Assembly (NCBI GenBank): GCA_025201805.1
Contig: MU619261.1
Span: forward strand, 8,437 to 61,617
Length of the DNA stretch: 53,181 bases
From: Parasitella parasitica
Taxonomy: Eukaryota; Mucoromycota; Mucoromycetes; Mucorales; Mucoraceae
Reading direction: 5' to 3'
The notes beneath the pieces were generated by a model that had not been told where the DNA came from, did not search any database, and saw only the letters and a program-made list of their open reading frames with translations. Positions 1-53,181 of this stretch are shown one piece after another. Position 1 is the first letter of the stretch. The number at the start of each line of letters is the position of its first letter. The translations under genes and the position numbers were made by a program.

Positions 1-1
1 T

Positions 2-58
2 CCCATTTTCGTATTCGTGACCCATTTTCCTAGTAGTGGCCCATTTTTGTAATCGTGT
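2..58. repeat. 19-bp degenerate tandem repeat (3 units, cut by window edge)
   Basis: Three units start at 2, 21 and 40. Each begins with CCCATTTT and ends near GTG, and a fourth partial CCCA starts at 59. The spacing is exactly 19 bp while the sequence has drifted. The array probably continues to the left of the window. Confidence 0.6.
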
Positions 59-753
59 CCCAACTCAATTTGGAAATGACCAAAATTTATTTTCATTGGC
101 CCAACCTAGTTTCGTCAACTGTAAGGATTTACACAATCTCTCTCAAAAATGAGCTTTTGCTGTGGTGTATACTAGTCGAAATTATTCAAATTTGATGCTG
201 AATTACCATTGTAGGTATTATTTATGCAAAATACACACTTTAAGCTGGAAAACGCAAATCTTTGATAAAAAATTTTACATCATTGAAAGAAAAATCCAAT
301 AGTCTCTAAATAATTTGGCAATTTACGATGGTAGGGTAATTTGTAGAGCCTTTAGAGTAACTTTAACCATTACGAATAGGTGAACAAAAGCCAGTTTTTC
401 ATGTGGTCTAATTCTTTAAAATAACAGCTTCCAACTTTTAATAAATATAAGAAAATAGGACGTAGTTGTTTCCATTTTCTTCAGTTTTGTAACTTTTCAC
501 TTTCATTAAATAATAACTAATTCTACTTTCTTAAATGTTCTCATCATTCATTTTTTTCCCAACTGCCCACGTTGCCGGCACTCTATCCTTCATCTTGCCA
601 GATAACCTTTTATGGAAACTTCTGGGCTATTTAATCAAGTAAAGGGTCAGCACGTCATTGGCAGTTGCAAACAGTAAATTAGTAGCTTGAAATTCAGGCT
701 GATTGACTCATTTATTTTTCTTTTTCCTACAATAATGATATATAGTGGAAGAC
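59..753. other. Intergenic, no gene seen
   Basis: AT-rich sequence upstream of the CUE/Smr gene. No recognisable coding segment or RNA gene was found. The last 100 bp should hold the promoter of the downstream gene. Confidence 0.5.
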
Positions 754-2576
754 ATGGGAAGACTACAAGACAACCAGTATTCTGCACTACAACAGTCCAC
801 ACGGAAGCGCCCCAGCACAGCAAAGAAAATTGAAGATAGGGAGAAAGATGAATCCAAACTCCAAGTAAGATAATCGAATGGTTAATACAAATCATAATCG
901 CTATAGCAATGTATTCTCCTAAATTAAATATGTAGGCTACATTTTGTCCACCTTTAGACCCTTCTTTGATTCAAGCTATTTGGAATGATTCTTTCAACTA
1001 TGCTACCTCCTTCGATATACTGTCATCTTTAGCCAAAGAAGCAGATCAAACACTTGATCAGCAAGACGTACTGGCGTCTATGGAACAGCTTGATTTAGGG
1101 AGCGAAACTACTACCACTACAGCGACTGATACTACTACAGAAAGCGAAGAGGAAAACATCAATTTTTTGTTTAATTGCTTCCCCACATTTCCATTGCAAG
1201 ATTTAGTTGACGCTCTCAAATCACAAGACAATGATATCGAAAAGGCAACAGATATTTTATTGAATCGAGAGTTCATTCAACAAGTGGAGCGCCAAGGTGA
1301 CATTATAGAGCCAAGTAAAAAGAATGGCATCAGAGTCACTCCCACAACCAAGAAGAAGGTCAAGCCCAAGCAGAAAAGCTCGACATTGTGGACATCTGGA
1401 CAATTACCCGGTGTTGGTATATCGCAAGGACATACATCAAACCCTGCTGTACAATCGCAAAATATGCGTGAAATTATGGCTCGAGAAGAAGAAGATGCAT
1501 ATGCGGACATGGCAACAATGCCATTCAACGTGTGGCATCAATACGACACTACAATTAGTAATTTAGAGCGTTATTTTCCACGAGTACCTAAATCTACAAT
1601 TGCAGCGTGTGTTCAGCATTGTCGCGGTAATGTAATTGCTTCTGTGAAATCAATCATGAAAAGACACCCTGAAGGAAAGCCAGAGCGTGAGTTGACGTGG
1701 AGTCTAATCAAAGATTCAAATCATGTCAAACAAGAATTGGAAATCATTATGGTTGATCGCACACCGGACGACATTGCTCGAGTCGCTTTAGGAGTTGTCA
1801 TTAGTTGCAAAGATCAAAACAAAACCCTGGATCAAATGGTACAGATGGGCATTGAGCACTTTTTATCCTTTGATGTCAATCAGCTGGCGTTAGAAGCTCG
1901 ATTACAGAAAATGACTAAAGAAGCTGATATGATTCGAGCTAAACAAAAGAAACAAAATGTACCTGTGATACCGGAGTACTTACTCATCCATAATAAAAGA
2001 GACTATACTGAGGATGATCCGGAAGAATGCCGTGACATTGCCATGCAACTGATTATGGAACGAAATGAGTTGTTTAGAAAGGCGGCAGCAGCTTATCGAC
2101 AAGCTAAAAACAAAGGTCCTGGCGAAGGCGGCGTTGCTTTTTTTTATTCTGATAATGCAAGGCAAATTGATAGTAGAGCAAAAGATTGGAATATGAGAGC
2201 TGCGAGAGCCACTGTTCGTGGACATAGATTAAGGCAAAATGATGATCATTTGTTGGATTTACATGGGTTAACGGTAGCTGAAGCACAAGTAGTGGTAAGA
2301 GAAGGTGTAAATCAATGGTATTCTAGAAGCCAGATGCAGTCTTGTAAGTCTTTTTCTCGAACCTCTATCTGTCGTATCGGTAACATTGTAAATGTAGCAC
2401 GTCGTCAATGCAGATCTTTAAAGATTATTACTGGTGTTGGTAAACATTCGCAATATGGAGAATCTAAACTATTACCCTCTACACTAAAGATTTTGAGACA
2501 AGAAGGCTGGTTATTCGATATGCCAAATCCTGGCTGTATTTTTGTAAAAGGTGCCAAGCCAACCAATAGTAAATAG
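754..2576 (+). CDS. CUE/Smr-domain endonuclease, Cue2-like (no-go decay)
   Basis: A spliced protein of about 565 residues. Exon 1 starts at ATG 754 and ends at 864. Intron 1 (865-935) joins it to a segment with LDPSLIQAIWND. A CUE-like helix follows near residue 114 (FLFNCFPTFPLQDLVDALK). A DUF1771 region lies at about 395-460. A C-terminal Smr domain starts at about 478 with the LDLHGLT signature and carries ITGVGKHS further on. A second intron of 54 nt (2344-2397, GTAAGT...TAG) is a multiple of three without a stop, so the unspliced frame also reads through; removing it restores normal Smr spacing. In yeast, Cue2 cleaves mRNA at stalled or collided ribosomes, and that role is inferred here from domain order. 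The stop lies 106 nt before the next plus-strand start. Confidence 0.88.
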
Positions 2577-2682
2577 TTTGTGGCTTTTTGTGATTATGGC
2601 ATATGTAATCTACCTTCCTCTTATTTTTATAACTAAAGCACTCTTTTTGTCTCTTTATAATCTTTTTTTCTTTGATTCTTCA

Positions 2683-3954
2683 ATGTCTCTTTTACTAACG
2701 AAAATCTGTCATTATGCTTTATTAGTCGCCATAGAGGATGGAGAGCAATTCAGAGCACAAAGTGATAAAGATGTGTATGTCACATCTCGACTAAATATAA
2801 TACTTCCGCGCCAAGTAGATGATTTAATACCCTTCAATACGCGGCTTTCGACCAGACCAACTGCACTTTCGAAAAAGCCTCAATGGAGAACAACGCTCAT
2901 TTACTATATATCCAACCAAATATTATCTCGGCTCAAAAACAGTGAGGCCACATTGGATGTACTTAGTTTGTCAGAAGACTGTAGACAAGAAAAGTTAGGA
3001 TCAGTTACATTAAACATACAAGATGCAAAAAGCGTCCTTATGCGAAAGGGCAGTCGAGACATCTCACAAATTCAGCAATTTGTTGTTGATAAAGGCGACT
3101 GGATACCTATCCATGGAGGCACAGGAACAGGAAAGATCAAAGCAGGTTTATTTATTGTTGAGATGCCACATAGCACAGACAACAACAACTTTAGTGGGAA
3201 TAAGGAATTCGGAACACCGCTACAGATGCCAGTGCGATTCAATCAGAACAATAAAAGTAATATGGGAGAACTAGGATTGGAAATATGTTCTGATATGAGT
3301 GATCTATTCATCAACCTGAACGGAGACGAAGACCAGGAGCAGCAAGAGGAATCAATACTCGACTACCAAGAGTCTGATGGCGAGGTAGAGCAAGAGGAAG
3401 AAATATGCATAGCTATTGGATCAGGAACAGATAGATTTGGGTTTCTTTTTCGAATTATCCAAGCAAAACATATATCCTCAATATTAAACCAGTATTCAGA
3501 CATTGAAGAAGCATATTTCTATTATCAATTTGGAAATAGAGAGTATCAGTGTTTCGCTGAACAAGACCACGATAATTGGAGAGCTACCGAGTACCATGCT
3601 AATGTGCTACTTCAGGGTGATTTGCAAGATATCACAGACTGGTTATCCGAGCAGGATTCTATGGAGGTGTTTCTAGTTGTGAAGCAATCAAATCAAGAGG
3701 AAGATGTAATCATTGGAAAATCAAAAGTGTTCCTGAAGAAGAGAGACATTGGAATTTCACAACAATCCACTGTTATATATGACACAGATAAAACATGGCA
3801 TATCAATACGGAGAAGCAGTTTGCTCAATTACAATTGCAAATAGGCTTGACTAGAGGCTGGGAAACCATAGAAGATATTGGAAACCTCTCTAAGCATAAA
3901 TATGGGTATCCTAACCAAGACTGTATCTTTGATAACAATAGTGAAGTATTTTAA
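2683..3954 (+). CDS. CEP120-like protein with two C2 domains (DUF3668 type)
   Basis: About 423 residues if it starts at ATG 2683. The frame is open upstream to 2551, but that part overlaps the previous gene and is hydrophobic and low in complexity, so 2683 is preferred. Residues about 9-165 resemble the N-terminal C2 domain of animal CEP120: a HYALLVAIEDG strand, then RTTLIYYIS and KLGSVTLNIQDA. After an acidic linker (about 215-240), a second C2-like domain spans about 239-400 and begins with FGFLFRIIQAKHIS. CEP120 in animals is a centriole and cilium assembly factor. The long C-terminal coiled coil of animal CEP120 is absent here. The assignment rests on pattern similarity read by eye; the role in a presumably non-flagellated fungus is unknown. 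Confidence 0.65.
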   Translation: MSLLLTKICHYALLVAIEDGEQFRAQSDKDVYVTSRLNIILPRQVDDLIPFNTRLSTRPTALSKKPQWRTTLIYYISNQILSRLKNSEATLDVLSLSEDCRQEKLGSVTLNIQDAKSVLMRKGSRDISQIQQFVVDKGDWIPIHGGTGTGKIKAGLFIVEMPHSTDNNNFSGNKEFGTPLQMPVRFNQNNKSNMGELGLEICSDMSDLFINLNGDEDQEQQEESILDYQESDGEVEQEEEICIAIGSGTDRFGFLFRIIQAKHISSILNQYSDIEEAYFYYQFGNREYQCFAEQDHDNWRATEYHANVLLQGDLQDITDWLSEQDSMEVFLVVKQSNQEEDVIIGKSKVFLKKRDIGISQQSTVIYDTDKTWHINTEKQFAQLQLQIGLTRGWETIEDIGNLSKHKYGYPNQDCIFDNNSEVF

Positions 3955-4487
3955 TATCGCTTTTGGTTGCCAAACTTATCACGTGACCTGATAGTGATGC
4001 AGTTACCAATACAAATAGGTTTTATTCACTTCAATTGCAAGATACCGTATAATAAAATTCGCTAAAGCATAGATCGAAATTAAATAGAAATTCGCGAGAA
4101 CAAGGTAGAGACACATATTGAAGGCCTGACTGTATATAAAAGAAGAAAAGGAGCTATTAGTGAGAAGATCGTTGGCAACATCACCGAACATTGGGCAATG
4201 CGTCTTAGCATTTAATGATGAAGAAATGTATTCCCAACCCGAGTTGTATTAGCCATGAATACATATCATCCAATCAAAGATGTGTCAAAATGTTTAAATC
4301 CGGGAATTAAACCAGAAAATCACTGAGTGAAAATAACAATCTCGAATTTACCTTGAAAATACAGTAACACTCATTCAGTGTTGGTGGTTTTACTGCCGGT
4401 AGTGCCTGTTGCTTTTTAAATATAGCTGTTATATTGAACTTTTCACATTTCTCTCTCCTTTTTCTTTCATACTTCTCTCTCAAGAAA
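3955..4487. other. Intergenic, promoter of methyltransferase gene
   Basis: No coding segment recognised. Pyrimidine-rich tracts (TTTCTCTCTCC and similar) just upstream of ATG 4488 probably mark the transcription start area. Confidence 0.4.
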
Positions 4488-5978
4488 ATGCTCATAACCT
4501 CATCACACACCATCGATTTATCTCCTTCTATTCGGAAAAAAGGGTTTCGCCAGCGGCAGGTGTCTAATTCCAATTCGCATTTCAAGCAGGCATTGTACAG
4601 AAACAGTAGAGTACATCGCATTACTTTGGGAAGTCAGCTAAGAGAATCAAACATACAAATAAATACTTGGAATTCTATCGATTTAAAACTGGTGACAGAG
4701 TTAGGTCTACCTGCTCAAATACCCAACTCTGGGGGATTTCCTGTAACATGTCAATTATTACAATTAAAACAAGGCCAATATTTTGCTCTTTCGCAAACTA
4801 ATTTCGTGGAATGTCGCTCATCTGGAGAAGAAGAAGCCGATTCTTGGTGTCAGCAAACATCTACTTCCGAAAACGACGAGTCATTTTCTTTTCAAAATAG
4901 CAACAACAACTTGATGAAGCTTCAGTATAAAATTTACGGGTCCTTATCCAACGTCAAGAAGGAATTTTATCTCCTTTTTGAACCAAATCAGTCCGAAAGA
5001 GAACGTATGAATTCAAAGGACAGAAGTCCTCTTTCTTTATGCTTGGGACCTTTTCAACTCTGCTGTCAAGAACCAGACGGTTTACAAGTGCAGCCATTAG
5101 TCATGTGGAATGATCATCCAAAAAATGCGGTAAACATGTATAGAGCTCTACCATTACCAAGACAAAGCCATTACATTTTGTTTCAAGAACTATGGGACAA
5201 CGGTACACCAGGAAAATTATGGGATTCAGCGTTGGTTATGAATCATGTCTTTAATACCCTGGCAGAAGTGGATAAGCATTATCTGTGTGGACGTCGAATC
5301 ATGGATCTGAGCGCAGGGTAACTAAAAACTATACAACACATTGACACTTTATTTTAAACAGTTTCAAAATTGATCAGCATTGGTGCTATCGGATTGACCA
5401 TTGCGCAAACATCACAAATTAACAATATACCGAATCCACCTCAAATTGTAATGACTGACCTGGAAGAAGCATTGCCTCTGATGAAATGCAACCAGCAGCT
5501 CAACAACATTCCAGAGACAGCTGTTGTATCCATTCAACGATTAGAGTGGGGCTCTGTGGACGATATCAATCAAGTTATGAAAGGCCATCGTCCCTTTGAT
5601 TATATCCTGATTTCAGATGTCCTTTACAATACCAAGGATTTTCCCGTTCTTATCAGCACTTTTAGACAGTTGGTAGAGAAGAATAGACATACGGTGATAA
5701 TCATGGGGTACAAACCTCGAGGCTTGAAGCAAAGTGAAGAGGATTTGTTTTTTGATGAATGTAGATATCATTTGAGACTAGAAACTTTGGATCTCGAGTC
5801 TTTTGCTAGAGTATTTTTTGATCAATCCCCAAGTACAGATAAAAAAGTAGCTTTTCTGAAGAAGAGCAAATTATTGCAAATGACAGGTGTTTGCCTGTAC
5901 AAAATTACCCACAAGAAGAGCAAATTTCGAATGAATTATCTCAGTAATAATACCACTCTAAATAATTTCAACCACTAA
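4488..5978 (+). CDS. Methyltransferase family 16 (METTL21-like, putative protein-lysine methyltransferase)
   Basis: Two exons (4488-5317 and 5378-5978) around a 60-nt intron give about 476 residues. The acceptor at 5377 is chosen over the earlier AG at 5361 because only it keeps the frame and rebuilds the SAM-binding motif DLSAGIGAIGLTIAQ near residue 275. A DVLYN sequence near residue 354 matches the DxxY motif of this family, which contacts the substrate lysine loop. The SQELWDNG-like region (FQELWDNGTPGKLWDSALVM) before motif I is also typical of the family. The N-terminal 200 residues are a less conserved extension. The protein substrate cannot be told from the sequence. Confidence 0.8.
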
Positions 5979-7023
5979 TCAACGTATGATAATAAAACCA
6001 AACATCCCATCCAGAATATACGTTATACTCATTGATTCGTAAACGCAAAGCAAAAAATTGTATTCCCCCATAAATCAGTCAAAGAAACATATATTTTATT
6101 ATTCTTTCTGGTCAAAGTTACTTTCTTGAACCAGCATTCAAGGCAATCTTGTAATACAGCAATGCCCCACGCTTTGTAAAGTGTTCATAACTGTCATTTC
6201 GAACGAATATACATCATAGGAAAAGATCATCATTGTTAAGAATATATAGCATTCTTTATGTCAGGCTATGCAAACAAACTTTATGATGACGATTTCCATG
6301 CCTTGATTTAGATGTTTTCATTTGGCGAAATCACAAGATTCATCATATGCAGACATATGGTTTTAGAAAAGACATTATATATACATCTACCAACATTTCC
6401 CTCTAAAGCTATGTAAGGTAAGAGAATCCCAACAAATGGTTCGATTAAGGTTAGTGAAGAAGTCGTTGATATTCTATGATTAAGGGACATTAATGGCATT
6501 AATTTTTTCGCATATGCTGCAATTCCATTCATGAATATAAAATCGTTCTGCAACAAGGTTTTGCGTAATAAAAGAAGATGTCAAATCGAAAAAGGTAGAC
6601 TATTTTTACCAAGAATTTAATAAGTAATATAGTGGAAGGTTTACAGCAAACAGCTCTTGTTGAAAACATTTTGTAAAGTAGTGATATAATATGGATACTT
6701 CTTTTCGTCCTGTATAATAAGGAAGCCTAAGACACTACTGTCGTTATTAAACTCATCCAAATGCAATTTCTATATAATGTTTTTGTTATAAAACCCATTA
6801 CACTATGGCCCGGGCTTTTGTACCACTTGGCTTTGCAGGATAGCAAATTATTAGTTAGGAGGAAGGTTGATTAATTGATCCCGGGGAATGTGGAGGGTGA
6901 TGCATGTAGTGCAATGCTTAATTTATGACACTTTCGGTATAAATTGGCATAATGCGTATATTATATATATATATATTGCGCAAATTATCTTGATAGATAC
7001 GATCTCTGCACGGCTAGATATAC
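5979..7023. other. Intergenic, 1 kb without recognised gene
   Basis: AT-rich spacer. Contains a short (TA)n run near 6957-6976 and a GC-richer patch near 6807-6893. No RNA gene or coding exon recognised. Confidence 0.45.
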
Positions 7024-7572
7024 ATGACTTACAGCAAAAAAAGACCCAATACATGGAATCCTGGTAGTTCAACCAAGAAAACATCCTCACTTACTAGAGT
7101 GAAACGATGGAAATCACAACAAAAAAAAAGGTCCAGCAGGTCGAGCGCTGTTACTAATGATCGACACACAGTAATTACGATTTCTACACTCACATACAGC
7201 AATAAAAATTCGATATATTGGCATCACCAACAGGAAAATGATCATCGGCAAAACTCGCCTGATGTTTTCCACACTCAGTCGCTTCTGTTCCTATTTGGGT
7301 TTTTGTTCTTTCCTCTGTGGTGGATCGGTGGCTATTGCATAAAGTTTATTACAAATGATATAGAAGCATCAACAATCATTATTCACCCTTCCATGATTGC
7401 AAACGGTAAAACATCATCCAAGTTACTTTATTCGCGATATAAATTTACAAAGGATCCTTGCTTTGACGAGATTCTATTCTTTCATACATGCAACAGATTT
7501 ATGAGTATTTTCTCGATTTTTTTAGTTTTAATCGTTACATCCATGTTAGTCTGGTATTTCACACTGATTTAA
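7024..7572 (+). CDS. Small membrane protein with two transmembrane helices, function unknown
   Basis: An intronless frame of 182 residues from ATG 7024. The first 80 residues are basic, Ser/Thr-rich and presumably cytosolic. Helix 1 (about 85-105) contains FLFGFLFFPLWWIGGY. Helix 2 (about 158-181) follows the motif FFHTCNRFMSIFSI. This layout, aromatic helix with WWIG and then CNRxMS before the last helix, resembles a conserved but unnamed fungal membrane protein family seen in many genomes. I cannot name a function. It is convergent with the Medusa-like gene downstream. Confidence 0.65.
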   Translation: MTYSKKRPNTWNPGSSTKKTSSLTRVKRWKSQQKKRSSRSSAVTNDRHTVITISTLTYSNKNSIYWHHQQENDHRQNSPDVFHTQSLLFLFGFLFFPLWWIGGYCIKFITNDIEASTIIIHPSMIANGKTSSKLLYSRYKFTKDPCFDEILFFHTCNRFMSIFSIFLVLIVTSMLVWYFTLI

Positions 7573-7840
7573 TCGCTCTTTTATCTTTCTAAATCATAAA
7601 CACGTTATCATGATTAAAGCGGTATTTATTTCAGGCAATAAATAGTTTTGATGAATGACATATATGGCGGGTGAAAACTGTATTTAACCTCCTCGGTAAA
7701 AAGGTCAATGAGTTAGGGCGGTTTATTATTAAAACTAATCTGTTGATTCATTATTGATTGGAGAAGTGATAGGAGTTGCATCTGATATGTTATTTGCAGT
7801 AATGGCAACAGTTATAGGTGCTGTCAGATTAGTGTCGGTA

Positions 7841-9849
7841 TTAAACGTAACGGTTGCTGCTGTTGAGACTGTCGTAATAATGGAAAGGGATATAGGTGGA
7901 AAAATGCCATTCAATAGCTGCTGAAGATAGTTGTTGGTCCTGACTATAAAAGAATGGCTCGTATCTCTCATGTGAGTAAGGATGCGCATAGTAGCTATTG
8001 ACTAAAGAAGAGCGATCAGCACTAGAAAACCGCTTTTGATAGAACGAAGTGTCAAACGACGGAAGTGGAATTCTCTGCTATGGGTGTAAAAGTGCATTTT
8101 CTGCCGCCGTTTCAACAGGCCTGGTTTGAGGCCTTACTCCAGGTTGCTTGTGTTGACTGTAAGCACCTACAGCGTTGTAAGAAGAGGCAGTGTATTTGGT
8201 AACGATCTTTTTGAGAGCGTATGGCAGCGTCTTCCAAGGAAACACTTTGACGTCCTTTTCAATGTTGCGAGGTTTGGGATTAGGGAAGCTCATGATGAGC
8301 TTAAAGAAGTCAGCACTTTCAGCTTTGCATTTGCTAACATTCAAAGGACGGAACCCTTCCAAATTTCTGCGGATGCGATTCTTTTCTTCCACACTGAATT
8401 TGATATCCATCAGACATTCAAGCAGATAAATACAGTCGACAGAGGTAATGAAAAAATCATTGCGCTCCATCCAATATATACACGAAATTACAATGTTGCC
8501 GCTGTTGGAGGCATGTTCTCCTTGCGGAACTGGCTGGAAAGTAGCAGTGATTTTGTTACCGTGTTCTTCACGCCAAAATTGGACGAGACGACGGCGATAA
8601 CCCCATTCTTCAGAAGCCCAGCTTTTAGCCATAGCATCTAAATCGCCCATGATGTCAAAGTTGGCAAGACTGACGAGGCCGGGATAAGGTTGATAATTGA
8701 CTGAAGAAATGGTAGGTACATGCGTAGCTGGTTTGAATCCAAACACAGAAGTGCGGTTATTGTGGATGTGATGTTGACGAGATCTACCAGTAGAGTGAAC
8801 GGCATTGGCGATAGAGGTATAGACATATGGCATGGGCGATATGGATGCAGAAGGGGCAGCAGAAGCAGTAGTAACAACTTGTTTTAATCCACCAGTAAGC
8901 GTAATGGTAAACCTTCCATCACCGATTGAAGAGAAAAGGCCAAGACCAGCTGAGTTGCTATGCTGTTGTTGGGGCCGTGCGTGCTGGGCATATTCTGGAA
9001 TGAGAAAAATGTGTGAATTAATAACGATAAACTATAAAGAGCTCCAGAAATACTTTACTGTCAACAAATATGCCAGGTTGACCTTGAGTAGCTGCATGCT
9101 GCTGCTGATAAGCAACAGTGTAGGGCTGGTAACCTAATCCGTTGTACGGTGATGAGTTTCCAGCGGCAGGTGAATAGAAGCTTTGATAAGCAGTGATTGA
9201 CGAATTCAGAAAGTCATTGTTATCTGCCGTCGAAGATGAGAAATTAGATGAGATATGCATTGAGCCTCAACATACTTACCTTTGGGCTGATAAGAACAGG
9301 TATCCTGGTGGTAAGTTTGGCCAGTAGCAGAGATGTTAAGAAGAGAAACACCAGGACTACGTATTTCGTTCACCCCATCGAAATTAAAATCTGCTACAAT
9401 CCATGTTTTTGTCACCATGTTCGCATCCAAGAAGCAAATGCTGATAGGCACATTGGGTGTGGAATGATGAGTCTGCTGGAATGGAGGCACAGTCGCTACC
9501 AAAGAGGTAATGTCATGGGCCTGCAATTGTTTAGTATCCACCATCAGACTGTTGAATGCTAATTTGGCAGGAATATGAGGAGGCATTCTTTGAACAACAA
9601 CAGTAACAATTGTTCCTTCATTGCCTCGAGTAGGAGATAGCTCAATTAATTTGGGTCCTTGCAGTACACTGCTTTCACTCTTTTGCAGCAGTAGCTGCTG
9701 CTGATCTTCTGCCACAGATGGCCATTTCTTCTGAGGCTCCAGGCCAGAAGCTAAAAGGACAGTGGGAACTAATCAAAAAGCTGATAAGTATACTATTGAT
9801 ACTAGTTGATGCGTTCATATTTACGATCTGATAAAGCATTATTATGCAT
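7841..9849 (-). CDS. Medusa-like transcriptional regulator (MedA family, DUF7082)
   Basis: Exons on the minus strand: 9849-9825, 9750-9280, 9223-9059, 8994-8138 and 8077-7841, giving about 584 residues. An N-terminal IPT-like fold (ELSPTRGNEGTIVTV, residues about 50-140) precedes a Gln/Tyr-rich linker. The strongly conserved Medusa core is in exon 4: SWASEEWGYRRRLVQFW, VEEKNRIRRNLEGFRPLNVS and PKPRNIEKDVKVF. In Aspergillus, MedA controls conidiophore development; the role here is inferred. The first exon is short (MHNNALSD then a junction Pro). The fifth exon depends on a 60-nt intron (8137-8078) that contains an in-frame TAG; if it is retained, the protein ends at 8078 with 525 residues. Confidence 0.85.
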
Positions 9850-10177
9850 TTCTGAACAAAAAATGTTAGACGTGGAACATGCCAGACAATTTCTCAGGTT
9901 ACCTGAAACTAGCAAAAATATTCGATGAATGTAAAACAAATGCGAAAAAGAAGAAAGGAAAATGAGAAACGTATCATAGATTTTACTTCTTATCTTTTCC
10001 AAAATAAGGTGGAAAAACGGTCCAAAATCTGACAGGATATTGAGTATCGCCTTCGAATAGCTTAATTATGCATGTCATTTCATGTTGATTGACCAAGTTT
10101 CATAGCATCAAAATCACACGTAGAATTTCAACTGTTTTTTGGTTTATTATTGTAGACTTTGATTTAATATGTATAAA

Positions 10178-10910
<733 letters not shown>

Positions 10911-11179
10911 TTACGGTACTCGATTAAAGTAGTGGGAATAAAGAAAAAAAGAGAGAGGAAAAGGAACAATACGACGAGCCAGTTACGTAAAGTCGTTCCA
11001 AAGTCAAGAGCGGTGCTTAAAAGCGGGCAATAATTTTTTTCAGAGGACGGTTTTTTAGTGGTATCTGGAGTTAGAATGACCAATGGAATTGCTATATATT
11101 CAACCTTCGAAGCGTATTCCGAAAGATATTCAATCTCCCAGGCTTAAGTATTTAATTTAAGAAAGCGTATTTGGAAATA

Positions 11180-11367
11180 CAGTGTTTCTACTTTAAATTC
11201 AGACGATGTTAATTTTTTTCTGGACGAATTGAAATTAATATTTAGACAAATAGCTTACCTATTTTGGAAACCAAAATAATTATTTCCAGATAAAAAAGAA
11301 ATTATTTTAGACGAATCAGATTTAATTATTGGACCATTATCTTACCTATTGTGGAAAAAGTAAAAAT
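11180..11367 (+). repeat. Left terminal inverted repeat (188 bp)
   Basis: Matches the reverse complement of 14796-14983 with only scattered substitutions. It contains direct repeats with an 87-bp period: CTTACCTATT occurs at 11254 and 11341, and GACGAAT occurs at 11223 and 11310. A third, more diverged copy (GGACAAATC) starts near 11398, beyond the inverted repeat. Such repeated subterminal sites are the usual layout of transposase-binding sites. Confidence 0.9.
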
Positions 11368-11718
11368 TATTGTACAGATAAAAAAGGAAATTAGTTTGGA
11401 CAAATCAAAAGCTAATTTCTTTATATCAATGGATATTTTCATCAATAATCATTGTAAATTATTAGACTTAATTCGTGGATTATCTGAAGCAAAATTAGTA
11501 AATATTCATATGCTGTTTCATACGTGCTCCAACTAATAGTTGGATCCAAACTCTATTCTACTGTTGAGATAGATATATAATAAATAAAACAAAACGAAAT
11601 GAAAAGCCAGTAAATTCCAATAATCTTGTTCAATTACAAAAGCTTCTATTCAAACAGTCTGATGTGCTAGACATTGTTGTTTTCGAGATGTTTAATAAAA
11701 GACAAGCTGCTTCTTTGC

Positions 11719-11925
11719 TTAAGATAAACCAATATGGAAAACTGCCTTTATGAGCCCACGTGGTATGTAGACGAAGCCTTTTCTACTTTGGTGATGAGGA
11801 TAATCAATAGTAAATTGTTTTGATTTTGTCAATAAATCAGTCTTTGTAGTTTGAACTAAAGTTTCATCGGTCCGTCGAATTTCTAAAAGAAGACCTAGAA
11901 TATCTTTCAACATTTCTTTTCTCAT
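11719..11925 (-). CDS. Short open frame inside the Fanzor element, unknown
   Basis: A frame of 68 residues starting at ATG 11925, divergent from the Fanzor start at 11942. The sequence is basic and not low in complexity (for example KGFVYIPRGLIKAVFHIGLS at its end), but I do not recognise it. An ATTAATGTAG immediately before the ATG could instead be a splice acceptor, making this the last exon of something longer. It could also be a relic of a transposase tail or a captured gene piece. Confidence 0.25.
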   Translation of the reverse strand: MRKEMLKDILGLLLEIRRTDETLVQTTKTDLLTKSKQFTIDYPHHQSRKGFVYIPRGLIKAVFHIGLS

Positions 11926-11941
11926 CTACATTAATAAAAGT

Positions 11942-14625
11942 TATGAAACGCAAACACGAAGACGAACAATCTGATGATCCAGAAAAAAAGATTTTAAAGA
12001 ATAAGTATCAAACGCGTACCTTACAAAAGTGTGTGTTTCTTACATTGTTTAGGTGCAGACCTGGTTAACCAAGAAATATCTACTTTAACATCATTTACTC
12101 CTTCTCATCATATCGCTTCTACTCATACTGATTCTACTGAGATTGCTTCTATTCATATTGCTTCTACTGATCTTAATCCTACTCATATTGTTTCATCTCA
12201 TACCGGCACCAATTCACCTAGTGATATGTCATCTTCTTCCAGTACCACTCCTATCATATCATAGAAAATTCAAAAGAAAATTGATAAGAGTCGTGCCTTA
12301 CAAGAGTTCAGGCTGCAACAAAAATCGGACAAACCAAAGCTGTGCCCCTCCTGCAAACAAGATACCCACGCACGGTCCACGAGCAATTTATGCCCCAATA
12401 AAAAGAAGAAAGAGACCAAGTTTGAGGCGGATGAGTTTCACTTAAAAACACTTGCAAGAATCAACTATTCGCAAAAAATCTGGCTCAAGTAGTAAAATAT
12501 ACTAATATGATTATTCATGTTGGTTCTCTTTTTGTAAACTTTGTGTTCCTGAAACTGCTTGGTAATGGCCAAGCGATACCTGTAATAGAGCAAAATATAT
12601 TCGCTTCCATGTTCGCCCTCATCACTGGTAATGGTAAAAAAGTGCCAAAATACTTGAAAGAATATTTTAATGACTTTTGCGATTTGACATCATTGGATCG
12701 TGAAAAAATTAAAGGGATTGAGTATTCCAGCCTCCTCAATATTGCGGCTAAACAATATGAAACCTTAACCAGAAATTACATACATGATACGCATGAAAGA
12801 AGATCAATAATGTACTTTTTGAAAACGATGTCAGATAAAAACTCAAACACTTACCGCAAAAATCTTCCGGTTGCCTCAAGGAAGGCTTTAGCCTATTACA
12901 TTTATCATAAAAAGCAAGGTTCGAGCCCAACATGGCCGTCGAATGTTCAAAATAGCCCAGAAAACATTGAGACTACAGAGAAATTACTTACCTTATGGTC
13001 AACGTATCAACCAGATACTTGGGACACGAAACCACTCTATTGCGATTCAGATACGCTCTACTCAAAACCTCATCTATTCTTCAAATGGGTTTATTTTCTT
13101 TCGGAAGAAGTCCACAAGAAAGTTGATATTATGGAAATTCAATTCATTCAAACTTTGAGCAGAAAGCGATTCCAATCTTTACAAGAACAAGTTCTGCAGT
13201 CGATTAACTCAAATGAGACGTTTGTATCAGGGAGAAAATTGTCCTTACTCACTGTACAGCAGATTTCAATTATCCAGCACTTTATAGATACCGTCAAAGC
13301 ACGGATTGAAGATGGAACATTTTTCCCGGCCAAATATACTGATCCTAGAGGTTATCGCTTTTTCACAATCGCTCATGTTTATACTATACAGAGCAAAGCA
13401 ATACAAATAGACGCCCAAGCACTGTGGAGGTTGGTTAAACAATCCGACGTACCATGGTATCGGTCAGGCAAAAAGACAGAAACCGAGCTAACAGAAGCCT
13501 ATCATAATCTTTTCCGTTTTTCTAAGCTTGGATTTCGAACAAGAGAAAGTCTGTCGACGGGCAAAAAACGTTTCAAGTAAGTTTCTTTGATTTTGTTGAG
13601 AAATAGCACTGACCTTGTATTAGTAATGTGATTACCACAGATGGCTATTCAGTTTGTTTTCATTTTATTCGTGCTGTAAAGAAGAAAAACGAAGGCTATG
13701 TTGAAAAGCAACCCTCAGACTTTATTAATGATATTCAACTTGGCTGCCAGATTTTTGCTATCGATCCAGGAATTCGTGATATTACAACAGCTGTCGACCA
13801 ATTAGGAAGAGAAAGAACAACAAGCTTAAAAGAGTACTACCACCTTTGTGGCTTTAATGTTGCTAGCACACAAAGAGAGCAACATAAGAAACAGCACATG
13901 AACGAATATCAGAAAATTTCCACTTAAAGCTCATTCAAGACAACTAATTTAGAAGATTTTGTAAAAGCATGTAAAGAACGATTTGATCTATACGATGATA
14001 TCAAAAAATATTATGACAGCGATGATCGGTAAGCGCTCAACATTAAATTTATTTACCTTTTACTAATACGTACGACTCTAGTTCCTCCAAGCTTAAGTTC
14101 AAATGTTACATAAAAAAACAAAAATGCATAGAAGAAATCTGCCGACGACTTACATATGGAAGCGCTAAATACGGTGAAAAGTCAAGAATGACAGAAAAGA
14201 AACAAAAAACTAGTTATATTCCACCTACTCCGATTGATCATGATATCAAACCTCGTAAAACAATTCTCGCCCTAGGAAATGCGATGTTCAATGGGAGTCT
14301 TCGAGGGAATAAACCAGCACCAGTAAGACGTATCAAGGAATCATTGAGGAAGCGCTGTGGGGAGACGTTAGATATATGCTTGATAGACGAGTACCTAACA
14401 AGCCAAGTTTGCAACATCTGTAAAGAACGCAATTTGGAAAATGTTACAACGGCCAAGTCAGTGCGAAGAGTACATGCCGTATTGCAGTATCAGCAAAACA
14501 CTTGTAATACGGTATGGAATCGCGACATAATGGCTGCAAATAACATATTGGACATCTTTCTCTTCGCTGTATTCAATAACAACGAGCGTCCAGACATATT
14601 TAAGCGACACACCTCACCCGTATGA
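11942..14625 (+). pseudogene. Fanzor (eukaryotic TnpB-like RNA-guided nuclease), damaged
   Basis: Core exons 12435-13576, 13624-14028 and 14082-14625 splice in frame (introns of 47 and 53 nt; TACTAAT branch site in the second). RuvC motif I is AIDPGIRDITTA (Asp codon 13763), motif II is LIDEYLTSQVCNIC (Glu codon 14389) and motif III is WNRDIMAANNIL (Asp codon 14524), so the catalytic triad is present. A TDGYSVCF strand precedes motif I, as in Fanzor1 proteins. The N-terminal part holds a zinc-knuckle-like CPSCKQDTHARSTSNLC in another frame. Two lesions are visible: a frame change near the A-run at 12444-12448 and an in-frame TAA at 13925-13927. The third Cys expected in the C-terminal zinc ribbon appears to be Tyr. 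The 5' exons (from ATG 11942, with a Thr/His/Ile/Ser repeat at about 12090-12200) are uncertain. Confidence 0.82.
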
Positions 14626-14795
14626 TTGATATAACTCTCTCATACTCCTTACAGATGTAAGTATATATACATTCTAAACTTCAGTCAATATCCTAACCAT
14701 TATTTTCTTTTCACCCAAGCTTTTCTGCTTTTCTAAGGTAAATTCATGATCATACTATAATACCATCAAAAACTAACTTAAATTGTCTAATTTCC

Positions 14796-14983
14796 ATTTT
14801 TACTTTTTCCACAATAGGTAAGTTAATGGTCCAATAATTAACTCTGATTCGTCTAAAATAATTTCTTTTTTATCTGAAAATAATTATTTTGGTTTCCAAA
14901 ATAGGTAAGCTACTTGTCTAAATATTAGTTTCAATTCGTCCAGAAAAAAATTAACATCGTCTGAATTTAAAGTAGAAAAACCG
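14796..14983 (-). repeat. Right terminal inverted repeat (188 bp)
   Basis: Mirror copy of 11180-11367, the same length to the base when aligned from the TA flank to the AAAAAT inner boundary. It lies about 170 bp downstream of the Fanzor stop codon. In characterised Fanzor and TnpB systems the guide RNA is transcribed from the 3' end of the gene into the element end, so 14626-14983 is the place to look for one (inference). Confidence 0.9.
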
Positions 14984-14994
14984 TAAACTAGTGA
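14979..14994 (+). repeat. Left target-site duplication of the LINE insertion (16 bp)
   Basis: AACCGTAAACTAGTGA, identical to 16100-16115. It includes the last bases of the Fanzor element, its TA flank and the host sequence beyond, so the retrotransposon arrived after the DNA element. Confidence 0.85.
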
Positions 14995-16099
14995 CTTCCA
15001 AATGATACGTTCACAAATGGAATATGGACTAGCAATCTGTGCCTTGAATCAAACAAATATAAAGCAGCTCGAGGCGGGTCAAAATGACTGTGTACGTAAA
15101 CTGTATGGGGGATCTCGAACATCTTCAACGAAAGTGATGTTGCGTATGGCCAATCAGCCCTCAATGAAAGATAGATCAATAATTTTGCAAGCTAAATACA
15201 TACGTCGAGCACTACAACTACCAGAGGATACACTGTTACAAAAGCTACTACCGCATATCCAAACATCTGCCAGTCATTCTCAATGGTACAAATTAATCTC
15301 CAATCCTCTCTGGCAAAAATGTGAACCAGTGTTGGACAGATTAGACCGACGTACCTTTAACACCCTGAAGCGAGAATTCCTCCAGGATAGTTATGCCACT
15401 CTCTGCAATGGTCCGAATAGCCAAATGATTTCCACTTGCCGTCCAACTTTGGTGGTTGATCCTATTCTATGGCTACCAATGACACGTATGGAGCGTAGTC
15501 AGGTACTTCGATGGCGTCTTGGCTGGCTTCCAGGAGGCAAACCACGCCCTTGCCCTTTCCACCCGACAACTAATCTCTCTCGTGCTCACGTTACTGACTG
15601 TCTGCAGATACATCGCCGACTTCAGTTGCCTGAATCTATCCAAGACTCTCTTTCTTTCCTGCTTAACTTACTGCCACTAAAAAAGCCCACAAATGCTCAA
15701 TACAGCGCTTCCTGGGCATTCCGTTGGCCTGCAATCTGCTTGATCCTATTCGAATTAGATCATATTTTCCACAATGAAGACGTTCCTCCGGCTCCTCCTC
15801 ATATCGGTACTAGTTTGGTAGAATGGTTGCATAGGTAAAAGCTGCTAGTGTTTCTGACCTGTTTCTGGATTTTTTCTTTTTATTTCTCCTCTTTTATACT
15901 CTTTCATTTCAACTTATATTTGTTTCAATTTATAAGTTCTTACCTCTTCCATACTTTTTTCGTTTTCCCTCTTGACTCTTCAGAGGGTTTTTTCTTTCCT
16001 TCCACTTGGCGAACTGGTCCGGGCAATGCAGTTATTCCAACTATTGTGCTCATTATGACCATTTTTATTTTCCTTTTTATTTAATAAAATTTCTCATTT
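14995..16099 (+). mobile_element. 5'-truncated non-LTR retrotransposon (LINE)
   Basis: 1.1 kb bounded by 16-bp direct repeats. It is cut off inside the reverse-transcriptase frame at its 5' end and ends in an AT-rich 3' region with AATAAA (ATTTAATAAAATTT). There is no pure poly(A) tail. Truncation at the 5' end and a long target duplication are the marks of target-primed reverse transcription. Confidence 0.85.
15002..15838 (+). pseudogene. C-terminal part of LINE reverse transcriptase ORF
   Basis: 278 open codons. The start has IRSQMEYGLAI followed by KQLEAGQNDCVRKLYGG, the C-terminal end of a LINE reverse-transcriptase thumb region. Further on, PFHPTTNLSRAHVTDCLQIH offers a Cys/His cluster of the kind found after the polymerase in fungal LINEs. 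No endonuclease or palm domain is present because of the truncation. The frame is uninterrupted, which suggests a fairly recent insertion. The first ATG is incidental and not a true start. Confidence 0.8.
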
Positions 16100-16115
16100 A
16101 ACCGTAAACTAGTGA
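16100..16115 (+). repeat. Right target-site duplication of the LINE insertion
   Basis: Exact 16-bp copy of 14979-14994. The sequence after it (GCCCAGCTTTTTGG) is therefore the original right flank of the Fanzor element. Confidence 0.85.
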
Positions 16116-16359
16116 AGCCCAGCTTTTTGGTTACTGAAATAAATCTAATTTGCGAACCGAAGCATGATTCTACAAGCTACTTATGGTAATCTTTTCAAAG
16201 GGATATCCTTTAAGAATAAAGACTTTCTCTACATGTCAAATTTAGCCAATTATAAAGCGAAGTTCAAAGCAATAAAAAAGCACTTAAAAGCACTTTTGTG
16301 ATAATCCTGCTTCAGATTGGACATTTAAAAAATTTAAAAAAACTTACAATCTGTTAAAA

Positions 16360-16641
16360 ATGACTCGAAAAACATTTCCCTGTTCAAGCAAATTTACTTC
16401 GGCTACCAACTCTGCTTTGAGTATACCTAGCTCTTCGACAGCTAACAATGTCATAGTATGTACAACATTGTTTATGATATCATGTTTAATGACTTGTATA
16501 TTTTATCTTTAGGTGAAAGGAAATTATTGCAACGTAAGGATTTGAATTTTAATTATTTGGACTATTCACTCACATAAGTTATAGGCTGGTAGAGATATAA
16601 CGATAAATGAGACGTCCAAGAGAGATATCAAGAAGCAAAAG
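16360..16641 (+). CDS. Possible small multi-exon gene with a GNYCNAGRDI motif
   Basis: ATG 16360 opens a 32-codon Ser/Thr-rich exon. Two further short exons (16513-16533 and 16585-16641) follow, all joined in phase 0 by good GT-AG introns of 57 and 51 nt. The joined exons read VKGNYCN then AGRDITINE, a pattern common in fungal stress or NLR-associated proteins (xGNxxxAGRDIxIN). A donor GTAAAC at 16642 implies at least one more exon; candidates lie between 16673 and 16770, but the acceptor is unclear. This is a low-certainty model resting on splice signals and one motif. Confidence 0.4.
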
Positions 16642-17795
16642 GTAAACTAATAATAGTAATAATATACAAAGAATGGGTTATTGTATAACTTTGTCTGGGA
16701 AGACTTTGAAGAAAGTAGAGAGCATGTCACTTTATCATACAATTTTTTCTTGACCTTGAAGGTATATTCCTAATTCTAAACGATTGAGAAGAAAAACAAA
16801 AACAAGTCTAATTTAATAATTTAGCGCTATCTCGAAAAGACAATAGAGACTAATGCTGTTTTAAAAAAGCCAGCATGAGGAAAAAGGAGAGGTGTACAGC
16901 GAAAAAAATGGTCAAGGTGTTCTTCGCCAGAGTAATTAGCAAAAAGCTTGTAACAAAGTACATTAATTGCCATAGCGTCAATCAAGTCCATATACCTCCA
17001 AATTTCTATGCAAATGAACATTTCAAAAGCTCATCTGAAAGTGACAATTAACCAAAATTAGTTTGTTTCTAGTAAATAGAATATGTGAGGTAAAGCAGCC
17101 AGTGTTTTAATTAAAGACATGCAACTATGTAAACATCTTGAAGTTTATTAGGTCTGCAAGTCAATGGGACAAAAGATAGCTAGGTTTTTTTTTTTTTTTT
17201 TTTTGGTATTATATATATAGTAAATGACTCAAGAGAAGGGTAATGTTCTACTACAAATAACATGTAGGTCAACCTTGTTTAAAAGCTGGATTTTATTGGA
17301 CAACCACAACATGCTTATTTTGAGCTTTACCACTGTCAATGTGCATTATCTATTATCTCAGAAGCATCGCTTGTCTCTACAAGAATTTTGATATTTATCA
17401 TCTTACCCGAATGATTGCCACACATCCGTTAGTGATTGACAAACTAGCACTTGCAATTACATTCTTCATTACAAGGATTACTGATAATTTTTCTTTTTTT
17501 TTGCGGGAAAACATACAACCTGTTGAGCAGGTACTATATTCAGCAACCATCACTATTAACCTTGTCTTTCGTAGTGTGTAAATTACCACAATCGTAGCAT
17601 GTCATTGAGAAGCAATATTTGATTCAACAAATGGCTTTTTCTATGTACAGCACCTTCTGCTAAAAGCAATAGACGCTTAATCTGCAGGAATACAGATGAT
17701 GAAAACTGCACAGAGTAAAACACTATAACATAGATGATAGCGCTCAAAACACCATCCATCTGCTCCAACATTTCTTTATTCAAGTATATGCAAAC
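16642..17795. other. Gene-poor stretch
   Basis: Contains a long T homopolymer near 17186-17204 and scattered short open frames without recognisable features. Possibly the end of the small gene at its left. No RNA gene seen. Confidence 0.4.
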
Positions 17796-18599
17796 TCACA
17801 TAAGACCACACCCACCTTTCTCTTCTAGAGGTGGGTTGTTTGCCTTCTCGATAGAGCCAATCAATAAATCAAATATTTTGGCTACGATAATTATCAAGAA
17901 CGTTAGAAACCTTATTTCCTTGGTAAAAAAACACTACTTACAAACATTCTCGTCATGCTTTGCTGATGTCTCTACAAAAGGACACTTCCATTGCACTGCC
18001 AGATCGCTGCCTTCTTTTTCTGTAACTTGTCTTTGGATGTTCAAATCAGACTTGTTACCAACAACAACACAAGGCACAGTCTCTAATCCGGTGAAATCTA
18101 AAATCTTGTCCCGAATAATCTTGATCATATCAAAACTAGATTTCGACGAAATAGAGTAGACTAGTACATAGCCGTGCATACTAGATGCGTGGTGTGATGA
18201 TAATATAGAGTATTCGTCCTAAATGCATTCTGTATGAAAAGCCTGTGTCTCTTCCCGCGCGACTGGATTTCAAGAAGTCTTACCTGACCAGCTGTGTCCA
18301 TGATTTCCACTTTGTATTCTAAATTTTATCGTTGAATATTGTATAAAGCTGTGTAGCATCTAACCTGTTTACCTAATCCCCGGTACTTGATTGTCTTTGT
18401 AAACGTATTTTCAATAGTTGGATAATAACTGTCAACAAAATGGTTTTCACAAAATTGGATAACGAGCGAAGATTTTCCTATTCCATTGACTACAATTAAT
18501 ACACTTTTTTCATTTCTTGGCAAAAAAAAAATAAGCGTCTTTACCAACTGCTCTTGTCCCTAAAACTGCAATACGTCTTGCCTTGGCTTGGTTTGACAT
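17796..18599 (-). CDS. rhb1: Rheb-family small GTPase
   Basis: Five exons on the minus strand (18599-18545, 18477-18373, 18318-18284, 18218-17942, 17881-17796) give 185 residues, against 184 in human RHEB. The motifs are G1 GTRAVGKS with Arg in place of the Ras Gly12, effector YYPTIENTF, G3 DTAGQDEY, G4 NKSD and G5 SAK. The C-terminus is CGLM, a CAAX box for prenylation. The stretch HGYVLVYSISSKSSF is close to animal and fission-yeast Rheb. Rheb activates TORC1 at vacuolar or lysosomal membranes and is switched off by the TSC complex. Introns are 54-67 nt. Confidence 0.96.
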
Positions 18600-20659
18600 T
18601 TTCTATTGTGGAATTCTCTTTTGAAAAGTTTAAAATGGAAGAAAGAAGGAAAGGGAAAAAAATGAAATTGTGGTTTACCGAACCCTTTTGATTGTCATGA
18701 CAAACCCCGACCACTTTCAAAATGTTCAACCAACATGCCTTGATTGCATATTTTTACGCAAACATGATCTTGCTGTCGTGATTCGGGTCTGTTGTTTATT
18801 TGGTGGCTGATAAATAATACCCGCCAAAAGGTGATCTGTAGAAGGTTTTCACTTCGTTTCTGATCAAGTGACATTTCGTTTTCTTCGATTTCATGCACAA
18901 AGTTCTTTTATTCTGCTTGACAATTAAATGCATTAGAGGTGTTATCCTGGTTTGACTATAGATCTGATTTACAGGACGGTTGCCACGACAACCGAGTTGA
19001 AATAATGGCAATAGTTATATTCTACGGATACAACAACCATCTTTAAAAGAGGTACCCCAGTTACTTTGTGTCAGAAACAAAAATACGAGAAAGACGAACA
19101 CCTAATATATCATCAACAGCCGATATTTCTTTCTTATCTCTCTTTATCCGCAGAAAAATGGCATCAACTTGGTATCGTACTGAAATCGCACAATCGTTAC
19201 CGCATTTATAATGTTCGTTATCAATAGGGATTCAGAAAATTGGCTAATAAATAACTTCATAGTTATAAACGGCATACCTGGGGTCTCTTTTGTAAAGGAT
19301 GGCTGCAGACAAAAATACATTCAGGATAAGAGCAAAAGAGCACCTCAAGAAAGCCGTTGTCCTCACGAAAACGAGTGGAGGTAGAAAAAACGGCAATGAA
19401 ACAAGAAGTGCTATCTCTGTTTAGGTAAATAAGAATAGTGCCTATGCTTCTATTGTTTGCATACACTGCTTTAAACCAAGATAAGCAGTACTTGAATCAC
19501 AATGCCCGCGTTCAGCATTTCATTACTTACGGTTTCTGCTGACTTGACAAATTTCCCTGCCTAATTCTTCTTTAATCAAATTTTACTATTTAGATAACGT
19601 TATCGATTACGAATTATACATCTTGTATATTTAAAACTGAGTAGTATGGTTATTCAATATTATTTCACGGCAAATGTATTGGCAATTGAGAAACACATTT
19701 GCGCCACTCCGCAAAAGAAATATTAAGAAAAGGGTGATATAGGAATCTTGTTGTTTAGGAGTTGTATCCGGCATAAATGCGCAACATGTTGGTGAAAAGT
19801 GTCCATTGTTAATTCTTTTGCATAGATCATGTTTCCCAGGAGTCGATGAAATACCCTTGTCGATCTGGAATGACTGTCGGAATGTATTGATACGAATGCA
19901 TGTAAAATATTGTGAGAATTTGGGCTGAATTTAGTGCCGTTAGCGATAGTATCCTGAGAAATACGCTAAATGTCATTTTTTCTTACTTCTTCTCAGGTGC
20001 TCCAGTCTCAAGACTTCTGTTTTTGTTTGCGCATTAGGCTTGTGATTGTACATGACTTTATGTGCACGAAGGCTTTGGAAAAAAAAAACAATATTCAAGT
20101 GTAATGACAATTCATAGTAAATCCACATATTATACGGTAATTTTCTATGTGATATATTATGTATTTCTATTATCTTCAATCTACATATGAGTAGTAGAAA
20201 AAAAAAAAAAACTGCATTCTTTCAATTCCTTTGCAATAAAGCATCAATAAATCAAAAGCCCAAGTTACATAACATATGCTCACGTGGTATTTCATGTCAT
20301 GACCATTTTGCTTGAAACAGTAAGCTTTTTGTCAAATTATTAAGGTGCTACCCTGGATTCTACATGATCTATTCAAGTTTATCATCTGGTGTAATGGCGG
20401 TTGCTCCAGAAAAGCCATACAAACCACAAACCTCATTACATAACTCCATTCATATTTTATTATATTTACCTTTCCTCATCTTGAAATTTATGAATTTCAT
20501 CAATTTTAATTGTCGTTTAATTCAAAGTGTCTTGATGGTTTTGTTGCAAAGAAGAGAAACCCTGCTATAGCTTTTAGAATTTATTCTTGGGTAACCTGTA
20601 CCAAATACCCATACGTGCTTGTACATACTAGACAATCTTGATCAGTGACCCAAGTATAG

Positions 20660-20840
20660 CCTACTTGTGAAATTTGGTACTTCTCTTAGCCCACACATAG
20701 TAAAAAGAAGTAAGTTCTTCCGTTATCTCAACGACAATTAATATATAAAGAATCACGAAATATGATGAGGTTCACTTATATTTTGTAGGTTTAGGATGCA
20801 TTCTATCCTTAGATCTTAAATTCACACCTAAAAATGATCT
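20660..20840 (+). repeat. Diverged direct repeat, copy A
   Basis: Shares AAATTTGGTACTT at its start and CACCTAAAAATGA near its end with copy B about 1.2 kb downstream; the segment between aligns imperfectly with small gaps. Confidence 0.4.
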
Positions 20841-21884
20841 TTTCAACCAAAAATAGTGTCACATGGAAATAGCTTTTGTGGCTATATTTCCAGTATCTCG
20901 GTTACCGTATGAATTCATATTGAGACATACCCAGATTACCTATTAGGATCACGCTTTGCTTTCAATTGAAAATAAGGGGCACATTCATTTACAGCGAGAA
21001 AAGAGGCTGTGAATTCAATCTCAGCAATGTGTTTTCAGTTGGCCCAAACAAGATTCGAGTTCTTTTCGCATAGTTCATTACTAGATATCTCATAAACGCA
21101 ATAGGTATATCGGATATGCATACCAAGTGTTTTAAGACAAAGAATAAATTCTGCATCCAACCATATAGATTACAAGGCTATAAAAACACCTTTTATTATT
21201 ACCAATTCGTAAATATTCAAAAAACGCCCTTTTTGATAGTTTTTGAGTAAAATCAAGCATATGTCGAGCACATTCAGCTCTATAAAGTTGACCAAACAAA
21301 CCATCCTGTCAATAACTACACGAAAATATCTTGTTCACAACTGTAGCTCTATTATTTCTGCCAAAAATTAAAATTTTGTCTCGACCAAAATGAATCTACA
21401 ATTTTCCGGTCCTATACTTAGAGGGCCAAAATGAAGCCATTCAAAAGGGTAAAAATCAATTCCGTTTTTCAAGCTTTTCTCGCTCAGAAATTGGTATTTT
21501 TTGACCAAACAAAAACCTTTTGGTAGCTATGTTGAAGCTTTATTTTTGTATTGCTATATCATGTATCTTTATATGCCATTTATTGCTCTGAAAGTAACGA
21601 AAATAAATTAAGCCGCTGCTAAAAACATATGAAAAAATAATTTTTCGGCATATCTATCTAAAAAATAATACATCTAGTAGGGAATCAGGTTTCAAAAAGA
21701 TTTTAATAATCACTCAAGCCAAAGTGTCATAGTAGTTTGTTGAGAAACAGGCGGACAAAGTTTAATCTAAAAAGACAAAATTGGATCAAACTTGTCGAAT
21801 TCAAGCTACACTATGACATGCTTACTACCAGTAGATGTACCAAAGTTTGCTTCATTACTTTATTTAGTAACTTGAACTTGATTT

Positions 21885-22078
21885 GATTGCAAAATTTGGT
21901 ACTTGTTATAGGGACATATGCTGTAAAATTTGGAAAATCTGCAAAATTTGGTTTTGAGAATATCTTGGCAGCAAAGATACATATCGAGAATCGAAAGACG
22001 TGGTAAGGTACAGTTATCATACTAATACTTGGATGTATACTTGTCTTGGACCCCAAATTCGTACCTAAAAATGACCCA
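21885..22078 (+). repeat. Diverged direct repeat, copy B
   Basis: Same order of blocks as copy A: AAAATTTGGTACTT, then GAGAATC, CTTGGATG and TACCTAAAAATGACC. Possibly ends of an old retroelement, but no internal coding region was recognised. Confidence 0.4.
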
Positions 22079-22666
22079 GAAGGTTGACCCAAAGTTGAAA
22101 CTGAAAATCATATAGGAGGTTTGGGGATCTGCAGAGATTGTAGGCAATCAATAAATTTAATCTCAGCCGAATTTCTAATGTTTCCACCTTCTGATCAGCA
22201 GAACATTTCAAGGAAGTTAACCTACTTCAGTTTTCAATTCCTTGTACATCAGGGGATGGGGGTTTGTGGTGCCGCTCATCGAAACATTTCTTTCGAATAA
22301 CTTTACTTTTCATGGTTATAGTAACGGAAAATCAAATCTTGCTCTTTAACTATCTATAGTGTTTATACTTTGAAATCAGATGAAAAGAAAGTTAGTTTTC
22401 AGGCGAAGTAAAAAAAAGTGTTCAGATGCTTTACCTGTATAAATCTAAATTCCTTTATCAGAAAAACCGACATTCTTTAGTTCTTAAGCTTTTATGGCCT
22501 TCTTGGTGACACCTAGAGAATTTAAATCTCCATTCGTCCACATTGTCTAATAAACTATCTATTATGTAAAGATGTTTCCGGGCCGGATAGAAATGAGTGA
22601 AGCCCACTGAAAACTACCAGAGTGTCAAGTAGAATAGAAAACCTTCTCTTTTTCATACATCTCAAT

Positions 22667-23705
22667 ATGGTAAAGTAGATCAATAGAATCATGAGGATAC
22701 ATTTTAGAGGGTAGATAGATTGACAGCTGGGATGGATGGGATTGTAGAAGGGTCGATGGATATTGATGTTCATGCAACAGATCATTCAGAACTTTTGGTT
22801 CTCCAGAGGAGGATCAAAGTTTTGTAGATGTGAAATGGCAGAACATCAATTGTGATAGAGACAAATTACATAGAAGGACATTAATTAACACTATGTTTCA
22901 CTGATAGGCTCCTACCAAGAAGTCCACTGGCAAGAAGGTTGCTCCTTCTCCTTATGCTGTCAAGGGAAAGCAAACTGGCAAGACTGCTGCCAACCCTTTG
23001 ATTGAAAAGACCCCCAAGAACTTTGGTGTCGGTCAAGATGTCCAACCCAAGCGTGATGTCTCTCGCTTTGTCAAGTGGCCCCACTATGTCAAGCTTCAAC
23101 GCCAAAAGAAGATCATCTATCAACGTCTCAAGGTCCCTCCTGCTCTTAACCAATTCACTCAAGTTTTGGACAAGAACACTGCTACCCAAGTCTTCAAGTT
23201 GATGCACAAGTACAGACCTGAGTCCAAGAACGAGAAGCGTGATCGTCTCCGTGCTGCTGCTCTTGCCAAGTCTGAGAAGAAGGACGTTGCTAAGACTGAC
23301 AAGCCTGTTGTCATCAAGTATGGTATCAACCACATCACTGCTTTGGTTGAAGCCAAGAAGGCTCAATTGGTCGTCATTGCTGATGATGTTGACCCCATTG
23401 AATTGGTTCTCTGGCTCCCCGCTCTTTGCCGCAAGATGGGTGTCCCTTATTGTATTGTCAAGGGTAAGGCTCGTCTTGGTACACTTGTCCACAAGAAAAC
23501 TGTCACTGCTCTTGCTTTGACCGAAGTCTCTGAAGCTGACAAGGCCGAGTTGGCTACTATCGTCTCTGCTGTCAACACCAACTTTACTGAGAAGTGGGAG
23601 GATGTCCGTCGTCACTGGGGTGGTGGCATCATGGGTCCCAAGTCCAATGCTAAGATGGCCAAGCGTGCTGCCATTGCTGCTAAGGAAATTGCTGCCCGTC
23701 AATAA
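22667..23705 (+). CDS. rpl8: 60S ribosomal protein eL8 (L7a/L8)
   Basis: The main exon 22908-23705 begins with [13 protein letters not shown] and continues with [35 protein letters not shown] and [15 protein letters not shown], all clear eL8 signatures. With a one-codon first exon (ATG 22667-22669, followed by GTAAAG) and a 238-nt intron ending at TAG 22907, the protein is 266 residues, the same as human RPL7A. Splitting directly after the start codon is common in fungal ribosomal protein genes, but this particular ATG is inferred. Codon choice is strongly biased (AAG, GTC, CTC, ACT), as expected for high expression, and a pyrimidine-rich CCTTCTCTTTTTC precedes the ATG. A long minus-strand frame opposite this exon is a shadow. 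Confidence 0.93.
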
Positions 23706-23839
23706 ACATAACGTTCTTTTCTCTATTTTTTTGCACTAGAAAAAATAAAAATATAAAGGACATCTCTTTTTTTTTTGTCAATAGGGTCTGAATGTGATTC
23801 AAGTGGTAGGGATTAATGGCTGTGGGTGTCAGGGGAGAG

Positions 23840-23863
23840 GTGGGAAAGTGGGAAAGTGGGAAA
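23840..23863. repeat. 8-bp tandem repeat GTGGGAAA x3
   Basis: Three units of GTGGGAAA in a row at 23840-23863, followed by a diverged ATGGGAT. Located in the spacer between eL8 and the membrane protein gene. Confidence 0.6.
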
Positions 23864-23990
23864 ATGGGATATTCTTTATTGAAATACGCTTCTATTTATT
23901 AAGCAATATCTCCTTTAAGAGTAAAACTATCATTCTCTGATCCCGTCAATTAAATTAAAAATCTAGGGACAATGCACGCGTACAACCATG

Positions 23991-23998
23991 TATAAAAG
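23991..23998 (+). promoter_or_regulatory. TATA box of the membrane protein gene
   Basis: TATAAAAG lies 87 bp upstream of ATG 24078. The open frame technically begins at an ATG overlapping this box (23988), so the box argues for the later start. Confidence 0.6.
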
Positions 23999-24077
23999 GC
24001 AGCCAGAGGAAGACATAGAGAAGAAAGAGGGTACTTTGCAAACGCATTTCTCTTCTTTCTATATTTACACACATCTA

Positions 24078-24785
24078 ATGGAAGATATACACTTTTTCAA
24101 CACATTGGTCGTCTGGACTAGAAGCGTCGTGCTTATCCTGTCTATATTAGTCGTCATCCTATCACTCAGCATCTACAATTACAGCGCCGTGCCCGTATTT
24201 TCACTGCTTGAAGAGGATGCCACCAACATTGTCACCAAAGGGCATCAGGTCATTTACGACATGATCCAAGACCGAAGACTGATTGCGACACTAGTGGCAG
24301 CTCAAGCATCTATATTCTGTCCCTTATTCCTTCTCATGAGCGCATGCAGCGCATCTACCATTTGCCATGAATATGTCACTAGACGATCATTTATCATTCT
24401 GTCAACCTCTGAAATTTGGCGTGCCATCACTGAGCAATTCTGTCAATTTTTGATGCCGTTGGGCCTTGCGATGAGTTGGATATTCTGCATTACCTTTGAC
24501 CAAAGAACAGAGGCCGCATTAGCAAATCAAAACATGATGGGATTAAATTTTGCAGACGACCATGCGTTGGCTATTTACGTGGCAAACGGGCTAAAATATA
24601 TTGTTATTGTGGTGCTGGTCATGGAAGTGCTGGCAATTTGGCTATCGTCTTACACATATGCAGTCATTTTATTCAAAGCTCAGTATCAACAGCAAAGCAT
24701 ACGACTATACGAAGATGGCGAGAATAGTGTGCAAGAATATGCCGGGTTTCTGGGCCAAGAACAAGAAAAATTTTTATTCATTTAA
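24078..24785 (+). CDS. Four-helix integral membrane protein, function unknown
   Basis: 235 residues from ATG 24078 (MEDIHFFNTL). The frame extends 30 codons upstream to 23988, but that start sits on a TATA box, so the inner ATG is preferred. Hydrophobic helices fall near residues 12-33 (SVVLILSILVVILSL), 72-92 (LVAAQASIFCPLFLLM), 122-142 (FLMPLGLAMSWIFC) and 175-200 (YIVIVVLVMEVLAIW). This layout resembles MARVEL-like or tetraspan proteins, but I see no diagnostic motif. Short acidic C-terminal tail. No introns. Confidence 0.6.
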   Translation: MEDIHFFNTLVVWTRSVVLILSILVVILSLSIYNYSAVPVFSLLEEDATNIVTKGHQVIYDMIQDRRLIATLVAAQASIFCPLFLLMSACSASTICHEYVTRRSFIILSTSEIWRAITEQFCQFLMPLGLAMSWIFCITFDQRTEAALANQNMMGLNFADDHALAIYVANGLKYIVIVVLVMEVLAIWLSSYTYAVILFKAQYQQQSIRLYEDGENSVQEYAGFLGQEQEKFLFI

Positions 24786-25903
24786 CGAAACTACATATAC
24801 AATAAAACTGTTATATTTAATATTTGCTTTGTATCTACATGTGTACTAATAGTCTTCCAGTATATTGTTTATTCTAGAGATAATGCAAATGACCTATGAT
24901 AAAGACAACGCAGATCTGAGTATTGCCCCACGAGCGAGCAATCCTCTTGAAGTAGTTGAGGAAAGCATTTTCTATACAATTAGTCAAAGTCAATAATTAC
25001 ATCGATATCTTGACGCAAATCACCCGAAATGTGTATCTGACCAGATTATCTGGCATAGTATAAGAGAATGGTATTCTCAGAGCATATCTCGACGGGAAAA
25101 CGAGACACAGAAAAGACGTCTTGGTAAAATCTAATCAGTCAAGGATCACTAAATCATTGATAAGTTCCCCTTTTTTTTTTATATATGTTTCATAATTTTG
25201 GTGCTTTTTGATTCTTTTCTTGGCCATGAATGAAGTGACATTAATATGAATATTTTATACTCCCATAACACTCATTTACGTTTAAAATATACCTAAAACC
25301 TCACTTTTTCCCCCCTTGTAACCCCTCGTTCTCAAATTCTAAGTTTCTTGAAATTCGGAGATTTCTCCATGAAAAATACAGCTGAAAAAGTCGATAAGCC
25401 ATCAATCTGTAGCTAGACAGCATACGCATTCAAAAAAACATGAATTTCAAATAAAATGCAATGGCCTAGCTTATTATGCATTCTGTTGCTATATTTTGTC
25501 GTAAATGTAATGCAACCCCGATACCGTTATTCAAAAGGGTTTGGTATTGCTTAACCTTATTGCCTTAAACATTGGGTTAAAAAATTGCTACAAAAAGAAC
25601 AGAGGGCAGAGTTTGAGAAGCCAAAGAACCAGGATGTTGATGCGCTAATTGCGTACGTCGCAGAGTGTGATTTAAAGTAGAGTGTTCGGTGGGTGGCTTT
25701 CACATTGTAGAGCCAATCAAGAGGATAGCGAAAGGACGCAAAAAAAAAAAAGTTTATATTGATTGAAAATTTTTAATTTTGATACGACTCCTTCGTTTTA
25801 GCAAATTGACTTAGTCACCGCTGGTATGGTGATAACAAAGCGAAACGCTCCACAATTGCTTGATTATTAACGCTTCAACAATAGAGAATTCATAACTATT
25901 AGA
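24786..25903. other. Intergenic, 1.1 kb
   Basis: No gene recognised. Homopolymer runs at about 25171-25181 (T) and 25740-25751 (A). The last 100 bp carry the uS10 promoter. Confidence 0.45.
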
Positions 25904-26330
25904 ATGTCCTACGTCGCTAAGAACTCTACCCAAAAGCCTGGTCTTGAGGAACAAGATCAACCCAAGTAAGTTTTGCCATTTGCAGATGCAAATGATGAGT
26001 TCTGATGACTTTCATCTATCTAGGATCCACCGTATCCGTATCACCTTGACTTCTCGCAATGTTAAGAACTTGGAGAAGGTCTCTTCCGACCTTATCCAAC
26101 GTGCCAAGGATAAGCAACTCAAAGTTAAGGGTCCCGTCCGTCTCCCCACCAAGGTTCTTCGTATCACTACCCGTAAGTCTCCCTGTGGTAACGGTTCTGA
26201 GACTTTTGACCGCTTCGAGATGAGAATCCACAAGCGTTTGATCGATTTGCACTCTCCCTCTGAGATTGTCAAGCAAATCACCTCCATCTCCATCGAACCC
26301 GGAGTTGAGGTTGAGGTTACCATTGCTTAA
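25904..26330 (+). CDS. rps20: 40S ribosomal protein uS10 (S20)
   Basis: Exons 25904-25965 and 26024-26330 around a 58-nt intron encode 122 residues, matching the length in yeast and animals. Signatures are [40 protein letters not shown] and the end GVEVEVTIA. Its codon bias is like that of eL8. The 5' exon is short and ends in QPK across the junction. Confidence 0.97.
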
Positions 26331-26732
26331 ATATTTCACTATATTTAGTTATAGTCTCTGTAGCAAATGCTTGCCATCTCTTGCAGCCAGGTTTTTTGCA
26401 ATAAAAAAAACATCAAAATTACATTGTTTGCTCTGCATATTCGGTACAGTAATAGTTTGTGGTTATTCCAAACATTTTTAAGTTAAGGTAACATCTTTTA
26501 CTGAAATATAAAGATGTTGTCATCGCTGCAATGATTCCTCATCTAGTGTCCTTCACATGCACATCAGAAATAATCTGCTATGTATACAGTTTGGATACGA
26601 GCTAATCGCAAGCTAATTTCTGCGGGGAAGAGATAGGCATTATCGCGACCAAAATTCAACAGTGCAAAATCTTTTTTTTTTCTTTCTTTGTCAACATCTT
26701 TCCCTGGGTGTATACAAACAGAGACAGCAACA

Positions 26733-27932
26733 ATGGATGCAAACAATAAGCAGCCCAACGATAGCGGTGATTTCCCAGATATAACTCAACAAGAGGCTTT
26801 ATTATTACAACAACAACAACAACAACTGCAGCGGCATCATCAGCAGGAACTTGCTACTGCTGCCACTATCGATATCGAGATATCTCCAGAGCAACAGCGC
26901 AGACAGCCCTCACGTCTCCAGCAAATAGTGCACCAGTTGAGTAAACGAAAAATAAAAGCATTCATATACAATTGGCGTTGGTATTTGGCGCTTCTCGTTT
27001 TCATTATAATATCATCTGCGTTTATGGTTGCTCATCGCCGCCAGTTTTTGCAAGCATTAGAGACATTTAGCGATAAATTGACAGGCATGGGATACAGGTG
27101 AGTTTTTCAATGGTTGACGTTATGCAGCACAACTGATGCCACATATTGTATGTATAACAGTGGATACATCCTCTTGTCTGTTTTAATCTTTTCAAGCGCA
27201 TTTCCTCCGATCCTCGGGTACAGCACATATCAAACCCTATCTGGATTCACATTTGGATTTTCAATTGGATTCCCCATCTCTTATTTCAGTGCTTTGGCTG
27301 GAGCTGTTGTCTGTTTCCAACTGTCCCGTACTTTTCTCAAGGCGCGTGTTGTCCAAACTTTGTCGAAATACCCCAATCTAGAGGCTGCTGTGAAAGCCGT
27401 GGAAAAAAAGGGGTTTCGGCTGTTCTTGCTGATTCGATTCTCACCTTATCCTTTCAATTTGTTGAATGTGCTTTTCGCTGCCACCAACATCTCTCTGTTT
27501 CAATTTGCTGCAGGAACAGGTATATCGTTGCTTAAAATTGCATTACATGTGTATATAGGTGCAAATTTAACTTCGTTTGCTAAACATGTGCTGGGAGAGG
27601 ATCAAGATTTGTCAGAGTCAGAGCAGAGAGTGATGAAAATTAGGTTTGCTGCTGCTATTTTCTTCTCGTTGCTTGCTTTTGTAGTCATGGGTTATTTGTA
27701 TCGAGTAGCGAAAGCAGCTATTGCTGAGACTGCAGCCACTGATGAGGAGCAGATGTCCTTTTTGAATCATCAAGATGAGGAGGAAGGACTCTTGGATGCT
27801 GTGGACGACGGCAATAATAGTATAAATGAGTCTACTCTGCAAGTAAATACCAATTCGGTAGCAGATGAGCCTAGAGAGAGCGTTTCCTTGGATGCTTGGG
27901 ATGCTTGGGGAGATGACGATGATAATCACTAA
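26733..27932 (+). CDS. tvp38: TVP38-like Golgi membrane protein (SNARE-associated/VTT, DedA family)
   Basis: Exons 26733-27097 and 27161-27932 (63-nt intron) give 378 residues. A polar, Gln-rich N-terminus (a run of CAA codons near 26809) precedes a first helix (YLALLVFIIISSAFMV). The VTT core follows: SAFPPILGYSTYQTLSGFTFG, FLKARVVQTL, EKKGFRLFLLIRFSPYPFNL and GISLLKIALHVYIGA. These match yeast Tvp38, whose relatives (VMP1, TMEM41B) are lipid scramblases of the early secretory pathway. The C-terminus is acidic and ends in DDDDNH. The RFSPYPFNLLN segment corresponds to the conserved re-entrant loop. Confidence 0.92.
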
Positions 27933-28752
27933 GCTCAATCCAAGAAGAAAATTCTGGACAAGATAATCATAATATTTATTGACTGTAATGAAAACGATAT
28001 TCTCTCCTTCTTTTTGCTTACCAACGTGCATGTATGTTTTTCGATTCATCTCATGTTTTTTGCCATAAAACTCTCACACATTTATCAGATACCATTGACA
28101 GCATTATGAGGCTCATGAAAAATCTTATACAGTTTGGACATTGTATATATACGCGAAAATACATTTTTTCTATGAGGTAAAGCCACTTACAAAATATGGT
28201 CTGCCATATCATCAGATAATCCATGTTGTGCAACTAAAATGAGCGGACATCTTTCGCAAAATGGATTACTACATGACGCTATTCCAATGTTGATCATTCC
28301 TTAACATGTTGACCCTTTGTCACACTTGCTATCATTGGCGTTATGTGGCATCGAAAATATTTTCATCATGAGGTTACATACATAATATGTACGCTCGTTA
28401 TCCTCCTACAGCCAGCATTTGGACCCCTAAAAATTGCCATGTATGCGTATGTTTTTAACAAACAAACTGCTAATTATACGTGGACGTCTAACGTACTGTA
28501 GCACGCAAATATAAATATATTTCACTATCACAAACTATTTTAAATAATCTTTTAGTACCACTTGGATGAGTAATATAGAGTTTTTTCCTTTTGTCTCAAG
28601 ATGGAATATTAAGCTTTCTTATCGTTTATGCAAAAAATGAAACAAATGCGTGTCGATCGTATGCACTAATCTACCGTACGACTAGGGAAAAATCAACTTT
28701 TTAGCCCTTAGTGCGTTTGTGTGTGTGTGTGTGTGCTACATACGCAATTTAG
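27933..28752. other. Intergenic with (GT)n microsatellite
   Basis: No gene recognised. A GT dinucleotide run spans about 28719-28735, just upstream of the amine oxidase promoter. Confidence 0.5.
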
Positions 28753-28760
28753 TATAAATA
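28753..28760 (+). promoter_or_regulatory. TATA box of the amine oxidase gene
   Basis: TATAAATA 46 bp upstream of ATG 28806, a normal spacing for a short 5' leader. Confidence 0.6.
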
Positions 28761-28805
28761 CAGGGTCAAATCAGAAATTACAGTTTTTCTGTATCTTTTT
28801 CAAAA

Positions 28806-30482
28806 ATGAGAAAATCACTTGTATTGTCATCATTATTGGCATTTGGCTGCTACTTGACCGAGGCTAAAACTTATACTACAAAGGTCGTCATCTTGGGTGG
28901 TGGTGTCAGTGGTATTAGTGCCGCATTAAATTTGACAGCTAATGGTATTACCGACATCATGATGGTGGAGGCCAGGGATACTTTGGGTGGTAGAGCTCAA
29001 GATGTGCCATTTGGGGATATAAACGTTGAATTTGGCTGCAACTGGGTTCAAGGTCTGGGCACAAACCCTATCCATGAACTGGCTCTCAAGTATCAGCTTC
29101 GTACTGCTGTCACCAACGGCGACGATGTTGTCTTTTACGGTGAAAACGGCAAGATCAACGCAACTGAGAGATACAATGAAATGAACAAGTATTACGAAAT
29201 TTTGTCTCAAGATGCTGGTATGTCAATTTTGCGCATATGTTGCATTTCACTATACGCTAATACATCTTCATAGTCAAAAGAGTCCAAAAGGATCAAGTCG
29301 ATCTTTCTGGTAAAGTCGGCCTGGATATCGCTGGTTGGTATGCCAAAGACGCTATTGACGATGCCATTGAATACTATGTTTGGGATTGGGAGATGGGAGA
29401 ATCCCCAGAGCTCTCTTCCACCATCTTTGCTGTCGTTAATGATCAATGGACTTATGGCGAAAAAGCTTTTGGCCCTAATAGTGATGGAGATAAGTTTGTG
29501 GTTGATCCTCGGTATGTATACATGTCATGACTTATTAGGTTGCCAATTTTCTCATACAGTCTATAGTGGTTTCAAGCATATCTTCCAAGAAGAAGCCAAG
29601 ACAGTCTTCAAGCCTAATGATGAGCGCTTGCTGCTGAATACTGTTGTAACCAAGATTGAGTACAGCGATGCTGGTGTTACAGTTTATACCAATACTGGCG
29701 ATATCATCAATGCTGAATTTGCCATTTCAACATTCAGTATAGGTGTGCTTCAACACAAGGATATCGAATGGAGCCCCAAATTACCTGCATGGAAACTGGA
29801 AGGTATCTATGGCTTCCATATGGCCACCTATACCAAGATCTTCATGAACTTCCCTACTAAATTCTGGGATGAAAACCAATTCGTCGTTTGGGCTGATCCT
29901 GATCAACGTGGCTACTTTAATTCATTCCAAAATCTCAACATCAAGGGATTCTTGCCAGACAACTCTACCAGCAACATATTCTTTGTCACTGTTACTCAAG
30001 ACTTGTCTTATCGTGTTGAAGCCATGACTGATGACGAGGTCAAGGCCGAAGTTATGGTTGTACTGCGTCGCATGTATGGTAATAATATCCCTGAGCCTAC
30101 CGACTTCAAGTTCCCTCGCTGGCACAGCAACCCATTGTTCCGTGGTAGTTACAGTAACTGGCCCATTGGAGAATTGGATGAACACCATGTCAATATGAAA
30201 GCCTCTTTGAGCAACCGTGTCTTCTTTGCTGGCGAAGCTATGAGCGAGAAATTCTTTGGGTTCCTTCAGGTATATGAAAGAACATAGATAGTGACATAAA
30301 TTAAGCGCTTGTTTATTAACATTGATATTTTATGTTAGGGTGCCTGGTACAGTGGCGCTGAAACTGCCTTGAAAGTTGCTCAATGTATTCAGGGCAAATG
30401 CTCCCCATCTGAATACTACGAGGAAATTACAAACGCAAAGCTTCAAGCTAGCGTTGTTCGCAACTCCCTCTTACAGAAGTAA
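28806..30482 (+). CDS. Secreted flavin amine oxidase (polyamine oxidase-like)
   Basis: Four exons (28806-29217, 29274-29511, 29567-30269, 30339-30482) encode 498 residues. Residues 1-20 form a signal peptide (SLLAFGCYLTEA). The FAD-binding fold begins VVILGGGVSGISAALNL and continues with VEARDTLGGRA. The C-terminal FAD motif is FFAGEAMSEKFFGFLQGAWYSGAE, with the last intron splitting it after FLQ. The arrangement fits extracellular polyamine oxidases of plants and fungi, which oxidise spermine or spermidine and release hydrogen peroxide; the substrate is inferred. In intron 2 the second of two nearby AGs (29566) is used, since the first gives a stop. An eroded copy of the 3' half lies 1 kb downstream. 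Confidence 0.9.
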
Positions 30483-31500
30483 TAGTTTATCAGTCTTATT
30501 AAATAAAAAAAAATCGCATTTGCTAATCCCATAAAAGATTTTGAGACGCTACAAGTAAAATCACAAATTTGAGTGAAATTATGATCGCTAAATTCAAAAC
30601 TATAATAGTCTTTGAGATGGCACCGATAATTGAGCTCGTGCCTTACTAAGATACGCCTCGTAAATACTGTCCCCCTTACATTTCACTTCAATGTCAAGTG
30701 CTTCTTAATTGTTGTTGACCCTACTGTTGAATTCTCAATCTACTCTACTCCTTGAGTATGGTGTTTCTTATTTCTCCATCAGTGCTTTGCTTTATAACAA
30801 GCTTAGCTCTCTCTAAAATCCTTCTTCTTATATCCTTATTAGAACTTGAATTATCTTTTTTTTTGCAGCCATAGTTTTGCTGGTAGATTGTGCTGCTAAA
30901 CCTTAGTTTTCTCCTGATCACGCTTGGTTGATTCTATAGAATGTGGTCTGTCATGATTATGATCTACTTTCTCTCTTTGATAGATGTAAAAGAACAGCTG
31001 GGCCCCCTTTCAAACATAGATAATAGTTAATATATAAGAATTAAAAAGATAGCTCAAAAAGCTCATTTAAAATAACCTTTACTCTTGGGTATTGTGATTT
31101 CGTTTTCTCTCAGATGTTTAGAGGCTACAGATAGTCTCTGGGTGGTTTCTAATTTTACAGAGGTGCCATACCTTAGCCTTGCGACTCCCGTAATAAAGAT
31201 TCTATGTGTAACAACGGAAAAATAGAGAATCAATGAACTCGAGGAGTATTAGGGCTGTTCAGGATCATCTCATCTGCTTGTAATGGAAATATTGTGTAAA
31301 TGCTCAGAAGCTGGACAACTTGACAACTATCTCTGAACAGTAAATGATTTATATGAGATTGAATTCAATATTAACAAAATATCTACTGTATATGTTACCT
31401 TTGAACACTTTAAATGTGAACTGTCAATTAAGCTATGTTATTGTACAATTTTTGGTGTCAACATGATTGACTATATCTTTGCCATTCTCGAATATAACAT
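30483..31500. other. Spacer between amine oxidase and its relic
   Basis: No gene recognised. It may contain further, unrecognisable remains of the duplicated oxidase. Confidence 0.4.
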
Positions 31501-31501
31501 T

Positions 31502-31965
31502 CTGAAGATATTGGTGTACTTCAACACAAGGAAATCCGAATAAAAACTAGAAGGTATATATCATCACTTATACCACGTTAGCCGGATCAATGTGGGTTTT
31601 ATATACTCCTGGAGACATTTAGACATTTATAGATATTACTTTTATGAACTCAAGACTGGAGATGTATTTGTGTTGTGCCCCATGTAGGGTAACAATATCC
31701 CTGAGCCTACTAATTCTTAATTTTCTCGTTGCCATAGCAACCCCCTTGTTTTCTGGAGGCTATGACAAGATACGCATCATGTCACTACAAGTATTGTCGA
31801 GTAGCGAAGCCATACGCACAAAGTTTGTTGGAGCTTTACAAGGCCTTCGATTTATAGTGGAGCTGAAGCTGCTCAATGCGCCGATAAAAGCAAAATGCCC
31901 TGAAGCTGTCTGTATGTCACGCACCAGAAGAGAATTGCCACTACAATTACTGTTGATGTCCCACT
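31502..31965 (+). pseudogene. Relic of a second amine oxidase copy
   Basis: Short blocks match the intact gene in the same order: GGTGTACTTCAACACAAGGA against 29741, AACAATATCCCTGAGCCTAC against 30082, CATAGCAACCCCCTTGTTTT against 30124, and a late block with TTTATAGTGGAGCTGAAGCT against 30345. Large stretches between the blocks are deleted and all frames are broken. This is a decayed tandem duplicate, not a gene. Confidence 0.8.
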
Positions 31966-32156
31966 TTTAGACAAATAAGCCAGTTTTGATAACAATGACG
32001 ATAATTTATTATATAAATGAATATAAAAAGAACATGTTCCCAATTAAAAGATCTCCTTCTTGCTCCCACCACACAATATAACTAACGAAAATTTTCAGCA
32101 GCACTTGATACACATACACACATTTAGTATTTTTTTTTTTTTTTTTTTTCTATACG

Positions 32157-33739
32157 CTAATCCACATCCATTAAATCTCGGGGACGCTCACGATTGTTAT
32201 CAGAGTTGTTTTCAGCCTCAACTTCGGTAGAACTGCCTGAGGCTAAGCTACGCACCGAGCGAGGGTTCCTTCGTTGAGCATGATGATGGTAAAACAAAAT
32301 ATCTCCATCACGTGGAGCACGGGTAGCTATAGTAGGTGTAGTGTGATGATTTTGATTGGTAGTAACAGGAAGTGATGAACGTCTATGTTGAGCTGCTTGA
32401 TTGGTATTATTTTCTTGTCCATTATTATGTTCAGCAATAGGTATGGCCATGACATCTAAAGCAACGTTGTCTTCCAAATGTACGACTTGTTCAGCAGGTG
32501 GAGGCGGAGGCGGAGCAGCAGCAACGACTGCAGCTGCAGCTGCTTGTGTTGTTGACGATGTTGCTGTGGGATTGGGTGGTGTAAGATTAGTGTGAGGTCG
32601 TTCCACACACCACCAGCGATGACCATCAGCCCAGGCTTTTGACTGACATGACTTTGAACAATACTTTGCTTTTCGACTATGCAACAATTTAGAGCTCTGG
32701 TAGATATATCGAAAATGCAACCCTCTTCTTACCAGCGACGGCATTTGGCAAATTCGCGTGGGAACCGCTCCCATTTACCACATTGCATGTTTGCACATTG
32801 TCGAACACCTCCTCTTGCTTCGTCTTTTCTACAAGCATTTCTCATAATGACACCAGCCCAATAGATAATAGCAGCGGGATGAAGACGATGAGTGAACTTT
32901 TCAACGACAGAGAACACATTGAGGCGATGATTTGAGTGAAAGGCTTGACGAATTAATGGGTATTTAGATAGATAAGCGAGTAACTGCAGAGAGAGTAGAA
33001 TATCTTCTTCACGATGCAGTATTGCATCTGTTGATAGATTATTTAAAAGTGGGATGCTTGATAAAGAGGCGGTATAAGGCTTTGGTTTTGGCTTTCCAGT
33101 GCGAGTCATAAAAGTATTTCTCTTTGGGATAACGAATAACATATTTAGGCTAGTGTTCTTGGGCATTCTATTATTATCAACATGGTAGTTTATAGGGAAT
33201 CCTTTTTCTACAATGTTAGTAGAAGAGGAAGATGTCGGCATCGTCGGTAAAGTCAGAGCTGTAGGATGTTGTTGTTGGTGAAAATGATGATTTGTTTGTT
33301 GTTGTTGCTGTTGTTGCTGTTGCTGTTTCTTTTCTTGGTCTTTTTCCAGTTTTGCTTGATCCAGTGCATTCATAAAATTTTCGAGGATGGCCAATACAAT
33401 ATGTACAGCACCTGCTTCAACTACACGGGACCTAATAGCTTCAGTGCCACGTACGCCTACGTTTACAACACATTGAAAAGCTAGAGACCATTTCCATAAG
33501 GAATGTTTATCTGTATGTTGGCAAGTAGCTAAAATCTTAACGAGTCTTTCTAAACCACCATCAGCGGCCAGGATTTCACGAATACGTGGTGATGTTGAGG
33601 TCATGTAAGCAAGATGGGTAAGTGAGTTTACTAAGGGTAAAGTTGCTGTACAATCAAGAGCTCGACGATCATATAAGGTGGATGTGATAACTACAGCTGC
33701 TCTATTCTGCGCTGGAGAGCTAAAATTTGGTTCACGCAT
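32157..33739 (-). CDS. mub1: MYND zinc-finger protein, MUB1/samB family
   Basis: Exons 33739-32733 and 32676-32157 (56-nt intron) give 508 residues. The N-terminal 180 residues are armadillo-like helices (AADGGLERLVKIL, VVEAGAVHIVLAIL). A poly-Gln tract of about ten residues follows. The MYND finger (CANMQC...CRRC...YCSKSCQ...HRWWC) is split by the intron and lies at about 318-362. The C-terminus is rich in Ala, Pro and Asn. In yeast, Mub1 works with the ubiquitin ligase Ubr2 to degrade Rpn4; in Aspergillus, samB affects cell polarity and septum timing. Either role is inferred. Confidence 0.9.
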
Positions 33740-34625
33740 TCTCTCTCTTTTTTTTTTTTTTTCTGTATGAAGTGGGTGTATATAATCTAATTTTCTGTTT
33801 GGATACGATAAAAAAGAAAAAGAAAGAAGAAGAGGGAAATAAAAGAAAAGCGAAAAAAAAAAAATATTAATAATAAAATTTCTTGTTCAAGCTGTGGTTT
33901 TGGTGCGCCATTGATTATTACGTTTTTTTCTAATGTTGCCTGATTAACTTGCAAAGGCTACAGGTTTATTGTGTCTCCCTGTTTAATAAACACATTTTCT
34001 TTGTGATTTCCTTCTCCTTTTTTCATTCAATGTTACTTTTTACCTGACGAGTACTATCAATGTGGTGTCTACGATACAATGACCCGGAATTTCAATTGAA
34101 AACGTCATTCAATACCAATTGATTTGATCACTTTGATGACCAGTAAAGGTTAAAAAAAAGTTTGCTTCTTTAGAGCTATTTTTGTAACCACAACAATCAA
34201 TTTACAATCGCCATCATTTAGGTGCATTATATTGCGGAAAATCCGGTTCTGTATTATCGGACAGATTACAGCCTCAAAATCCGAGTTGGGTACTCCAAAC
34301 CCACAACATCAGCCAGTTTCATGTAACTCGTAATCGATGTTACAGTTACTCCTTCCTCATTTGCATTGAATAACAACAACAACGGATCAAATGAAATATA
34401 CTCCGCTTTTGGATAAAGCAAAAAACAGCTTTCAACAATAAGATACGCATACAATTTGGCAAATTAAAAAACTTTTGTATACAGCTCACACGGCATATAG
34501 CTTGCAATGACTTTCGATTTCGTTCGATCAACTTATAATGAGTACATAAAAATCGTTGAAAGTATGTATTGTTGGCCAAATTGTATAAAAAAGATAAGCC
34601 TCTTTATCATACTCCCTTGATTTTA
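33740..34625. other. Intergenic between mub1 and atg18
   Basis: Holds the mub1 promoter (T-rich run near 33750-33761, A/G-rich tract 33810-33865) and the atg18 3' region. No other gene seen. Confidence 0.5.
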
Positions 34626-36140
34626 TTAATTTTCCATATCCCCTGGCTCATGTAAACTATTTCTTTTCAACAATACACACTCTCCGCCATTTTCCAGGTC
34701 AATATTGTACTGATAAAAGTAGCCTTCTGCAGTAACCACAAGCACTTGCGGAGTAGTACTATAGCCAGATGCATAAACAAAGCATGATCAGATACAAAAG
34801 ATCAGTAAGCGTTTGAATTGAATAACTAAATACCTGCTTAAAGCAACCAAACTACGTACACCAACATTTGGTAATTTTAACGAAGCAAAATGACGAGAGG
34901 GTTCCCACATATCTGTTAATCTATCTGGTAAAAATGATCCCATGCTGCGTCCAATATTTTGAAGTGAGGATCTTCTTTGCCTGTGTATCAGGAACTTCAG
35001 ATTTGTGTACCTAGCATAAACCAAAACCGTAAAAAAAAAAAAGAAAGCTTACATGGAAGTTGTTGTTGCGGAAAAGTCACTCTTATCCAAAGAATGGTCG
35101 CCAGAGGTATCGTTGTTGGATGACAGCTTGAAAATATGAACTGTCTCGGTATCGCTTGAAACACACAGTAATGTACTAACAAGGTTAAAAGACATGGAGT
35201 AAATCCTGGCAGAGTAAGAGCCTCTTCTAAACTGATATACTTTATCTGCCCTTGGGATTGTAAATACACGTATTACTGTACCCTAATTTAAACATGCATG
35301 TAAGCATCCTTAATCATACAGGACGCATTATTGAATGCTTCGTACCTTTTCACTCGCAGTCGCCATCAATGTGCCTTCTAAGTTCATAGAAATGCAGCTT
35401 ATGGTAGATTTGTGTGCCTGCACTATATTTTCCAACTTCATTGTATTGGCATCGTAAATCTCGATATCTCCTATGCCATTGTAAGTGGGAGATGAGTTGG
35501 AGTAAGATGATGTTGTATAATAGTCTGAAGCTCGTAGCGGTTGGTAAGCCAAGTAACAGTTGTCACTTGAGGGAGATAATGCACAAATTGCTAAACCAAC
35601 AATAAGTATTTATTCTCTTTATTTCCTTGCCTTTGTATCGTATTTACCTTGAGGATTGGAAATTGTATCCAGTGTATGCAACAATTTCATGTTACTGATA
35701 TCATACACAAAAATTTGTTTTTCCAGTACAACAATCAATCTTTTCCGATTCATTTTGACTGATAAAATAGGGGTCTCAAAGGTCAATTCACAAATGGTGC
35801 TTTCTCGTTTCGTATTTTTGATGCGTAAGTGCACTGAAGGTGAATTGTCATTCAATCCAACCAACGCAACCAGGGATGTACAAAACAGCATCTCAATATG
35901 GCCTATACCGCTATCCACTATCCGTATGCGAAATAACACATAAATACGACGCGTATTGCACTCGTGGAATATTAACTCACCTTTAGAATAGCATTTTGCA
36001 AACGGATCACAATTATATATACGATAACCCAATCTTGTACCAACGGATATACAGCTGAAGTCTTGGTTAAAGTTGACGCTTGTGATTTGCTTTGACTCAT
36101 TCTCTTCTCTTATTGATTGCTCTTGATCGGTTATCGTCAT
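34626..36140 (-). CDS. atg18: PROPPIN family WD-repeat protein Atg18
   Basis: Six exons on the minus strand (36140-35981, 35917-35648, 35590-35346, 35282-35053, 35010-34834, 34758-34626) encode 404 residues. The seven-bladed propeller begins [15 protein letters not shown]. The lipid-binding FRRG motif is at about 243-246 ([16 protein letters not shown]), followed by [36 protein letters not shown] and [20 protein letters not shown] close the protein. FRRG binds PI3P and PI(3,5)P2, which places the protein in autophagosome formation and vacuole size control. One intron (35052-35011) is only 42 nt; a longer alternative acceptor cannot be excluded. Confidence 0.95.
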
Positions 36141-36840
36141 AATTTGAAATTCTGTAACAAAGTAAAGGAAGAGAGCTAAAAAGTATTTTATATAAATATA
36201 TATATATACTTTTTTTTTTTAGAAAAAGGGAGTTATGTGTATGAGTACAACAGACTGTGTAACTATTTGATTTGCATATATTTATACGTTGCGCCGCTTT
36301 TGTTAATATGTATTTTTGATCTATGAAGTATGGCACGCAAAACTGTTACAGCAAAATTAGCAGTTGTATAATAAACAAATTTTATTAACATATGGAGTGA
36401 ATTAGCGTTGATGTATACTACTCGAATCATATGTGGTAGTATCCGGCGATTTTTGGTTTATCCCGAAATAAAACACGATGGTCAAGATATATAAATATGC
36501 TATAATCATCGCAAAATGTAGATGATGCCTAACTATATGAAGATCTAGCTTGAATACATTTTTTTTTATCTGTAATAACTGGCGATATCCAGACCTGAAG
36601 ACCTGCGTGTTGCGTGATTAAATTTGTAATATAAGCTTTCAGTTTGCTTTTGGCACTTGCGCTATTATTGATCTGCCATAATCATAGATAGGAGATCATA
36701 GCAATGTACTTCAATTGAAGATTGAAGATCGTCCAATGATGTGATGTGATACGCTTGTGTAAACTGGAGAATAAAGTATCGGTTTCAAATCAAGCAGGTT
36801 TTTTCTGTAACACAGATCTGTGCACCAGGATAAAGAATAA
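36141..36840. other. Intergenic, AT-rich
   Basis: No gene recognised. Includes a (TA)n stretch near 36197-36209 and a palindrome CTTCAATTGAAG at 36710. Confidence 0.4.
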
Positions 36841-37060
36841 AGCACTGTCAAATCAAAGACATGTAGCCATTGTTGTATAACCTTATATCGTACCCTGTCA
36901 AGTAGATTGTCACTGCGAATTGGTATTGTCAATTAGTAATCTAAATAAGTCGCAATAAATTTATGCCATTGTAAAAAGTATAAACAGCAGATGCAATTTC
37001 GATCTTTAATAAAGTATCTTTAAGTTTTTGTATCTCGTTTACCTTTGATTTTATTATCTT
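36841..37060 (+). repeat. LTR-like direct repeat, copy 1
   Basis: About 220 bp sharing block order with 37671-37910: CACTGTCA, AATCAAAGA, TAAATAAGTC, GTAAAAAGTATAAA, AGCAGATGCAA, TCTTTAATAA. The TATAAA and AATAA elements in fixed positions resemble the promoter and polyadenylation signals of a long terminal repeat. Confidence 0.5.
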
Positions 37061-37670
37061 TTATTTATCCAAAAAATAGTTATGAGCAAATATCTGATAT
37101 TTATGATAAATATTGAAAAATAAAACTGTTTTTGCAGATAACTTTTGATAGAGACATCGCCCAGTGGAAACCAAGGTATGCTCAGATAGCGATGATCATG
37201 CCTGTTCTTATGGCGCATACGACAATGTTTATTTTGCTCTTTATCAAAGTCTATCATTGATTATACTGTGATGAAGTACAATTATCTAGTAGTAAGGGTA
37301 GAATGATGTACTATGTTAATGGACGGTTGGTGTATCTAATTATTCACATTGCTATCAGGGTTATTAATTACTATATAATATATGTAGATATTATTGGACA
37401 AGAAGTAATTGACAGCAATGCGGCGATGTTTATATGAACTATAAACTTATATGTAAACAACGATCGGTAGTGACAGATCAGGTTTTCAGTGATAAGGATG
37501 ATTTATAGATAATAGATTTGCTAGTATATGAGAAATGTTTATGGTAATAAACTATAGTAGCTATTACAGATATTTTCACTAGCGTTCCAATATCTGGTAA
37601 AGGTTGAACTTATTTATAACAATTGGATGTTCATGTAAAATGAGACATCATGTAATGTGAATCATTACAG

Positions 37671-37910
37671 TACACTGTCAGATCAAAGATCAATAGCCTT
37701 GTAGTATAATAATACATCGTACACTATTAAGGATATGATGTTGCTTGCAAATTACTCTTATCGCTTAGTATCGACTAGTATTTTAAATAAGTCACCAAAA
37801 ATTTATGTAGTTAGTTGTAAAAAGTATAAATAGCAGATGCAAAGTTGAATCTTTAATAAGGTAATCTCAAGTTTTCGTAACTCGTTAATTCAAGGTTTTA
37901 TTTTCTACTT
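37671..37910 (+). repeat. LTR-like direct repeat, copy 2
   Basis: Second copy of the 36841-37060 repeat, about 0.8 kb away on the same strand, with TATAAATA at 37825. The 600 bp between the copies show no gag or pol coding, so any element is internally deleted. Confidence 0.5.
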
Positions 37911-39723
37911 TTCTGATTTTCGATTTTGCAGATCTCAACACTTGGTATATGCTACGAGCTTACGCCGTATAAGATCTATGCTTCAGCAGATCTGTATTCT
38001 CAGTTTCCAGATACACACTACAAGACATATATTTATATTTCCATAATACCAGTTACAAATACATTATGTACTACAGACTTGTACAATATGTGCAATGCAA
38101 TAGATATATGCTCATGACATGCTATAGACATGCTACATATACCTATATATGCTAAGATGAATACCATGTGATATACACTCAGACATCATGCGCTATGAAT
38201 CTAGACTAAATAAGATTATACTAGAAATGATGTACGCTTATGGATTAATTTTAATAGTCTTCATATGGAAGATTGATCGGAGTACCTCGGGTAAAGTCTA
38301 TCTACTCACTCAGATAGATCTAAGTTATCTTTAGTCTGCTGAGATGTCGATTAGTACAAACTTACAATGCTATGATAATTAATCAGAATTGTCGTATACG
38401 TTAAATTACGAGAGTAGAACATTAACCCATAGCTCAAGTATATAAAGGTTCATCTACCTGACCACTAGATGAACTGGAGCTTTATACACTGTCGATTTAA
38501 TAATACAATTTATATCTTTATCAAGCTGACATTTATTGTTTTTTTATTTAGTGAATATTATACCAATCCCACAACATGATCAACTGAAACATGTTCCTAA
38601 ATTGTGTTCAGTATTTACTCTATTTAAATTTTGTCTTCTAGTTGGGAAATTGACATATCAAAGTTGCACTAAAATAATTTTTGAAGCCATATTACACTAC
38701 ATCTTCACTATCACACATATTATGACATTTTTCAAGTTACTTATTGAGTTCGTACTTTGTTTTTCAATTAAAATCAGCAGGTGTATAGCTACAAACATAA
38801 ACAGCAGTGTTGCCATTGATTCTATAACCAAGCATGATATTTTTACTGCTGAATATCTCAAGAAAGTAATATATGAATCGCATTGTAGCTACCAAGTAAT
38901 GAATCATGAATCAAAGCTCATAAATTAAAAAACTATGCGAATTTATTTTTCAGTTCTTGTTTCGGGAGCAGATACAAAATCACTACCTTATTTTTATTTT
39001 GTTTTATACAATAGTAGTAGCAACTACAAGTTATCAAAATATTGTCTTGACTAAAATTGACCTTTGTAATAAATTTCATCAACCAGCTTGCTGACAGCCG
39101 AAAAATAAAAGCATTTTCTCTTAGACATTTTTCACCTTGTTTTGGTAAAAGACTCTGTTTGGATTATCATTTAATAATGTGCCTTTGTGGAATATAAAAT
39201 TGTTCGTAAATGCTGTGAATACAATGGAAAATCAACAGCTGTAGTGAATACAGTCCTCCATTACTACGCAAATCAAAAATGCTCCTATTGTACCATAACT
39301 ATTCATAAATTACTAATTTGCTATTTAATATGTGGAATAGTAACAAATCCAAATTGAAGATCTAAATAACGGAATTAGAGGTGCCGTTAGCCGAGATTTG
39401 TTGGCGCGCACTCTCGCATTTACTTTTGATCATTACGACGATCCTTCTTTATTTAGAAGTAGCTTACGTTTTTCGCATTAATTCGAAGTTAACGTTTAGA
39501 AAGAATATAATTTTTTTGAAAGCATAATGTTGTCTATAAAGTAGACGTGTATACACTCTTCTAAAAAAATAAAGATTTCTCATTATTTAAACTAGTTGGA
39601 CCGACAATTGAAGATTTTATTTTGTTGGTTTATGTCACTTCCGAATCACTTACGTTCAATTTACCTAGTTTCCCGTTTAAAGGAATAAAAGCTGTCAGAA
39701 CTGTTTCAGTCAGCCTAGAAAGC
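37911..39723. other. Intergenic with TATA-hairpin and one doubtful open frame
   Basis: A hairpin with a 9-bp stem (GTTCATCTA/TAGATGAAC) spans 38448-38474, directly after TATATAAA at 38439. A 130-codon AT-rich frame follows (38536-38928) whose apparent start looks more like an intron end (TTTATTTAG). Its residues show no recognised motif, so it is not called a gene. Confidence 0.4.
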
Positions 39724-39730
39724 GTATAAA
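39724..39730 (+). promoter_or_regulatory. TATA box of the NmrA-like gene
   Basis: TATAAAA 70 bp upstream of ATG 39794, followed by a pyrimidine-rich leader. Confidence 0.6.
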
Positions 39731-39793
39731 AAGAAACTCAAAAGCGCAAGTTTCTCCTCATTTGTTAATCGACTCGCTTTTTTTCTATACAAA

Positions 39794-40675
39794 ATGTCTA
39801 CTGACAGAGTATTTGTTATTGGCGGTACTGGTAACATTGGTGTTAAAGCTGTGAATGATCTTGTCCATAACAAGGTTCCCGTTACTTTATATGCTCGTAG
39901 TCTCGAAAAGGTGGCCTCGCTATTCTCTCATGCTGGAGACTTGGTTAATGTAGTTCAAGGTGATTTCCAAGATTTATCTCCTATCAAAGAAGGTATTAAA
40001 GGCCACACCCGTCTCCTTTTGTTGGTTGCCGACTTTAATGGCTTTGCGAATATAAAGAAAACTATTGCAACGTATGCATACGAAGCTGGAGTGCAACAAG
40101 TGGTCGATATTTCCTCTTTTACTGTGAATATGGGCTGGAGATCAAGCTTTATTGGCACCCAACACTACTATGGCGAAAAGGCTATCTTTGACATCCCTAA
40201 TCGAGGTTATTTAGTGGCTCTCCGCCCTGGTCGCTTCATGTCTAATCACTTGCATATGGTACGCCCTATTGCAGACAATGGTCTTTACGACAATGCTGAC
40301 CCTGAGTCTCGACAAGGATTCATCTCCACAAACGATATCGGCGCTGTTGCTGCTGTTGTCTTGCGTGAAGATGTCAGGAAGCACGGTGATGCTGTCTACA
40401 AATTGACAGGTGATATTGTTACTTCTGTGGAGCGTGCTGCCATTCTATCTCAGGTGACTGGAAAGAATATCAAGTACATTCAGGTATCTTCAGTTCAAAA
40501 GTACAACAAAATGATGGAATCAGGCAAATTTCCTCATATCCTTGCAATGGATTTATGCGATAATTTGGAAGGTGTTGAAGATGACAAGGTCACTCCTTCG
40601 ATTGAAATTTTGCTTGGCAGAAAGCCTGAAACCCTTGCAGAATATCTTCATGCCAACAAGAACAGCATTGAATAG
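39794..40675 (+). CDS. NmrA-like NAD(P)-binding oxidoreductase
   Basis: An intronless gene of 293 residues. The Rossmann motif VFVIGGTGNIGVKAV is at the N-terminus. Further landmarks are VVDISSFTVNMGW, LVALRPGRFMSNHL, and RQGFISTNDIGAVAAVVL, which places the fold in the atypical short-chain dehydrogenase (NmrA) group. Members are either redox sensors or NAD(P)H quinone-type reductases; the sequence does not decide between them. An AATAAAA signal lies about 25 bp after the stop. Confidence 0.85.
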   Translation: MSTDRVFVIGGTGNIGVKAVNDLVHNKVPVTLYARSLEKVASLFSHAGDLVNVVQGDFQDLSPIKEGIKGHTRLLLLVADFNGFANIKKTIATYAYEAGVQQVVDISSFTVNMGWRSSFIGTQHYYGEKAIFDIPNRGYLVALRPGRFMSNHLHMVRPIADNGLYDNADPESRQGFISTNDIGAVAAVVLREDVRKHGDAVYKLTGDIVTSVERAAILSQVTGKNIKYIQVSSVQKYNKMMESGKFPHILAMDLCDNLEGVEDDKVTPSIEILLGRKPETLAEYLHANKNSIE

Positions 40676-41280
40676 GTTTGCTTATAGTTGAATGAAATCG
40701 AATAAAACGTCTTTTCTAGTTTCTTGCCCTTGAAGGCCAAATAATTCGTTTTAATACAGCTATCATGATGCGTAATTGGAGTTTTCAAAAAATTACTTCT
40801 TGATTATAAAATGCTGCACCGCTGGCAACAAAGCCGTCGGCAATCTCCTTCATATTCCTACCTCAAGTCATCTGAATAAATATTTACTGTGCAGCAGAAA
40901 ATGTATATGAAAGCCCTTTATATATATATATAATGCTGGTCTCGGCTAAAAAGACTGCATTTAAATGATTCAGAACCAAGGAAACTCTTTAAATGCATAA
41001 ATCTCAAAGCAAAGCTTATAGCTTGATGTCTCGATTAGCCTACAGAGGTTGTGCCATCATTAAGTCATGTCATCTCTATTAGTCATGTTGTCGTGAAAGG
41101 ATCTTATATGTACAAACAAATGTCGCACCATCTGCTAATTCTATGTAATGATAGTGATAAAAATACGTCATGAGGGGTGGAATATCAAGTGTTTCTTGTT
41201 TTGTGTGTGTACAATTTTTAAAAAAAACTCCTGTTGAGTTTTTATCTCTTCCACCCTTTCTTCTACTATTCTTGTTGAGG
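40676..41280. other. Intergenic between the NmrA-like gene and vac14
   Basis: No gene recognised. A (TA)n stretch is near 40919-40930, and a T/C-rich region before ATG 41281 likely belongs to the vac14 promoter. Confidence 0.45.
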
Positions 41281-44200
41281 ATGGAAGCGAGTATATTCTC
41301 ACCGAGTTTAATCAAAGGCTTAACAGACAAAATATATGATAGACGGAAAGCAGCTGCCCTGGAGATCGAGAGGTGAGTCGTAAAAGGGGTAATCATGACA
41401 ACGGTTTTGAAAGCTGAATTCTTAATATCCAGGCTTGTACGTGAAAACGAAGACTCGAATGAGAGAATCACTCAGATAGTGGATGCGCTGGTACAGGAGT
41501 TTGTCTACTCAAATAATCCTTATGCTCGTTATGGTGGTTTGATTGGATTAGCCGCGACATCAATAGCGCTTGGTCCTGTAAGTAACTCTATATAGATGTA
41601 ATTTTTGACACCTATACTCATGGATTTATGAAAGGGTGTTTCAAAGTATCTCGATATTATTGTACCGCCTATTCTGTCATGTTTTAGCAATCAAGATCAA
41701 AAAGTTCGCTACTATGCCTGTGAGAGCATGTATAACATTGCCAAGGTCGCAAAAGGCGAGGTATTGCGCTACTTTAATAGTACATTTGACGCTTTATGCA
41801 AGGTAAGCAGACTTTAAGAGCAGTATGACGATAGAAACATCGTTAACCGGGTGTGTTAGCTATCTGCCGATTCAGAGATTAGTGTCAAAAATGGTGCGGA
41901 ATTGCTCGATCGACTAATCAAGGATATTGTGTCAGAGCTGTCAACAACCTACGTATCACCCTACAGCGAACCTTATAACTTAATCGAAGCAGGTGGCAAT
42001 AAATTAGATACACCCTCTTCGTTACCACGCAACACAGCATTTTCTCTGCCTCGATTTATACCTTTGCTCAGCCAACGTATCTATGTCCGTAATTCAGCTG
42101 CAAGACAGTTTTTAGTATCTTGGATGTGCGTCCTGGATTCCATTCCTGACCTCGAATTGATCTCATTCCTGCCCGAATTCTTGGATGGCTTGATCAGATG
42201 TCTAAACGATGTGAGCGAGGACGTGAGAGTAGCTGCAAGTGGGCTACTACAAGATTTCTTAAACGAAATCAAAGAAGCAGCTGCCGCCCGCGCTATACAA
42301 ATAAAACATAAGCAACATAAACAATTTTTTAGCAAAGAAAAGGACAAAAAATCGGCAGAGAAGGCTACTTGTAACGAAGAAAATAGTGCTGGAACAGACC
42401 CAGACACAAAAGCGGAAGAAGCAGCGGAAGAAGCAGCAGAAGCAGCAGCAGAAGCAACACCAGAAGCAACATCAGAAGCAACAGCAGAATCAACAACAAA
42501 GACAACAACAGAAGCAGCAGCAGAAGAAACAGCAGCAGCAGCAGAAGAAGAAGCAGAAGAAGCAGTCGAAGAAAAGGAAAGGTTGATCAAAGAAGCGGGA
42601 GAAGAGAATGACAATGAAAACGATGAAAAAGACAAGACATCCATTGTCGATTCAGAAAATGATGGCCATGGAAAAGGCACCTATGTTCCCGGCCAAGGTG
42701 TTATTGTACAATACGGAAAGATAGTTGAGATTCTTGTGCCTCATCTTTCTTCTTCGGAGGAGGACATCCAAAAGACAGCATTATTATGGATCAATGCATT
42801 CATTGAAATCGCTCAAGATGTGATTATCCAATATACCCCTGAAATTATCAAGGCAGTTCTACCGTCCCTTGCTCATCCAGTGACACCCATTCGAGTCATT
42901 GCGCTTGAAACCAACCAAAACTTACAGCGGCTTGTGTTGGAAACACCTATACATTCAACACCTCCTGAGCCTACTACGAGCAAGAGTGACCCATCTGGTG
43001 GTGGCGGACAAAGTGTTGGTAGCGGTGGTGCTGGTTCGAACAAAAAACCAATCATGCTTTCAGCTATCACCAATTCAGCGACAATGATAGCGGCACAAGA
43101 TCCTTTTGATTACCAGGCAACAGTGGCGAATTTGAGATTGCAGTTCCTTAACCAAAACGAGGAGACTCGAGTTGCTAGTCTCGATTGGCTGTTGATGCTT
43201 CACAAAAAGGCGCCCAACAAAATACTGGCTTCAGATGACGGTACGTTCCCTGCACTTCTCAAGACTCTTTCGGATCCCTCTGAAGATGTGGTGCGTCGTG
43301 ATCTGCAGCTGCTAGCACAGATTTCTTCCTATTCGGACCATGATTATTTCAGAAGCTTCATCATGTCTCTATTGTCTCTGTTTAGTACAGATAGACGCTT
43401 GCTGGAAACTAGAGGAAGCTTAATTATTCGACAGCTGTGCATGAGTTTGGACCCAGAACGCATTTACTGTGCTATTGCAGATATTTTGGAGCAAGATGAA
43501 GACTTGGAATTTGCTAGCATCATGATCCAAAATCTGAACATCATACTGATCACTTCATCCGAGTTGGCTGATCTGAGAAAACGATTGAGAAATTTAGAGC
43601 ATAGAGACAACCAACGATTATTTAATGTGCTTTATCGGTCATGGTGCCATAATGCTGTGTCTGCATTTTCTTTGTGTTTGCTATCACAAGTGTATGAACA
43701 TGCAGCCAACATGCTGCAAATATTGTAAGTTGCCCTAATTGTTGCCCATGTCTTTGGCTGATGTGTGATTAGTGCTGAACTAGAGATTACGGTCAATATG
43801 TTGATACAAGTAGACAAGCTTGTTCAGCTGTTAGAATCCCCCGTATTTACATGTAAGTTTATACAAATGATTGCGGAATGGCACTTTTGCTCATATTCAA
43901 GCCAGATTTACGTCTTCAGCTTTTGGAGCCGGAAAAATATCCGTATTTATTCAAGTGTTTGTACGGTATTTTGATGCTACTACCTCAATCATCTGCATTT
44001 TCGACATTAAGAAATAGATTGAGTAGCGTATCATCGCTTGGATTTCTTCATGTCCTTCCAAAGACCTCTCCTGGCAATTCATCTACAACCACCAGTAGCA
44101 CATCAACTGATAGAAGAATCAGTAAATCTTCCACTACAAAGGTCGAAGAAATCAGCACAATCAAATACGGAGATCTACTGACGCATTTTAAATCAGTGCA

Positions 44201-44658
44201 ATCCAGACATGAAAAACAGAGGCGTCAATGTAAGTTGTGCACTTTTCGCGCGTAAATTAGTGATTTAATCTAACCAAGACAATAAAACAGCATTACAAAG
44301 CACATCGCGCGCAACCAGCTCAGCCAATGCTAGTTCTGTCAATATGGTGACGAGTGGCGTGGGGAGATCAAGAAGACCACGATTGGTGTATGGGGACGCT
44401 TCCCCTACTCAACAAACGCAGCAGCAGCAACAGCAGCAACAGCATCAAGCGTCTTCTTCACACGATAACAGGGGATTGGGTATCTCGTCTATCGCATCTA
44501 ATACCAGTAACATCGGCTCAGGTGGTATTCGCAGTGGTATGACAAGCTTAGGTTTGACTCCATCTAACAATTCGAATAATGAAAACACAACAGGCAGTGG
44601 TGTCAGTGGCAATGGGAACTCAAGATTGGCGGGAGGTAGAAGAAACCGAAGAGTTTAA
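41281..44658 (+). CDS. vac14: Vac14, scaffold of the Fab1/PIKfyve complex
   Basis: Seven exons (41281-41372, 41433-41577, 41635-41802, 41860-43724, 43773-43852, 43906-44229, 44291-44658) encode 1013 residues. N-terminal HEAT repeats include YDRRKAAALEIERLV, NPYARYGGLIGLAA and DQKVRYYACESMYNIAKV. The C-terminal Vac14 domain ends with LRLQLLEPEKYPYL and LYGILMLLPQSSAF. Vac14 holds Fab1 and Fig4 together on the vacuole to make PI(3,5)P2. An Ala/Glu/Thr-rich insert at about 318-372 interrupts the HEAT array, and a poly-Gln run sits near the C-terminus; both are unusual for the family. Introns are 52-61 nt. Confidence 0.95.
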
Positions 44659-44944
44659 ATAAACATTTGTAATATCATCAGGTTGTCTTGTAACGGTTAC
44701 ATAGAGGATTCCGTATATATAAAGTTTTGTGTTGTTTAAATATTTGGTATACTTGCCAGTAACTTTAGATGTTAACCTTAATTTGTATAAAGGATCTTTG
44801 ACTACGGCGAATGTCAACCATTGACGTTCGGGTAACTCTTTCTGTTACTTTGTTTCTGTTGGTTTAGAACCATCAATCGAAGTTGATGTTCAAGCTCACT
44901 ACACATATAATTAGTGCACTGTTATTGAATAGAACGATAGCCCC

Positions 44945-47900
44945 TTACATTGCTCGAAGTTGCCAATGGTTTCTCTCTCGTAATGTGAATTCGAGCTTTC
45001 TCTGTATCTGTACATCTGGAGATGGATGAGCTGGTCTTTCTATCTTATTTTGCTTGTACATATTTGCTAATTGCTCGAGTTCAGAGTTGTATTTCTATAT
45101 GTAGGGTATATAATATTAATAGCTGATATCAATAATGCAACTGAATCAACTTACATCGCATACTGTGCCCAGTTCAGAGACTGAATCATCTAAATCTGCT
45201 TTGAGCATGTCAATCTCCTCTTCTTTCTGTTGTTTATAGAGTTTTAGGTGTATGCACAAAAGGTTACACTTTTTTTCTGCACATGAACCAAACCTTTTGA
45301 AGCAGACAGGTCAGTATCCTCACTGTTTTGTTTCTTTCCTCCAGTTCTGATTCTGAAAAAGATTTGTTACATGCAGCAGAATCAGCACTGGTAGAATGAA
45401 GGTTCAGTTCTTTGGTACTCTTTGCGGCAATAGGTATAATCATATCAGATAATGGTCTAAGAGATGGCGCTCTTGTATTATTTACGAGCCTTTGGTGATA
45501 CGGCCCTTGTTCTTGCAATTGATAGTGAGGTACAAAGTTGTCAAGTGTAGATATAGTAGAGCTAGCCTGGCTTTGCAATGTAGAGAATCCACTCCCTGGC
45601 TCTGTCATAGCTGGTGTAGGTTCACGGACACTGAGAGGAGACCTTGAGCGACTTGATTGCAAATGATCGAATTTATTGTTGTTGTTGGTAAAAATGAAAT
45701 GTGATCTTTCAGGCACTCGCTTGTTGGTAGCAACAGACTGTATAAACGCATAATACACAGTAATTAGATATACTGAATAGCATAATGTAAATTTAATATA
45801 TATATATATATATATATATACCTGAATTTCATACGAGGCAGTGCGGCTGGGATGAAAGCTTGGCTGTATAGTAAGAATTCATCAATATCATTAATAGTTG
45901 CTGTGCATGAGCAAATTCTTACACTAAAATAACGCTGCCGATTATTGCTTGTAGATAATTCACTGCTTTGTGCTGATATGTCTTTAGGGGCTAGTAATTG
46001 CAATGCCAATGTTGATTCATGATTATGTTGCGATTTTCTAGAGCTGCTGCTATCTGTTGACGATGCTGACGATGAGTTGTGGTAGGCCGTGCTGTTTAAA
46101 GTCTCCAATCCCAGAACGTATTCGCTGTAAGCAGTCTTTGTCCGCGGTTTTATCGATGTCGAGCTAGGCATAGGAGAAGAAGCCGATGGAGTGCTAATAA
46201 ATGTTGGTGGGCCACCGCTGCTACTATCACTCCGTGCATGGCCTAATTTCTCCTTTTGCAATGATTTATTGGCAGGATTCGCAAGTGCAGCGAACAGCTT
46301 AAACGTTGATTTGCTCTTTTTGCGAACCAAATCTTGCTTTATCATTGAAAATCGACTATTTGAGCTGGTTGCTATCGGTGTAGGGGGTCGTGGAGTCGCA
46401 AGTGTTGTTGCCTCTGTGCTTGCTGCCGATCGTATTGATTTTGCTAAATCACGATCAAACGCAACCACTATGTCAAGTATGAGATTTTGCTCAGCAGCTG
46501 CAATAAATACTTACAGTTACCAAACAATTGGTTTTGTGCACTTTGTAATTGATGTGCGTCGTTGGATCGAAATGTCAGCAAGGATATTTCGTCATTCAAT
46601 GTGTTGCCAACAGCGCATTTACTACGGACAGCAAATCGATAATTGTCGTCTTTATCGTGAGGGACAATAAAGCCTACCATGCTGGGTGTTACAAAGCAGT
46701 TGCTTAGAATAGCTTCTATATTGATTGTATTTCTTTCAATATAAAATAAAGCAATTTCATTCTTTGATTTTTATTATTAAGCTTCTTTTGCGTACGATTG
46801 TATACGACAATTCATGTCATTGTAAATACCCTCTTACCTTATTCATGACTTGGTGATACTTTGAAGTTGGGTATATATTTGCGTAGAAATGGTGCTGGTT
46901 CCATTGACAGTAAGTGGATTGAATAAGCTCAACTGACCGATGATTAGTTATTTGATACAGACGTGTATATTCCTACAATGCGAGACTTACCACACTGCTT
47001 CATGTTGTTTTTGCATCTACCAAATTGATAAATAAAATGCCGCTTGATCCTGTCCATTTCTTGGAATTGCTCTCTATTGATGCTATTTCCGCCGCCTGTC
47101 TGATTCAATTGAAAACAATGCTTTTGTTGGTCATGCTGAAAATATGCCTCCAAAGACTTTTGTGTAGTTTGATCTGTATCAGGAGAGGAGATGAACGAAC
47201 CAAGGTTATTGCACACCAATGCAAAATTGTCTATAATATAGTTTGATTTAGGGAAACCTTTTCGTTTCAATATGCACGCATAAGTAGTCGTTGCTATGTA
47301 CCTGGAGATGCATCATAAATGTCAATATCGTTAACACTGGCCCAGCCAATAAACTTCATTTTTCCTGCGATGACTTCTTTGCGAATACAGAAATTGTTTC
47401 GTTCAGAATTTTCGTACATCCGCTGGCCTAATCCGCATAGATCCAGACCGTCTGCTTCATAAGATGGGCGTTTTACAACCATGATTTTATCTGAAAATAA
47501 AAACAAAGTTACTGGTTGCATAGGCCTAAATGTAGTTGGATCCAATTCGATTGTATCTAGATACCCCACCAAACGACGCTGAAAGCTGATCAAGGATTCC
47601 TATCGAGGGCACTTTGTTAGCATCAACCATTTTAATTTCTTGTCACAAACTTACTGGGCAATATTGAATAGCCTGCAAAAGACGGCGAAATACCTTCATT
47701 AGTTGCGTATGGATTTCTTCTGTCATGCTTGCTATTTCTTCAGCTTTCAAAAGAGAGCCATGCAATCCTGGTAAATCTGGATGATCGTCAGTGGTGTGCT
47801 TCATTAGCTCTGTATAGTATGCGAAATGAGTGTGTGGGATTTAATATCAATGACATAGCAATAGAGATACCCTTAAAATACATGGTATATCTTCCTACTC

Positions 47901-49010
47901 TCTGACTTGGCAATGCTAAATAATCGTACACTGTTTGATTTCCATTGCTCTGCCCGTCAATCGCTTTTTCTATGAAATGAAAGTAGCTTGGAACCTTCAT
48001 TTGCTTTTCGTTAATTATCTGTGCATTATTGACGCCTAACAGAAACTTGTTGTAGCATGTAAACCTGTGCATCTATTACAGATATGAGTAGAGGAACACT
48101 GGATGTGATGTTTGGCAGTGAATTACATGAAATAAACACAAATCACCCAGGCTTTCTTTTGTGGGATCGTATTGTATAAGATCATTGTAGAAATCCTCTG
48201 TTACCTGGACTAATTCATCAATATTCATGAATATATTTGCACACTCGTACTGCCCAATAATAGCTGTTTGCCTATCCTTGGCCCTTTGTCGAAGTGGTTC
48301 AACTATCAACTATTGTGTACAGATAATCTCTTTTAGGTTTATTTTCCATGGGTCGTGCATAATGACAACTTACGGAAACAAATGTTTTCAAGGTCGATAA
48401 ATAATTAGCTTCTGTTGTGATGAATTCTTCTAAAAGATGTCTTCTTCTTTCGTTGTTCTAGGCGAAGACAAGTCAGACTTGAATGCTATTTTCACCTACA
48501 TCTTTTTTTTTTTTCTGATCCATACCTTGACAAACTCCCTCTTTCGTGGTATAGATGGTGCAACATGGTAATGAATGGTAGACGGCGATGTAATGATTTT
48601 TTTGAATTGTTCATAGAGCCTGGAGTGTTTCCCTATTTTAATGTTTATTTAATTATCGTTGTTTATATGTATGATGGTTGAGGCACCTGAACTATTATCT
48701 GCTTTTAGATCGTGTACTAAAATATCATAATAGTGGCACTGTTTTCGAGAAATATTAAAATGTTGTACATTCAAAATAAAAGAAAACACACACATACCAC
48801 AGACCCAGAGTGTAAAGGCGTTTTTTGCTGGCTGCTGTTGTGATTATCGATTAATTGTCGAGAGTAAATGTAGCCAATACTATCGAGACTAATGTCAAGT
48901 TGCTGCATAATTAGGACAAGGAGAAAAGAAGAAGCGAAAGGAAGAAATGAAAAGAAAACTAGCATCTTTACATGTAAGGATGGGCTAGGACTGTGTGTAA
49001 TCTCAGTCAT
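44945..49010 (-). CDS. Rho guanine-nucleotide exchange factor (DH domain plus PH-like region)
   Basis: Seventeen exons on the minus strand, all phases closing: 49010-48972, 48902-48798, 48738-48687, 48632-48526, 48457-48374, 48309-48140, 48064-47871, 47809-47655, 47599-47302, 47257-46991, 46932-46838, 46761-46542, 46497-45923, 45863-45822, 45737-45324, 45226-45155, 45094-44945. The product is about 1012 residues. The DH domain (about 100-300) contains RRHLLEEFITTEANYLSTLK, YNKFLLGVNNAQ and YDYLALPSQRVGRYTMYFKE. A PH-like region follows (VTLFLFSDKIMVVKRP, KFIGWASVNDIDIYD). The C-terminal 350 residues are Ser-rich and end in a coiled coil (KEEEIDMLKADLDDSVSEL). Such factors load GTP on Rho or Cdc42 at growth sites. 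The target GTPase is not evident. Convergent with vac14, 286 bp apart. Confidence 0.88.
45797..45820. repeat. (TA)n microsatellite at a splice donor
   Basis: TA dinucleotides run directly into the 5' splice site of the RhoGEF intron 45821-45738, so the intron begins GTATATATAT. Confidence 0.75.
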
Positions 49011-51000
49011 TTCGATTGCTGATCATGGCACACGAGCTTAGAGAGCGGTACCGAGATTATTATAGAGCAAATCAGGCTGTTGTGCCTGTCAATTTTGTCA
49101 CACTTGTTATACCCTTAATCGTGTACGAGCGCAAAAAAGCAAACAAGGAAAGCATTTGTTGCTCCGAGCTAAACTATTGAATGCTTTGCAAAGATGAGAA
49201 TTAAGGTTGAGGTAACCTAGTGTAGCAATAGAAATATTTAGCGTTATATGAATCAAGACTCTTGAATTCAGTATGAATATGGCGTATGGATGTTCATTCA
49301 AAACGACGTTTTCAATCAACTAGGGTAAAAATGTATGAATCTAAAATCGGTTCACCAACAAATGAAAGCTTGCATGCAAATTGTTTGGATAATCGAAATA
49401 AGAGAGTTACACCAAGCAATATAGAGCCGGAAAGATGAATCTTGACCCTCCGAGCATTTTAGGTGCTATCTTCAGTGCATTTTTGATCATTAAAGTCAAA
49501 CTTTGACCAGATTCCATCTTACTCGAAAAGTAAGAGCGCAATGCAAAGCTGTTGGTTAAAAATGAACCAAAAACAGAGAGGAGAAGCCCTAAAAAAACAC
49601 ATCGCTACATCAGACATCACTACATCAGACACGTGAATTTTTTCCACAAAGGCAACAGCAGCTAAGACGGACCGAGATTTGTCAATGTAAATTAAAGTAA
49701 ACATATAAAACGATGTTTCTTTGGGTACGGCTTATCAGCTGATTGAACTGCATGTATATATGCTTTATTTATATATGAGTAACTCAAACGTGCTGCAACT
49801 TCCTAACTTTTTGAATTTGACATCAAATGAAGAGGGGTTCTTTTTGTTCTTTCCTTTTTGTGCTCTTTCTCCATATGGCTATGGTAAAATTCGCATTTCT
49901 AATACATATTAAAAGCCAACAGCATCTGCCTGTAAATCCATAATCCCATCAGTTGATGTATCCTACTTGAAAATTTCCTTGCTGCATCAGATTTCAACGC
50001 ATTATGCATACCTTTCTGTTTACCATTTACATATGTAGTAAATGCATACCATATATGTAGTATGTATAGCCAGGTTATTTAAGAGGAAATGATATTTTCA
50101 TTTATGTCATGTATGTTATGACACATGAGCATATATGTTGCAAAAGCTTATACTATATAACTCGATCAGCTATTGTGCGTATCGAGGTATTGTGAAATAG
50201 ATGAAATATAATGTTTTTTCATATTAGTAAATGTTTCAAGCTCAAAATTGGAGCTGCTGGTTTATTATTATTGAGATTATGACTGAGCTTTGTGTCCTTG
50301 CATTGTTGTCTAGACTTTAAACATCGTGATGTATAGCGTACACTTGATAAATCTTTATTCTCAGCACGAAAACCTTATTAATATAATACACATGTATTAT
50401 CGCGACTTTGGATGGCTTTTTAGAATATTAAAAATCAATGGATCCTAACATATAGATCACTGATAGTTTCGAAGGAGTTAGTTCAGCGTCTTCTTAATAT
50501 GTGAATAATTGTTGATATGACGATGAGACTTTGTTGCATGCATATAGTGGTATTATATTTATAGAAATAGACCATGATGTTTAAAATGTACATATTTTTG
50601 GCAGTTATTACTATATACAGCTGTGGTGAAGGGGAGGTGTTTTCATTCAAAACAGGAACAGTCATTAGCGATTGGCCATACCTTCTGCTATTTCAATCAG
50701 AACAAGCAAATATAAAAAGATTTGGGATGCGCAAAAATATATTAGAAGTATATAAGGCTATTTATCGCCTGGCTCTCTTCGATATAATCGATCCTTGAAA
50801 GGATTTGCCTAGAACCTTTCAAAGTAAAAAGCAGTAAGCTTCTTGTTGCTATAGAATAAAAATTATTTTGACAGTAGAAGGATTTACATCTTGTTCAGGT
50901 TTTTTTATAGCTTGTAGCATGGCAACACTAAATGTATTTACATTCAAGACATTCAAGCTGGCGCAATCTGTAAGAAGCTCAGGACAAGATTATGATTCAT
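49011..51000. other. Intergenic, no clear gene
   Basis: A 51-codon plus-strand frame opens at ATG 49026 (MAHELRERYRDYY) only 15 bp from the RhoGEF start. A repeated CTACATCAGACA is at 49603 and 49620. Two AT-rich frames near 50574 and 50868 show no known motif. Confidence 0.4.
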
Positions 51001-51019
51001 TCACGGAACTGCTAATCGA

Positions 51020-51430
51020 AGTTTTTTTTGGAAGACATCCGATACAAAGTGGTCTCGCATTTGGTCGCTCGTTATCCCTTTCCTTTCTGTACCCTTTGTT
51101 ATAGCCAGTTGGAGGAAGACTTCCATCACTTCCTTTTCACTTATCCACTTAAACTCCAGGTTTGGCGGTCCATCTTTCAAACTTGTCTCTCTCCGCTTCC
51201 TCTCTCTGACCATGATCTTGTCAATCAGCTCGTCACCATCTTGGCATCCACCGATACTCCTTTCCTGCGTGTGGCCAAATGCCTTGTGCTTAACTTTCGA
51301 CAGATCAAAACTTTACATGCACGTTACTGACAGTCTGACAGGCTTGTTGGCGCATGATTTTCGATGGCATCCTGTTTCTCCCTCACTCAGTCATAAAGCG
51401 CACTGTCCGTTCCTTCTCCCGTCTGGGAGA
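51020..51430 (+). pseudogene. Relic of a LINE zinc-binding (zf-RVT) region
   Basis: Codons at 51020-51090 read FFWKTSDTKWSRIWSLVIP. After a frame change the sequence continues FCTLCYSQLEEDFHHFLF and LKLQVWRSIF. This C-x2-C...E-x-x-x-H-H pattern with a following Trp is the zinc-binding tail seen after LINE reverse transcriptases. It is of a different type from the insertion at 15 kb. The shift and missing upstream domains show decay. Confidence 0.6.
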
Positions 51431-53181
51431 TGAAATACGGCCTGATTTTTAGATCTCCAGTTTCTTCTATGTTATTTCTTTGTCTACTGTTATTTATACC
51501 TAATCAGCCGGTACTTTGTTTTTCATCAGAACCTATTTGCGTAGTACATGAGAAATTTAGTATGAAAATTTGAGTTTTTTGCTTATTACTTCGTATTCAT
51601 GTATTTTCCTCCACGCAAATGTTTCCTTTCGACAGCTCTGATTTTTCGCTATATCATCCTCCAGGTTTGATAGCGGTCGTGACCAAATGTCTGCTAAAAT
51701 GTTTGTTAATTATGAAAAAAAAAACCCCGTTTTGCGCGTAACTTTTAATAACAAACATGGCGCCCTAGGGAAACCAAGTAGTGCTCATTATGCCAATCTT
51801 AATCAAGCATAAAATAGACTTTATTTTGCTGAGTATCAGTACGTATATGCGTTTATATGTAATTTTATATGAAAATTATTAATGTTTTCTGTCATGCTCA
51901 GAAATATTATATTTCTTTATAATAAGCGAAAAGTAGTACATATTATACGAGCAGGGTTGCATTCCTTCGCCGAACTGTTCATACACTTAAATATTTTTCT
52001 AGTAGACTTATTGACATTAATGAGTTCATGCTATTCAATATCATTATCGATCACACTTGCTGATAACAACTGCTTTAGCAAAAAAATGATTACTCTTTTA
52101 ATGATGTGATAACTCTATTATATTACATAATCTTTGAACCTTCACTTTACTACGACAGTGTATACATAAACAGTAGTTTTTGGTCCATATTGAAATTTTG
52201 CTAAAGATACCCACCATCCAAGATCAGTCATAGGTATATAAATGCTATGGAGTCAGGATCATTTGACATTTGCTTTAATTTTTTAGCATAACCATACACA
52301 AACGATTGCTGACAAAAAAAAGCACGAAATCGTACAAAAAATGCACACAAATGCCCATAGCTTTGCATAAAAAACAAACCAAACCATGTTTTATATTTGT
52401 GTGCTACTGCACGACGCATACATCAAATCTTAGTTAAAAAAGCAGTTACTTTTTGACTAAAATAGCAGCAGCGCCAATTTGTTTTTTTTTGCCTTGATAA
52501 ACGCCTTCTACTCTGCCACTTCAATTTATGTCAAAAGTATGCTCATAAAAAATTATAGGCTATTTTCGTACTAATTTTTAACAAATGTTCTGTAACAACT
52601 TATGGTATTTGGCCAGAAACTTTGTGAGAGATACCTCCCTGAGTTTACTTGTATACGCATTTTCAGTAATCATTGTTGACAGCTTATTCTGTGATTTTTT
52701 CTATAAAGTACTGAAATAATTGCATATTTCATTAAAACCTTTAGCTGTTTTATAATATAAAATAAAAATGTACAATTAAAACCGCAGACATATATATTCG
52801 TATATTGATAAAAAAAAAAGGACTTTACACAGCTTTTTTCCTGACTATCTATACTTTTAAGCGTGGATATCGGGTGTATGGCTATGTGACGAATTATTAA
52901 GCATGCAAAAACGACCATTAGTCATGTAATGCCCCATGAGTCAATAAAAACCCAGTTTTTAACAGAGAAAGAGGGATAGAGAATAATGTTTGATATAGAG
53001 TATCATAACTAAAAAAAATATTTTTAGAAATAAAAATATTTTATTTCCTTCAATTAAAAATGCAAAAAAGTCGAAAACCTTCCTAATTCAGAAGGTAATA
53101 ACTGAATATTTCCCTACATTTGAGACAGTAAAATTAAATCCTGACTTGCCACGAAATCTCGTTATTATTAGAGCCCTGAAG
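51431..53181. other. AT-rich end of the window
   Basis: No gene recognised. The stretch 51740-51800 resembles 37139-37190 (shared TAACTTTT...GAAACCAAG...TGCTC), pointing to a dispersed repeat family. Confidence 0.4.

Follow-up and report, generated by a model that had tools for sequence, protein, structure and literature searches.

A decayed Fanzor1 gene in a Tc1/mariner-like transposon of Parasitella parasitica, with a LINE inserted at its right end

The element at positions 11180 to 14983 of the window (the whole stretch of 53,181 nucleotides of Parasitella parasitica DNA analyzed here) is, with high confidence, a nonautonomous Tc1/mariner-like DNA transposon that inserts at TA and carries a Fanzor1 gene as its sole recognized cargo; the gene has since decayed, and a LINE was inserted some time after the arrival of the element. 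What is observed are long inverted repeats with two units per arm, TA on both flanks, related copies in the genome, and the remnant of a Fanzor1 gene. The LINE is one of several in this genome that lie at the very ends of such repeats.

The left terminal inverted repeat (188 bp, 11180 to 11367, plus strand) begins with CAGTGTTTCTAC, the first 12 nt of the element. The right one (188 bp, 14796 to 14983, minus strand) reads CGGTTTTTCTAC inward, and the last 12 nt of the element are GTAGAAAAACCG. Both are flanked by a TA target-site duplication (11178 to 11179 and 14984 to 14985). With the TAs included, the two arms (11178 to 11367 and 14796 to 14985) span 190 nt and are 96% complementary, whereas the runner-up inverted repeat outside them (53-kb window, arms at most 8 kb apart) has 44 nt at 70%, so that the repeats of the element are far beyond chance. 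The initial annotation had described equal-length 188-bp repeats with clean boundaries and TA on both sides, all of which were recovered at these positions; of the CAGTG-type ends that it also described, the left one is exact, whereas the right one reads CGGTT inward. With gaps left out, the left repeat is 96.3% identical to the right repeat and 96.3 to 98.2% identical to six repeat ends from other copies. Each arm contains a pair of repeat units that are 73% alike and spaced 87 bp apart; in the left repeat, these were found as direct repeats of families D2/D3 (11215 to 11284 and 11302 to 11371, plus strand). These left-arm units are likely to represent putative transposase-binding sites in an IR/DR-like layout; the IR/DR arms of some Tc1 elements have a similar layout.

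Two further sequence features were noted near the ends. When the right ends of eight diverged copies are aligned, AGGTAA (in the window, for example, at 14816 to 14821 and 14903 to 14908) falls in a segment without variation, and the next base is G in seven copies; the motif resembles a 5' splice site, faces outward, and may perhaps serve as a splice donor or form the center of a transposase-binding unit. The sequence TGACCAATGGAAATGCT or a near variant is located ∼30 to 90 bp to the left of three copies (window, 11077 to 11093; locus L007, ∼1412; locus L016, ∼820 to 836) and has 19 genome matches with at most 2 mismatches, against 0 in the control; it is unexplained.

The proposed mariner assignment is based on the TA, the CAGT[G/T] start, and the layout of the repeats. 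CAGT-type termini are found at the left end in the window and in most copies, and TA is located beside most viewed ends of other copies; it is missing at the C77:49379 end and on one side of the C8:60583 copy, and the left end of the C2 copy is truncated. All ORFs of >180 amino acids in the element are pieces of Fanzor, and the seven smaller ORFs (including those of 80 amino acids at 11294 and 61 amino acids at 11568) had no Pfam match at an E value of 0.1. In a genome-wide search with DDE_3, which scored 150 of 301 candidates and listed 150 of 163 matches, none of the matches listed lay inside the window element, in agreement with the initial annotation that no transposase is visible there. 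The related full-length element with a DDE transposase that had been anticipated was not found either: of the matches listed, the one nearest to any of 24 repeat places is 11.1 kb away, outside the 10 kb considered; several element copies contain runs of N. Among the matches listed, DDE_3 was present within 5 kb of at least three Fanzor places (C42, C39:36774-38010, and C72). Two of these were rejected as the transposase of the element: the C42 match lies outside a Fanzor element of another type, and C39:36774-38010 is a place without the window repeat. An element of some other TA-duplicating superfamily, with a different transposase binding the repeats, would be in keeping with the length of the 188-bp repeats and with the distance of the listed DDE_3 matches from the repeat places, but we regard this as unlikely, as the TA, the CAGT[G/T] terminus, and the units inside each arm fit Tc1/mariner and DDE_3 genes are abundant in the genome (at least 163 matches).

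The cargo is the remnant of a Fanzor1 gene with at least three coding blocks (11943 to 14625, plus strand), delimited from its ORFs and by comparison with copies and relatives; the start codon (ATG at 11943) was proposed by eye from the N termini of the Mucorales relatives P0001 and P0009. An in-frame TAG (12262 to 12264, plus strand) precedes the N-terminal CPSC...H...CP motif. An ORF of 381 amino acids (12435 to 13577, plus strand) corresponds to the REC/WED half of Fanzor, the next block (13613 to 13924, plus strand) contains the RuvC-I Asp (GAT, 13763 to 13765) and is closed by an in-frame TAA (13925 to 13927), and an ORF of 192 amino acids (14047 to 14622, plus strand) contains the RuvC-II Glu (GAG, 14389 to 14391), the zinc ribbon, and the RuvC-III Asp (GAC, 14524 to 14526). 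In the profile search, the 192-amino-acid ORF matched PF07282 with 28.3 bits (cutoff, 26.3), and it matched G. theta Fanzor1 (9cer) with an E value of 4e-4; its predicted structure has a mean pLDDT of 41.7 and supports nothing. The features of Fanzor1 are thus present, namely, the C-terminal RuvC D...E...D with a TNB/zinc ribbon and the N-terminal REC/WED fold, but the third Cys of the ribbon is replaced by Tyr (14488 to 14490). The carrier, judged from the repeats and the genome copies, is probably a eukaryotic transposon other than IS607. Nine Fanzor relatives were found, eight of them named (Rhizopus microsporus, Cokeromyces recurvatus, and Mucor flavus). A Fanzor cargo with the three RuvC acidic residues in order, as first proposed, is therefore borne out.

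Judged from its reading frames, the window Fanzor is decayed, with two in-frame stops, a frame change, and Tyr in place of the third ribbon Cys, and a full Fanzor is predicted to be no longer made from this copy. The frame change lies near 12430, where the 381-amino-acid ORF is off frame relative to the preceding block. We considered whether the locus could still be active, with the stops and the frame change spliced out in unusual introns and a protein that works with its omega RNA. The D/E/D residues are retained, as such a locus would have them, but this reading is very improbable: C2 has a sense codon in place of the TAG and remains in frame where the window copy changes frame, and C158 has one in place of the TAA, so that these parts are coding sequence and the lesions do not extend to those copies. 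The third ribbon Cys, which is Tyr in the window and in C46, is also Cys in C158 and C4. The retained D/E/D residues would also be expected if Fanzor had been domesticated into a host gene and the repeats were leftovers, a reading to which we give almost no credence, since the gene is interrupted, the repeats still agree at 96%, and other contigs contain related copies with these repeats. The C158 and C2 copies bear stops and frame breaks of their own, and no full intact Fanzor was found among the five copies compared (window, C158, C2, C4, and C46), with C4 and C46 compared in part only and C2 and C46 containing runs of N. For the C2 copy, the idea that its RuvC part had been replaced was abandoned, as that stretch reads N. 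Because the gene is broken in several places, the view of the window copy as a good locus for RNA-guided nuclease biology is not supported.

A search for copies across the genome (232 contigs, 30.7 Mb in total) gave 17 matches to the repeat, its own two ends included, so the inverted repeats do occur elsewhere, and a related repeat (C44) had 21 matches at an E value of 1; the terminal pattern with at most 3 mismatches matched 14 times, against 0 in the reversed control. The C-terminal Fanzor ORF gave 62 matches (about 51 places when joined at 5 kb), the N-terminal ORF gave 31, and PF07282 gave 36, of which 32 were over the cutoff. Clearly different Fanzors occur within the repeat family of the window element: that in C77, which has a nested reverse-transcriptase-like stretch, is 31% identical across the alignment, and that in C44 is 33% identical. 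At C22:285279-286955, the window repeat family surrounds a Fanzor-like fragment that was picked by eye; it was missed by tblastn at 1e-4 and reached 20.4 bits with PF07282, below the cutoff. A Parasitella parasitica protein matches the Fanzor of another element in the genome in all of 117 residues. Tiny gene-less copies were also observed, one of 66 bp at C16:304663 (L016, ∼864 to 930) with TA on both sides and one of 106 bp at C8:60583 (L065, ∼86 to 190) with TA on one side. Locus L071 (23 to 1913) combines a mariner-type end with inverted arms of 690 bp that are 99.9% identical.

Loci with Fanzors ∼43 to 53% identical to the window protein have different element ends, GAGCATCTCCAAC...GTTGGAGATGCTC. 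Among the 10 such loci for which both ends were found, 6 (L025, L033, L036, L038, L045, and L060, on C122, C2, C85, C96, C70, and C42, respectively) have, by reading, a matching TTA, TAA, or TTAA on both sides; L028, L030, L031, and L032 are without a matching duplication. Nine loci of the GAGCATCTCCAAC type are 1.6 to 2.1 kb long (three with runs of N) and resemble L045, the 3.7-kb copy, with part of the interior missing. The presence of these relatives in GAGCATCTCCAAC-ended TTA/TAA/TTAA elements suggests that Fanzor may have changed transposon type within the lineage. From the length of the duplication, we take the GAGCATCTCCAAC-ended elements to be PIF/Harbinger-like. According to Bao and Jurka (PMC3627910), a Harbinger transposase is found in MCi-5 elements without TIRs.

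A guide RNA had been expected in the element ends. The RNA structure of the right end in the window was no better than that of shuffles (z = −0.57; 0.43 for the left arm and 0.39 and 0.75 for the other folds), no right-end-specific signature was seen, the right ends being no more alike mutually than to left ends, and a search of six sources gave no RNA family at gathering score. As the two arms are near-identical, both would contain any omega-RNA scaffold located in the last 75 to 150 nt. At ends of known orientation (that of C22 deriving from a weak fragment), ATA is the flank of 5 of 5 left ends and 3 of 6 right ends; the left flanks are consistent with a TAM, including the ATN of PpFz1, although the ends are far too few. 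As to mobility, a DDE transposase supplied in trans would have bound the repeats and moved the element by cut and paste. In a homing model borrowed from TnpB/Fanzor work, the Fanzor, while intact, would have bound an omega RNA from the right end and the host DNA beside it and would have cut the corresponding empty site at a TAM, and repair would then have copied the element back. In the window copy, the gene is decayed, and the LINE entered at the right end once the element was in place.

Fanzor1-only mariner elements with TA duplications have been in print since 2013, e.g., PUl-4 (Bao and Jurka 2013, PMC3627910). The window element resembles this type in having Fanzor1 only, mariner-type inverted repeats, and TA duplications; the repeats of the PUl-4 type are identical to those of confirmed mariners, whereas no transposase with the window repeats was found among the matches listed, and the window copy is decayed. 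Spu-1 of Spizellomyces punctatus, which encodes SpuFz1, likewise has Fanzor1 between inverted repeats and many copies, some of them gene-less, and no transposase with the same repeats is reported for it (PMC10432273), as in our search among the matches listed. Its repeats have 30 nt, compared with 188 nt with internal units in the window, and its omega RNA has been seen, extending 14 to 15 nt past a conserved 75-nt region. PpFz1 of Parasitella parasitica itself is active and solved, with an ATN TAM and an omega RNA of 75 nt (PMC11423790); it is 15% identical to the decayed window protein over the fold alignment, and by sequence, it had no match with any query at the thresholds used. The kind of element is thus already known, and the window adds a decayed example.

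The 5'-truncated LINE (non-LTR retrotransposon) is located at 14995 to 16103 (plus strand) between two copies of the 12-bp duplication GTAAACTAGTGA that it made (14983 to 14994 and 16104 to 16115). The first copy of GTAAACTAGTGA takes in the terminal base of the element and the adjacent TA, indicating that the Fanzor element was there before the LINE. The LINE is homologous to its other copies from 14997 onward; a 99% identical copy is present at C2, the upstream part of which matches RVT_1 (52.3 bits). The pattern of the LINE 3' end was found at 12 places in the genome, against 0 in the control, and GTA follows it in 11 of them, the exception being C47. The 5' junction was resolved by the duplication at eight places (at C21 by 10 nt only); the remaining four have runs of N (C51, C56, and C196) or are diverged (C47). 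Four of the eight resolved junctions are one base in from the outer end of a mariner-type repeat that belongs to the window family or its kin: the window (right end), C2, the tiny copy on C16, and C22:95400 (LINE coordinates, 14995 to 16103 in the window, from 4518 in L009, 931 to 1697 in L016, and 1972 to 2524 in L071). The weakest case is C22:95400, where the end matches the L063 repeat in 29 of 32 bases and the element has no recognized Fanzor. Of the other four, that at C43 has no visible repeat beside it, that at C12 lies at the 3' end of a second LINE, that at C176 is away from any recognized end, and the fourth is at C21. The junction motif is ACT/GTA or ACC/GTA (the latter in the window), and each insertion has its own target-site duplication. 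Segmental duplication as the source of this adjacency was ruled out, because the duplications and the LINE start points differ, showing that these are separate insertions. GTA occurs ∼32 times per kb (both strands of the window), or roughly a million times in the genome, against a few dozen repeat ends (estimated from 24 repeat places), so that 3 or 4 of 8 is not chance. We consider it probable, with some reservation, that the favored target of this LINE family is the outer end of Fanzor-carrying mariner-like repeats, cut one base inside, just before the last G of the element, which adjoins the TA duplication, and that the retrotransposon thus parasitizes the ends of a DNA transposon. In the boldest form of this proposal, the LINE would prime on nicks made by the mariner transposase or by Fanzor. 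Tx1L, a LINE found in the Tx1D DNA transposon of Xenopus, is a parallel case of a DNA transposon as LINE target; here, the target would differ in being the outermost base of a mariner-like end, where four of eight resolved insertions lie. Literature searches, at the level of listings, found no published LINE that targets mariner ends.

The Fanzor copy in the window is ordinary and decayed, in a species with a solved, active PpFz1, and the interest lies in its genome-wide setting and in the LINE. Should the LINE-at-transposon-end pattern recur in other strains, it would represent a target preference not previously described for a LINE, judged from the listings of the literature searches. The genome is useful, with about 51 Fanzor places, different Fanzors in one repeat family, a related lineage in a TTA/TAA transposon type, and tiny gene-less copies. 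So copy-rich a genome can address which transposase moves Fanzor elements and whether Fanzor aids their persistence.
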